64,000 nt of DNA from an uncultured Opitutia bacterium (lineage in GTDB: Bacteria > Verrucomicrobiota > Verrucomicrobiia > Opitutales > CAJWYM01), in the NCBI GenBank assembly GCA_913049555.1, contig CAJWYM010000001.1, positions 1 to 64,000 on the forward strand, read 5' to 3'. Numbering within the stretch: position 1 is the stretch's first letter; each line of letters begins with the position of its first letter. Under the pieces are notes generated by a model. It worked only from the letters and a program-made list of their open reading frames with translations. It was not told the origin of the DNA and made no database searches. Positions 1-64,000 of the stretch are shown in pieces. Both the position numbers and the translations under genes were made by a program.

Positions 1-2
1 GG

Positions 3-1448
3 CGCTCAAATAGGTCTATTGCGAAAGAACTGGGTATAAACCGAAAGACGGTCAATAAGTGGGTAAAACAATATAAATCCGAAGCTAAAGATATGGATTC
101 AAAAGGGTCCAAAACGCTTATCGGCTCTGAAGCTATTTCAATTAGTAAATGTAAGGCATTTGATAAGCAGATATTCGAAAAGTTAGAGCAAGGACTTTCT
201 ACTGTTCGTATTCATGAAGATCTTACGAGTGAATCTGGTTTTGGAGGCTCTTATTCCTGTTTAAATCGATATATCCGTAAATTAGAACAAAGTCTTCCTG
301 AGCCCATTAAGCGGATGGAATGTCAAGCTGGAGAGGAAGCTCAAATTGATTTTGGAGAAGCCTATGTTTTGAAGAACGGGAAAAAGAAACAGAAAGCTCA
401 TATTCTACGAATGACTCTAAGTTACTCGAGGAAAAGTTATAGTGAAGCGGTTTTGAATCAATCTCAGGAAAACTTCATCCGAGCGATAGAAAACGGACTT
501 CGTTCATTCGGAGGAGTCCCTCGATTCTTATGTATTGATAACCTAAAAGCAGGTGTAAAGAAAGCGGATTGGTTTGATCCAGAAGTATCCCCCAAGTTTA
601 AATCCTTTTGTGATCATTATAATACAGTAGCGATGCCCACTCGTCCTTACACCCCCGAACACAAAGGAAAAGTAGAAGCAGGAGTGAAATATGTAAAAGA
701 GAACGGTCTAAAAGGGCGGGTCTTCGATTGCTTAGCCGATTTGAATAAACACCTCAAGGATTGGGAGGTAAACACAGCAGACAAAAGAATACATGGAACG
801 ACAAGGAAGCAAGTTGGGGAACATTTTGAACAAATGGAACGAGGAGAATTGGGAAGCTTAGTCCCTACACTGTTTCCAATGTATGAAGAAGGAATCAGGA
901 AAGTCCAAAGAGATGGATTCGTTCAGGTTGGTCAGGCTTATTATGATGCTCCTGCCGAATACATAGGTCATGAGGTCTGGGTGAGATGGAACTCGAATGA
1001 AGTATCAATACACCGAATGGGATCTTTTGAGAAAGTTCGAACCCATTTGCCTTTAAAAAGAGGAATGTTTTCCAAGAACTTAGCAATGATGGGTCAATCA
1101 CCAGATGGAAGCACTAATGACTACTGGTTCAATCAAGTATGGATCAAACTAGGAGAATCCTGTTACCAGTGGGCAAAAATAGCGCAAAAGAACCGAGATG
1201 ACTTTAATTATCGCATTCTATTAGGACTCTTAGATTTAAAAAAGAAATACAAGATAGAGGCGCTTCAGGATGCCTGTCGAAACTCGCTGAAATCAGGACA
1301 CTACAATCTGAGAGCCTTGCGAAACGAGTTAAACAATCCTAGCACACAAGAGTTTATGGACTTCTCTGAAAATAATGGAGTAATTAGAGAGATCGAAGAA
1401 TATCAAAGCTTCTTTGAACAAAATACTAACTCTGCTCAAATGGGGTAA
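3..1448 (+). CDS. istA: IS21 family transposase IstA, 5' truncated by window edge
   Basis: Frame stays open to the window edge (RSNRSIAKELGINRKTVNKWVKQYKSEAKD...), an HTH followed by a DDE integrase core (AQIDFGEA...CIDNLKAGV...PEHKGKVE). Confidence 0.93.
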   Translation, partial: RSNRSIAKELGINRKTVNKWVKQYKSEAKDMDSKGSKTLIGSEAISISKCKAFDKQIFEKLEQGLSTVRIHEDLTSESGFGGSYSCLNRYIRKLEQSLPEPIKRMECQAGEEAQIDFGEAYVLKNGKKKQKAHILRMTLSYSRKSYSEAVLNQSQENFIRAIENGLRSFGGVPRFLCIDNLKAGVKKADWFDPEVSPKFKSFCDHYNTVAMPTRPYTPEHKGKVEAGVKYVKENGLKGRVFDCLADLNKHLKDWEVNTADKRIHGTTRKQVGEHFEQMERGELGSLVPTLFPMYEEGIRKVQRDGFVQVGQAYYDAPAEYIGHEVWVRWNSNEVSIHRMGSFEKVRTHLPLKRGMFSKNLAMMGQSPDGSTNDYWFNQVWIKLGESCYQWAKIAQKNRDDFNYRILLGLLDLKKKYKIEALQDACRNSLKSGHYNLRALRNELNNPSTQEFMDFSENNGVIREIEEYQSFFEQNTNSAQMG

Positions 1449-1473
1449 GTTTCTTTAAATGGAGGAGTATAAA

Positions 1474-2223
1474 ATGATCACCAATCAACTGAAACAATCT
1501 CTGCTTAAACTTCGACTCTCAGGATTAAGAGAAACCCTTGATCTCCGACTACAAGAAGCAGCAAGCAATCAATTAAGTCACCTTCAATTCATCGAGTTAT
1601 TAATACAAGATGAAATCGATGTTCGAGATCAAAGGACAATAAAACGCCGTAATAAACACGCAAGTTTTAGAGATCTCAAATCTCTTGAAGACTTTGATTT
1701 TGGCTTCAATCCAACTATTAATAAGGCTCTAATCTATGAACTAGCTACTGGTAAATTTTTATTAAGATCCGAAGATGTTCTCTTTGTAGGACCTCCAGGC
1801 ACGGGCAAGTCGCATCTAGTCCAAGCGATAGGAGTTGGGCTTATTAAGATGGGAAAGATTGTCCTATATCGGTCCATTTACGATCTGGTCTCTGAATTAC
1901 TGCGCGCGGATGAAGATGCAGCTAAAAAGGACAAAGTAATGACGAAATACCTGAAATGTGATTTACTAATCATCGATGACATGGGCATTAAACAGCTCCC
2001 AGGTAAAGCCGGTGAAACCTTATTTGAAATCATTCTGAGACGACACCAACTTAAGTCTACAATGATGACCTCAAATCGTCCTATTGAAGATTGGGGAAAA
2101 ATCATAGGAGATGTTCCTGCCACATCAGCTATCTTGGACAGATTTTTAAGCCATTCTCACCTTATCGAAATCAAAGGTAAAAGCTTTCGTATTCAAAATG
2201 CTACTTGCAAAAATATGAACTAA
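1474..2223 (+). CDS. istB: IS21-like element helper ATPase IstB
   Basis: Walker A GPPGTGKSHLVQAIG, Walker B LLIIDDMG, TSNRP motif; GGAGGA Shine-Dalgarno just before ATG 1474 (ORF opens at 1459). Confidence 0.93.
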   Translation: MITNQLKQSLLKLRLSGLRETLDLRLQEAASNQLSHLQFIELLIQDEIDVRDQRTIKRRNKHASFRDLKSLEDFDFGFNPTINKALIYELATGKFLLRSEDVLFVGPPGTGKSHLVQAIGVGLIKMGKIVLYRSIYDLVSELLRADEDAAKKDKVMTKYLKCDLLIIDDMGIKQLPGKAGETLFEIILRRHQLKSTMMTSNRPIEDWGKIIGDVPATSAILDRFLSHSHLIEIKGKSFRIQNATCKNMN

Positions 2224-2240
2224 ATTACACATTCTAAAAA

Positions 2241-2292
2241 GTGGCCCGTTTTGAACGCTTATAAGTGGACCGTTTTGAAACGCTCAGTGACA
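2241..2292 (+). repeat. IS21 right-end repeated transposase-binding motif
   Basis: Two near-identical ~20 bp direct repeats at 2241-2259 and 2265-2284, adjacent to the terminal tgaca. Confidence 0.7.
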
Positions 2293-2318
2293 GTATGACT
2301 AATGAGATTTCAGAATTA

Positions 2319-4508
2319 TTAAAGATCGGGTTTAATAGTGTTATTTAAAATCTGATTTTTAACTTTAGATAACATTTGTAGAGCAATTGGATGATTGGGT
2401 TCGATTTTGAGAACAGACTGCCAACAGTATTTTGCTTCTCTAAATTCTGAAAGCATGAAATGAGCTTTTCCCTTATTGATTAGAACAGTAATGTTATTAG
2501 TTTGAATCTCTAAGATCTTGTCACAAGTTAAAATTGTCTTTTCAAAATCTTTGTAATTAAAATAAATTCCTGCTAGATTGTTTAAAGCTCTGATATTGTT
2601 AAAATCAAAATTTAATACTTCTGTGTATAGTTTTTGAGCCTTATCCAAGTCGTTTTTTCTAAAATAGCAATCTCCTAAATGAAGTAAAAGTGATTTGTTA
2701 TTGGGAAAACTTTTTGTAAGTTTTTCAAGGAATTGAAGAGATTCAAAAGAGCTGAAATCATTTTTTTTAACGATGCTGAAAAAAATATCCTCTGCTGGGA
2801 AATCCTCAGGAATTCCTCCGATCTTATTTTGATTTAAAAAGGATATGTAGGCATTTTCAGTATCTCCCAATAGAAGATGATTGACCATCAGATTGTAATG
2901 AATTTGTGCATAATTTGGATGTGTGTTTAGTATTAAATTGTAATATTCTATTGATTTTCTATGTTTTTGTAGCTGAAAATAATTATATGCCAAATAATAT
3001 TGAGCACGAATATTGATATTGTTCCATTGAATTGCTTTTATTAGGAATAATTCAGCTTCATTGTATTTTGTCTCATTCATACGAATCATTCCTTTTCTAG
3101 TTAAAATTTCAGAATTCAAAGGACTTAGAGAAAATTTAAAAATGAAGAGAGTCAAAACAAGGACATTTAAAACCTTAAAAAACAATTTTTTAGGGATTCT
3201 ATTTAAATAAAATTCTGCAGATTTTTGTTTTAATGCATTTGCATTCCCAATTAAAACTCCTAAAAGAATAGATAGAAATAGCGGACATACATACCATCTT
3301 AAAATGACGCTTACTTGGGAATGCATAAAGATTCCCATAATCCCAAAAATAATACCGATTAATATTTTGTTATTTAGCCCTTTTGAGGGTGAGAGAACTT
3401 TTTTTATTAAAGCTACAATGTAAATCAGAAGAATAGAATAAAGAGAAATCCCGACTACACCTAATTCAGCAAAAATTTGTAAAAATTCGCAATGTGCATG
3501 CAATATGTTCTGGGATAAGAGGGATTCAAGTTTTTCTGGATTTCTATATTCAGGGAAAGATTTTGCATAGTTTCCTGATCCGACTCCAAACCAAAAATTA
3601 TCTAAGATCATATCTATTGTTGCTTTCCAAATCTCTAACCTGGGTCTTGGAACATCGTTTTTTAACCAAGCTGAAATTCTATGAACAGTTTGACTGAGAA
3701 AATAGGCAAATACAGAAAATATACCAAAAATGACTAGAAAAATTGTGAATCGGTATTTTGCCTTTATGGAAAAAAACTCAGTTTTAATTTCTTTTCGTAG
3801 GTAAAGAATTGTTCCGATCAATGAGATGAGACAAGCAATCAATGCTCCTTTACTGCCTGAAAGTAAGACCATAAGGAACAATAGAGTTGCAACTATTGAA
3901 CTTAAAACACGGAAACTTTTTTTTCGTTCAGAATCAAAGGAACATGCAGTAAATATTGGTATTAACATAAGAGAATATCCTGCAAGCATATTGGGGTTGC
4001 CAATTGTTGAAAGAACTCTTTCACTCTCATCAATTCCCCATTCCATAGGGTCTAATTTGGCAAATTGAACCAAACCATAAATACTTACTAGAAAACCGGG
4101 AATTCCAAGTAAAAGGAGCAGTAAATTCAAATTCCTACCATTTCTAAAAAAAAAGGAGGTTAACAAAAGAGAAAGTCCCAAAATGAGCAGTCGCCAAATT
4201 TCAGTAAAATTTAGAAAGAGTCCAAATTTCAATTTGGAACTTAAAAGCATATAACTGAGGGATGCTATTCCGAAAATTATTAACTTAAAATTGGATTGGA
4301 CAAAACATTTGAAAGCCAATGAGTTGCATGATATTCCAACAAAAACAGCTATAATTATGCATTCATAAGCTGTTTTTTTTAAGTATCCTGATTCGATAGT
4401 GAGAGTAGAATATAAAAGAGGGGTAATAAAAAAAACACAAAAATATAAAAGTTCAAAAATACGTATACTTCTAAATTTATAAAAATGATTATTTTGTATT
4501 TCGGGCAT
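2319..4508 (-). CDS. O-antigen ligase/polymerase family membrane protein with C-terminal TPR repeats
   Basis: Multiple TM helices, Wzy_C-like motif (GVGSGNYAKSFPEYRNPE...HAHCEFLQIFAELGVVGI), C-terminal TPRs. Confidence 0.85.
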   Translation of the reverse strand: MPEIQNNHFYKFRSIRIFELLYFCVFFITPLLYSTLTIESGYLKKTAYECIIIAVFVGISCNSLAFKCFVQSNFKLIIFGIASLSYMLLSSKLKFGLFLNFTEIWRLLILGLSLLLTSFFFRNGRNLNLLLLLLGIPGFLVSIYGLVQFAKLDPMEWGIDESERVLSTIGNPNMLAGYSLMLIPIFTACSFDSERKKSFRVLSSIVATLLFLMVLLSGSKGALIACLISLIGTILYLRKEIKTEFFSIKAKYRFTIFLVIFGIFSVFAYFLSQTVHRISAWLKNDVPRPRLEIWKATIDMILDNFWFGVGSGNYAKSFPEYRNPEKLESLLSQNILHAHCEFLQIFAELGVVGISLYSILLIYIVALIKKVLSPSKGLNNKILIGIIFGIMGIFMHSQVSVILRWYVCPLFLSILLGVLIGNANALKQKSAEFYLNRIPKKLFFKVLNVLVLTLFIFKFSLSPLNSEILTRKGMIRMNETKYNEAELFLIKAIQWNNINIRAQYYLAYNYFQLQKHRKSIEYYNLILNTHPNYAQIHYNLMVNHLLLGDTENAYISFLNQNKIGGIPEDFPAEDIFFSIVKKNDFSSFESLQFLEKLTKSFPNNKSLLLHLGDCYFRKNDLDKAQKLYTEVLNFDFNNIRALNNLAGIYFNYKDFEKTILTCDKILEIQTNNITVLINKGKAHFMLSEFREAKYCWQSVLKIEPNHPIALQMLSKVKNQILNNTIKPDL

Positions 4509-4684
4509 GATTAAAGTGTATAATTTTTAAAATTATGCTACAGAGATTTTGTAGACTTTCAGCACTTATAGAATTTTACATAGGATGTGTTCAACATAAT
4601 ATTGAAAAGTCATCGATTAGGAATTGCATCTGTATTCATAGTTTTTTATAATTTTATAGTTTGTGTATTAAAATCAATTATAAA

Positions 4685-5314
4685 ATGAAATCTACAGTCA
4701 TAACAACATTCGCACTGGTTGCATCCAGTATTTTTTTAATGGGCCAAAACAAGATTGAGAATTTTTCTTTGGCTGGAGCTAAAGATTTAGCAATCGGTCA
4801 AAAAACTACGATTTTGACTGATGTTGAGCCGAATGACGCTATGGTGTCATGGACACTTTTGGGAGAAAACGTTGAATGGGTTTCTGAGCCTGCTTTTCAA
4901 GGTGGATTTTATAACTACAAAGGAGTTATTAAAGCTACAAATCCCGGAACTTACTCTTTAACCGCTAACATTGGAACTACAGGTGCAACTGTAAGTATCA
5001 CTTCGGGACCTTTTTGGGTTTCTGAAAGTGTAAAGTTGAATTTATTGGGAGCTTCCGATTTAGACTTAGGTCAGAATCAAGTGATTCGAGCTCAGGTCAC
5101 TCCGAATTACGTTGATTTAAAATGGGAAATTGACGGAAATGGTGCCTACTTTCATAATGAGCCCTATTTGCAGAAAATTACCGGTAACGGGACAGCTATT
5201 TGGAAAGCAGTTATCAAGGGTGCTCAAACACCCGGAACCTTTTCAATTAGTGCTGGTTTTTATGATGGTTCAGGAACTGTTAGCTCAAGCGCGGGAGTCT
5301 TTTATACTCAGTAG
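4685..5314 (+). CDS. Secreted protein with two tandem Ig-like repeats
   Basis: Signal peptide MKSTVITTFALVASSIFLMG; two ~85 aa units (LAGAKDLAIGQ... and LLGASDLDLGQ...); start set at internal ATG 4685. Confidence 0.7.
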   Translation: MKSTVITTFALVASSIFLMGQNKIENFSLAGAKDLAIGQKTTILTDVEPNDAMVSWTLLGENVEWVSEPAFQGGFYNYKGVIKATNPGTYSLTANIGTTGATVSITSGPFWVSESVKLNLLGASDLDLGQNQVIRAQVTPNYVDLKWEIDGNGAYFHNEPYLQKITGNGTAIWKAVIKGAQTPGTFSISAGFYDGSGTVSSSAGVFYTQ

Positions 5315-5540
5315 TAAATACTTTTAATTGTTTTTCAAGACTCAGTTAATTGTTACTGGATTTTCCTTTTTAAGAATAACGATGCCATCGTATAAAGAGT
5401 CTTAATTTTTCTAATTTCTTGATTAGAATCCTTCTATAATTTCTTTAGAAATCTGTTGAACATGGATTTTGTTTTTAGATTTGGAATGACTTTCAAGTAC
5501 AATTTGTTATGCTAATTTTCTTTTGAATATTCAAGCATCC

Positions 5541-6245
5541 ATGAGTGATATAGATTTAAACCAGCATCTATTAAAATTAGAACCTAATAAGCGGATAGAA
5601 TGGGCATTGGAACGTTATGACCAAAAACTTGTTTTAAGCACTAGTTTTGGAGTTCAGAGTGCTGTTATGCTTCACATGACAACCCAAGTTTTCCCGGATA
5701 TCCCTGTAATTTTTGTAGATACAGGCTATTTGTTTGAGAAAACGTATCAATTTGCGGAAAAATTAACGGCTCAATTAAAACTAAATCTTAAAGTGTTTTC
5801 TTCTCCCATGACAGCTGCTAGGCAAGAGGCATTGTTTGGTAAAAGATGGACCCAAAGCATAGGGGATTTGGAGCAATATAATTTACAAAATAAAGTCGAA
5901 CCCATGAATCGTGCTCTCTCTGAATTGGAGGCAGAGGCGTGGATGTCGGGATTGAGAAGGACTCAATCTTCTTCTAGAGGGAAAAGAGAATTCATTGAGC
6001 GGCAAAAAAAGACTGTCAAAATCTATCCAATCTTAGATTGGACAGATCGTGATGTTTATGTTTATTTGAATAAGTTCCATTTACCATATCATCCTATGTG
6101 GGATGAGGGCTATGTCTCTTTAGGAGATTGGCACAGCACATCAAAACTGACTGCAGGCATGAAAGCGGAAGATACCCGTTTCAAGGGAATGAAACGTGAA
6201 TGCGGTCTTCATGAAATTTCAGACAACGTAGATTTTCAAATATGA
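5541..6245 (+). CDS. cysH: Phosphoadenylyl-sulfate (PAPS) reductase
   Basis: [22 protein letters not shown]-terminal ECGLHE; no CC...CxxC cluster motifs, so PAPS type rather than APS type; ORF could start at TTG 5523. Confidence 0.88.
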
Positions 6246-7382
6246 TAACTCCAGAAACAAAATTATTAATCGAAGATTTAACCAAAAGAGCGGGTTATTT
6301 GTGGAGGTATCTTTGACGTTGATAAAAAGAAATTAGGGATCGCTTCTTGTGAAGAAAAAATGGCTGATGCAGGGTTTTGGGAAGACCAAGTGGCGGCTCA
6401 AAAAGTTATCAGTGAATCCAATAAGTTAAAACAATCCATTCAGGGGGTCGTCGAATTCACAACTTCTTTAGAGGATGTACCTGTGATGTTAGAATTGGCA
6501 GAGGAGTCTGGGGATGAGGGTCTGGAGTATGAAAAAGAATTGTTGTCCTCCGTAGATGAATTGTCTGAGAGGATCGAGCGTTTAGAAATTATGGCTTTTT
6601 TGGGTGGAGAGTTGGATCCAAATCCGGCAATCTTAACTATTCATGCTGGGGCAGGAGGCACCGAGTCATGCGATTGGGCAGATATGCTTTTCCGATTGTA
6701 TACTCGTTGGGCTGAAAGAAGTGGTTTTAAGATTGAGATTCAAGATGTTCAAACAGGAGAGGAAGCAGGTATTAGCAAAGCAACTATAAGAATTGATGGA
6801 CCTTATGCTTATGGTCATATTAAAGCTGAGCGTGGAGTCCATCGTCTTGTAAGAATCAGTCCTTTTGACTCAAATAAAAAACGACATACTTCTTTTTCAT
6901 CAGTAGATGTGGTTGCTGAGATTACGGATGAAATCGATATCGAATTGAATGATGAGGAGATCCGGGTTGATACTTATCGGGCAAGTGGAAAGGGCGGACA
7001 ACATGTCAATAAGACTGACTCTGCGGTCCGAATGACTCACTTGCCCACAGGAATCGTGGTTACTTGCCAAAATGAGAGGTCTCAAATGAAAAATCGTGCT
7101 ACAGCTATGAAAACTCTGAAGTCACGAATTTATGAAAAGAGACAAGATGAAAAGCGAACAGAAATGGAAAAATTCTATGGAGAAAAGGGAGAGATTGGAT
7201 GGGGCAACCAAATCAGATCTTATGTTTTTCAACCCTATCAGATGGTAAAGGATTTACGGACTGGAACTGAAACTTCTAACATTCAAGAGGTCATGGATGG
7301 TGGTATTGATGATTTCATCCACTCGTGGCTTCGAGCGGGAGGCCCTTCTAGTCGGCAGAATGCTGTTGTTTTGAAGGATTGA
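6242..7382 (+). CDS. prfB: Peptide chain release factor 2, expressed through a programmed +1 frameshift at CTT-TGA-C (6311-6317)
   Basis: ATG 6242 frame reads [24 protein letters not shown] then TGA; +1 shift gives [22 protein letters not shown]...; GGQ motif [17 protein letters not shown]. Confidence 0.95.
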
Positions 7383-7598
7383 ACAAGCAAAAATTTAGGA
7401 TTCCTTAAAAAGAAATTGTCTGAATGGTTTTTAAAAATTTCCAACTTGGAGTTTATATCCTTACGGAAAGGTTTCATTGTTCGCTTGGTCTCCTGTGTAA
7501 CTTTTAAAAAGAAAAGATAATATTAGCTCCATCAGATTCCAAAAAGAATGGGATAAATGATTTAAAATCAAATAAAAAAATTTATAATTACCGTTCTA

Positions 7599-8945
7599 AT
7601 GTTAGAATTATCGAGCCAAAATATAGCGAATGCATTGAAGCAAACCTCTCTATTTGAGGGTAAAAACTGGGTGTATTCTCCAGATCCTTTTTATTTAAGT
7701 AAAGAGCAAGTTGTTGAGTTAGAGAAAATTGGTGAGGCTTGTTTAAAGTTTTATGAGGGTCTTAATTTGTTGTATAACAAAATTGCAGAGGATAAGCCGA
7801 TACTAAGAAATGGAGGTGGAGAATCAGCAAATTGGGTCTTGGAGTATCTACAGATTGGGAAACCTGATTTTTTATTATCTCATGCGAGTTCTGGGAAGGT
7901 TCGTTCAAAATTGCCACCAGTGATACGTCCGGATCTTTTGCTTACAAACGAGGGATTCGTTATGACCGAATTGGATTCGGTTCCAGGCGGGATTGGATTG
8001 ACCGCATTTTTGTATCAACTATACGGGGATTATCCTGAGTTGGTTGGAAGTGATAAAGCGATATTTAGGAATTTTTTATCTGCAATGCGTGGTGACAGGA
8101 ATGCCCATTTAATTATTGCTGTTAGTAAAGAAGCCTCTACTTACAAGCCAGAGATGGAATGGTTGGTTTCACAATTAAGTTCGCAATCCAAGATTGAGGT
8201 CGTGGAAGCTGAAAAATTGGATCAATATGTTCAGGGAGGTTGTGTTGTGTATCGATTTTGGGAACTTTTTGACCTAGAAAATTTGCCAGCTGTAAAAGTG
8301 CTTTTTGAACAAGTAGAGAATGGAACTTTCTCAGTCACCCCTCCAATGAAACCGCAATTAGAAGAAAAAATGGGTATGGCTTTGTATCATCATCCTAGAT
8401 TAAATTCTTTTTGGCACGAGACAATCAACAAAAGAAATCGAACCATTCTGGATCGCATTGTTCCCAAATCTTGGATTTTAGATCCAACTCCAGTTGCTGC
8501 AAATGCAATTCTTTTGGGGCCCGAAATCAACGGATCGCCCATTTCTAATTGGTCAGAATTGAAGAATGCAAGTAAGAAGGATAGAAATTTAATTTTAAAG
8601 CGGAGTGGTTTTTCTGAGGACAGTTGGGGTTCTAGGAGTGTCAGTCTGGGAAGTGATTTGTCTCAATTGGAGTGGGGCGAAAAATTAGAGGAGGCAATCG
8701 CAGCTTTTAGAGAATCTCCTTTTATTGTTCAAGATTTTAAGAAGCCTATTTTGAAGGAGCATAGAGTCTATGACAAAAGAGGTGAAATTGTTGTAAAAGA
8801 GGGGAGAACTCGGCTGTGCCCCTATTATTTTGTTGTTAATGGGCATGCAAATTTGTCTGGAGTTTTAGCTACATTTTGTCCCTCTGATAAAAAAATTATT
8901 CATGGAATGTCAGATGCAGCTTTATTGCCCTGTGCGAAGAATTGA
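7599..8945 (+). CDS. Conserved hypothetical protein, possible circularly permuted ATP-grasp-like
   Basis: RPDLLLTNEGFVMTELDSVPGGIGLTAF and C-terminal LILKRSGFSEDSWGSRSV...PFIVQDF resemble permuted ATP-grasp blocks. Confidence 0.5.
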   Translation: MLELSSQNIANALKQTSLFEGKNWVYSPDPFYLSKEQVVELEKIGEACLKFYEGLNLLYNKIAEDKPILRNGGGESANWVLEYLQIGKPDFLLSHASSGKVRSKLPPVIRPDLLLTNEGFVMTELDSVPGGIGLTAFLYQLYGDYPELVGSDKAIFRNFLSAMRGDRNAHLIIAVSKEASTYKPEMEWLVSQLSSQSKIEVVEAEKLDQYVQGGCVVYRFWELFDLENLPAVKVLFEQVENGTFSVTPPMKPQLEEKMGMALYHHPRLNSFWHETINKRNRTILDRIVPKSWILDPTPVAANAILLGPEINGSPISNWSELKNASKKDRNLILKRSGFSEDSWGSRSVSLGSDLSQLEWGEKLEEAIAAFRESPFIVQDFKKPILKEHRVYDKRGEIVVKEGRTRLCPYYFVVNGHANLSGVLATFCPSDKKIIHGMSDAALLPCAKN

Positions 8946-9133
8946 ATTCTCTTACTTCACTCTAATAAAATATTGCAGTTGAGTTCAAAAAAAGTGGAAT
9001 ATTGAACTTTTCCACCTAAGAGATAAGTTCTATGAGGAGGGTATTCTAAAATATTTCTGACAAACTATTGACAAACGAAAATTTTGGATGTTCTTATTTT
9101 AAGCGAATAAGAATCACTCTAGATTTTCTTTTC

Positions 9134-9949
9134 CTACCAATTCAATTTGTTTCTTAGAATTTCAAAGTTGGCGTAACTTTTGGTTTTTATAAGTTGAAAC
9201 TTATTTTTTGAAACTTCGATTTGAAGAGGGAATAAATTTTCTGGTTCATAGATGAAATTTCCGTCAACGGAGGCAATGCTACTAATATCATCAGGATCTC
9301 TAGTTACCGTGAGCGTTATATGTTTAGGGAAAATTACCGGGCGATTCGTTAAAGAATGGGCACAAATTGGGGTCATGGCAGTTACTTCAGCATCTGAGTG
9401 AATAATAGGTCCTCCAGCAGATAGATTGTAGGCTGTAGAGCCTGTTGGTGTAGAAAAGATAACTCCATCGCTTGAATATTGATTTACATAATGTCCATCT
9501 GCATACACTCGAAGTGGAATCAATCTTGAAGAATCGGCATTTTTAATGACCAAGTCGTTCAAGGCGTAGGTTATTAAACCTGCTTTATTCCTACATTTTA
9601 AAAGGGCTCTGGAGTCAATTTCGTAATTCCCAAGTAAGATATCTTTCAATTCAGTCAATCCTTGCTCAGGTGAAAGAGTTGCCATGAACCCAAGTTTTCC
9701 GTATTGAATTCCAAGAACAGGAACATTGTATTTTATAGATTGTCGAACGGTACCCAGAATGGTTCCATCTCCTCCAATTGTGCAGCACATGTCTTGACCC
9801 TCTAGGAAATCTTTTGCTAATGGATAGGCAGAGGAAGATTTCACATCGCATCCTGAGTCTTTTGCTATACTAGACAATCGCTGGGAAAATTCGCTGGCAC
9901 CAATGTTTTTGGCGTTAATGACTATTGCGAGTTTTCGAATTTTTTTCAT
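9134..9949 (-). CDS. nadK: NAD(+) kinase
   Basis: GGDGTILGTVR, NDLVIK, SSDGVIFSTPTGSTAYNLSAGGPI. Confidence 0.95.
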   Translation of the reverse strand: MKKIRKLAIVINAKNIGASEFSQRLSSIAKDSGCDVKSSSAYPLAKDFLEGQDMCCTIGGDGTILGTVRQSIKYNVPVLGIQYGKLGFMATLSPEQGLTELKDILLGNYEIDSRALLKCRNKAGLITYALNDLVIKNADSSRLIPLRVYADGHYVNQYSSDGVIFSTPTGSTAYNLSAGGPIIHSDAEVTAMTPICAHSLTNRPVIFPKHITLTVTRDPDDISSIASVDGNFIYEPENLFPLQIEVSKNKFQLIKTKSYANFEILRNKLNW

Positions 9950-10027
9950 TCTTCATAGATTAAGATGATACGGATAAAATGCAATCTATCTATCTGATAC
10001 TTTAATCGTGCAATTCAGTGTTTTTAT

Positions 10028-11032
10028 ATGCTAAAGTGGAAATTGATGATTATTAATTATCAAAGGACTTGTATACAAATGATAATGCTCTGCTTATTTG
10101 GAGTAGGATCTTTGGTGGCACAGATAAAGGAAGTGGATTCAGGAGTTCTTGTAAATGCAGAGGCTATGGCGGATCGCACCCCCGAACTGACTTATCGAGA
10201 TGCTTTAATATTTGGGCTTGTTGAGGGATTGACTGAGTATTTACCAGTCTCCTCTACCGGCCATTTAATTATTGTGAAGAAATGGATGAATTTCCATGTG
10301 GGTGAAGATTTTGAACAAGCCATTGACGCTTATTTAATAGTAATTCAGTTCGGTGCTATATTGGCTGTTTTTGTAATCTATTGGAGACAGCTTGCATCCA
10401 TTGTATTTGGATTTTTTGGTCTGAGTCCAACCGGTTTGATATTAGGACGTAATCTGATCCTAGCTTTTACACCCGCTGCAGTTATTGGCTTTTTGTTTCA
10501 TGATTGGATTAAAGCAACGCTTTTTGGAATTGGACCGGTAGTATTCGCTTTAATAGCGGGAGCAGTCCTTATGATTTCGGTAGAATTATATATGAAACGT
10601 TATCGAGCGATGCATGGGGGCGATGGTCATGGATTTTATCAAGGGGGCGCTCATCTGCATCAGTTGACTGTTTTACAATGTCTAGTGATCGGTTTTCTTC
10701 AGTGTTTTGCGATGTGGCCCGGAACAAGTCGCTCCATGATGACTATTGTTGGTGGGTATTGGGTTGGTTTAACTCCAGCGAGAGCAGCAGAGTTTAGTTT
10801 TTTACTTGGATTGATTACTCTCAGTGGGGCCTCTTGCTATGAATGGTTTAAAGAGGGAGATGTCATGATGAAGCATCTCAGCTTAGGGCCTAGTATCTTA
10901 GGAATCATTGTTTCTGGGATTTCGGCAGCCCTAGCAATACGCTTTTTTGTATCTTTTCTATCAAAAAAAGGATTGTCCATATTTGCCTACTACAGAATCC
11001 TATTGGCCTTTGTTGTTTTATTTTTTGCATAG
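10028..11032 (+). CDS. uppP: Undecaprenyl-diphosphatase (BacA/UppP)
   Basis: EGLTEYLPVSSTGHLIIV and WPGTSRSMMTI; multi-TM; N-terminal extension, start uncertain. Confidence 0.92.
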   Translation: MLKWKLMIINYQRTCIQMIMLCLFGVGSLVAQIKEVDSGVLVNAEAMADRTPELTYRDALIFGLVEGLTEYLPVSSTGHLIIVKKWMNFHVGEDFEQAIDAYLIVIQFGAILAVFVIYWRQLASIVFGFFGLSPTGLILGRNLILAFTPAAVIGFLFHDWIKATLFGIGPVVFALIAGAVLMISVELYMKRYRAMHGGDGHGFYQGGAHLHQLTVLQCLVIGFLQCFAMWPGTSRSMMTIVGGYWVGLTPARAAEFSFLLGLITLSGASCYEWFKEGDVMMKHLSLGPSILGIIVSGISAALAIRFFVSFLSKKGLSIFAYYRILLAFVVLFFA

Positions 11033-11614
11033 ATGTATATGAATTCAAGATCCACTAGCAAAGTCTTAGATAACTATTCAGGGCAATTGCTTTTAGCGCA
11101 TCCCAGTTTAAAAGACCCGAATTTTGAAAAAACAGTTGTTTTAGTCTCTGTCCATTCTGATGAAGGAACCATTGGAATTGTTCTCAATAGGCCAATTGGA
11201 AAAAATTTGTCCGAGATTGATCCCAATCATTCCAATGATTTGTGTTCAGATTTACCTGTATTTGATGGGGGTCCGGTGGCGACGGATCAAATTATTGTGG
11301 TAGCTTGGCAATTTATAGATTCTGAGAATTTGCAGGGATTTAAATTGTATTTTGGAATTACCCTAGATAAGGCTAGTGAGTTGATGCAAGCCAATCCCGA
11401 AACTTGCGTTCAATGTTATCTTGGTCACTCCGGTTGGGAAAAAGATCAATTGGATTATGAAATTAAAGAAGGTGCTTGGGTTGCGGTTGCATTACAAACT
11501 GAAGAATGGTTGGATGGGGATGATGGTTCAAATTTATGGAAGAAACTGATTGGAAAGACCAGCGTTGAGATGAAATTACTTGTCAATGCCCCCGAGGATC
11601 CTTTTAAAAATTAG
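11033..11614 (+). CDS. YqgE/AlgH family protein
   Basis: GQLLLAHPSLKDPNFEKTVVLV...GTIGIVLNRPIG, FDGGPV, YLGHSGWEKDQLDYEI. Confidence 0.9.
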   Translation: MYMNSRSTSKVLDNYSGQLLLAHPSLKDPNFEKTVVLVSVHSDEGTIGIVLNRPIGKNLSEIDPNHSNDLCSDLPVFDGGPVATDQIIVVAWQFIDSENLQGFKLYFGITLDKASELMQANPETCVQCYLGHSGWEKDQLDYEIKEGAWVAVALQTEEWLDGDDGSNLWKKLIGKTSVEMKLLVNAPEDPFKN

Positions 11615-11619
11615 AGGCG

Positions 11620-12462
11620 ATGAAGAATTCATCTGAGATTTTAGAAGTTCAACAATTATCAATTCAGTTTAAGGGTAGGAGAGGAAATGTGGATGCGGTT
11701 AAAGGAATCTCTTTTTCCGTTCCTTATGGTAAAACTTTAGCGGTTGTTGGTGAAAGTGGAAGTGGTAAATCTGTGACTGCAATGGCTTGCACTCAGTTAC
11801 TTCCAAAGCCTCCAATTTGTGAAGTAAGTGGTGAAATTTGGTTTGAAGGCAGAAATCTTTTAGCTTTATCTGAAGAAGAAATTCGAACGGTTCGGGGGTC
11901 TGGGATCGCATATATTTTTCAAGAACCTTCTACTTCTTTAAATCCTGTATATACAATTGGTTTTCAAATTGCTGAAGCGATTCATTTGCATATCAAGAAT
12001 CCTGGAGATGTTCACTTGCGAGTTATTGAACTGCTGGATCTTGTTGGAATCCGAGATCCAGAGAAACGTTTTGGAGCCTATCCACATGAGTTGAGCGGAG
12101 GCATGCAGCAACGAGTTATGATTGCCATTGCTCTTGCTTGTGAACCAAAACTTTTGATAGCAGATGAGCCTACCACTGCTTTGGATGTTACTATTCAAAA
12201 GCAAATCATGGATTTGCTTCTTGATTTGAAGCGTAAACTTAAGATGTCTATTATTCTAATCACCCACAATTTTGGAATTGTAAATGGATTTGCAGACGAA
12301 GTGATGGTTCTATTTAGAGGAGAAGTAGTCGAATTCGGTTCTGTCAAAGATGTGCTGAAAACTCCTAGGCATCCATACACAAAAGCTTTGATTGGTTGTA
12401 TTCCCAGACTGAATCAGAAGAAAAGGCGTTTAACAACAATTGATCATGAGATTGTCAGTTGA
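11620..12462 (+). CDS. Oligopeptide/dipeptide ABC transporter ATP-binding protein (OppD/DppD-like)
   Basis: [33 protein letters not shown]-terminal [14 protein letters not shown]. Confidence 0.92.
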
Positions 12463-12465
12463 GTT

Positions 12466-13257
12466 ATGAGTGAAGTATTGTTACAGGTTAAAAACTTAAA
12501 AGTTCATTTTCCGGTTAAAGGTGGAGTTCTAGGAAGGGTTGTTGACACTATACGAGCGGTGGATGATGTAAGTTTTGAGATTCATAAGTGCAAAACTTTA
12601 GGTTTGGTTGGGGAGAGTGGCAGTGGTAAAACTACGGTTGGTAGATCGATTCTTAAGCTTGCCCCAGTCACTCAGGGAGAAATTTATTACGATGGAAAAG
12701 AAATTGTTTCTATGCAAAAGAGGCCCTTTTTCCCATATCGTAAAAAAATACAAATGATTTTTCAGGATCCTTTCAATTCCTTAAATCCTCGAATGAAAGT
12801 AGAGGATATAATTTCAGAGCCTCTTGAAATTCATTTTAAAAAAATGAGCCGATTGGATCGTCAAAAGAGAATTTTCAACTTATTAGATAAGGTGGAACTC
12901 AGCAAAGATTCTATGATGAGATATCCCCACGAATTCAGCGGTGGACAAAGACAAAGAATTGGAATTGCTCGTGCACTGGCAGTAGAACCCGATTTTATTG
13001 TTTGTGATGAAGCAGTCAGTGCTTTGGATGTTTCTGTTCAAGCGCAAGTGGTTAATTTATTGCAGGATCTTCAAGCGGAACTTGGATTGACTTATTTATT
13101 CATTGCTCATGATTTAGCAGTTGTTCAGCATATTAGTGATTCTATTGCAGTTATGAATAAAGGGAAAATAGTGGAACAGGGCCCCTCTGACGAAATATGT
13201 CAAAATCCTAAGCAGGCTTACACTCAAAATTTATTGGATGCTGCACCGATCCTCTAA
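12466..13257 (+). CDS. Oligopeptide/dipeptide ABC transporter ATP-binding protein (OppF/DppF-like)
   Basis: [53 protein letters not shown]. Confidence 0.92.
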
Positions 13258-13423
13258 GTTGTTATGCATGCTTGTTTTACAAATTCAATATTCTATCTAG
13301 TAAGATCTTTGAGAAGAGTAGATTGAAAATTACATTGGAACTTTGGCTATAATTAGGTAATTATGAAGGAATATAATCCCCTTGATTTGGATATAAATTA
13401 ATCGTTAACAGGTAGAAAATAGT

Positions 13424-15403
13424 ATGAATAAAGAATTACTTACAGAAGCAGCTAATATCTCAAGAGGTCTTTCTATGGACGCAGTGCATGCATGCAACTC
13501 AGGACATCTTGGTTTGCCGCTAGGTGCTGCAGATATCGGTGCCGTTTTATTTGGGGACACCATGGTTTATAATCCAGCAAATCCCAATTGGTTGAATCGA
13601 GATCGTTTTATTTTGTCTGCAGGTCATGGGAGTATGTTTCTTTACAGTTGGTTGCATTTAAGTGGTTATGATCTTCCATTGGAAGAGGTCAAAAGTTTTA
13701 GAAAATTACATAGCAAAACTCCTGGGCATCCAGAGTTTGGTGAAACAGTGGGTGTAGAGTGCACCACAGGACCATTAGGTCAAGGAGTCGGGAATGCTGT
13801 TGGGATGGCTATTAGCGCAAAAATGGCTGCTGAAAAATTCAATACGAACGAGCATACAATATTTGATTACAATGTGTTTTGTCTCGCTGGAGACGGTTGT
13901 TTACAAGAAGGGGTTGCTGCTGAGTCCGCATCCATTTGTGCCCACTTAGGGTTGGACAACTTGGTTTTAATCTACGATTCCAATGATGTTACATTAGACG
14001 CTATGGCGGATGCTTCTCAAAGTGAGAGTGCAGCGGGTCGTTTCAAAGCTTATGGCTTTGATGTTGTAACAATTGACGGACATGATTTGGATGCGATTAA
14101 GGAGGCGTTGGATTTCGCTCGATCTAACAAAAATGGGAAACCTAAATTAATTGAATGCAAAACTACTATCGGGAAAGGGATTCCTCAAGTTGCTGGAACT
14201 GCTAGTGCTCATGGCGAAGGGGGTGCAAAATTTGTTGAGGAATCACGGAGTGGGCTTGGACTTCCTGACGGTAGTTTTTATGTTTCTGAAGCTGTAAAAG
14301 AATTTTTTGCAGAAAGAAATGCTGAAGCAGCGAACAAAAACTCACAGTGGCAAGTAAATTTCGACGCTTGGGAGTCTGCGAATCCAGACTTAGCTGACCT
14401 GCTTCGGGGGGGGATTGCTAAAGATGTGCCTGCAGATCTTTCAATTAAAATACCAGAGTTTGATACCTCAAAAAAGATTGCGACTCGTGTTGCAGGTGAG
14501 AAGGTTTTAAATGACATTGCTGCAGCAATGCCTCTTGTGACAAGCGGGAGTGCTGATTTGCATGGTTCTACAAAGAATTACATCAAGGATGGTAAAGATT
14601 TCACTCGGGACAATGCAGATGCAAAAAATATTTTATACGGTATAAGAGAACATGCGATGGGAGCGATTATGAATGGAATTGCTTACTCGGGTATATTCCG
14701 CACTTCAGGAGCTACGTTTGCTACTTTTAGCGATTATATGCGTCCCTCAGTTCGATTAGCTGCTCTTTGCAAATTGCCTGTTTTCTACATTTGGACTCAT
14801 GATTCTGTGGGTGTAGGTGAAGATGGTCCTACCCACCAACCTGTAGAAATTACCAGTGCTCTTCGCTGTATTCCTGGATTGGATGTAATCAGACCTGCGG
14901 ATCCAGAGGAAACAGCTGGAGCTTATATTTCTGCTATCAATAGTATAGACAATCCAACCGCTTTAATACTGTCTAGGCAAGGGCTGCCTTTTATCGAGGG
15001 CCTCACTGCTCAAGAAAAGAGAGAGGGAGTCTTAAAGGGAGCCTACATCGTTAAAAAAGAAACAACCGAGTTAGAGACTATCTTGCTTGCTTCTGGATCA
15101 GAACTTCAACTTGCAATTGCAGCTGCAAAGGAATTGGGTTCTGGAATTCGGGTTGTGTCCGTTCCTTGCATGGAGATTTTTGATCGACAAAATGAGGATT
15201 ATAGAGAGAGTTTGCTTCCTTTGAAATGTACCCAAAGGGTTGCGATTGAAGCTGGTATTTCAGGTTTGTGGCACAAGTATACTGGTTTGAAAGGAAAAGT
15301 AATCGGAATTGATCGTTTTGGTTTGAGTGCTCCAGGAGATATCGTGATGGAACAACTTGGAATGACCACTCATAAAGTAATCGAAGCTGTCGGTGAATTA
15401 TGA
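13424..15403 (+). CDS. tkt: Transketolase
   Basis: [62 protein letters not shown]. Confidence 0.95.
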
Positions 15404-15447
15404 TTGTTATGATTTAAAATGAAATTTTTGTAATCGAGTTTATCTGA

Positions 15448-15481
15448 GGGACTTCATTTGTATAAATGAAGTCCCTTTTTT
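15448..15481 (+). terminator. Rho-independent terminator downstream of tkt
   Basis: Perfect 12-bp stem GGGACTTCATTT-GTAT-AAATGAAGTCCC followed by a T6 run. Confidence 0.93.
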
Positions 15482-15525
15482 GTAGCCTTTTAGTCAATTT
15501 ACAATATTGTTGTTTTTATTTTATT

Positions 15526-16698
15526 ATGAAAGATCAAAACAAATTAAGTAAAAAGTTCAAATTTCCTCTTAACCGAGTGGATTGGACTAACACTCTGTTT
15601 TTATTGGGAACTTTAATAGTCTCTCTAACAATTGTGCCTTTTTATATATGGCAGCATGGAGCTGATTGGTCGAAGGTGGACATTTTGTTTCATTCTATTC
15701 TTTTCTTTTTTTATTATTGTTTTACAGGAATGAGTATTACTCTCGGTTACCACCGCTTATTCTCACATATTTCTTTCAAGGCAAAGTGGCCCGTCAAGTT
15801 ATTCACCTTAGTTTTTGGCGCTGCTGCATTTGAAAACTCAGCGCTTGATTGGTCTGCAGACCATCGGAGACATCATAAACATGTGGACACGGACTTAGAC
15901 CCATACAATATTAATGAAGGTCTTTTTTATGCTCATATTGGTTGGTTGTTATTTAAGTTGCGTCCAATACCTCCGCTAAACAACGTAAAAGATTTACTCA
16001 ATGATAAATGGGTGGTTTGGCAGCATAACTGGTGGAAACCTGTCGCCTTTTTCACTAGTTTTGTGGTTCCTTTTGCTCTCGGATTTTCTTATGGAGGTTA
16101 TGAGCATGCATGGGCGGCTTTATTGATTTCTGGATTTTTGCGCATTGTAGCTGTTCAACATTCTACTTTTTTTATTAATAGTTTTTGCCATTGGATCGGA
16201 AATCGTCCGTACTCCTCTCATTGTACTGCAAGAGATAGTTGGATTATGGCTTTGGTGACTTTTGGTGAAGGATACCACAATTATCATCATGAGTTTCAGC
16301 ATGATTATAGAAATGGGGTCAAGCCTTGGCAGTTTGACCCTACTAAATGGACTATCTGGTTCATGTCTTTGTTTGGACTGACTTATAATCTTAGAAGAGT
16401 CGCAGATGCAAATATTTTAAGAAGAGAGTTCATTGAAACGGAATTAAAAGTAAAACGCCAATTGGAAATCCTTTCTGAAGTTGAGATTTCATCCATTCCT
16501 CAAGAGTATATCTTGAACTCGATCGAATATTTGAAGTCAAGCGCTGAGGTAATTAAAAAAGTTACCGACGAACTGCAGGCGATGGCTAACAAAAAGATTG
16601 ATTTATCAAAATCAAAGTTTATCCAAATGAGAAGAGAGATGGATGTCATTCTTGGGCATATCCAAATTATTAGCCAAGCAAAGTTGAAGATGGCATAG
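15526..16698 (+). CDS. Acyl-CoA (delta-9) fatty acid desaturase
   Basis: Histidine boxes GYHRLFSH, DHRRHHKHVD, EGYHNYHHEF; start set at 15526 because the longer ORF overlaps the tkt terminator. Confidence 0.9.
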   Translation: MKDQNKLSKKFKFPLNRVDWTNTLFLLGTLIVSLTIVPFYIWQHGADWSKVDILFHSILFFFYYCFTGMSITLGYHRLFSHISFKAKWPVKLFTLVFGAAAFENSALDWSADHRRHHKHVDTDLDPYNINEGLFYAHIGWLLFKLRPIPPLNNVKDLLNDKWVVWQHNWWKPVAFFTSFVVPFALGFSYGGYEHAWAALLISGFLRIVAVQHSTFFINSFCHWIGNRPYSSHCTARDSWIMALVTFGEGYHNYHHEFQHDYRNGVKPWQFDPTKWTIWFMSLFGLTYNLRRVADANILRREFIETELKVKRQLEILSEVEISSIPQEYILNSIEYLKSSAEVIKKVTDELQAMANKKIDLSKSKFIQMRREMDVILGHIQIISQAKLKMA

Positions 16699-16715
16699 GT
16701 TGGTTTGAGATCCTA

Positions 16716-16991
16716 GTGAGTGCTCCGAAAAAAAAGAGATCTAATACTAATAAAGACGATTTAACAAAATCTAGGAAAAAACTTGAAAATCGGGATGCTA
16801 GAACCTACCGGATGGTTCCAATACAGCCCCATGATCACAATACTCCGCTCGATTACAAGAGGAGAACACAGATCCCTGAAAAGGTTCAATACTGGGACCT
16901 ATTTGCTTGGATGGCGGTCTTTGTTTTTGTGTGGTTGGTTATTTTTATAATCTTATATTCTGAAAATCCTACAATTTTTACCACCAATTGA
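16716..16991 (+). CDS. Small hypothetical protein with one C-terminal TM helix
   Basis: GTG-start ORF 18 bp after the desaturase; charged N-terminus then WDLFAWMAVFVFVWLVIFIILY. Confidence 0.55.
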   Translation: MSAPKKKRSNTNKDDLTKSRKKLENRDARTYRMVPIQPHDHNTPLDYKRRTQIPEKVQYWDLFAWMAVFVFVWLVIFIILYSENPTIFTTN

Positions 16992-17172
16992 AATTTGTTT
17001 GAGATGATTAATTTCTCAAGTGGTTGTAAATGGATCTCTAATTTTCAACCATTATTAGGAAGCTCTATTAGGGGCTTAATTGCATTTATTCTCAAAAGTT
17101 CCGCAATTCTTAAACCTAAAAAATCTGTCGAGAAATGGAAATTTCCTCTTTTTTCCTAGCTGAAATATTTTA

Positions 17173-19008
17173 TTATTTGTAATCTATGTTGGATTTAAGA
17201 ATTTGATTGCTCTCTGAAAGTCCACCGACTCTATTTCTTTGGAGCCAGAGTTTTGAGTGTTTTTCAAGAATATCAAATGTTAAGAGATCCATTTTTGTTA
17301 GATCAGGATGCCCTCTTTTTGTTAGGTCCATAAATTTAAGGAATGTAAATTGTAAAATATTCAGCGTGTGGAGAATTTCATCCTTAACCATTAGACACTC
17401 TTCATTTTGATGAATGATATTTTCCACAGAATTTCTAATATCTAAGACTTCTTGATAAAACTTTGAAATGGCTTGGGAATTCAATTTTGGAAAAGTTTTT
17501 TCCATACTTGCTCGGTTGTATCCTTGAGAGGTCAGTAAATTATGGATCAGTGAAGAGTTGATTGGATGCCACACTCCTTTGTCAACCAGATGTCCAAGTT
17601 TTTCGAGAGCCTTTGCTAAATCGGTATTTGAAGTGTTTAGTATTTCTTTAGCTAAAATAGAAGGAACTTTGTCATTTATAGAGCTTTTATGGTTCCATGA
17701 GTATAAAGATGCCAATACGAATGGAGTGTATGATATGGATATCATTTGATGATGACCGCCATCTCCCCAATCTGTAACTAAATATCCAATAGCTCCATTT
17801 TTTACGCCATTCAAGGCGGCATTTTTTAAGTTTTCTTTTGCATTCCCCAATCTTCCTGATATCGACAACCAAGAAGAAGTTCCAGGGCAAACGTAGAAAG
17901 GGATTCCAGATTTTTTAAAATGAGGACATTGTTCTGAATATGGAGAGGAAGCTTCATAGCCCCAATTCATTGCAATTATATTTTCTGGTAATTCTGAAAT
18001 GAGTTCTGGATTTTTTATAATAATATCTCCCCAGAACATCATGCTTCTACCCCTTTTATCCAATTCTTTGTATATTTTTTTAAGAAACTTTAAGTACACG
18101 TGCTCTTTGCCAATTTTTTGAGCCTGTTTCTTTGATTTGCCAAGTCCAAGCTCCCAAGTCTCATCCCCTCCAATATTGACGATGCTTGTTGAAAAATTAG
18201 GAAAATATTCGTCGAAAAGTGACTTTATAAAGTCGAGAGATTTTTGGTTTGGATTTAAGGTGGTACCATGCGTAAATTGGACATGATTGATCGGGTGTTC
18301 AAAACCGTCTTCGCATTCAGCCAAATGTTTGTATTCCTCGTGCTTTAACCATCTCTCAAAATGCCCAAAAGAGTTCATATTTGCAACCAGTTCAATATCA
18401 TGCTGTAGGCAATATCGATCCAGTTCTCTGATCTGCGGAGCTGTTAGAGGACTCGATTCTGCCCAAACTTTTTTATGATTTTTATAAGCATAAGTATGTT
18501 CGATATAAAGTTGGAGTTGTGTAAATCTCATTTTTTCCATCCAGCGAATCGTCCGTTTCAATGTTTCCATTGAGGGAACTTTACAACGACTAATATCTAA
18601 CATAATCCCTCGATTTTCAAAGTCAGGACCATCTTCAATCGAAACGCATCGTATGCTGCGATCGCTTTGCTCTATGATCTGCACAAGTGTATGCAATGCA
18701 TATTTTATTGCACGTTCACAACTCGCTTTTATGGATATACTTTTAGACTTTACTTTTATTTGATAATGCTGAGATTTCAGCTTACCGGAGTATTCGACAC
18801 GGATAGAACCTTTACATTTCTGTAGGGAATCCGAAAAATTATAACCCAGTCGAAATTTCAAGGCGGCATCTAGGACTTCGAGGTAAGGAAGAACACTTTT
18901 TTTAGGAATCCCTTTTCCAAAGGATATTTTCTGGATCAGACAAAGCTCTAAAGTTCGTTTTGAATAGAAAATATTATGAGGTTGGGGATAGATGGAATAA
19001 GCACTCAC
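17173..19008 (-). CDS. Glycoside hydrolase family 20 (beta-N-acetylhexosaminidase-like)
   Basis: FENRGIMLDISRCKVPSMETLKR, INIGGDETWELG catalytic D-E pair. Confidence 0.85.
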   Translation of the reverse strand: MSAYSIYPQPHNIFYSKRTLELCLIQKISFGKGIPKKSVLPYLEVLDAALKFRLGYNFSDSLQKCKGSIRVEYSGKLKSQHYQIKVKSKSISIKASCERAIKYALHTLVQIIEQSDRSIRCVSIEDGPDFENRGIMLDISRCKVPSMETLKRTIRWMEKMRFTQLQLYIEHTYAYKNHKKVWAESSPLTAPQIRELDRYCLQHDIELVANMNSFGHFERWLKHEEYKHLAECEDGFEHPINHVQFTHGTTLNPNQKSLDFIKSLFDEYFPNFSTSIVNIGGDETWELGLGKSKKQAQKIGKEHVYLKFLKKIYKELDKRGRSMMFWGDIIIKNPELISELPENIIAMNWGYEASSPYSEQCPHFKKSGIPFYVCPGTSSWLSISGRLGNAKENLKNAALNGVKNGAIGYLVTDWGDGGHHQMISISYTPFVLASLYSWNHKSSINDKVPSILAKEILNTSNTDLAKALEKLGHLVDKGVWHPINSSLIHNLLTSQGYNRASMEKTFPKLNSQAISKFYQEVLDIRNSVENIIHQNEECLMVKDEILHTLNILQFTFLKFMDLTKRGHPDLTKMDLLTFDILEKHSKLWLQRNRVGGLSESNQILKSNIDYK

Positions 19009-19046
19009 TCAATCCAACTTTATGGATCCCATTATGGAAGTCTAGA

Positions 19047-20447
19047 TTATAAAATATCCAAAGCTTGATCTAAAATGGGCTTCCATTTTTTAGCAGTTTT
19101 TGGAGCCAGCAATCCCACTCGAGTCCTCCTTTGCAATATATCTTCTGCATTGAAAGCATATTCTTCTTTTTTCAAAGATCGGGCCAAATTTCTTCCTCTA
19201 ATTATGAGTTCTTGATTGATAGGTTCTTTGCAATAGAGAGCCTCCGCTTGATGCCATAATTTTAAATGATTGTTGATTTGAATCTCATGACCCAAGCTTA
19301 TCGTTGGTTTTAAATGATTCAATTTCTCTAAGAAATTGATTGTATCCTCACCTATTTTTCTGAAAGTCGTCCATTTCCCTCCCGAGATAGAAAGCATTCC
19401 GGATTCACTGAAAAACATGCGGTGTTCTCTGGATATTTTTGAGGTGTTTTTTGTAGAATTCTGATTAGAAAGGGGTCTAATTCCTGAAAATGTTGAAATG
19501 ATATCTTTTTGCTCAATATTCACATCATAAATGGATCTTATTCCAGATAATATAAACTCTACCTCCTCATTAGAAACTTTGGGTTCGGACCCTAAATGTT
19601 TCATTTCAACATCCGTTGTCCCTGCAAGTATAATTCCTTTCCAAGGTAAAATAAAAAGAACTCGTCCATCCTTTGTTCTGGGTAGGATTAAACCATCTTT
19701 TTGTTTGAATCTGTTAGAATTTATTAAAAGGTGACTTCCTCGACTGAATCGGATTGTTTTCTTTGTGTTTTTTGAATTTTCCAAATTACATAAACGATCT
19801 AAAAAAGGTCCAGTAGCATTTATTAAGTGCTTGTACTTTAAAGTAATTTCATTGCCTTTTTTATGGTCGATACAAGCGATTTGTTTCCTTTTGGAGTCAA
19901 TACGAATTACTTCTGTGTAGTTGACTGCAGTTCCTGAGTAATCATAAATGGATCTTGCCAATTGAATTGCTAATCGAGAATCATCAAATTGTGCATCATA
20001 GAAAAGAATACCTCCATTAAAGGTCCGTTTTAAATAAGGTACCGATTTTATCAGTTGTTCTTTACTGAGCCATTTAGAGCGACGTATATTGTTAGAGCCC
20101 GCTAATTGGTCATAAGTAAAAATACCAAGCTTGTAATAGTTCTTCTCAATGAAGGAACTTGTTGGCAAAATAATGCTTCGTTCTTTTACAATCTCAGGAA
20201 TTTTCTCTAACAAAAAAGACCGCTCTAATAAAGCTTCTCGGACAAGTCTTAAATTGCCTTGCTTTAAATAGCGAACACCTCCATGGATTAATTTTGTGCT
20301 TTTTGAGGATGTGTAAGAGGCAAAGTCTCCTCGTTCAATTAGAAGAGTCCTATAACCTCGAGATGCACTTTCTAGAGCTGTTCCGAGTCCGCTAGCACCC
20401 CCTCCGACAACAATGGTGTCCCATTCATTATTCATGAGCAGATTCAA
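19047..20447 (-). CDS. glpD: Glycerol-3-phosphate dehydrogenase (FAD)
   Basis: VVGGGASGLGTALESASRGYRTLLIERGDFASYTSSKSTKLIHGGVRYL. Confidence 0.93.
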   Translation of the reverse strand: MNLLMNNEWDTIVVGGGASGLGTALESASRGYRTLLIERGDFASYTSSKSTKLIHGGVRYLKQGNLRLVREALLERSFLLEKIPEIVKERSIILPTSSFIEKNYYKLGIFTYDQLAGSNNIRRSKWLSKEQLIKSVPYLKRTFNGGILFYDAQFDDSRLAIQLARSIYDYSGTAVNYTEVIRIDSKRKQIACIDHKKGNEITLKYKHLINATGPFLDRLCNLENSKNTKKTIRFSRGSHLLINSNRFKQKDGLILPRTKDGRVLFILPWKGIILAGTTDVEMKHLGSEPKVSNEEVEFILSGIRSIYDVNIEQKDIISTFSGIRPLSNQNSTKNTSKISREHRMFFSESGMLSISGGKWTTFRKIGEDTINFLEKLNHLKPTISLGHEIQINNHLKLWHQAEALYCKEPINQELIIRGRNLARSLKKEEYAFNAEDILQRRTRVGLLAPKTAKKWKPILDQALDIL

Positions 20448-21921
20448 AAGGAAGCCATTTCAAAGCTTTTGGAATTGCTTTCTTCCAAAGCAACTTCATT
20501 TTCTGAACCTCTTTATTCTCAAAGCTTCTTAGATCCCTATATCCTAAATCAATGGATTTAATTTCATCCAAACTTTTAAAGAGGCCTCTTTTAAATCCTG
20601 CTAATGAAGCAACTCCCCAACCAGTTAATTCTGTGTGCTGCGCTACTTGAATCGGTATATTCAACAAAGATGCTTGGAACTCCATAAGAAGTTTGTTTTT
20701 GGAAGCACCTCCATCCACTTTAAAATTTCCAATGTTTTTCCCAACTTCTTTTTCAAAAGTTTTTATTAGATCATAAACTTGCAAAGAGATAGACCAGAGA
20801 GCCGCTCTTGTAATGTGAGCTGAATTCGTTCCAGTTGTGAGTCCGTGAATCATCCCACGAGCATTAGGATCCCAATAGGGAGCTCCAAGTCCGTTGAACG
20901 CAGGAATTAAAATACAACCCTCTGAATCCTTTACCTTTTTAGCCAATCCTTCACATTCTTTTGTTTTATCAAAAAAATGCATCTCATCACGCAACCATTT
21001 TATAGTGGATCCTCCCGAGAATATGGCTCCCTCCAATGCGTAGTTTATTTTATTTTCAATCTTCCAAGCGACTGTGTTCAGGAGACCATGTTGGCTCTGA
21101 ATGATTTCATCTCCGTTATTCATAAGTTGAAAACATCCTGTGCCAAAGGTACATTTCGTATCATATTTAGAAAAGCATTGATTTCCAAAAAGGGATGCCT
21201 GCTGATCTCCTAAGATTGCAAAGAGATCAAAGGGGTAATCTTTTAGAGGTATTTGGCAATCTGAATTCGTGATAATTGGCAAAATAGTGGAGGGAATTTC
21301 AAACAATTCTAGCAACTCGTGATCCCATTCCTGAGTTTCTAAATTAAACAGTAAAGTTCGACTTGCGTTGGAAGGGTCTGTCACATGGTAGGCACCGTTC
21401 GTAAATTTCCAAATCAACCATGAATCCACCGTTCCACATAAAAGTCTACCCTCTTTCAGAAGCTTCTTGCAGGTTTTAATATTTTTTAAGATCCAACGAA
21501 TCTTAGTTGCAGAAAAATACGGATCAATGGGCAATCCTGTCTTCTTTTGGACCCATTTAGAAAGCCCTTTTTTTTTAAGCTCCAAACAATAATCTGAAGT
21601 TCTACAATCTTGCCAAACAATGGCTGGATATACGGGTTCAGAAGTATCTTTATTCCAAAGTATTATGGTTTCACGCTGATTTGTAAGCCCGCAAGCGATC
21701 CCTTCGTCTGGAGAATGAGCATTAATCTTTCTAGTAACCAATTCAAGGCAATGTTTTTGTTTTTCCCATAATTCGAGGGGATCTTGTTCTACCCAGCCTT
21801 CTTTTGGGTAGGACGAAGAAATTTCGCTTTGTTCCATGAAGTGTAGAGAACCAAATTTATCAAAAACAATACAACGACTGCTACTCGTTCCTTGATCCAG
21901 TGCAATTAGAAATTCACCCAT
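20428..21921 (-). CDS. glpK: Glycerol kinase
   Basis: ALDQGTSSSRCIVFD, GLTNQRETIILWNK, GTGCFQLMN, FNGLGAPYWDPNARG. Confidence 0.95.
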   Translation of the reverse strand: MGEFLIALDQGTSSSRCIVFDKFGSLHFMEQSEISSSYPKEGWVEQDPLELWEKQKHCLELVTRKINAHSPDEGIACGLTNQRETIILWNKDTSEPVYPAIVWQDCRTSDYCLELKKKGLSKWVQKKTGLPIDPYFSATKIRWILKNIKTCKKLLKEGRLLCGTVDSWLIWKFTNGAYHVTDPSNASRTLLFNLETQEWDHELLELFEIPSTILPIITNSDCQIPLKDYPFDLFAILGDQQASLFGNQCFSKYDTKCTFGTGCFQLMNNGDEIIQSQHGLLNTVAWKIENKINYALEGAIFSGGSTIKWLRDEMHFFDKTKECEGLAKKVKDSEGCILIPAFNGLGAPYWDPNARGMIHGLTTGTNSAHITRAALWSISLQVYDLIKTFEKEVGKNIGNFKVDGGASKNKLLMEFQASLLNIPIQVAQHTELTGWGVASLAGFKRGLFKSLDEIKSIDLGYRDLRSFENKEVQKMKLLWKKAIPKALKWLPFESAHE

Positions 21922-22108
21922 CCTAGCTATACATAAGCATAGATCTTATCATATTGCAAAATGAGTGCTTTAAAAGAGAGATTCACTTATCACTCATCTC
22001 GCTCTTATATAATTTGCTTGATTCTCATTTCTCAGTGCATCATCGAAGTTCAATGAGTGGAATCTGATTTTTAACTATTCGATTTGGGAGCAGTAAAGGC
22101 AAAAGGGA

Positions 22109-23251
22109 TTATTGGGATGATTCTGAAGTTCTAATTTGTCCTTTATAAATCTCACTGGGCAACATCTTTATTTTTAAGTCTTTCTGATATCGTTTTATCA
22201 AACGCATTTCTTCATTGTTGAATAGAGAGATACATGTGCCTGATTTGCCCATACGCCCAGCTCTTCCAGCTCTGTGAAGATAGTTATGGCTATCGGATGG
22301 ACTGTCAAAATTCACAACAAATTCTATTTCTTTTATATCTATTCCCCTAGAAGCCAAGTCTGTAGATAAAAGAATTGGATGGGTCCCCTCTCTAAAGGCT
22401 TGCAAGTTTCTTTTTCTGGAAAGTTTGTCTAAATCTCTAAATAAGGATACGGCTGGAAGTTCTTTTTCATTCAGCCGTTTTCTAAGCCGCTCAGCATTTT
22501 GGCTTCTGTGAAAAAAGACAATGGATTTTTTAGGGGAGAGGGCATGGAGCACTTTACGAAGTAAGTCTGCTTTGTCGTTGCCGGCAACCGTAAAATAAAG
22601 ATGAGCAATATTAGGATGGATCCGATTATTTTCACTCTCTAAGAGTCGGATTTCAGGTCTTAGCAAGATCGCCTCATCTAGAACCTCTTTGGTGTGCGTT
22701 GCTGAAGCGCATAGGAGTTGATTGTCTTTAGGCATGGGTTTGATGATTGCTTGAATCTTAAGCAATGCATCGCCTGCTAATTGTTTGTCTGCCTCATCAA
22801 TTACAAAATGTTGGGTTGCATGAACCTTGAGTTTTTTCATCTCGATGAGCTCTAAAACTCGACCAGAAGTTCCGATGATAACATGTGGTTTCTTTTTCAG
22901 TTTTTCTTTTTGTCTCGATACAGAGGATTCTCCAAGAATCAACATACTCTTAGTGGAAGATTCTAGAGCTTGTTGTAGTGCTTGAAATTGCTGGTGAATT
23001 TGAACCGCAAGTTCATGGGAGGGAGCAAGTATGAGTGCTTGTAATTGCTTTGAATCAGGATCTAATTTTGAGAGTATGGGTATTAAATAAGCAAGTGTTT
23101 TTCCCGTGCCTGTGGAAGCGCTGATAAAAGCACTTTCTTTGTTTAATAGATGAGGAACGGCTCTCGTTTGTATCTCAGTAGGTTTAATAAAACCTAATTT
23201 TTCTAGGGCAAGAACCATGGAATTTGTTAAATTTAAAGAGGAAAAAGACAT
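22109..23251 (-). CDS. DEAD-box ATP-dependent RNA helicase
   Basis: Q motif, ASTGTGKTLAYLIP, VIDEADK, SATHT, RGIDIKEIEFVVNFD, HRAGRAGRMG. Confidence 0.92.
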   Translation of the reverse strand: MSFSSLNLTNSMVLALEKLGFIKPTEIQTRAVPHLLNKESAFISASTGTGKTLAYLIPILSKLDPDSKQLQALILAPSHELAVQIHQQFQALQQALESSTKSMLILGESSVSRQKEKLKKKPHVIIGTSGRVLELIEMKKLKVHATQHFVIDEADKQLAGDALLKIQAIIKPMPKDNQLLCASATHTKEVLDEAILLRPEIRLLESENNRIHPNIAHLYFTVAGNDKADLLRKVLHALSPKKSIVFFHRSQNAERLRKRLNEKELPAVSLFRDLDKLSRKRNLQAFREGTHPILLSTDLASRGIDIKEIEFVVNFDSPSDSHNYLHRAGRAGRMGKSGTCISLFNNEEMRLIKRYQKDLKIKMLPSEIYKGQIRTSESSQ

Positions 23252-23272
23252 CGTTGTTTGGATTGGGGAAGA

Positions 23273-25309
23273 TTACCAGCGGGAAGAGGGACGTTCCGGC
23301 TTAGGAAGGCGACCACTTTGATAGCAGGATGGGGGGATATCTCCAATAAAGCGGCTTGGTGCCATCCGGTTGACGTATCCCCCTTGAACACTGAGAGTCG
23401 GGTAAACTAAATAAAGTTCATCCATAGCCCGGGTGACGGAAACATAAAAGAGTCTTCTTTCTTCGTCTATATCTCCACTTTCTAAGGTCCTCTTTAGCGG
23501 AAACATTCCATCGCTCAGGCCGATAACAAAAACGATGGGGAACTCCAATCCTTTAGCTTGGTGAATGGTAGAAAGTTTTATCTTGTCGTCTGTCAATTCA
23601 ACATTTCTGTCCGAGGTTTCAGAATTAAGTAGAACTAATTGAGCCAGTAATTCTTGGATGTCAGAAAAACGATCTGCAAAACCAACGACGCTTTCCATAT
23701 CATCTAAGCGACTCTCCCAATTTTCATAAATGGTTCGTATGTAGTCACTGTACCATCCCTCAACCGCAGCATTTACAATTTCGCGAGGAGGGGCATCTTG
23801 ATTCGCTAGCCTTGAAATATCTTTCAGGGTTTGAACAATCGACGGCCATTCTGATCTTGAAAATTCAGGAATTTTCTTTTCCACTTTAGGTTCCGCCAAG
23901 CAGTCTATTAGGGGGATTTTCTGAGTATTTGCTATTTTTAAAGCTTCTCTGTAAATTCTTTCGGCTGTTTTTATTCCAACCTTAGGCAAAAGACAGGTAA
24001 ATCGTTGAAAGGAGATTTGATCTTCAGGATTGCAAGCAAACCGAAGTTGTGATGTCAGGTCTTTGATATGAGCTTGTTCAAAAAATTTCAAACCACTGGT
24101 TAATTGAAAAGGGACCCCGTTTTTAGACAGCTCCATTTGGAGATCCATGGCTTGATAATGAGCTCTGTATAAAATAGCGATATCAGATAAGGATCTTCCC
24201 TCTCTTAATAAATCGCGAATTCTGGAATGGATAAACTGTGCCTGCTGACGGGTATCCATGGCTGTTACGAAATAAGGCTTTTCGTTGTTAGGCCGATTGG
24301 ATTGCAGTTCTTTGTGGTATGGGTTTTCAGTAATGTGATGATCCAGAATTCGATTTGCAAAATTTAAAATTTCGGGACTACTTCTATAATTTATTTCAAT
24401 TTTGAATATTTCTGCACTGGGGTGTCTATCTGTAAAGGTCGCAATGTTTTGATAATTGGCTCCTCTCCAAGTGTAAATGCACTGCGCATCATCTCCAACT
24501 GCCATTAGTTGATGATGTTTTGCTATTTTATCTACAATTCTAGATTGCAGAGTATTTGTATCTTGATACTCGTCTACCAAGATGTGCTTGAACCTTTTTT
24601 GTAAATAATCTGCAAGAGATTCATCCTTTTCCATGGACTCAAGCCATAGTTCAAGAAGGTCGTCATAATCGACTACTTGCTGAGCTAATTTCTCTTCTTT
24701 ATACAATTTTGCAAAGTAAAGAATTTGTTCCGCCAATCTATCTTCACTGTAAAATCGACTTTTGATTGTCTCCTCTAAGGGAGCACATGTATTCCGAGAG
24801 TAACTGATAATCCCCGCAACCATTTTGGGTTTCGGATTTTCCTTTATTTTTAGAAAAGCAGGATCTTTAGATCTAATTATATTGGTGAGCAGAGACTCTG
24901 AATCGGACTGGTCTAAAATCGTAAAATTTTTCTTCAATCCTACGGATTCTCCATACATTCTGAGGATTCTTTGTCCAATACTGTGAAAAGTCCCTCCCCA
25001 GAATTTAGATTTTCCCACTCCCGTTAGATCCTCCACTCTTTCTAACATTTCTTTAGCTGCTTTGTTTGTGAAAGTGAGTAGTAAGATCTGATGCGCCTTT
25101 ATACCCTTCTCTAACAAGTAAGCAACTCGATAAGTCAATGTCCGGGTTTTGCCAGAGCCAGCACCGGCTAAAACAAGAGCAGGTCCATCCTTTGCAGTTA
25201 CGGCTGCATATTGATCTTCATTCAAGTCGGCTCGAAAATCAATCGTGGATCCGTAACTGTGAAGATCCTTTTCTGCATCCTCAAAAGGGTTAAAATCATC
25301 GAGATTCAT
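23273..25309 (-). CDS. UvrD/Rep-family ATP-dependent DNA helicase
   Basis: LAGAGSGKTRTLTYRVAYLL, VDEYQDTNTLQ, VGDDAQCIYTWRGA, LSTIHQAKGLEFPIVFV, RRLFYVSVTRA. Confidence 0.93.
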   Translation of the reverse strand: MNLDDFNPFEDAEKDLHSYGSTIDFRADLNEDQYAAVTAKDGPALVLAGAGSGKTRTLTYRVAYLLEKGIKAHQILLLTFTNKAAKEMLERVEDLTGVGKSKFWGGTFHSIGQRILRMYGESVGLKKNFTILDQSDSESLLTNIIRSKDPAFLKIKENPKPKMVAGIISYSRNTCAPLEETIKSRFYSEDRLAEQILYFAKLYKEEKLAQQVVDYDDLLELWLESMEKDESLADYLQKRFKHILVDEYQDTNTLQSRIVDKIAKHHQLMAVGDDAQCIYTWRGANYQNIATFTDRHPSAEIFKIEINYRSSPEILNFANRILDHHITENPYHKELQSNRPNNEKPYFVTAMDTRQQAQFIHSRIRDLLREGRSLSDIAILYRAHYQAMDLQMELSKNGVPFQLTSGLKFFEQAHIKDLTSQLRFACNPEDQISFQRFTCLLPKVGIKTAERIYREALKIANTQKIPLIDCLAEPKVEKKIPEFSRSEWPSIVQTLKDISRLANQDAPPREIVNAAVEGWYSDYIRTIYENWESRLDDMESVVGFADRFSDIQELLAQLVLLNSETSDRNVELTDDKIKLSTIHQAKGLEFPIVFVIGLSDGMFPLKRTLESGDIDEERRLFYVSVTRAMDELYLVYPTLSVQGGYVNRMAPSRFIGDIPPSCYQSGRLPKPERPSSRW

Positions 25310-25318
25310 TTTATAAAT

Positions 25319-26104
25319 TTAAGAGAAATTGGTTTTGTGGAAAAGCGTTCCAATTACTGTTTTCTTAAGTAAAGAGGTTAAAACGCTACGATTGCTCCCA
25401 TCGGCAATAATCATATCTGTTCCCGAAGAGGTTGCTAATTTGGCTGCTTCAATTTTACTAATCATTCCACCTACCGATGTCTGAGTGTTCGTGCCTTGTG
25501 CCATTCGAATAATTTTCTCAGTAATTTCTAAAACTTCCTCTACAATTTCACCGGTCCCTTTAATGTCAATCAACCCAGGTATAGAGGATAAAATACAAAG
25601 TAAATCTGATTTGGATAGAGAGGCTACCATAGCAGAAAGGATATCATTGTCTCCGAAGCGAATTTCTTCATTACTAATGGTGTCATTTTCGTTTATAATC
25701 GGAACTATTTCTTCTGCTAATAAATTATCCAATGTATTTCGAACAGCAATATGACGATTGGCTCCTTTTATGTCCTCTTGGGTTAAAAGAATTTGGGCAA
25801 CAACAATTTCTTGAGGGGCAAATGCCTGTCTCCATCTTTCAGTTAGAATGCTTTGCCCAACAGCGGCACAAGATTGCAAAATTGCAAGATCTTGAGGGCG
25901 TGTATGGATTTTTAATTGATCCATACCAAGCCCGATCGCCCCAGAACTTACAAGGATAACTTCTAGTCCAGCATTTTTCAGGAGACCTACTTCACTCGCA
26001 ATTTCTGCCAGTCGGTGATTGTTTATAGAACCGTTCTCCAGAGTGAGCATGCCCGTTCCTAGCTTGATCACAATCCTGCTGGGTTTTGTATGCAATCTAG
26101 CCAT
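25319..26104 (-). CDS. proB: Glutamate 5-kinase, short form without PUA domain
   Basis: VIKLGTGMLT, VSSGAIGLGM, NENDTISNEEIRFGDNDILSAMVA, GTNTQTSVGGMISKIEAA; only 261 aa. Confidence 0.92.
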   Translation of the reverse strand: MARLHTKPSRIVIKLGTGMLTLENGSINNHRLAEIASEVGLLKNAGLEVILVSSGAIGLGMDQLKIHTRPQDLAILQSCAAVGQSILTERWRQAFAPQEIVVAQILLTQEDIKGANRHIAVRNTLDNLLAEEIVPIINENDTISNEEIRFGDNDILSAMVASLSKSDLLCILSSIPGLIDIKGTGEIVEEVLEITEKIIRMAQGTNTQTSVGGMISKIEAAKLATSSGTDMIIADGSNRSVLTSLLKKTVIGTLFHKTNFS

Positions 26105-26191
26105 TCAATGCTTACAATTTTTACCCAGTAAAAGGAATGAAATTGAATTCAAGAAAAGTCTTCTAATCAAAATAGAGTTTGAAAAATTATA

Positions 26192-26752
26192 TTACAATGC
26201 GTTGAGTTCTTTTTCCTTACTTGCAAGGAAAGAAATAATTTCGTCAGAGAAACCATCTGTTATTTTCTGAATTTCTTTCTCGTATCTTTTAAAATCGTCC
26301 TCGGAAAGGTCTCCCTCTTTTTGAGCGGATTTTAATCGATCTAGAGAATCTTTGCGGGCGGCTCGAATTCCAACTTTTCCATGTTCCGCCATTCCATTAG
26401 CAATTTTAGCCAGTTCTTTTCTTCGATCTCCACTTAATTCAGGTATTGGAAGTCTTATCAATGTTCCATTCGTAACAGGGGAGATCCCAAGATTAGAACT
26501 GATGATCCCTTTTTCAATGGGTTGGATGGAACTTTTATCCCATGCTTGAATCTGAATGGTTCTCATATCTGGGGTAGTAATTGCTGCAACATCGCGGATT
26601 TTCATCATGGATCCGTAAACGTCTACGTTTATGTTATCAACCATGGATGTAGATGCTTTACCAGTGTGAAGCGTTCCAAAATCAGCCAGGGTATGGTCCA
26701 CGGCTTTTTTCATATCTTTTTTAGTTTTATCGAGAAGTGTATTAATTTCCAT
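26192..26752 (-). CDS. frr: Ribosome recycling factor
   Basis: TLHTGKASTSMVDNINVDVYGS, IRLPIPELSGDRRKELAK, VGIRAARKDSLD. Confidence 0.96.
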   Translation of the reverse strand: MEINTLLDKTKKDMKKAVDHTLADFGTLHTGKASTSMVDNINVDVYGSMMKIRDVAAITTPDMRTIQIQAWDKSSIQPIEKGIISSNLGISPVTNGTLIRLPIPELSGDRRKELAKIANGMAEHGKVGIRAARKDSLDRLKSAQKEGDLSEDDFKRYEKEIQKITDGFSDEIISFLASKEKELNAL

Positions 26753-26901
26753 AATTTTTGTTGGGTTCTAGATCGTTGTTCCAAAGTTTTCAAATTATCA
26801 GGTTAAGAGAAGCATCAATATTTTTAAAAGGACTTAGCTTATAAAACAGATTTACTAAAAAGCTTCATTTTAATTGTGTTTTAAAAGATAGAAGAGAGGT
26901 T

Positions 26902-27645
26902 TCAAGCTGTAACTAAAGTCCCTATTTTTTCTCCCGTTACTGCCTTTATAACACTTTTATTCTCTTCCATATTAAAAACTAAAATCGGAATTTTGTTATC
27001 CATACACAATGAGAATGAAGTGGAGTCCATAATGTTTAATCTTTTTTCCAAAGCTTCTTGGAAATCTAATTTCTCATATTTTACAGCATCCGGAAATTGG
27101 TTTGGATCTTTATCATAGATTCCGTCTACCTTGGTTGCTTTCATAATGATGTCGGCTCCAATTTCACTACCGCGAAGGGCAGCAGTTGTATCCGTTGAAA
27201 AGAATGGGTTCCCAGTGCCAGCTACAAAAATCACAACCCTCCCTCTCTCTAAATGCCGAATGGCTCTTCTGTGAATATAAGGTTCAGCAAGTTTATCCAT
27301 TGGGATCGCCGATTGGACTCGAACAACAACACCCATTTGCTCTAAACAATCCATAATAGCCAAACCGTTGATCACAGTTGAGAGCATTCCCATAGAGTCT
27401 CCGGTAGTTCTTTCCACACCCCTATTATTCGCTCCACTCAAGCCTCTAAATATATTGCCACCGCCTACAACGAGTCCCACCTCAACCCCTAAGTTGTACA
27501 CCTCTTTTATTTGTAAACAGATTCTTTCAAGAGTCTCTGGATCAATAGTATCAGCCGTTTTTTGATTTTTCAAAACTTCGCCACTGATTTTTAAAACGAT
27601 GCGTTTGTATTTGGGTTTCTTTGAGTCAGAATTTTTTGATAACAT
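26902..27645 (-). CDS. pyrH: UMP kinase
   Basis: [55 protein letters not shown]. Confidence 0.96.
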
Positions 27646-27760
27646 CGTAGTTTTTTATGCATAAAAAGTGCTGTGAGGTCAATCACTCCTTTTTTAATTT
27701 AGTTTTAAAATCTTTTCTTGACTATTTCGGCGATTGATTAGAATCTTGTAACTTTGTTGC

Positions 27761-27834
27761 AGCCCGATGGTGTAATGGTAGCACAGCGGTTTTTGGTACC
27801 GTTTGTTGGGGTTCAAATCCCTATCGGGCTGCCA
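27761..27834 (+). tRNA. tRNA-Gln (anticodon TTG), CCA encoded
   Basis: Acceptor AGCCCGA/TCGGGCT, anticodon arm GCGGT-TTTTGGT-ACCGT, T-loop TTCAAAT, 3' GCCA. Confidence 0.95.
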
Positions 27835-28328
27835 TTTAAATCAAACATTTCCCCAACTATTTAAGTGTGTAATTTTGGACAATCAATCCCTATAAGTTGT
27901 AGGAATCTATTTTTTTAGATTTTTTCACACATGTTAGGACCAATGAATGCTTTAGTGGTTCTAACTCTAATTCTCTTTTTACAAATAAATACGGAATTTT
28001 AAGGCGTAGGCTGAATGGTTTCGCGGAGTTTGTTTTCAAGAGTTTATCCCGAGATAAGAAAAGATTTTCAAGAGTTATAGAAAATATTTCCTGTATGGAA
28101 TCTGTTTGATATTTTTAATTTCGGGATCTCTTGTTCGTTGAAATTACAATTTATTCATCCGTGAAGACGAGGATAGAATTCAATTGCAATCTTCAAACGA
28201 TAACCCTTTGGAATTCCCAGTATAAAGCGAAAACCATTTTTTAGTTGGAGACTAAAAAAATAGATGTATGCAAATAGCAGACTTGAAAGATGGTTTAGAT
28301 ATTCGAAAGGGGTTTAGGGAATTCCATA

Positions 28329-29138
28329 TTAATGAGATACTTTATTGGCTCTTATCTGAGCGTATCCATCTTTTATAGAGCTGTATGAGTCAAAAGCCTC
28401 AGCTGTAAGGTTGAAATAGAGATCCATTGTTGGAGGCCAATCGTTGATCGTCTCTAAACCATTGGATCCTATCCGGAGATCCTGTTCGGGCAACTGATTT
28501 AGAGGAGATAGGAAACCATCGCCAACTCTTCCTACTAAATCTCTCATGGAGGTGGGTCCAATCAACGGTAAAACAATATAAAATCCATGACCGATGCCGT
28601 AGTGACCCAAGGTTTGACCAAGGTCTTCTCCTGATGGATTGATACCCCATTGCGTTTGAGCTAAATTTTTTAGACCTAGGATACCAAACGTAGTGTTGAT
28701 TGCAAATTTCTGAGTTTCAAGTACTACCTTCTCTCCTTTCAACTGAATCGCTGAATTTACTAAGCGTATGGGATACTTAATATTCTCAAAGAAATTGGTG
28801 ATACCATCCCTAACTGGGTAAGGGAGTACATTTTTGTAGGTATCAGAAATATAAATGATCACACGAGTGTAAAGAAAATGATTGAAGTTAAAAACGGTCC
28901 TGTTGATTATTTCAAAAGGATCGGGGGTCAATGGTTGAGATTCGTATTCAAACTCATCATTCCATTCTTCGAGATCACAACTCTGAATGATTTCACAAGC
29001 GCTGTCTTTGAAAGCCAAGTTTTCAATGGATTTAAATTCCGGCAATATAATATTAGCTGCAGCGATCGAGTTTATGAAAACAAAGATTGAAAGTAAAATC
29101 CCTGAAAATACTAAATTTAATTTCTTCATGATGAACAA
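28329..29138 (-). CDS. mlaA: MlaA/VacJ family lipid-transport protein
   Basis: DPFEIINRTVFNFNHFLY, NTTFGILGL, DLGQTLGHYGIGHGFYIVLPLIGPTSMRD. Confidence 0.92.
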   Translation of the reverse strand: MFIMKKLNLVFSGILLSIFVFINSIAAANIILPEFKSIENLAFKDSACEIIQSCDLEEWNDEFEYESQPLTPDPFEIINRTVFNFNHFLYTRVIIYISDTYKNVLPYPVRDGITNFFENIKYPIRLVNSAIQLKGEKVVLETQKFAINTTFGILGLKNLAQTQWGINPSGEDLGQTLGHYGIGHGFYIVLPLIGPTSMRDLVGRVGDGFLSPLNQLPEQDLRIGSNGLETINDWPPTMDLYFNLTAEAFDSYSSIKDGYAQIRANKVSH

Positions 29139-29144
29139 TTGGTT

Positions 29145-29747
29145 CTACTCAGATTGGTTTACTTTTTTATCTAAAATCTCAATGAGTTTCTGAGGATTTC
29201 CTCTTCTTAAGATACTGTCAAATTGACTTCTGTAATTGGCTACCAAACTGACCCCTTCAATAATAGCATCGTATACTTGCCACTCGTTCTCAACTAAAGT
29301 CATCCTGTATACAACGGGTAATTGAGTATTTTCAATCGTTACTTTCGAGTGGATTTCTACTTTCTTTTCTGAAAGTTTTCTCTCTTGTTCAAAAGTAATT
29401 CCAGCTTCCCCAATGCCGCTAAAATTTTTAAGGTATGATTTTAGCAAAAGTTCACTAAAAAGATCCATGAAACTACTTAATTCGTCTTCGGTAAATTTTT
29501 TCCAATTTCTTCCTAAGGATCTTCTTGCTACCTGTTCAAAGGAAAATGAAGATTCTATGGCAGCACGAACCTCCAATAATTTTTTGGCCCGAACCTCCTC
29601 CGTCATCTCAGGATTAATTTCTTTCAACAACTTAATTACTATATTGACGGTAGATTCCACTTTGACTAGCGGGGCAATGGTTTCAGCTTCTAAACAGACA
29701 GAATGTAGATAAACTAGGACAAGGGCTATTAAGTTTCTTTTTTTCAT
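29145..29747 (-). CDS. mlaC: MlaC/Ttg2D family ABC transporter auxiliary periplasmic protein
   Basis: SFEQVARRSLGRNWKKFTEDE...LLLKSYLKNF, YRMTLVENEWQVYDAIIEGVSLVANYRSQF. Confidence 0.9.
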   Translation of the reverse strand: MKKRNLIALVLVYLHSVCLEAETIAPLVKVESTVNIVIKLLKEINPEMTEEVRAKKLLEVRAAIESSFSFEQVARRSLGRNWKKFTEDELSSFMDLFSELLLKSYLKNFSGIGEAGITFEQERKLSEKKVEIHSKVTIENTQLPVVYRMTLVENEWQVYDAIIEGVSLVANYRSQFDSILRRGNPQKLIEILDKKVNQSE

Positions 29748-29757
29748 AAAAGTGTAA

Positions 29758-30210
29758 TTATTTATCTAAACTACCAAATGCAAAATTGCTAATTATTTTT
29801 TCAATATCAAGCGCAGATTCGGTTTCAATAATGGTTTCACCGGGTGATAAAGTGATGCCTGAACCTCCAGGTGAAAGTGATAAGTATTTATCACCAATCA
29901 AGCCATTTGTTTTGACGGAAGCAATTGTGTCATCGTCAAGCTGAATTTCTCTACCAATTCTAATGGTCACAATGGCTTCAAAATTCTCTGGGTTAAGCTC
30001 TATTTTGTCGATTTTCCCTACGGAAACCCCAGAGATGTTAACATTTCCTCCCTCTTTAAGACCAGTAGCAGACATAAATCGTGCCGAGAGTGTGTAAGAA
30101 TCTTGTTTGAAAAGATCCAATCCTGCCATCTTAATCGATAAATACGAAATGGCAACGATACCACTCAATACAAATATTCCTACAATTAGTTCAATATTTT
30201 TTGTTTTCAT
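29758..30210 (-). CDS. mlaD: MlaD/MCE-domain lipid-transport protein
   Basis: N-terminal TM; MCE motif FMSATGLKEGGNVNISGVSVGKIDKIEL, TNGLIGDKYLSLSPGG. Confidence 0.93.
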   Translation of the reverse strand: MKTKNIELIVGIFVLSGIVAISYLSIKMAGLDLFKQDSYTLSARFMSATGLKEGGNVNISGVSVGKIDKIELNPENFEAIVTIRIGREIQLDDDTIASVKTNGLIGDKYLSLSPGGSGITLSPGETIIETESALDIEKIISNFAFGSLDK

Positions 30211-30214
30211 ATCC

Positions 30215-31438
30215 CTATGGGTTGGTTTTACAATTCATCTCTAGTAAGGGTTTCAACTTTTCTTTTTTAAAACTAAAGTCCCCGATGTTTGACATTTCAG
30301 TTACTGGTATAATTTGATAAAAAATGGAGAAATTGGGAGTCCTATATTGAATCTCATCTTTGCAAAAAATAGTATTATTATCCAGTCGTTCTTTAAGAGA
30401 AGCCAATTTTCTGTCAAGATCCTCTACATGTCCTGAAGGTGAAATATAAGTCAGGATTTGGCTTCTACTGATTTTAGAGCTCAAAGCTGATGGATGGTCG
30501 AAAATATCTTTGATGGAGTTCCCAAGAGTTTTCATGATGTGCTGAGAAGCAATTTCCCCCACAGACTTTACTATTTCAGAAAAATCCATCAATCGGATTA
30601 GAATAAAAGAAGCGTTGCTTTCCTGATTGGAATCCAACTTATTTTGAATTTCGAGTTTGAAATCTAGGGGATCTTTAAGTCCAGACAATTGATCAATCAA
30701 AAGATCGTGACTCTTCAGCAATTTATGGATAAGAGGATCGGTTTGTTGCTCTAATTCTAAAGGCGATCCAGAAAATATAATTTTCCCTTCTTCAAGGATA
30801 GCAACAAAGTCACTGACATAAAAAGCATCTGGTATATCATGACTGACAATTATAGAAGTAAAACCTAATTTTCTTTGATATTTAGAAATCAGGTCGAAGA
30901 CTGAGTTCCTTCTAATTGGATCTAATCCGGTTGTGGGTTCGTCAAATAATACAACCTCTGGGTCAGTCACCAAGGCTCTAGCGAGAGCAACTCTTCTTTG
31001 CATGCCACCTGATAGTTGTGATATGAAATTATTTCGAAACTCAGCAAGTTCTAATTGCTCTAAAATTGCTAAAACCTTCTTTTCTATTTTTTTGGGATTT
31101 AAAGAGGTAGTTTCAATGAGAGGAAGGGCTACGTTGTCAAAGAGTGTGTAAGAATCAAAGAGAGCATTGTGTTGAAACATGTAACTAAATTTATCTTTGA
31201 GTTTTTTCTTTTTTTTCCCTTTCAAAGATCCAAATGAGGTCCCTTTATAATAAATATCTCCTGAGTCAGGTTCTATAAGGCGGGCAACGTGCTTGAGCAT
31301 CACTGATTTGCCAGTTCCACTTTTGCCAATTACGGCTGTCATTTTACCCTCGGGAATGGAAAGGTTGATGCCATCTAAAATGGTTTTGTCCCCAAATTTT
31401 TTGACTAAGGATTTAAACTCAAGTAATGGCGTATCCAT
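30215..31438 (-). CDS. mlaF: MlaF-like ABC ATPase with ~150 aa C-terminal degenerate GGDEF-like extension
   Basis: GKSGTGKSVMLKH, SQLSGGMQRRVALARAL, DEPTTGLDPI; extension DQLSGLKDPLDF...FILIRLMDFSEIVKSVGEIASQHIMKTLGNSIKDIF. Confidence 0.9.
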   Translation of the reverse strand: MDTPLLEFKSLVKKFGDKTILDGINLSIPEGKMTAVIGKSGTGKSVMLKHVARLIEPDSGDIYYKGTSFGSLKGKKKKKLKDKFSYMFQHNALFDSYTLFDNVALPLIETTSLNPKKIEKKVLAILEQLELAEFRNNFISQLSGGMQRRVALARALVTDPEVVLFDEPTTGLDPIRRNSVFDLISKYQRKLGFTSIIVSHDIPDAFYVSDFVAILEEGKIIFSGSPLELEQQTDPLIHKLLKSHDLLIDQLSGLKDPLDFKLEIQNKLDSNQESNASFILIRLMDFSEIVKSVGEIASQHIMKTLGNSIKDIFDHPSALSSKISRSQILTYISPSGHVEDLDRKLASLKERLDNNTIFCKDEIQYRTPNFSIFYQIIPVTEMSNIGDFSFKKEKLKPLLEMNCKTNP

Positions 31439-32211
31439 TATAACATAAAAGAAGTAATAATATAGTCAGCTAACAGAATAGAAACACTAGAAAAAACGAC
31501 TGAAGAAGTGGCTGCTCTGCTTACTCCCGTTGCTCCAAAACCTTTATGGCGATGAATGAAGTAGCCTTGAAAACAACAAATTAAGGATGTTACAAATGCA
31601 AATACTAAAGACTTTGTAAAACCTCCTATAATATCATTCGCTGTAGTAGCGCTTTCGACTCGGAACCAAAAAGCTCCTTGATCCACCCCTAATAATTCAA
31701 CTCCAGTCAAATAGCCACCCCAGATACCGACTACGTTGAAAATGCCAGTCAACAATGGATACACTAAGATTGCTGCAATCAATTTGGGTGCAATTAGAAA
31801 AACAAGGGGATCGATATTCATTGTATTCAAAGCATCGAGCTGCTCTGAGTTTCTCATAATTCCAATCTCCGAGGCCATGGAGGAGCCGGCTTGCCCAACG
31901 ATCATAATCGCTGTCAAAACAGGTGCCATTTCCCGGATCAAAGATAGGGCAATTGCGGATCCCAACAAACCTTCAGATCCAAATTTAGCAAGGGTGAAAT
32001 AACCTTGTAATCCTAAAACCATTCCTGTGAAGAATGAAATCAAGAGAATTACAGGCAGCGTTTTTACACCGATCATGTAAATTTGCTCTATTAATTTAGT
32101 AAGGGAGAAACCGTAGGTCAAACCTCTGGAATAAGCTTGGAATCCAAATAGAGTCATCCTTCCTATTTCCTGAAGGATTAATATGCACCAAGCTCCCGTG
32201 TTACGAATCAT
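31438..32211 (-). CDS. mlaE: MlaE-like ABC transporter permease
   Basis: GMVLGLQGYFTLAKFG, LIREMAPVLTAIMIVGQAGSSMASEIG; overlaps mlaF start by one base. Confidence 0.93.
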   Translation of the reverse strand: MIRNTGAWCILILQEIGRMTLFGFQAYSRGLTYGFSLTKLIEQIYMIGVKTLPVILLISFFTGMVLGLQGYFTLAKFGSEGLLGSAIALSLIREMAPVLTAIMIVGQAGSSMASEIGIMRNSEQLDALNTMNIDPLVFLIAPKLIAAILVYPLLTGIFNVVGIWGGYLTGVELLGVDQGAFWFRVESATTANDIIGGFTKSLVFAFVTSLICCFQGYFIHRHKGFGATGVSRAATSSVVFSSVSILLADYIITSFML

Positions 32212-32285
32212 TGTTTAAGATAAGCGAATTAAAATGAAGAAAAATAAAATTGTTTTCAACTATTTAATAAAGGTCTCGTATTCGT

Positions 32286-33488
32286 CTACAATGAATACTC
32301 GAAGGTTTGGCCCTTATGCTGAATAGTGACATGGTTCCTCTCGTCCTTTCGGCGGCTTGGCAGCGTTTCTCCAATCTCTTGGGCATGAATTCCAAACGAT
32401 TCAGATAAAGATTTGATTTCGTTGACATTTTCTTTTGGACAATAAATTTCCATTCGATGTCCCATGTTGTAAACTTGAAACATTTCTCTCCAACTGGTTT
32501 TGCTGTGTTTCTGAATTTCTGTAAATACAGGCGGAATATCCATAAAATTATTTTTTACAAATTCTACAGATTGACCAAATCGAATACATTTTGTTTGACC
32601 CCCTCCTGAGCAATGAACGATCCCTTTCACAGCAGCTCTCATTTCTTTTAAAAGTTTTACAATTACTGGGGCATAAGATCTAGTCGGTGAAAGGATTGCA
32701 TCTCCAGCAGTCAATCCAGATCCGGCAATAGAATCCTCTAATTTATAAGGGCCACAATAGACAAGATGTGAAGGCGTGTTCGGATCAAAGGTTTCTGGGT
32801 ATTTTTCCTTGTAATAAGAACATAAAAGATCATGCCTAGCACTTGTTAGACCGTTGCTGCCAATCCCACTGTTCTCAAAATTCTCATAATTTGCTCTGCC
32901 TGAGCTTTCAAGACCTACAATAGCCAGACCTGGAACGACCTCTTGGCTTGAAATGACATCATTACAATTTATAATTGCTACGGCACAGGAATCAACAGTT
33001 ACAGATGGGGTTAAATCGCCAACATCTGCAGTCTCACCTCCTCCGCTGTGAATATCTAAACCATGATCTCGCATTGTTTGCAAAAAGTCTTCGGTTCCAT
33101 TGATTAATTCTGCTAGAGCTTCGCCGGGAAAATTTCTTGCGTTCCTATTGACAGTGCTAGAGATTAAGATACCAGATTGAGCTCCAATACAAAGAAGGTC
33201 ATCGATATTCATAACGATGCTGTCTTGAGCAATTCCTCGAAAAACCGAAGGATCTCCGGTTTCTTTGTATTTTAAATAAGCAATTGTGGATTTTGTGCCT
33301 GAACCATCTGAGTGAATCACATTGCATTTATTAGGATCCCCTGTTAGGTGATCAGGAGTAATTTTGCAAAAAGCACCTGGGAATAAACCCTCATCCATCT
33401 TGTCTACAACACTGTGAACTTCACCTTTGGTAGCAGATACACCTCTTTCTTGGTAACGATTGGTTGATTGATTGTTCTCCGATTGCAT
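32286..33488 (-). CDS. purM: Phosphoribosylformylglycinamidine cyclo-ligase (AIR synthase), Bacteroidetes-like form
   Basis: [73 protein letters not shown]. Confidence 0.87.
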
Positions 33489-33538
33489 AATTTAAATTGA
33501 TTGAATGTTTTAATTAGAATGAAGGAAGCATTAAAACC

Positions 33539-34159
33539 ATGCAAAGCGATAATCAAAGATTATTAATCATTTTCGCAAAAGGAAAAGGAGAGTCCTGCAA
33601 AACAAGGCTTGGAGCTGATATTGGAGTCGATAAAGCAATTAGAATTTATTATCAAATTTTAGAAATCTACATTTCAAAAGTAGATCAACTAGGAGCTGAT
33701 TTTGATCTTATATTTTATGTTCAAGGAGATGAGAGTTGGTTTCAACAAAAATACCCATCCATTCCAATTATAAAGCAACCTGTAGGAGATTTAGGACAAA
33801 AAATGAAGCATGTTTTTAATTTATTAACGGATGCATATGATCAAATTATTATTTCCGGCTCAGACTGCCCGATTATTGATTGGATGGATATCAATGATGC
33901 ATTTGAGGTTTTGGAATCTTATGATGCAGTGATCGGTCCTGCGAATGATGGAGGCTATTATTTGCTGGGGCTAAACCGGATTCTAAATATTTTCGAACGA
34001 ATAGACTGGGGGACTAGCAGAGTCTTAGATCAAACCTTAAAATCGATTGAAATTTTAGAAAAATCTTGTTTTCAACTTTCATCAAAAAGAGATATAGACA
34101 CTCAAGAAGATTTGGACTTTTATATAAAAAATGGATGGATTCAACTTTCCAAGGATTGA
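33539..34159 (+). CDS. DUF2064 / TIGR04282-type glycosyltransferase-like protein
   Basis: IFAKGKGESCKTRLGADIG, ISGSDCPII, DAVIGPANDGGYYLLGL. Confidence 0.85.
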   Translation: MQSDNQRLLIIFAKGKGESCKTRLGADIGVDKAIRIYYQILEIYISKVDQLGADFDLIFYVQGDESWFQQKYPSIPIIKQPVGDLGQKMKHVFNLLTDAYDQIIISGSDCPIIDWMDINDAFEVLESYDAVIGPANDGGYYLLGLNRILNIFERIDWGTSRVLDQTLKSIEILEKSCFQLSSKRDIDTQEDLDFYIKNGWIQLSKD

Positions 34160-34182
34160 AATTTTCAAAAATTTCTTAATTC

Positions 34183-35160
34183 TTAAGGTTTCTCAGCTAT
34201 AAAGATCGCTCTACGCGGAGATGGATAGCCTTCGATGGTTTTGGTAATATCCTTAGGGTCTAAAAAGTCTTTTAGAGATTCAAACTTCATCCATTCTGTT
34301 TTTCTTTGTTCCTCAAAAGAAGTAACAGTTTCATTCACAACACGCACTTTTCTAAAGCCACATTTATTCAACCACATCCTCATAGCATCGGAGGACGGAA
34401 TGAACCATACATTTCTCATTTTCGCGTAACGATCTTTGGGTACTAAAATATCTTGTTCGCCGCCTTTGATGACGATTGTTTCCAAGACAACTTCACCTTT
34501 TGGTCTTAAAAGATTTTTTATCTGAATAAGATGGGCGATTGGATCTTTACGGTGATAAAATACACCCATTGAAAAAATAGTGCTGAAGGCTGGAAGGATA
34601 GAAGGTATGGAATCAATTCCCAGAGGAAGAACCGCGCATCGATCCGACTTTATATACTTGTTAGCTACTAAATATTGCCACACAAAAGCTAAAAATGGGT
34701 CGATCCCAAAAATGAGTTTTGGTTCTTGGCTTAGCATCCTCCAACAATGGTAACCGCTTCCACAGCCTATATCTAGAATCATCCCGTCTTTCAGTGGTTT
34801 TATATGTGAGGAAACACGATCCCATTTAAAGTCTGAGCGCCACTCAGTGTCCACTTCCGTTCCAAAAAAAGAGAAAGGTCCCTTTCGCCAAGGGTGAAAA
34901 CTCATCAAAATGTTGTGGAGTTTTTTATTTTCTTCAGGGGTCAGATCCGCACAGGTTCCGATTTCAAGAGTAGATTGATTTAGGTGAATTACAGAGGGCT
35001 TAGCATTGGGTAGCAATTCCCAAGCTTGATTCCATCGATCATAATGTCCGTTTGTTTTAGGAGAAAAAGCGTGAGTAATTTGTTTTTCTAATTTTGGGAT
35101 CCACTCATTTAAAGAAGTTTTTTCTAAATTTTTTATAAAGGAAGAGTAATTTTCAATCAT
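34183..35160 (-). CDS. cmoB: tRNA uridine(34) carboxymethyltransferase CmoB
   Basis: PWRKGPFSFFGTEVDTEWRSDFKWDRV, LDIGCGSGYHCWRM, SMGVFYHRKDPI. Confidence 0.95.
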   Translation of the reverse strand: MIENYSSFIKNLEKTSLNEWIPKLEKQITHAFSPKTNGHYDRWNQAWELLPNAKPSVIHLNQSTLEIGTCADLTPEENKKLHNILMSFHPWRKGPFSFFGTEVDTEWRSDFKWDRVSSHIKPLKDGMILDIGCGSGYHCWRMLSQEPKLIFGIDPFLAFVWQYLVANKYIKSDRCAVLPLGIDSIPSILPAFSTIFSMGVFYHRKDPIAHLIQIKNLLRPKGEVVLETIVIKGGEQDILVPKDRYAKMRNVWFIPSSDAMRMWLNKCGFRKVRVVNETVTSFEEQRKTEWMKFESLKDFLDPKDITKTIEGYPSPRRAIFIAEKP

Positions 35161-35164
35161 ACAA

Positions 35165-35899
35165 TTATTTTTGAGAAATAAAGGAAACGAAATTAAAACA
35201 TTGAAACCACTGCGTAGTAGTTTTGAATCCGGATCGGCTCAATCTTTTGTAATGATCTTCTTGGGTTTCAGGAACAAGAACATTTTCAAGAGCGGCTCGT
35301 TTTCTTGAGATTTCTAAATCTGAGTATCCCTGTTGTTTTTTGAATGCATGATGAATTTCCGCTTGTAAAAGATGCGTATCTTCATCTTTAAAAGCTATTT
35401 TTTCACTCAATATAAGAATGCCGCCTGGAAGTAATGAGGATGCGATCCTTTTTAGAAGACTAGACCGTTGGTTTTTTGGGATAAATTGAAGTGTAAAATT
35501 CAGTAAAACGATGGAGGCATTTATAAATTCAATATCTCTTACATCTTTACAAATCCAATGAACTGGGATGTCGGGATTTAAATCCTTAAATTTCTGGTCT
35601 TTTTCGCATTTTTTGATCATCTCAGGAGCACTGTCAATTCCATAAACATGAATACTTGGATCATCCAAACCCTGAGTGAGTGAAAGTGTGGAAGCACCTA
35701 GCGAACATCCAAGATCGTAGCAATTGGAATTCTTTTGTTGGTATTTGGACCCGAGTATTTTAATCATTTCAAGTGAATATTGATAACCTGGGACCGATCG
35801 ATGGATCATGTCTTCAAACACTTGAGCTACCTTTTGATCGAACTTAAAATTACCAAGGTTTGGCTCCTTTTTGTAAATATTATCAATAGAAGAATTCAT
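35165..35899 (-). CDS. cmoA: Carboxy-S-adenosyl-L-methionine synthase CmoA
   Basis: FDQKVAQVFEDMIHRSVPGY, YDLGCSLGASTLSL, NFTLQFIP; directly upstream of cmoB. Confidence 0.95.
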   Translation of the reverse strand: MNSSIDNIYKKEPNLGNFKFDQKVAQVFEDMIHRSVPGYQYSLEMIKILGSKYQQKNSNCYDLGCSLGASTLSLTQGLDDPSIHVYGIDSAPEMIKKCEKDQKFKDLNPDIPVHWICKDVRDIEFINASIVLLNFTLQFIPKNQRSSLLKRIASSLLPGGILILSEKIAFKDEDTHLLQAEIHHAFKKQQGYSDLEISRKRAALENVLVPETQEDHYKRLSRSGFKTTTQWFQCFNFVSFISQK

Positions 35900-36228
35900 T
35901 TTTATGAACGAACAATAAATGAGCTTAAAATAGAAAGGTAATAGAAATATTTAAAGTGCAAGACAACAAACGGATTTAAAACCCAAGTTCACAGCGGAGA
36001 AGTTTGAAGGATTATTTTATCCGAAATTATATTCTTCAATGAGGGACTTATACAATGAAGAATCTTCCCAATCAAGAATGATTTTTGATGAAGAGATAGA
36101 TCCTTAAGGACTACTTTGCAAAAAACTTTATTGAGACAATATCTAAATATACACTTGTCTCCATGATTGCAGATTAAGTAGTTGTTAATTCTCTCTGCTA
36201 AGATTAAAAAGAATACTATTATTGAACC

Positions 36229-36993
36229 ATGAAATCAATTGCTGAAAATCGCCCAAATTTCCGAGCTTACTCTTCCGATTTGGAATTAAATTCCACTTCA
36301 GTTTCTCTTTCTGCCGTAGAAACCAATCACCTAATTAATGTAATGAGAGCAAGGCAAGGAAATTTAGTTGCCTTGTTTAATGGCAGAGGTCTTGAGGCAT
36401 TAGGAGAAATTGCGACGCTGAGAAAATCTTGTCAGATTTCAATTCATAAAACTTGGGAAACTCATCGAGATAAGCCAGAGATTGTTTTGGCTCAAGGTTT
36501 GCCTAAGGGAAAAACGATGGATTCCGTGGTTCGAAAATGCTGTGAATTAGGGGTGAGTCGCATAATTCCATTGAAAACTGAGAACTCTGAGTTTCAACTT
36601 ACGGGCCGTCGAGAACAAAGCAAAATTGAAAAATGGAAGTCTGCGGCAATTGAAGGATGCAAACAATCTTGCAATTCTTTTGTACCAAAAATAGAAACTC
36701 CTATTTCTTTGGACGAGTTTATTTCTTTTGACGTTCAAGGAAATTTATATGTCGGTGCTATTCATCCTATTGCAAGGCCGATCTCCTCTTTTGCTTTCGA
36801 TTTTAAGAATCTGAATAAAGGCTCAGAGATGATCTATATAATTGTTGGACCCGAAGGGGATTTTTCTAAATTGGAGTATGAATCTTTGGATAAAATCGGA
36901 GCTTCCTTTTATAGTTTAGGTCCCTTAGTTTTAAAGGTCGTTACTGCAGTTACAGTTTCGGTTTTTTCTTTTAAATCCTTTTTGAGTGAATAA
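36229..36993 (+). CDS. rsmE: 16S rRNA (uracil1498-N3)-methyltransferase
   Basis: ETNHLINVMRARQGNLVALFNGRG, AQGLPKGKTMDSVVRKCCELGVSRIIPL, VGPEGDFSKLEYE. Confidence 0.93.
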   Translation: MKSIAENRPNFRAYSSDLELNSTSVSLSAVETNHLINVMRARQGNLVALFNGRGLEALGEIATLRKSCQISIHKTWETHRDKPEIVLAQGLPKGKTMDSVVRKCCELGVSRIIPLKTENSEFQLTGRREQSKIEKWKSAAIEGCKQSCNSFVPKIETPISLDEFISFDVQGNLYVGAIHPIARPISSFAFDFKNLNKGSEMIYIIVGPEGDFSKLEYESLDKIGASFYSLGPLVLKVVTAVTVSVFSFKSFLSE

Positions 36994-37354
36994 TTAGTTG
37001 CCTGAAAAAATCTGTCTTTTTAGGAATTTATTTAGCGGAAGAGTTTGCTGATTCATCCTTTTGGGGATGGGTGCTCTTAGTCTTCAAAATTCTAAAATTA
37101 AGATCCACAGAGTTCGTGATATTAATTTGCAATCCTTAATAAATTTCAAAGATTCAAATTTCTTTAATATGATAAAAGGATTAAAAATGAATTTACTCAT
37201 GACATGAAGTGTGTATTATTCTCCTTTTATGTTTGGTCTTTGTAGCTGGATTCGTTATGGAACTAGATGGAAATACCTGCTAACTATCACTCAATCTCGC
37301 TAAAGATCAAAACGACATTGAATCGCAACACATCAAATTACAACTTATCAACAA

Positions 37355-39439
37355 ATGAAAGACTTATCAAAGTGTAGAAACATCGGGATTTTTGCCCATG
37401 TGGATGCGGGTAAAACAACGACAACAGAGCGAATCTTAAAGCTCACTGGAAAAATTCATAAAATTGGTGAGGTTCATGATGGTGCGGCCACTACTGACTT
37501 TATGGAACAAGAGCAAGAGCGAGGTATTACGATTCAATCAGCGGCTACAACTTGTTTTTGGAATGATTATAATTTTAATATTATTGACACCCCTGGGCAC
37601 GTAGATTTTACGATTGAAGTGTATCGTTCTCTGAAAGTACTCGATGGGGGGGTTGGAGTTTTTTGTGGTTCCGGTGGTGTAGAGCCTCAGTCAGAAACCA
37701 ACTGGCGCTATGCCAACGACTCCAAAGTCGCGCGGTTGATCTATGTCAACAAGCTCGACAGAATTGGTGCTGATTTTTATAGAGTTGTTGATCAAGTTAG
37801 GGATGTTTTGGGAGCCAATGCCCTAGTGATGACTCTTCCTGTTGGCACTGAAAGTGACTTGAAGGGAGTTGTGGATCTTCTCACTCGCAAAGCGTGGATT
37901 TGGGATGAATCTGGAGATCCTTTAAAATATACAGTCGAAGAAGTTCCTGCTGATATGGTTGATAAAGTAGAAGAATTTCGTGAGCAACTTATTGAAACTG
38001 CTGTAGAGCAAGACGATGATGCGATGGAACTCTACCTAGGAGGTGAAGAACCAAGCGTAGAGGTTATTAAAAAATGCATCCGTAAAGGAACGATCAATTT
38101 AGACTTTTTTCCAACTTATTGTGGGTCTTCCTTCAAAAATAAAGGCGTACAACTTATTCTCAACGCTGTGATTGATTATTTGCCTGCTCCTCATGAGGTA
38201 AATCCTCAGCCTGAAATAGATTTGGAAGGCAATCCGACGGGTGAGTTTGCAATTGTTGATGAATCTAAGCCATTGCGTGCCTTGGCATTCAAAATCATGG
38301 ATGACAAGTACGGTGCTCTAACTTTTACTAGAATCTATTCAGGTTCGATCAACAAAGGTATGACTGTATTGAACACTGCTACTGGTAAAAAAGAACGTAT
38401 CGGTCGTATTGTTCAAATGCATGCTGACAACCGCGAAGAAATTGAGTTGGCATCTGCTGGGGACATTGTTGCACTCTTGGGTCTCAAAAATGTTCAAACA
38501 GGGCATACCCTTTGTGACAAAGACCAACCTGCGACCCTTGAGCCGATGGTATTTCCAGACCCAGTAATTTCGATTGCAATCAGCACTAAAGACAAAGGAC
38601 AGGCAGAGAAACTAGGGGTGGCACTAGGTAAAATGATTCAAGAAGATCCATCCTTTAGGGTGGAAACCGACGAAGACAGTGGAGAAACTATTTTAAAGGG
38701 AATGGGAGAACTTCATTTAGATATTAAGGTGGATATCTTGAAAAGAACTCATGGAGTGGAAGTGGATGTGGGCAAGCCTCAAGTTGCTTATCGTGAAACA
38801 ATCACACAAAGAACCGAAGATTCATACACCCACAAAAAACAATCGGGTGGGTCCGGTCAATATGCAAAGATCGACTACGTAGTAGAGCCTTTGGAGCCTG
38901 GAAATGGCTTTGAGTTTGAGTCCAAAATCGTTGGGGGAAATGTTCCGAAGGAATACATACCTGCGGTTCAGAAGGGATTTGAGCAATCCTTAGATAAAGG
39001 GGTTCTTGCTGGTTTTCCATGTTTGGATTTTAAAGTGACACTCATAGATGGTGGTTTTCATGCGGTGGATTCCTCAGCGGTTGCTTTTGAAATTGCTTCC
39101 AGAGCTGCTTACCGTCAAACCATGCCTAAAGCTGGGGCAGAACTCTTGGAGCCTATGATGAAATTAGATGTTTATGTACCTGAGGATAATATGGGAGACA
39201 CGATCTCAGATTTGAACCGACGTCGGGGAATGATAAGTTCTCAAAACGCAACTGCAACAGGGGTTCATATTAAAGCGGAGGCTCCACTCAGTGAAATGTT
39301 TGGTTACATTGGTGCATTGAGGACAATGACCTCAGGAAGAGGTCAGTTTTCTATGGAATTTTCTCATTATGCAGCTTGTCCTCGCAATATTAAAGAGGAA
39401 GTTATTAAAGAAGTTCTGGATAGAAATGCTAAAAAATAG
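37355..39439 (+). CDS. fusA: Elongation factor G
   Basis: [52 protein letters not shown]. Confidence 0.97.
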
Positions 39440-39462
39440 TTAAAATTTCTATCAATTTTTTG

Positions 39463-39494
39463 AAGGCTGAATTAAAACGATTCAGCCTTTTTTT
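39463..39494 (+). terminator. Rho-independent terminator downstream of fusA
   Basis: 10-bp stem AAGGCTGAAT / ATTCAGCCTT with 7-nt loop, followed by a T run. Confidence 0.9.
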
Positions 39495-39674
39495 GTCTTA
39501 GAAGGAAGTCTTAATCGTTGAATAGATTATAACCTGAATTCTTCATTAGAAATTTGATTCTGCGCTTCACAGATTCGGCTATTATTGGTTAAGTATAATG
39601 ATCTTTAAATTCAATCTCATTTTCTATTTCATCTTTTGAATTAAAACAGAATGGTCTATGGTTGATTGAATTTT

Positions 39675-40568
39675 TTAAGCCTCTTTGGATAGATTTTTCC
39701 TGTTGTTTTTGAAGTGCATTCGGCAAACAATCCCTACTCCAATAGTGCCTAAAATTACTGAGTAAAACTGGCCTTTAGAAATACTGAATATTAAGTCAGA
39801 ATCAGGTTCCCGAAAGAATTCCCCTACGATTCTAACGACCGCATAAAAAATAAGAAACTCACCAGTTAGAACCCCATGCGCTTCAGACTTTGTTATTCCT
39901 CGATTTTTCCATAAACGAAATTGAGCAAATAAAAAAAGTAAAAGGCCTTCTAAAAATGCGGCATAAAGTTGTGAGGGATGTCTTGGAAGTCTTGCGAGAA
40001 TTCCGAACTCTGGGATGTATTCTAGAGGAGCTTTTGGGAAAATAATTGCCCATGACACTTCTGTAATTTTTCCATAAAGTTCGCCATTTATAAAATTAGC
40101 AATTCTACCAAAGAAGATGCCAGCAGGAGCAAGGGTTACAGTAATGTCTGCCAATTTCCAAACAGGAATTTTGAGGTTTCTTCCTGTCCAAATAATAGCA
40201 AATGCAACCCCTGCAAAGCCTCCATGGCTTGCCATACCACCCTCCCAAACTTTGAAAAGGTTGAATGGGTTTTGAATTAAACTATCGAATGAGTAAAGAA
40301 GCATATATCCCATCCTTCCTCCTAGTAAAACCCCCAAAATGATGGCTGTTATATAATTGCTTTGCTGTTCCGGATTTAAAGGAGATTTTCCTTTTTTGTA
40401 ATAAATTCGGAGCAGGAGTGCCGCCACAAAAAAACCAAGTAAGTAAGATAGACCATAATAGCGGATGCCATCAATTTTGATAAACTCTACCCATGAATCA
40501 GGAAATTTAAATATAAATGGACTCAAATCATGGGTCCAATAGTCTTGAGATTCGATCGTTGGTTTCAC
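39675..40568 (-). CDS. lgt: Prolipoprotein diacylglyceryl transferase
   Basis: GGRMGYML, WEGGMASHGGFAGV, FFGRIANFINGELYGK, RHPSQLYAAFLEG. Confidence 0.95.
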   Translation of the reverse strand: MKPTIESQDYWTHDLSPFIFKFPDSWVEFIKIDGIRYYGLSYLLGFFVAALLLRIYYKKGKSPLNPEQQSNYITAIILGVLLGGRMGYMLLYSFDSLIQNPFNLFKVWEGGMASHGGFAGVAFAIIWTGRNLKIPVWKLADITVTLAPAGIFFGRIANFINGELYGKITEVSWAIIFPKAPLEYIPEFGILARLPRHPSQLYAAFLEGLLLFLFAQFRLWKNRGITKSEAHGVLTGEFLIFYAVVRIVGEFFREPDSDLIFSISKGQFYSVILGTIGVGIVCRMHFKNNRKNLSKEA

Positions 40569-40947
40569 TATTTATTAAGATGTATATTACGAAATCAGTC
40601 GATTTAAAATATAAGACTTTGATGTGCTGGATTAAAGACCAAAAAAAGAGCTCCTGAATTTGTAAAATTTAACGACAAGCGATGAGTCAATAAAATCAAT
40701 TATTCAGAGAGTGGAACGTTTCATTTTCAAACCTAATTTATCACAAGCGTTTGCTTGTTCTGCATACTCAATTATCAAAATAAAACTAGAAGCAATATTT
40801 TCATTTCCTTTAAGTTTGTTCTTTTTAGTTAAAGGAATAGCAACGTTGACAATTTCAAAATTCTATTAAATTTATTCAATAATCTTGAATTTGCCTAAGT
40901 AATTAATCATTATGCAATCTCATTCTAATATATATTATAACAACCCT

Positions 40948-41364
40948 ATGAATTTAAATAATATAAAAATCCATGTTCGAAAACAAGAATCTCTCGATCG
41001 ATTTCTTAATTTAAACGGTTTTTCAGTGGAGGAGTCCAAAGATATTTTAAAAGTTCAAAGGGAGGATGAATTACCGGTTTATTTACACGTAGGTGAGAAT
41101 GGAATTTACTTCGAAGTGGACTTAGGAAATATTTCACAAATGGCAAGTGCAGATCTTTACGTAAAACTGTTGGAGTTGAATACTCAGGTTTTACCTGTCA
41201 GTTTTGGTATTGATAACACTCAGGAAGAGGACCCTCGATTGGTTCTAGTTGAGAGTCGAGAGTTCAGCGATTTAAATGATGATGAATTTCTAAGTGTTTT
41301 CGATGCCCTAGAGCTCGCTGTGGATAAAGCAGAAAATTTATTGAGTAAATATATAGAATCTTAA
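40948..41364 (+). CDS. DUF2170 family protein (YjfI-like)
   Basis: Small acidic protein immediately upstream of a PspA homologue, as in yjfI-yjfJ; ORF opens at 40912, the second Met (MNLNNIKIHV) near 40948 is likelier. Confidence 0.7.
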   Translation: MNLNNIKIHVRKQESLDRFLNLNGFSVEESKDILKVQREDELPVYLHVGENGIYFEVDLGNISQMASADLYVKLLELNTQVLPVSFGIDNTQEEDPRLVLVESREFSDLNDDEFLSVFDALELAVDKAENLLSKYIES

Positions 41365-41384
41365 TCGTTATAATAAGGATATAA

Positions 41385-42071
41385 ATGAGTATTTTTTCAA
41401 GAATTTTTAAAATCGGGCAAGCTTCAGCAAATAAGGCAATTGATAAATTGGAAAAGCCTGAACTTATGCTTGACCAAGCAATCCGAGATAAGGAGAATCA
41501 AATTAAAGAAGCCAAGCGTTCAGTTCAACAAGTGATTGCAACAGAAAGACAAGCAAAGGCTCAACTTGAAAAAGAAAAAAAAGGACAATTGACTTGGGAA
41601 CAGAAAGCTGAGTCGGCGCTCCGAGCGGGTCGAGAGGACTTAGCAGCAAAAGCTCTTCAACGTTCAGCTGAGGCAGAAACGAAGGCAAATGCTTTGGATT
41701 TACAGTGGCAGTCTCAAAGAACTGCGGTCGAAGATCTCAAGAAAGATATCCTTAAGATGGATGATGAGTTGTCCGAGTTTAAAAGAAATAAAGATTTTAT
41801 TATTGCGCAAAGTAAGACGGCTCAAATTAAAAAAGACATCTATGAGGCAAAAGCGAATATGTCTAAGGATTCTAGCGCTGACGATTTAATGGCCAGAATG
41901 AAAGCTAAAGCTGAAAGAACTTCCCACGAGGCTGATGCTGCCAAAGAAATGGCGGATTCTTTTTCTGGAGGGGATCGTTTGGAGAAAGAATTTGAATCGC
42001 TTGGTGAAGAAACTGTAGATTCTAATATTCAAGCCAAACTAGACGCATTGAAAGCAAAAGTTCAAAATTAG
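41385..42071 (+). CDS. PspA/IM30 family protein
   Basis: Coiled-coil: IFSRIFKIGQASANKAIDKLEKPELMLDQAIRDKENQIKEAKRSVQQVIATERQAK. Confidence 0.92.
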   Translation: MSIFSRIFKIGQASANKAIDKLEKPELMLDQAIRDKENQIKEAKRSVQQVIATERQAKAQLEKEKKGQLTWEQKAESALRAGREDLAAKALQRSAEAETKANALDLQWQSQRTAVEDLKKDILKMDDELSEFKRNKDFIIAQSKTAQIKKDIYEAKANMSKDSSADDLMARMKAKAERTSHEADAAKEMADSFSGGDRLEKEFESLGEETVDSNIQAKLDALKAKVQN

Positions 42072-42426
42072 TCTTTGGATTCACTGGTATTAATTTTGTG
42101 AAGCGATTGTATCAAGGGGTTTTGATTGACAATTGAGTGAGACTTAGAATTGCCCAAAAGTAACTCCTATAAAAATTGAAACACCGCAATTTTGGTGTAA
42201 ATTTAAGGAAAAGTTAAAATTTTTTAATTCAAATTTCGTTTTTGAAGAACGTGTTTTCAATCTTTTAGTTTTAGTGATCTTGGCTTTAGATTTCACAAAG
42301 CTTAAGGAAGTAGCTTTATAAATTTGATAGGTAAATTGCTAGGTATAATTGTTAGAGCGGAGAAAATATTTGAAGTCTTTTAAAAGTGCCAATAATTATT
42401 GAAAGATTCACAATGGGTATCGGATC

Positions 42427-45276
42427 CTATGGTTTTTTGACAGGAGTGAAACCGATATCGGTCATTTTCTTTAATCCTTCATTAGAAAGTAAATAATCTA
42501 TTAACAGTTGAGTGTTTTCTGAGGGTTCTTTTGCAATCAAATAAACTTTATCAGCATAGGCATATTTAGGTTCCGTATAGTTAATACCATCTACTTTCAA
42601 AACTTTTACTCGAGATAAATCTTTCACTTGACCGGATTCAAAAAAACCAACGCTGTTTTTGTTTGCGTTTAAAAGGGTGAACAATTCTTTGGGACTCTTT
42701 GCAATGTTACTAGAAGCATTCTCTTTAGGGGAAAAGCTCAATTTAAAAATTTGAGATGGGAAATTCGAGGAGTCCCCAGCAGTCTTGGATTCAAATAATT
42801 CCGTAATCATTTCATACTTAATGTTGTCTTCATTTGTTTGAGAACTAGTGATGAAAATCAAGGACGATTTAATTATAGGATTGACCAAATAACCTCTTTT
42901 TTCAAGGTTACCTTTCGATATTAGTTGAGTATCCTTCAATTCTAAAATGGAAACTTCATCCTCTTCTAGCTGGTAAAGACTATCCTTTATTTTAACATAA
43001 GATGTGGATTTAAATTTTGGAACCGAGAGATCCTCTAGAAGTGACAGTTTTAGAGGTTCAATCAAGTTTTTATTAAGATAAGGGTTGGTTCGTATGGATA
43101 CAGTTTTAAAACCGACCGTTGGATTGGAATTAATAGCTTTCAATGGTGATGAGTCTAATTTATCATCTTCATCAAATGCTATTTCAAGGCTTGTGCTAGC
43201 ATTGGCAGGGATTGGATTGGCTGTTCGGATAATGGTTTTTCTTTTGTATCCAACCGCTTCAATAGATCCGACTATCATAACATTAGCTGGAAGGATGTAA
43301 GTATTAGTTCCAGTCAATGGTTTGTTTCGTTTATTATTCACCCAGAGTTTATAAAATTTAGGACTCAATTCATTGCCATCAGAATCATTAATTGTTAACG
43401 CAAGTTGAGCTGTATTGATTTTTTCAATTCTAGGATTTGTGAAAGAGGCCCTGTCGTCATTAGAACCAAATCCTATCTTACCCGTTGAATCAAAGACCGT
43501 ACTTGATACAGAAAAAAGTTTTTCATTGTCGATAGAAACCTCAACCTGCTCCGCTATCCTTTCAAAATGCAAAACATGCCACTCTTCATCTTTAATCGCT
43601 CTCATATCCGCATTGAATTGAAGATCCGATTTTTTGCCGCTCTGGATTCTATAAATACTAGTCCTAATTTCTCCTTTGTACCCATAGCTATTAAGTTCTA
43701 ATACTGTAAAATTCCATTGGTTTTTGTATCCAAAAATAAAGACAACATCTGCATCATCCAAAGCAGTCGTGTTTGGCTCATTGGATTTGAATTCCATTTT
43801 AAATGAGAAGTTTTTAAATTCATCAGCATCATAAATAGCGAAGGTTCCTGGTCTGGGCCCCGTCAACTCTTTATCTGGTTTTTTGATCCTAAGTATATTT
43901 TTCCCTCCAATATATCTGGTTTCCCAGTTGTCTTGATTGATAAATTTGTAACTTTCAAGGGAACCAAGTGTATGGTCGCCAAAGTTTGATTTACTAAGTG
44001 AATCTATATACATCAACTGTGGTTCTACCTCTTGGTAAGGACTGACCGGTTTCTTGATGGGTAAAGGTGCTTTTACCGGTTTTTCTTTTGGGGTAAAATT
44101 TTGTTTTGCAGGAGTAGCGGGGGGGGGGTCAGGGAGAGAAACTTTTTGATTTTGAGTTGTAAGTTTTTTTTCTGAAATTTTCTCTGGCTTTTTGGCTTTT
44201 TGATTTTGAGGTTTGGCTTTGACTGGATTTTTTGGAATTTCCTTAGGATTGGGTGCTTTAAAATCTTTTTTATTATTCTCTGTTTTTTGAACGTTTTGCT
44301 TCTGTTCTGGATTGAGGTTTTCGGGTTCAGGACTCTCTCCAATTAGGAAAAATGAAAAGGCAGCCAAAGCAACTAAACCGGCGGAAGCAATAGACCATTT
44401 TAAGAAATTGTTTTCTTTGGAATTGATCCCTTGAAGATCGACAAGAAGATCCAAGGCATCCTGGTAGCGATCATTTGGGTTGTGCTCTAAGCACTTCTCA
44501 ATGATTTTGTCCCATTTAGGATCCAAACCTTTAATGGTTTTTGAGAGCATTTTAACATGCTTGCCGGGTTCTTTTCCAGTGATCAGGTAGTGAGCTATAA
44601 CTCCAATTGCATAATAATCAGCGCGTTTATCACCCATGCCTCCAGCCTCAACTTCTGGAGCCATATATCCTTCAGTGCCTCCAGTATACTGACCCGCCTG
44701 AGCTTGATCTTCTGCTAAATGCATAAAAGTGTTTTTGGTGTTTTTACTAGAATCCTCTTCGGGGTTTTCAGAGCTTTCTGGAGCCACCAACTGTGCAAGA
44801 CCAAAATCCGTAATTTTTACGGTTCCATCACTATCCACAAGAAAGTTTTCAGGTTTTAAATCTCGATGAATAATTCCTTTATTATGAGCATGCACGAGTG
44901 CAGACATAACTGAGAGTAGGGTAGCTTGAACTTCCTCAGGAGTCATTTTACCTCCGCTTGCAGCTAAGAAGTCTTCAATGGTCTGGCCATCAATGTAATC
45001 CATTACTAAGAAGTAAGAGTTGTTCTCTTCGCCAAAGTTATGAACTTCTACAATATTTGGATGCTTTAGAGTACCCAAAGTTTGGGCTTCCTGCTTGAAA
45101 ATAGCCACAAATTCAGGAGAGGCTGAAAACTCTTCAGGGAGAACTTTTAAGGCGAAACGTTTTTTAAGGTATTCATGTTGGGCTAAATAGACCACTCCCA
45201 TTCCTCCACGACCGATTTCTTTGATGATTGTATAATCACCAATTTTTTGGCCTGGTTCTTTTGAATCTGCTAACAT
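42427..45276 (-). CDS. Transmembrane Ser/Thr protein kinase with LamG/DUF1080-like and PstS-like C-terminal domains
   Basis: IGRGGMGVVYLAQ, HRDLKPENFLV, DFG, GYMAPEV; TM WSIASAGLVALAAFSFFLIG; C-terminal SVGFFESGQVKDLSRVKVLKVDGINYTEP...LLIDYLLSNEGLKKMTDIGFTPVKKP. Confidence 0.9.
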   Translation of the reverse strand: MLADSKEPGQKIGDYTIIKEIGRGGMGVVYLAQHEYLKKRFALKVLPEEFSASPEFVAIFKQEAQTLGTLKHPNIVEVHNFGEENNSYFLVMDYIDGQTIEDFLAASGGKMTPEEVQATLLSVMSALVHAHNKGIIHRDLKPENFLVDSDGTVKITDFGLAQLVAPESSENPEEDSSKNTKNTFMHLAEDQAQAGQYTGGTEGYMAPEVEAGGMGDKRADYYAIGVIAHYLITGKEPGKHVKMLSKTIKGLDPKWDKIIEKCLEHNPNDRYQDALDLLVDLQGINSKENNFLKWSIASAGLVALAAFSFFLIGESPEPENLNPEQKQNVQKTENNKKDFKAPNPKEIPKNPVKAKPQNQKAKKPEKISEKKLTTQNQKVSLPDPPPATPAKQNFTPKEKPVKAPLPIKKPVSPYQEVEPQLMYIDSLSKSNFGDHTLGSLESYKFINQDNWETRYIGGKNILRIKKPDKELTGPRPGTFAIYDADEFKNFSFKMEFKSNEPNTTALDDADVVFIFGYKNQWNFTVLELNSYGYKGEIRTSIYRIQSGKKSDLQFNADMRAIKDEEWHVLHFERIAEQVEVSIDNEKLFSVSSTVFDSTGKIGFGSNDDRASFTNPRIEKINTAQLALTINDSDGNELSPKFYKLWVNNKRNKPLTGTNTYILPANVMIVGSIEAVGYKRKTIIRTANPIPANASTSLEIAFDEDDKLDSSPLKAINSNPTVGFKTVSIRTNPYLNKNLIEPLKLSLLEDLSVPKFKSTSYVKIKDSLYQLEEDEVSILELKDTQLISKGNLEKRGYLVNPIIKSSLIFITSSQTNEDNIKYEMITELFESKTAGDSSNFPSQIFKLSFSPKENASSNIAKSPKELFTLLNANKNSVGFFESGQVKDLSRVKVLKVDGINYTEPKYAYADKVYLIAKEPSENTQLLIDYLLSNEGLKKMTDIGFTPVKKP
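44119..44128 (-). repeat. C10 homopolymer on the coding strand, inside the Ser/Thr kinase gene
   Basis: Ten consecutive G on + strand (agcGGGGGGGGGGtcagg), encoding PPP in a low-complexity linker. Confidence 0.95.
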
Positions 45277-45287
45277 TGAAACCTCTT

Positions 45288-46166
45288 TTATTGAACTTCT
45301 ATTGTGAACAATTCAACCGTATCAGATTGTCCAAGGACTTTAAAGTCTCCAAGTAAGTTTATTTTTTTTCCGACAAATTGAGTTGCCGATTCCTTGGTGA
45401 GTAACATCCGGTGACCAATATTGCGAGTGGACTCAGACAATGCTTGGCAGAAATGGATATCACGACCAATTAATTTTTCATAACCATTGGGGGCGGTATC
45501 CCCTAAGCTCATCTTTCCATGATGGATAACAATTTGATAGTCGAGTTCTTTAGTAAGCTTTTCCTCGGTGATCCATGACAAAAACTTTAAAACTTGTTTT
45601 GCGGATTCATTATTTTTCTCAAAGGCAATAATTGGAGCATATGCAGACGGCAATGCGATTTCTCCATCATGCCTGAGCGCTTCTTTTTCTAACGAACTCT
45701 GCCAATTGGGTAGAATTTTTTGGATATACTCTTCATTGTAATTTTCACTTGTTCTGGAAGTGCCATAGATTCGTATCGCCATGAATAGATAATCTTTGTA
45801 ATCGAGTAAAAGCTTTTCTTCTTCCAATGGTATATGTAAAAGATCCTTTGCAATGTTATCAGTGGAACATTGAAAGAAAAAGTTTTTCTTAGCAATTTGA
45901 ATTCTATCCCCATTTTTAAGTATCGTGGATTGTTGTACTTTTCTGAAGTTTAAAAAAGTACCATTGGTGCTACCCAAATCAATAAGCCACCAATTACCAA
46001 GAGGATCGGGAGTCAGGGATATGTGAGTTCTAGATACCTGTGAGTCAGAGAGTTCTAAATCGCATTGCACGGAACGTCCTATTAAGAACGAGTTTGTAAA
46101 TTCAAGCGTATCGCCATTGAATAAAAGGGATGCTTTCTCTACTTTAGATTTGCTGAAAAGGGCCAT
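45288..46166 (-). CDS. FHA domain protein with degenerate class III nucleotidyl cyclase-like C-terminal domain
   Basis: FHA: FLIGRSVQCDLELSDSQVSRTHISL...LIDLGSTNGTFLN; C-terminus IVIHHGKMSLGDT...YEKLIGRDIHFCQALSE...VELFTIEV follows the cyclase pattern. Confidence 0.85.
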   Translation of the reverse strand: MALFSKSKVEKASLLFNGDTLEFTNSFLIGRSVQCDLELSDSQVSRTHISLTPDPLGNWWLIDLGSTNGTFLNFRKVQQSTILKNGDRIQIAKKNFFFQCSTDNIAKDLLHIPLEEEKLLLDYKDYLFMAIRIYGTSRTSENYNEEYIQKILPNWQSSLEKEALRHDGEIALPSAYAPIIAFEKNNESAKQVLKFLSWITEEKLTKELDYQIVIHHGKMSLGDTAPNGYEKLIGRDIHFCQALSESTRNIGHRMLLTKESATQFVGKKINLLGDFKVLGQSDTVELFTIEVQ

Positions 46167-46169
46167 ATT

Positions 46170-46985
46170 TTAACCGGATATATATACTAAAGTTAGGGTT
46201 ATATTATCACTTCCATCCAATTCCAATGCAGTTTCTACTAACGATTGGCTGATGGCTTTTAAATTGTTTGGGGTAGCCCCATTTAAGATGGACTGAATCT
46301 GATTTTCTGGGATGGAATCGGTCAGGCCATCTGTGCAGATAAGAATAAAATCTCCATGTTCAATAGCGACCGATTTGTGTTGGGGATTGATAAAGGGCAA
46401 TCCCCCTCCAAGAGCTTGATCTATTAAATGGCGATCCGGATGGGTTCGAGCAGCTTCTTTCGATAAATAACCGCTCCTTTGCAATTCTCCAACAGGGGAT
46501 TGATCTTCGGTGAGTTGTTTTAATTGTTTGTCCCTGAATCGATACAAACGACTGTCTCCAACATGAGAAATGTGTAGGGAATCTTCTTTAAAAATGGCAG
46601 CCGTAAGTGTCGTGCCCATTCCTTCTAGAGATTTGTCCTGATGCGATCTTTTGGTTAATTTAGAATGACATTTTTGCATAATCCCTTCCATTAAAAAGTG
46701 AATAGAGCTGGATCCTTTGATTTGATCTTTGTTCTCATCCATTTCTTGGATAATATAGTGACTTGCAAATTCACTCGCAATTTCTCCAGCATTGCAACCG
46801 CCCATACCGTCAGCAATGATTTGAATAATTGTGTCTTCAAGAACTACGGATTCAAAAATATTTGTGGTAAAGACTTTACCCGATGAAAAGTCTTTGCCAC
46901 TGCAATGATCCTCGTTGTTTTCACGGTTTATGCCGACATCAGTAATGCTGTAAGAGGATAAAATCAGGTTGTGGGGCTTAAACAT
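46170..46985 (-). CDS. PP2C-type protein serine/threonine phosphatase
   Basis: TDVGINRENNEDHC, IADGMGGCNAGEIAS, GMGTTLTAAIF, HVGDSRLYRFRDKQLKQLTEDQS, ICTDGLTD. Confidence 0.94.
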   Translation of the reverse strand: MFKPHNLILSSYSITDVGINRENNEDHCSGKDFSSGKVFTTNIFESVVLEDTIIQIIADGMGGCNAGEIASEFASHYIIQEMDENKDQIKGSSSIHFLMEGIMQKCHSKLTKRSHQDKSLEGMGTTLTAAIFKEDSLHISHVGDSRLYRFRDKQLKQLTEDQSPVGELQRSGYLSKEAARTHPDRHLIDQALGGGLPFINPQHKSVAIEHGDFILICTDGLTDSIPENQIQSILNGATPNNLKAISQSLVETALELDGSDNITLTLVYISG

Positions 46986-47060
46986 GGGCGTAACATAAAC
47001 ACTAAACTTTAAAAATTCAATTATTGAAATTTCTTTTGACTAAACTAATGTATACGAATT

Positions 47061-47480
47061 ATGCCTGTTGTTCACGAACAAATTAAAATTATTACCAGTG
47101 GGAAGGGAACTACTGATTTTACAAAGGAGGTTTCAAGGATAATTTCTAAATCCAATATAAAAAATGGGACGGTGACTTTGTTTTGTCGGCATACAAGCGC
47201 GAGCTTATTGATCATGGAAAATGCAGACCCTTCGGTTCGAGTGGATTTAGAAAATTACTTGGATCGATTGGTTCCTGAAAGGGATCCTCTATACACTCAT
47301 ACCTTTGAAGGTCCCGATGATATGCCTGCTCATGTAAAAACTTCATTTTCTAGCACCTCTGAAACAGTTCCTTTGCATGATGGTAAAATGGTCTTAGGTA
47401 CTTGGCAGGGATTGTACCTTTGGGAATTCCGGTCTCAATCCCATTCCAGAATGATTTGGGTCACAATCAACGGCGAATGA
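47061..47480 (+). CDS. YjbQ family (UPF0047) protein
   Basis: GTVTLFCRHTSASLLIMENADPSV, HVKTSFSSTSETVPLHDGKMVLGTWQGLYLWEFR. Confidence 0.92.
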   Translation: MPVVHEQIKIITSGKGTTDFTKEVSRIISKSNIKNGTVTLFCRHTSASLLIMENADPSVRVDLENYLDRLVPERDPLYTHTFEGPDDMPAHVKTSFSSTSETVPLHDGKMVLGTWQGLYLWEFRSQSHSRMIWVTINGE

Positions 47481-47493
47481 GAATTTCAATCGA

Positions 47494-48333
47494 ATGAATG
47501 CTTTTTTTAATTACACTAAAATTTGTTTTTTTTCATTGTTTTTAGTTTTTACTGGATGCGATCAGGACAACAATCCAGTGCAAGAGACCGATGAAAAACA
47601 ATACCAAAGAGGTCTTAGTCTTCTCAAACAAGCCCGAGAAAAAGAGGCCCTAGTCGCATTTAAAAGCGTTATTAAGAAAAGAGAGTTCGCGGCGCAATCC
47701 CATTTAGAAGTTGGCAAATTATATTTGCATCTAATGCGAGATCCAGTAACTGCTCGTTACCATTTCCAACAATTTTTAGAAATTCGTCCTAAATCGGTGG
47801 AATCTCCTATTGTTCGAGAATTGATCAAAACAGCTGAAAAGGAATTTTTAAAAAAACTACCCGGAAAGCCATTTAAGACAGGGGTCAATAACTTTGAGTT
47901 GCAAAAGGAAAATGTCCAACTTGCTACACAAAACAGTAAATTGACATTAGAATTAGAGAAGGCAGCTCGGACAATTGGGGATTTAAGAGAAAATATAGCT
48001 TTATTAAATCAACAAAGGTCGGTGGAAGCTAATCCTATTCGAAGTATCCCTCAAAATCCTTTGCTAACAGATCCAAATTTTTCTCACAACAACGACTCAG
48101 TGGCTTATAATTCAGATTTTGAGCGAGTCCGCACAAATCAAACGAGTTCTCAAAAAAGGATGACCACCTATGAAGTCCAAACGGGCGACACCCTTTCTAG
48201 GATCAGTGCTAAATTTTATAAAAATCGCAAATACTACAAAATTATTTATCAAGCCAATCAAGACCAGATGAAAAGCGAAAATGATTTGAAAGTGGGTCAA
48301 ATTCTTAGGATTCCCATTCCCAAAAACAGATGA
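47494..48333 (+). CDS. Lipoprotein with TPR-like region and C-terminal LysM domain
   Basis: Lipobox LVFTGCDQ; LysM TYEVQTGDTLSRISAKFYKNRKYYKIIYQANQDQ...LKVGQILRIP. Confidence 0.88.
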   Translation: MNAFFNYTKICFFSLFLVFTGCDQDNNPVQETDEKQYQRGLSLLKQAREKEALVAFKSVIKKREFAAQSHLEVGKLYLHLMRDPVTARYHFQQFLEIRPKSVESPIVRELIKTAEKEFLKKLPGKPFKTGVNNFELQKENVQLATQNSKLTLELEKAARTIGDLRENIALLNQQRSVEANPIRSIPQNPLLTDPNFSHNNDSVAYNSDFERVRTNQTSSQKRMTTYEVQTGDTLSRISAKFYKNRKYYKIIYQANQDQMKSENDLKVGQILRIPIPKNR

Positions 48334-49478
48334 TTTATTTCGATAACAACGCCACCATGCCTTTCAGTTTATCGGCACGGGAGGCTTGGAATGAATCTCA
48401 AGAATTTTTTTGGTTCAATCCAGCGGGTTTGTCTAATGAATCTACTAAAGTTAGAGTTCTCATTAAAGAGGCTAAGCAAGAATTGGGTTCTTATTTTGAT
48501 CGTTCTGCAGATCAAGTTATTTTTACCTCAGGTTCCACTGAAAGTAACAACTTGGTTTTCCAATCTTTGAGTAAAATTCTAGGAAACAAGAAAAAAATTC
48601 TTTTGCATGCGGATGAGCACTCCTCGGTACTCAAACCGGCTCAATCGTGTTTTCGAAATCAATGGGACTTTTTTAATTTTTACGACAACAAATTTTGTGC
48701 TGATACAAAAATTCTTTCAGATCTTGGGGCTTTGGTTATTTGTGCAGCCAATGGTGAGACTGGTTCTATTTCACCCTTGTCTAAAGCTTTAGATATTACT
48801 GATCAAGAGGGAATTTTCTCATTTTGTGATGCTACTCAGTTTTTTGGAAAATTAGGTGATTTTCAAACACTCAAACGCTTTGATTTTATTTCTGGAAGCG
48901 CTCATAAATTTGGTGGACCCAAAGGCTTGGGCTTTTTAATCATTCCGAAGGGGGTCTCTGTTTGTCCGCAATTACTTGGAGGAGAACAACAGATGGGGAT
49001 GCGATCAGGCACGGAAAATTATCCTGCAATCAATTCTATGATGGCTGCCTGGAAAGAGATTTATAGAGATCTTGCCAATAGTCAGATTTTAGAAGCACCT
49101 CGTGATTTATTTGAGAAAAAGATTGTGGAACTTGTTAAAGGAACCAAGGTCTTATTTTCTGATCAGAATCGTCTATGGAATACTTCATTTTTAGTGATGC
49201 CTAAATATGAGAGTAAGCGTTGGGTATTAAGAATGAACAAGTTGGGGTTTATAATCGGGTCAGGCTCTGCCTGCTCAACGAACAAGAAGGTTGAGATTGC
49301 GGAAGGTTCTTTTCGAGAAAAACTATCCTCTGAAGAACAAGAACGAACCCTGCGTTTGAGTTCTAGCTTAATCCATTCAAAAAAGGAGTGGATGCTTCTG
49401 TTGGATGCTTTCAACAAAACATGGCTCAGCCTAAAAGAAGATGCAAAATTTAAAAACTCAAATGTGTTGGAAATTTAA
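48330..49478 (+). CDS. Cysteine desulfurase family protein
   Basis: YFDNNATMP, FTSGSTESNN, SGSAHKFGGPKGLGFL (PLP Lys), GSGSACSTNK (active Cys). Confidence 0.9.
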   Translation: MIYFDNNATMPFSLSAREAWNESQEFFWFNPAGLSNESTKVRVLIKEAKQELGSYFDRSADQVIFTSGSTESNNLVFQSLSKILGNKKKILLHADEHSSVLKPAQSCFRNQWDFFNFYDNKFCADTKILSDLGALVICAANGETGSISPLSKALDITDQEGIFSFCDATQFFGKLGDFQTLKRFDFISGSAHKFGGPKGLGFLIIPKGVSVCPQLLGGEQQMGMRSGTENYPAINSMMAAWKEIYRDLANSQILEAPRDLFEKKIVELVKGTKVLFSDQNRLWNTSFLVMPKYESKRWVLRMNKLGFIIGSGSACSTNKKVEIAEGSFREKLSSEEQERTLRLSSSLIHSKKEWMLLLDAFNKTWLSLKEDAKFKNSNVLEI

Positions 49479-49502
49479 AAAGGTTTATGCTTGTAAATAC
49501 TC

Positions 49503-50591
49503 ATGAATCTTAAACGTCTCCATCTTCAGAATTATCGGAATATCGAGTTTGAGGAATTAGAGTTTGAAGGATTGTACCAATATTTTTTAGGTAAAAATGG
49601 GCAAGGCAAGACTAATTTGTTAGAGTCCATTGGTTTATTATCCTCGATCCGATCCTTTCGAACCAACGACCTCAAGCAATTGGTTCAAGAGCATTTCGAT
49701 GCAGCGGGTTTGTTCTATATATTAGAGCACGAAAAATTGGGAGAGGTTGAGATTTTGTTAAAATTTGGCTCAAAAACTCGAGAGCTCCGAGTGAATGGAG
49801 AGATTGTTAAAAAATTGTCAGATTTTACCGGTTTGTTCCCAGTGATCGTTTTATCCTCTTTGGATATGGAAATCGTTCGAGGGGCACCCAGTGTAAGAAG
49901 AAGTTTTTTGGACCAATTGATTTGCTCGGTAGACAATTCATATTTTGTAGCTTTGAGAAATTTTAAAACTGCTTTATCGTCTAGAAATTCTTTGTTGAAA
50001 AGAAATGCAACCAATGGAGAGTTTCTTGCTTTTGAAAATTTAATGGGAGATTTGGCGCTTCATATTTCAGAGAGTCGTCGGAAGCATGTAGATCAGATGG
50101 AGGCCTATTTCGAGCATGCATACAGTATTTTTGCTCCTGAACATGAAATCCCAAGAATTTGTTATTTACCAGATATTGAAATCTCTGATGTAGAATCTTA
50201 CAGAAAGTTTTTACAGGACAATCGGGAGCGAGATAAAATTCTCAAATCTACGCAAAGGGGGCCTCACAGAGACGATCTAGATATTCGGTTGATTGATAGA
50301 AAGGCTAAAGAATTTGCTTCCGAGGGACAGCAAAGAGGTCTAGTTTCAGCTTTGCGTATTTGTCAGATTACCTACACGCGTCAGCAAACTGGGGTGCTTC
50401 CTCTAATTGTGGCAGACGATATTTTGGGTGAATTTGACCCAGAGAGGCGTTTCCATTTTTGGTCTGCACTTAGGGAGGAAATGCAGGTGTTTGCTTCAGG
50501 AACGGAAATGCCTACCAAGAGTCGAAGAAATTGGAATACTTTCAAAGTTTCAAAAGGCTCATTTCAATTGGAAGGAAGCACTAAAGAGTAA
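49503..50591 (+). CDS. recF: DNA replication/repair protein RecF
   Basis: LQNYRNIE, LGKNGQGKTNLLESIG, TQRGPHRDDL, SEGQQRGLVSALRI, ADDILGEFD. Confidence 0.95.
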   Translation: MNLKRLHLQNYRNIEFEELEFEGLYQYFLGKNGQGKTNLLESIGLLSSIRSFRTNDLKQLVQEHFDAAGLFYILEHEKLGEVEILLKFGSKTRELRVNGEIVKKLSDFTGLFPVIVLSSLDMEIVRGAPSVRRSFLDQLICSVDNSYFVALRNFKTALSSRNSLLKRNATNGEFLAFENLMGDLALHISESRRKHVDQMEAYFEHAYSIFAPEHEIPRICYLPDIEISDVESYRKFLQDNRERDKILKSTQRGPHRDDLDIRLIDRKAKEFASEGQQRGLVSALRICQITYTRQQTGVLPLIVADDILGEFDPERRFHFWSALREEMQVFASGTEMPTKSRRNWNTFKVSKGSFQLEGSTKE

Positions 50592-50596
50592 TTCGT

Positions 50597-51283
50597 CTAT
50601 TCAAATTGTTCTTTAAATTTACAGAATTCTTTTTGAAAAAAATCTAGATTCATTTCCAATTTCTCGACTTTTCCTTCCAGAGAACGAATCGAATTTATTA
50701 ATTCTTCCTCTCTCTGTTGTCCCTTGGTTAAAACCCTTGAGAAGGCATTTTTTTCCTCTTGTTTTGAAACTAAATTCGGCATACCACACAATAAATGGGT
50801 GTATCGAACTTCTTTTTGTCCGGGTTGAACAGAAAGTTTAAGGATGGTTGGGAAGCGATCTTCCTCTTTTAGATCTTCAAGAGTGGTTTCTACTTCCTTG
50901 ATACTTTCAAAATTTGAAATTCTTTCTGTTCTACTTCGAATTTCACCGATCGTTTGGGGACCTCGTAAAAGTAAAATACAAATAATGGCAATCTCATTCC
51001 CATAGAGTTCAATTTTTTGGGCTAAGTCATGTCTGAATTTTGCAACCCTAGAACCTGCAGTATCTACTCTGAAGACCCACTTTTTTTCCCTAAGTTGGTC
51101 CAAAGCTTCTTCCAATTCAAATTCGTCCAATTGCATGACCGGGTTCCGGTTGGACTTTTGGTTACAAGCGGCCAGTAAATTGTTTAGGGTGAGTGGGTAG
51201 TACTCAGGGGTGCTTCTTTCTTTTTCTATCAAACAACCCAGTATCCTAGCTTCAATTTCATTCAGAGGTTCCAATTCATCCAT
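50597..51283 (-). CDS. YceH family (DUF480/UPF0502) protein
   Basis: LNEIEARILGCLIEKERSTPEYYPLTLNNLLAACNQKSNRNPVM, RFRHDLAQK-like block, LRGPQTIGEIRSRTERI. Confidence 0.93.
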   Translation of the reverse strand: MDELEPLNEIEARILGCLIEKERSTPEYYPLTLNNLLAACNQKSNRNPVMQLDEFELEEALDQLREKKWVFRVDTAGSRVAKFRHDLAQKIELYGNEIAIICILLLRGPQTIGEIRSRTERISNFESIKEVETTLEDLKEEDRFPTILKLSVQPGQKEVRYTHLLCGMPNLVSKQEEKNAFSRVLTKGQQREEELINSIRSLEGKVEKLEMNLDFFQKEFCKFKEQFE

Positions 51284-51380
51284 AGATTTGAGAAGTATCT
51301 GATCTTTGTTTCTACTTGCAACGTAAAAATTAGGAATGATCTAGAGATCATCTCCTTTGTAAATGAACTCCATCCACTTT

Positions 51381-54434
<3,054 letters not shown>

Positions 54435-54505
54435 TCAAATATATCATAAAATTTATCTCGAACCCATAAGAAGAATGGTATTTAATATATGTTAAATGGT
54501 AAATT

Positions 54506-55363
54506 ATGCTTGCTGATTATATTCAACTTGGATTGTGTCATAGAACAGTTGGAAGCCATGATTTTCCTACAGTCATTGCCTCTGGATTTATGTCAAAAGA
54601 TGGCTGGGAAAAAGACTTTGAAAACTATGCTCATTCTCGTCATGCTCTCGTATATGTTATTCGTGGCAATGGATTTTACTTGGATGAAGGCGGAGTAAAA
54701 TATCCTCTTTCTGCAGGTTCTTGGTTTCACAGGTTTCAAAATGTCCAGCATTCCACTATTATTGATCCAGAAAGTCATTGGGTAGAGTGTTTTATTGATT
54801 TGCCTGAGCTCTTCACTTTACCCTATCAGTCATTAGAATACTTCAATAAAAATGTGCCTGTTGGGATTAATATGAAGGCTATGGCTTGGTTGGACGAGCT
54901 TGCGGAATTGATACGTGCATTAAAAATGAAATCGGATTTCGAATGTCGAAAACTGATTCCAAAAATGTTAGAGTTACAGATGAGGATTATGGATCCATTT
55001 CATGATCCTAAAAGGGCAAATTTTTTAGTGGATTGTAATTGGGTGGAGGACGCTTGTGGGTATTTTGGTAAAAACATCCACGAACGCTTTAGTGTTCGTG
55101 ATTATTGTAAACAAGTTGGGATTGGGTACGAAAAATTCCGTAAAGACTTTGTTGCAATGATGAATATATCTCCAGCAAAGTATTGTGTGCGAAGGCGACT
55201 CGATCGTTCTATTGAATTGCTTATGCAGCGCGATCCAGAAATCCAAATTGTGCAAATTTCCGACGAATTAGGATACAAGTCTTCTTTTGAATTCAGTGCC
55301 CAATTTAAGAAATTTTTTAAACTCAGCCCAGTTCATTATCGAGATAAATTTCTTCGCCACTAA
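54506..55363 (+). CDS. AraC family transcriptional regulator
   Basis: Cupin-like N-terminus; HTH FSVRDYCKQVGIGYEKFRKDF...ISDELGYKSSFEFSAQFKKFFKLSPVHYRDK; divergent from lacZ. Confidence 0.92.
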   Translation: MLADYIQLGLCHRTVGSHDFPTVIASGFMSKDGWEKDFENYAHSRHALVYVIRGNGFYLDEGGVKYPLSAGSWFHRFQNVQHSTIIDPESHWVECFIDLPELFTLPYQSLEYFNKNVPVGINMKAMAWLDELAELIRALKMKSDFECRKLIPKMLELQMRIMDPFHDPKRANFLVDCNWVEDACGYFGKNIHERFSVRDYCKQVGIGYEKFRKDFVAMMNISPAKYCVRRRLDRSIELLMQRDPEIQIVQISDELGYKSSFEFSAQFKKFFKLSPVHYRDKFLRH

Positions 55364-55658
55364 CCCCGAGCTCTTTTCTTGAACCCATTAATTTCTAGAG
55401 ACTTTTAACAATATTGGGTGCTGTTTTTATTGAAACACTCCTTGAGATTTCTACAGTGACTCCAAAACGTCTTCCATTGATTGATTGCGAGGGATCTTTA
55501 TTTTCAATGCATCTCAGGATTGGATCTTTGATTTTTAATCATCGATTGGCAATTAGCTTCGGTGAGTCATCGAATCCTAAAATCTTTATATTCAATTTTC
55601 TTGGAATAATACAAAGGGATCCCTATTATAATTCCTTACCAAAACTCTACCGATATTT

Positions 55659-56297
55659 ATGAATACAACCTTATTAGAGAAGTTAAATTGGAGATATGCT
55701 ACAAAAGTCTTTGACCCATCCAAGAAAGTCTCGGATGCTGATTTTGAGATATTATTAGAGTCATTGCGATTGACTCCCTCTTCGTTTGGAATCCAGCCAT
55801 GGAAGTTTGTGGTCGTTAAAAATCTTGAGATTCGAGAACAATTAGTCAGTCACAGCTGGGGTCAACGTCAGGTTGCAGACGCTTCTCATTTGATTGTATT
55901 GTGCCGTTTGAATCAAATGACTGAAAAAACAGTCGATGAATATATGGAGTATACTGCTGAAACTCGCGGAGTGGATGTATCCGAATTGAAAGGTTTCAGC
56001 GATATGCTAAAAGGGTTTGTTAATAAAATGGATGCGGAACAACTTTCTCAATGGATGGAGAATCAAGTGTACATTGCTTTAGGAAATTTGATGACTTCTG
56101 CGTCTGTTTTGGATATTGATGCATGCCCCATAGAGGGTTTCTCTTCTACAGAGTATGATCGAGTTCTTGGTTTAGAGGAATTTGGTTTGAATTCCGTTGT
56201 TTTATGTCCTGTAGGTTATCGTGGAGAGAATGACAAATATGCTGAAAATCCTAAAGTGCGCTTTCTATCAGAAGAGGTAATCCTGGAAATTTCTTAA
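55659..56297 (+). CDS. NAD(P)H-dependent nitroreductase family oxidoreductase
   Basis: WRYATKVFDPSKKV...LRLTPSSFGIQPWKFVVV, GLEEFGLNSVVLCPVGYRGENDKYA. Confidence 0.92.
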   Translation: MNTTLLEKLNWRYATKVFDPSKKVSDADFEILLESLRLTPSSFGIQPWKFVVVKNLEIREQLVSHSWGQRQVADASHLIVLCRLNQMTEKTVDEYMEYTAETRGVDVSELKGFSDMLKGFVNKMDAEQLSQWMENQVYIALGNLMTSASVLDIDACPIEGFSSTEYDRVLGLEEFGLNSVVLCPVGYRGENDKYAENPKVRFLSEEVILEIS

Positions 56298-56361
56298 ATA
56301 TCAAAATTCGAGTTTGTTGGGATATTTAGGAATACAATGCTTGCTTTCTTGAAATTTATTT

Positions 56362-57558
56362 GTGGCTAGTTTGAAAGAAAAAATAAGCAAATGGGGCGCT
56401 GATTTCCAAGAATTTTCGATCGATATTGTCTATGGTCGCGATCGTGGGTTTAAAGGTCGATTGTTTGGGCTTTTTCTTCAGGGGTTTTCTTATCTTTTCA
56501 GTGGGATTGTTCAGTGCAGACTTTTTTTATACAATGAACGCCTTTTGAGTAACAATGCTCTCGGTTGTCTAGTAGTCGTTGTTGGAAATTTGACTGTGGG
56601 TGGAACTGGAAAAACTCCAGTTGTAGAGAGATTTGCTAAGACCTTACAAGATCGGGGTCGAAAGGTAGCGATCCTATCTAGAGGTTATAAAAGTAAAAAA
56701 GAACCTTCCTATCAAAAAATACTTCGCTGGATTACTCATGCAGAGCCTCCTCCTCCAAAGGTTGTCAGTGATGAATCGGGCGTCCTTTTAGGATCTGATG
56801 TTGCTGGAGATGAACCCTATATGCTGGCAAGAAACCTTCCCGGAGTTCCAGTTATTGTAGATTCCAATCGAGTTAAGGGAGGGCTGTATGCCATCAAGAA
56901 ATTTAAAGTAGACACTCTTATCTTAGATGATGGATTTCAGTATTTACCATTAAGAGGGCGTTTAAATCTACTGCTCGTCGATTCTACAAATCCATTTGGA
57001 AATGGATTCACGTTGCCCAGAGGAATTTTAAGAGAACCTGTGAAACACCTGAGCCGATCTTCTTATATTTTCCTGACAAAATCCAATGGAAATCCAGATC
57101 CTGCAATTCTAGAAACCATTCATCAATACAAACCTGGAGCGGAAGTGATTGAATGTACCCATCGTCCAGAATATTTACAGCCTGTTTTTGGTGAAAAGCA
57201 TATAGACCTTTCTTATTTACAGGGGAAAAAGGTAGGAGTTTTTAGCGGAATTGCAGTCCCTGAAAGTTTTGAAAAATTTGTTAGAGATTTAGGAGCTGAG
57301 ATTGTTTATTTCAAAAGATTTTTAGATCATCATCGATTTAGTGAGGCCGAATTGGAAATCGTTTTTACTGGTTGTGAAGAGGCAGGAGCGGAAATAGTTC
57401 TCACTACTGAGAAAGATGCAGTCCGAGTTGAAGAGGATTTTGAAACGGATTTAGAATTTCTTTTCTTAAGGGTCATGATTCGCATTATTAGCGGTGTGGA
57501 AGATTTTCAAAGCGCTGTAGAAAGAGTTTGTTTTATGGATCAAGTATCAAAGGAATAA
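56362..57558 (+). CDS. lpxK: Tetraacyldisaccharide 4'-kinase
   Basis: [71 protein letters not shown] start. Confidence 0.93.
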
Positions 57559-57646
57559 GATTATGACTCCTTTTTATTCTCAATTTTAAGATGAAGTCAA
57601 TCCAGTCCAATTGGGAAGGATTTAAAACAAAAAATGTTCCTTTTGT

Positions 57647-58534
57647 ATGAGAACTGTTTTCATCGGATTCGTTCTGTTTTTTTTGTTTTCATGTTCTGAG
57701 GTAAAGAGGGTGGAAAGGCATGGAACTGTCCAAGAATCATTGAAAAGCTTTATTTTTGATTTTAATAATAAGAAGATAGACTCGATATTTTCCACTTTGC
57801 CAAGTCATCACAAAGATAATTTTACAGCTGCAATTGATTTGATTGACAATCAAATGCATCCCGAATTTTACTCGAATTTCCAGAGTATGATTGAGAGTTG
57901 TAGTCTTTTAGTTTCCACGAAAAAAGACTTTATTTTACATTCAGATTTAATTCTTAGAGCTTTAGATGTAGATCAAAGAAAGATCTTGGAAAGAAATTGG
58001 GAGGCTTCAAACAAATTTTTGAAAATATTATTAGAATCTAAGTTCGACGATTCATCCTACGATTCTATGGTTGATTTTGGAAATGTATTTTTAATTGCTC
58101 TGATTAAAGTGATTCCTGAAATGCAACTTCCTTCTCCTTTTGGTGATTTTCTATCCTATGGAATTTCTGAGGGAACCATCCATTCAGAGATTCAAAAAGG
58201 TTTGATTGCAGATTCAAAAATTGAATTGGTCAGTTTTAATAGAAAAACATACTTATATTCTGGATTTCGTTGGGTTTTGGTGGAGAAAAGATGGTTGCCT
58301 GAGTCTTTCTTAAATACCTACAAGAATCATTTTGGAAATTACTTGGATTCAATCTCAAAGATGTCAAAATTCCGGATTCGCAAAAAGATCCATGAATGGG
58401 TTTACCTCCTCGCAACCTTAGATCGAGCTTTTTCAAGACTTTCTCAAGCCCAAAGTCAACAGGCCTTCAACGATACTTGTCATCATATGGGTGGAGTGGT
58501 TGTTCTTCGTTTGCTCCAACTAAATTCTATTTGA
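57647..58534 (+). CDS. Hypothetical lipoprotein
   Basis: N-terminus MRTVFIGFVLFFLFSCSEV with lipobox; no family recognised. Confidence 0.6.
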   Translation: MRTVFIGFVLFFLFSCSEVKRVERHGTVQESLKSFIFDFNNKKIDSIFSTLPSHHKDNFTAAIDLIDNQMHPEFYSNFQSMIESCSLLVSTKKDFILHSDLILRALDVDQRKILERNWEASNKFLKILLESKFDDSSYDSMVDFGNVFLIALIKVIPEMQLPSPFGDFLSYGISEGTIHSEIQKGLIADSKIELVSFNRKTYLYSGFRWVLVEKRWLPESFLNTYKNHFGNYLDSISKMSKFRIRKKIHEWVYLLATLDRAFSRLSQAQSQQAFNDTCHHMGGVVVLRLLQLNSI

Positions 58535-58837
58535 CCTAAAGGACGCAAAAATGAGATTCAATTTAAAGATTTTACAGCGAAATGGGTTGTTAAATCTTTA
58601 AATAGGACCTTTTTTTCATTTTTGAAGGTTTTAACAATCATTGCAACCGAATCTATGAAGTTTGAAACTAAAGTTATTAGGAGGAATTCGGGTTTCAATC
58701 AATTCTGTATCGAGAAAAAGTCTTTCATTCAATAACTGGGACTAAAAACGATAAGCCCAAATTGTAAAATCTTTTCTATTAATGGAACTGTTTCCTCCAA
58801 AAATAATCACTTGAACAACCCCTTTTGAATAATCTCA

Positions 58838-60208
58838 TTAGGAGGAACGGTTCCAATCGAGATTGGGCCATTGTTTTATTTTTCTATGGAGAGTTCTTCT
58901 GCTTATCCCTAAAAGCTCAGCAGCTTTTGTCTTATTTCCATTGGATTGATAAAGTGCGTTGCAAAGTAATTTTTTTTCATTTTCTTCAACGGACAATGGA
59001 TTCACAGAAATTCCATGGGGTTGTAATTCGGGCTCTTCTTTTTTTAAAAATCGAGGGTCTAAATTATGAGATTGAACTACTTTGCCTCTGTGCATGATCA
59101 CCATATTTTCACAGAAATTCCTCAGTTCCCGGATATTTCCAGGCCACCTGTATTCGATCAATATTTTCATGGCCTCCCTATCAAATGAAATGGGGACAAA
59201 ATGATTCTCCTCAGCGTAGAAATTTATGAAGTGCTCTAATAATAAAGGGATGTCTTCTTTTCTCTCATTTAGAGAGGGGAGTAAGATACGCACCACATTG
59301 AGTCTATAATAAAGGTCCTCACGAAAGGTCCCGTTTTTTACCATTTCTAATAAATCTCTGTTTGTGGCACAGATAAGACGAACATCCACCTGAATTGGCT
59401 TAATACTCCCAAGCCGCTCAAATGACCTAGACTCTAAAAAACGAAGGAGTTTCACCTGGGTTTGAGCATCAATTTCACCAATTTCATCTAAGAACAAAGA
59501 CCCTCCCTCAGCAGCCTCAAATCGGCCCATTCTTTTTTCATTGGCTCCTGTAAAGGCACCCCTCTCATGACCAAACAATTCACTTTCGAGTAAATTACTA
59601 GCCAAGGCTGCGCAGTGAACAGCAACAAACGGTTTTTTTCTTCTAGGGCTGTTGTCGTGAATGGATTGAGCAAAAAGTTCTTTACCGGTGCCTGTTTCCC
59701 CATTGATCATAACGGTAGCCTTTGAGGGAGCGACGAGTTCGACCTCTTTTAGGACTTTGGATAAACTGGAAGATTGACCAATAATTCCAACGGAAGCATG
59801 GATTCGACTGGACCTTGGATCTGATCGGAGCGTTCCTTTTTCATTCTTTTTGACTTGCAGGGATCTTTTTAAAAGAAGCTCCAAGCTTTCAAGGTTCACA
59901 GGCTTCGTCAGAAAATCAAAGGCACCCTGTTTGATAGCCTCTACAGCAGTCTCGATATTTCCGTAGGCAGTCATCATGATGGTAATTGGATCGTAGGGCA
60001 TTTTTGCTGCGTATTTGAGAACCGACATTCCAGATTTTCCCGCCATTCGAAGATCTGTAAGAATGAGGTCAAATTCCTCTTCATTCATTAAGGTAAATGC
60101 CTCATCAGCATCCGCAGCTACATAGGTGTCATAATCGTCTTCCAATGCAGAGAGCAATCCCTCTCTCGCATGCTTCTCATCCTCAACGATTAATAAGGTG
60201 TGAGGCAT
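58838..60208 (-). CDS. Sigma-54 dependent response regulator (NtrC/AtoC-like)
   Basis: Receiver ILTDLRMAGKSG; GETGTGKELFAQ; GAFTGA; Fis-type C-terminal HTH NGNKTKAAELLGISRRTLHRKIKQW. Confidence 0.94.
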   Translation of the reverse strand: MPHTLLIVEDEKHAREGLLSALEDDYDTYVAADADEAFTLMNEEEFDLILTDLRMAGKSGMSVLKYAAKMPYDPITIMMTAYGNIETAVEAIKQGAFDFLTKPVNLESLELLLKRSLQVKKNEKGTLRSDPRSSRIHASVGIIGQSSSLSKVLKEVELVAPSKATVMINGETGTGKELFAQSIHDNSPRRKKPFVAVHCAALASNLLESELFGHERGAFTGANEKRMGRFEAAEGGSLFLDEIGEIDAQTQVKLLRFLESRSFERLGSIKPIQVDVRLICATNRDLLEMVKNGTFREDLYYRLNVVRILLPSLNERKEDIPLLLEHFINFYAEENHFVPISFDREAMKILIEYRWPGNIRELRNFCENMVIMHRGKVVQSHNLDPRFLKKEEPELQPHGISVNPLSVEENEKKLLCNALYQSNGNKTKAAELLGISRRTLHRKIKQWPNLDWNRSS

Positions 60209-60215
60209 TTATAAT

Positions 60216-61160
60216 TTAAAGGCGGGCGTTTCCGCATTCAAGAGTTGCTTTGAATTCATCGTAGGTCCTCTTAAGGCCCTCTTTAAGACTTATTTTAGGT
60301 TCCCATCCAGTGCTTTTGAGGAGAGCGTTGTCCATAAGTTTTCTTGGAGTTCCGTCTGGTTTTGAGGAGTCGTATCCAAGCTTTCCCGAGTAACCAACCG
60401 TTTCTTTTACCAATTGCGCGAGTTCTCCAATAGAAATGTCTTTTCCAGATCCAATGTTTACCCAATCAGGGGGGGATTGAATGTTTGCTAGGTGAATGAC
60501 TGCATCTGCCAAGTCATCTACATGAAGGAATTCTCTTTTGGGAGTTCCACTTCCCCAAATAATGACTTCCGGAGTGTTGTTTAATTTTGCTTCGTGAAAT
60601 CTTCTGATTAAAGCGGGAAGAACATGGGAGTTCTCAGGATGATAATTGTCTCCAGTTCCATATAAATTGGTGGGCATCCCAGAATGAAACAATACTCCGT
60701 ATTGTTTTCTGTAATATTCACACATCTTAAGACCTGCAATTTTAGCGATTGCATAAGCTTCGTTCGTCTTTTCGAGAGGAGATGAAAGGAGACAATCTTC
60801 TTTCATTGGTTGAGGAGCGTTTCTGGGATAAATACAAGAGCTACCAAGGTTGAGAAGTCTGGACACCCCATTACTGTAGGCAGAGTGAACGATATTAAAG
60901 GTAATTGCTAAATTTTCATGTATGAATTCAGCTGGGTAAGTATTATTCGCATGGATTCCACCTACACGCGCTGCAGCAAGAATCACGATATCAGGTTTTT
61001 CTTGGATAAAAAAATCCTCGACCAGTGCAGAGTTGGTAAGGTCCAATTCGGATCTGGTTCTAGTAATCAGATCGATATGATTGTGATCCTCAAGTTTTCT
61101 AAGAATAGAAGATCCGACCATACCTCTGTGGCCTGCGATGTAAACTTTTCCTTTCACCAA
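60216..61160 (-). CDS. fcl: GDP-L-fucose synthase
   Basis: [70 protein letters not shown]. Confidence 0.95.
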
Positions 61161-61199
61161 CGTTCTTTTAAAATCATCCCAAGCTTTTAGTAGAGGCGT

Positions 61200-62198
61200 T
61201 TAGATAGAAGCGTTGAGTAAAGCTTGCTCTTTTTTTGCGAGTTTCATGTCTTCATCCACCATGATTTTGCAAAGGCTCTTGAAGCTAGTCTTGGGTTCCC
61301 AATTGAGTTTTTTCTTAGCTTTTTCAGGATCCCCTATGAGAAGATCTACTTCTGCTGGCCTTTCATATCTAGCATCGTATTTAACATATTTTTGCCAGTC
61401 CAAATCTAATGCTGCAAAGGTTTCCTGACAGAACTCTTTAACCGTGTGAGTTTCATTTGTGGCAATCACATAGTCGTCTGGTTCGTCTTGTTGCAACATT
61501 AGGTACATGGCTTCAACATATTCCTTAGCATATCCCCAGTCTCTCTTCGCGTCGAGATTTCCTAAATAAAGTGCATCTTGTAAGCCTAATTTAATGCGAG
61601 TTGCTGCACGAGTAATTTTACGGGTTACGAAAGTTTCCCCTCGTCTTGGAGATTCGTGATTGAATAGAATGCCACTGGAAGCATGCATGTTATAAGACTC
61701 ACGGAAGTTAATAGTCAGCCAGTGTGCATAGAGTTTTGCACAAGCATAAGGAGATCGAGGGTAAAAAGGAGTCGACTCTGTTTGGGGAACTGCTTGAACT
61801 TTTCCATACATTTCTGAGGAAGAAGCCTGATAATAGCGAACTTTGTCCACAAGACCGGTTTCTCTGATTGCCTCTAAAATTCGAGCTGCTCCTAGTCCGA
61901 CCACATCCCCTGTGTATTCTGGAATATCAAAAGATACACGAACGTGGCTTTGTGCGCCGAGGTTGTAAATTTCGTCGGGTTTGAGATTGTAAAGCAACTT
62001 GACGAGCGCTGTCGAGTCCGCCAAGTCTCCGTAGTGAAGTTTGAGATTTGGATCACTGTAAATATGATCGATTCGATCGGTATTAAAAGTGGAGGCCCTC
62101 CGAATAATTCCGTGAACTTCATATCCTTTTTCTAGTAAAAGTTCAGCTAGATAAGAGCCGTCTTGTCCTGTAATTCCTGTAACGAGTGCTTTTTTCAT
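61200..62198 (-). CDS. gmd: GDP-mannose 4,6-dehydratase
   Basis: [67 protein letters not shown]. Confidence 0.96.
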
Positions 62199-62358
62199 AG
62201 AATAAATTTAAATTTATAATCCAACAAATACAGACCTATGAGTCAATTCTTTATGATTTAAAGTTGTGTGGATATGGTTCCTAATTCGAACTCTAGAATT
62301 GATTTTTAGCCCCTGTTAAAGGAGTGAATTCTTGAAATCACATTCGGTTTTTAAATTT

Positions 62359-63027
62359 CTAAAATCTTTTTCTTAGGTAAATGTAACGGGATTCCAAAGT
62401 TTCTTTAGTCTTAAAGGTGATTTCTAAGAAATCAGGAATTAAGGATTCGTTGTTTTTTTCTAGAAAATCATCTTCTTTCTCCCAAGTTTGAAATTCTGGA
62501 TTGAAATACCAAAGATCTATTTTGTCTACAAAAGGACTGATTTTAGTCTGATACAAGTCTAGAATATTTTCTACATTTTTTGAGGATGAATGCCACTTAA
62601 ATTGAAGCCCATTTTGGGTCGATAAATCAAAGAATATTGTGATTGGGGAGTTTAATGGAGTACTATTATCACTAAAGATGGCAGGAGGAGACTGGATCGA
62701 TAGCTGGAAGTAAGAATCGTTGAATCCATCTGTCCAATTGGGTTGAACGATTTCAATGTTTTTTGATTTTCCACGAGGTATTTCGGTTGTGGGGTTCTTT
62801 ATTGAACTGGATGCATTGTTAAAAATAAATTGAAGAAAGAAGCAGGTCCCATCCACATGTTGATCAAAAGCATTTTGGGTTTGGGTTTCAGTCCAAATTT
62901 GTTGAAGAGAGAACATAACTTGTAGGGTGGAGACTAAAGTCAAGGCTCCTAGACCTAGAGACAGGATTACTTCAATCAAAGTGAAAGCGGATTTTTTCTT
63001 AGAAATAATTTTGTTGGAGGGATTCAA
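62359..63027 (-). CDS. Type II secretion pseudopilin-like protein (GspJ-like position)
   Basis: N-terminal prepilin motif KKSAFTLIEVILSLGLGALTLVS. Confidence 0.75.
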   Translation of the reverse strand: MNPSNKIISKKKSAFTLIEVILSLGLGALTLVSTLQVMFSLQQIWTETQTQNAFDQHVDGTCFFLQFIFNNASSSIKNPTTEIPRGKSKNIEIVQPNWTDGFNDSYFQLSIQSPPAIFSDNSTPLNSPITIFFDLSTQNGLQFKWHSSSKNVENILDLYQTKISPFVDKIDLWYFNPEFQTWEKEDDFLEKNNESLIPDFLEITFKTKETLESRYIYLRKRF

Positions 63028-63451
63028 TGTACGTTTTTTTCTTTTCTAGAAGTTGTTTTCTTTCCTCAGATTCAGACCACTCAGGTCTCAGTAAATAGAA
63101 CCTAAGAGCACTTTTAATGGGTTCATTTTCCCCTTTTTCAATTTGAATCATTAAAGAAAATAAATCTAGATTCTCAGTTTCATTGATTTCTGCACTCCAT
63201 TGAATCTGTTCGTTGGATGGGAGAGTGAGTTCTCCCCCTTGTAATAACTTATCTTTATCCTCAATGGTTGTAATGAAATCTTTGGCCCAAGCAATGAATG
63301 CATTTTCATTTTGCGAATTTTTATTATTTTCCTTGGCTAATACTGCATTCATATAACTGTTTGTTAGCAACGCGATTGAAAGGCTGAAAAGAACGAGTGC
63401 AACCATAACTTCAATCAAAGAGAATCCGATTTTTTTGAAGAAACCATTCAT
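62999..63451 (-). CDS. Type II secretion pseudopilin-like protein (GspI-like position)
   Basis: Prepilin motif KKIGFSLIEVMVALVLFSLSIALL; overlaps the next gene. Confidence 0.78.
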   Translation of the reverse strand: MNGFFKKIGFSLIEVMVALVLFSLSIALLTNSYMNAVLAKENNKNSQNENAFIAWAKDFITTIEDKDKLLQGGELTLPSNEQIQWSAEINETENLDLFSLMIQIEKGENEPIKSALRFYLLRPEWSESEERKQLLEKKKTYIESLQQNYF

Positions 63452-63963
63452 TCAACCAACCTTGAGTTTGAAAGGGGATCCATTTGAATTTGTTCCATGT
63501 AATTTTCATATTCAAATTCAATGATATATCGTTGAGAACTGTTTGAGGGATCTAAAAAGATTTTATTTACAGAAGCCAACTCAAGGTCGCTGCTTGATTC
63601 TTCGCCAGGATTATATTTCGGAGATTTAAAATTGATAATACCCTTAAAATCAGAGGGTAATTTTTCCTCTGTAATTGGATTCGAATGAGTCCGTGATTGG
63701 AGTTTAAAGCTTCTAGTTTCCTCATCAAATTCAATAAATAAAGTTTCTTTTCTTTTTAAAACTTCTAACCTAGCTCGATTCAAAAAAGAGTAAAAAATTT
63801 CTTCAGGGGTATTTTCTTTTTTAGTATCAAACAAATTGTGAGTGTTTATAACAACCAGTCCTGTCATCATTCCAATTAAGGCTAAAACAGTGAGCATTTC
63901 AATCAATGTAAATCCCTTAGGATTTAAAGATTTAGATTTCAACTGAAATTTCATGTTGTTCAT
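63448..63963 (-). CDS. Type II secretion pseudopilin-like protein (GspH-like position)
   Basis: Prepilin motif NPKGFTLIEMLTVLALIGMMTGLVVI; 4-bp overlap with the next gene. Confidence 0.78.
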   Translation of the reverse strand: MNNMKFQLKSKSLNPKGFTLIEMLTVLALIGMMTGLVVINTHNLFDTKKENTPEEIFYSFLNRARLEVLKRKETLFIEFDEETRSFKLQSRTHSNPITEEKLPSDFKGIINFKSPKYNPGEESSSDLELASVNKIFLDPSNSSQRYIIEFEYENYMEQIQMDPLSNSRLVE

Positions 63964-64000
63964 TTTGACTAGGTTTGATTACCTTAATAATCCTTTTTAT

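Follow-up and report, generated by a model that had tools for sequence, protein, structure and literature searches.

How does an ATPase of the Mla lipid transport system come to carry a domain of a signalling enzyme, and what would such a domain do there? The question is raised by the mlaF gene in a 64,000-nucleotide stretch (hereafter the window) of a contig from an uncultured Opitutia bacterium (CAJWYM010000001.1, assembly GCA_913049555.1). A first-pass annotation of this stretch had described an MlaF-like ATPase core, followed by an extension to 407 aa that resembled a degenerate GGDEF domain, and had suggested that phospholipid transport could be coupled to a nucleotide or second messenger. 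The architecture stands as a real, rare domain fusion. The coupling does not fare as well.

The MlaF core and its operon

The mlaF gene is a single open frame of 407 aa with no interruption. Its ATPase core has all the expected ABC motifs intact, namely Walker A (GKSGTGKS), the Q-loop, the LSGGM signature, Walker B (LFDEP) and the H-loop (SHD). Among 198 NCBIfam matches the best was NF008809 (MlaF), covering residues 5-241 with E=1.9e-56, and the best PDB matches to the core were likewise MlaF chains (residues 10-241, E=2.5e-47). Because the NF008809 score of 191 bits is far under the equivalog cut-off of 441, the protein is a distant MlaF.

The neighboring genes point in the same direction. 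The window's operon is compact, with all genes on the reverse strand in the order mlaE-F-D-C-A (Table 1). The mlaF ATG overlaps the mlaE stop codon by one base, and four bases separate the mlaF stop from the mlaD start. Co-encoding with MlaE, MlaD and MlaC was found here as well as in two related loci, L002 and L121 (order E-F-D-C), which are described below. The STAS protein MlaB, the partner of MlaF in E. coli, is absent from the window's mla operon, and a domain search gave no STAS_2 match anywhere in the window's genome. A partnership with MlaB, as in E. coli, is not known to be universal among MlaF systems. Elsewhere in the window (34183-35899, reverse strand) are two adjoining methyltransferase genes, candidates for cmoB and cmoA of tRNA wobble modification.

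Table 1. Coordinates of the mla genes and of the parts of MlaF in the window, and of MlaF genes with an unrelated extension in other genomes
Feature	Position	Strand	Basis
mlaF, ABC ATPase with degenerate GGDEF-derived C-terminal domain	30215..31438	-	ORF, Pfam, NCBIfam and PDB matches
MlaF ABC ATPase core, residues 1-240	30719..31438	-	motifs, NCBIfam, PDB
GGDEF-derived extension, residues 245-407	30215..30706	-	Pfam, joint profile
Pfam-matched part of the extension, residues 248-375	about 30314-30697	-	PF00990
S324-R325-S326-Q327, where cyclases have the GG(D/E)E signature	30458..30469	-	alignment with cyclases
mlaE-like permease	31438..32211	-	sequence and operon order
mlaD-like MCE protein	29758..30210	-	sequence and operon order
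mlaC-like periplasmic lipid carrier	29145..29747	-	sequence and operon order
mlaA/VacJ-like lipoprotein	28329..29138	-	sequence and operon order
MlaF proteins of family f21 with ~140-aa extension	L020 1129-2265; L032 1477-2613; L028 1477-2610; L040 1093-2250	-; +; +; -	

Descent and distribution of the extension

Beyond the ATPase core, the protein continues for about 163 residues. When this extension was searched alone against 24,736 Pfam models, the sole match was PF00990 (GGDEF; E=5.9e-5, 23.3 bits), which spans profile positions 3-132 of 161 and lies 0.5 bits under the curated cut-off of 23.8 bits. Weak matches to the window protein were also given by the LapD and CsrD models (E=5.5e-4 and 3.3e-3, respectively). 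Taken by itself, the window sequence has a GGDEF likeness that is real but borderline, suggesting descent rather than proving it.

The same fusion, for which the first-pass annotation had recommended a search in other operons of this type, is present in two further genomes. One of them (G002) belongs to another family of the same order, and shows the same arrangement of genes, with an MlaF of 430 aa. The other (G899) belongs to another class of the same phylum, and encodes a 420-aa MlaF between mlaE and mlaD-mlaC. Against GGDEF, the extensions of these proteins score 50.2 bits (E=3.1e-13; L002 in G002) and 61.5 bits (E=1.1e-16; L121 in G899), both clearly over the cut-off, and because these relatives share the architecture of the window's protein, its GGDEF assignment is firm. 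The window extension matches that of G002 (E=3.3e-10 in a small set, 5.3e-5 in the whole genome). A profile built from the three extensions retrieved 39 PDB sequences at E<0.01 (best E=4e-10), by name nearly all GGDEF or diguanylate cyclase proteins. Through the two homologues and the joint profile, the extension can be recognized as a descendant of a GGDEF domain, related over most of its length to cyclases such as PleD and WspR. The joint profile also matched, at E=0.002, an ammonium transporter with a GGDEF-like domain (PDB 8qj3, 8qpf), which similarly combines a transporter with a GGDEF-like stretch, but is a member of the ammonium channel family and not an ABC ATPase. AlphaFold, run on the single sequence, returned a mean pLDDT of 32.5 for the extension and 37.2 for the full protein, both too low for a usable model.

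Compared with one another, the three extensions score 12-30 bits, but against real cyclases they reach at most 11 bits; the real cyclases score 79-101 bits among themselves. Therefore, they appear to form a GGDEF subfamily of their own. In a tree of 81 MlaF cores with long branches, a single origin of the three fusions was neither shown nor rejected (p-AU 0.33).

These three were the only MlaF-GGDEF fusions among roughly 990 sampled genomes. The samples, which overlap, covered the order (373 genomes), the class (384), the phylum (388) and the class to which G899 belongs (198). None of 14 ABC ATPase loci in the scanned genome contigs matched over the extension, a scan of viral contigs gave no match to it, and no description of such a fusion was found in the literature searched. 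The contig that carries the G899 fusion is 7.9 kb long, in an assembly of 7.3 Mb with 86% completeness, and the host assignment of this fusion is for this reason less certain. At this locus, a gap of about 190 bases (L121 1213-1405) separates mlaF and mlaD, which are nearly adjacent in the window. G027, from the same family as G002, has an MlaF without the domain, and other relatives have short tails after the core, often with an FRDS motif. The large open frames of some other genomes, which reach 615 aa, owe their length to upstream read-through, and their tails beyond the core are of 3-36 residues.

A different C-terminal extension, of about 140 aa, follows the ATPase core at the same point in MlaF proteins of family f21 (G020, G138, G174 and G054). 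It was at first taken as homologous, because of the same start position and a similar SxxxLxxxxxGL pattern. However, it had no Pfam match and no PDB match of note, and hhalign gave probabilities of 0.1-0.7% when it was compared with the fused set and of 0.1% for real GGDEF domains, so that no relation to GGDEF is detectable.

Lost sites and the second-messenger question

To compare functional sites, the domains of the window, G002 and G899 were aligned with three real cyclases, with the roles of the positions (metal, guanine, I-site) presumed to be those of PleD-type cyclases. In the window, S324-R325-S326-Q327 takes the place of the signature (SRSQ for GGEE), as the first-pass annotation had recognized in its reading of ISRSQ. 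Furthermore, D-L-D has become R-L-M, the guanine-contacting Asn is a Val, and Gly-Asp is Ser-Gln. At the same positions, the G002 domain has GQNQ, T-I-S, Ala and Ala-Gln, and that of G899 has SDDM, K-I-N, a retained Asn and Gly-Gln. The metal-binding Asp pair and the GG(D/E)EF loop, both needed in an active diguanylate cyclase, are lost in all three proteins. At the guanine-contacting positions the change is complete in two of the proteins and partial in the other. Gln in place of the guanine-contacting Asp is common to all three, which fits common descent. The RxxD of the I-site, located five residues before the signature in cyclases, is missing throughout, and with it the usual site of a c-di-GMP receptor. 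With every catalytic and signal-binding site that was checked lost in the window copy, its domain is predicted to be catalytically dead. Of the three domains it has also degenerated furthest, and it may be in decay.

Compared with PleD/WspR-type cyclases, these domains differ in the three lost features and in being joined to an ABC ATPase. Closer in kind are the degenerate GGDEF proteins LapD, FimX, CsrD and PopA, in which an inactive GGDEF domain has a non-catalytic use. Most proteins of this type also possess an EAL domain, or else an I-site, and none of them is known to be joined to an ABC transporter ATPase.

The genomic context differs between the carriers. The window's genome encodes two real GGDEF proteins, a REC-GGDEF and a REC-GGDEF-EAL; the former (L087 1021-2013, forward strand) has RFAGDEF, thus AGDEF instead of GGDEF. 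In the 97% complete genome of G002, a search for GGDEF domains found none besides the one on MlaF, so that c-di-GMP production is unlikely in this organism. As the fusion is kept there nonetheless, it is unlikely that it acts on c-di-GMP. Together with the loss of the loop, the Asp pair and the I-site, this weakens the idea that lipid transport is coupled to a second messenger, which is not supported by our results.

A proposed role in the assembled transporter

In E. coli, MlaF ends in a tail of about 25 residues, which reaches around the partner subunit and is in contact with MlaB. This C-terminal extension promotes dimerisation and its removal abolishes function, which a GCN4 dimeriser largely restores, and both tail and MlaB are required for assembly (PMC7367683). 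Other ABC ATPases have C-terminal domains that pair up underneath the ATPases (PMC7367683). The MlaF of the E. coli MlaFEDB complex (PDB 6xbd, 6xgy) and the window's protein share the ABC ATPase subfamily, the LSGGM motif and the mla operon partners. They differ in what follows the core: an unstructured tail plus MlaB in E. coli, GGDEF-derived residues and no operon mlaB here. The C-terminal domains of MetN (ferredoxin-like), and of MalK and ModC (oligonucleotide/oligosaccharide-binding), are likewise folded, follow the ATPase core and can associate with each other below the dimer (PMC7367683), but belong to different domain families, and the MlaF extension has no known ligand-binding site.

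To the reading that we prefer, we give an even chance: the extension would be a repurposed, non-catalytic dimerising or regulatory domain, which does the job of the E. coli "handshake" tail and perhaps of MlaB. In the assembled transporter, two such domains would be placed below the ATPase dimer and touch each other, by analogy with several other ABC transporters whose C-terminal domains do so. The pair would stabilise or regulate the dimerisation of MlaF and its grip on MlaE. The domain would stand in for the handshake tail, and perhaps for MlaB, with neither synthesis of c-di-GMP nor its binding at the canonical sites. The presence of a short tail at the same place in relatives without the domain argues for such a role, as does the lack of mlaB and STAS_2 noted above for the window. 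STAS_2 proteins do occur elsewhere in the G002 genome, and therefore a replacement of MlaB may not be general. The stronger version, that a GGDEF domain devoid of cyclic-nucleotide chemistry became the dimerisation and control module of MlaF and replaced both MlaB and the handshake tail, is possible but doubtful.

Alternatively, a once useful fused domain could be decaying without a present role, furthest along in the window's genome. Of the three, the window copy indeed has the lowest GGDEF score, with a Pfam match that stops well before the end of the profile; the family-mate G027 does without the domain, and the fusion is rare. Against this, about 160 codons have stayed open at 37% GC (chance ~1e-5, estimated from base composition), the pattern is preserved well enough to be detected by Pfam, and Gln, Ile and Gly have been retained at the same sites in three distant lineages. 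We consider a relic unlikely.

Quite unlikely, in our judgement, is a ligand sensor, a domain that has lost catalysis but would gate MlaF by binding a small molecule, such as GTP or c-di-GMP, at an altered site. Degenerate GGDEF domains can serve as receptors, as in PopA, PelD and LapD, the window's genome has its REC-GGDEF and REC-GGDEF-EAL, and G899 retains the Asn at the guanine position. Yet the absence of RxxD, Asp pair and loop in every member, the uniform change of the guanine Asp to Gln, and the lone GGDEF domain of G002 all speak against a sensor. A chance resemblance to GGDEF is highly improbable, since, although the window sequence alone is just under the Pfam cut-off and a profile from only three real cyclases fails to separate its extension from shuffles, the corresponding MlaF extensions of G002 and G899 are far over that cut-off, the window extension matches that of G002, and the joint profile retrieves GGDEF structures.

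For the regulation of the Mla transporter, the putative dimerising domain is relevant as a ready comparison provided by nature, an MlaF with an extra domain at the tail position in an operon without mlaB. With G002 as the carrier that has no other GGDEF domain, these fusions would also be a further example of a domain taken from a signalling enzyme and put to use apart from the signal.
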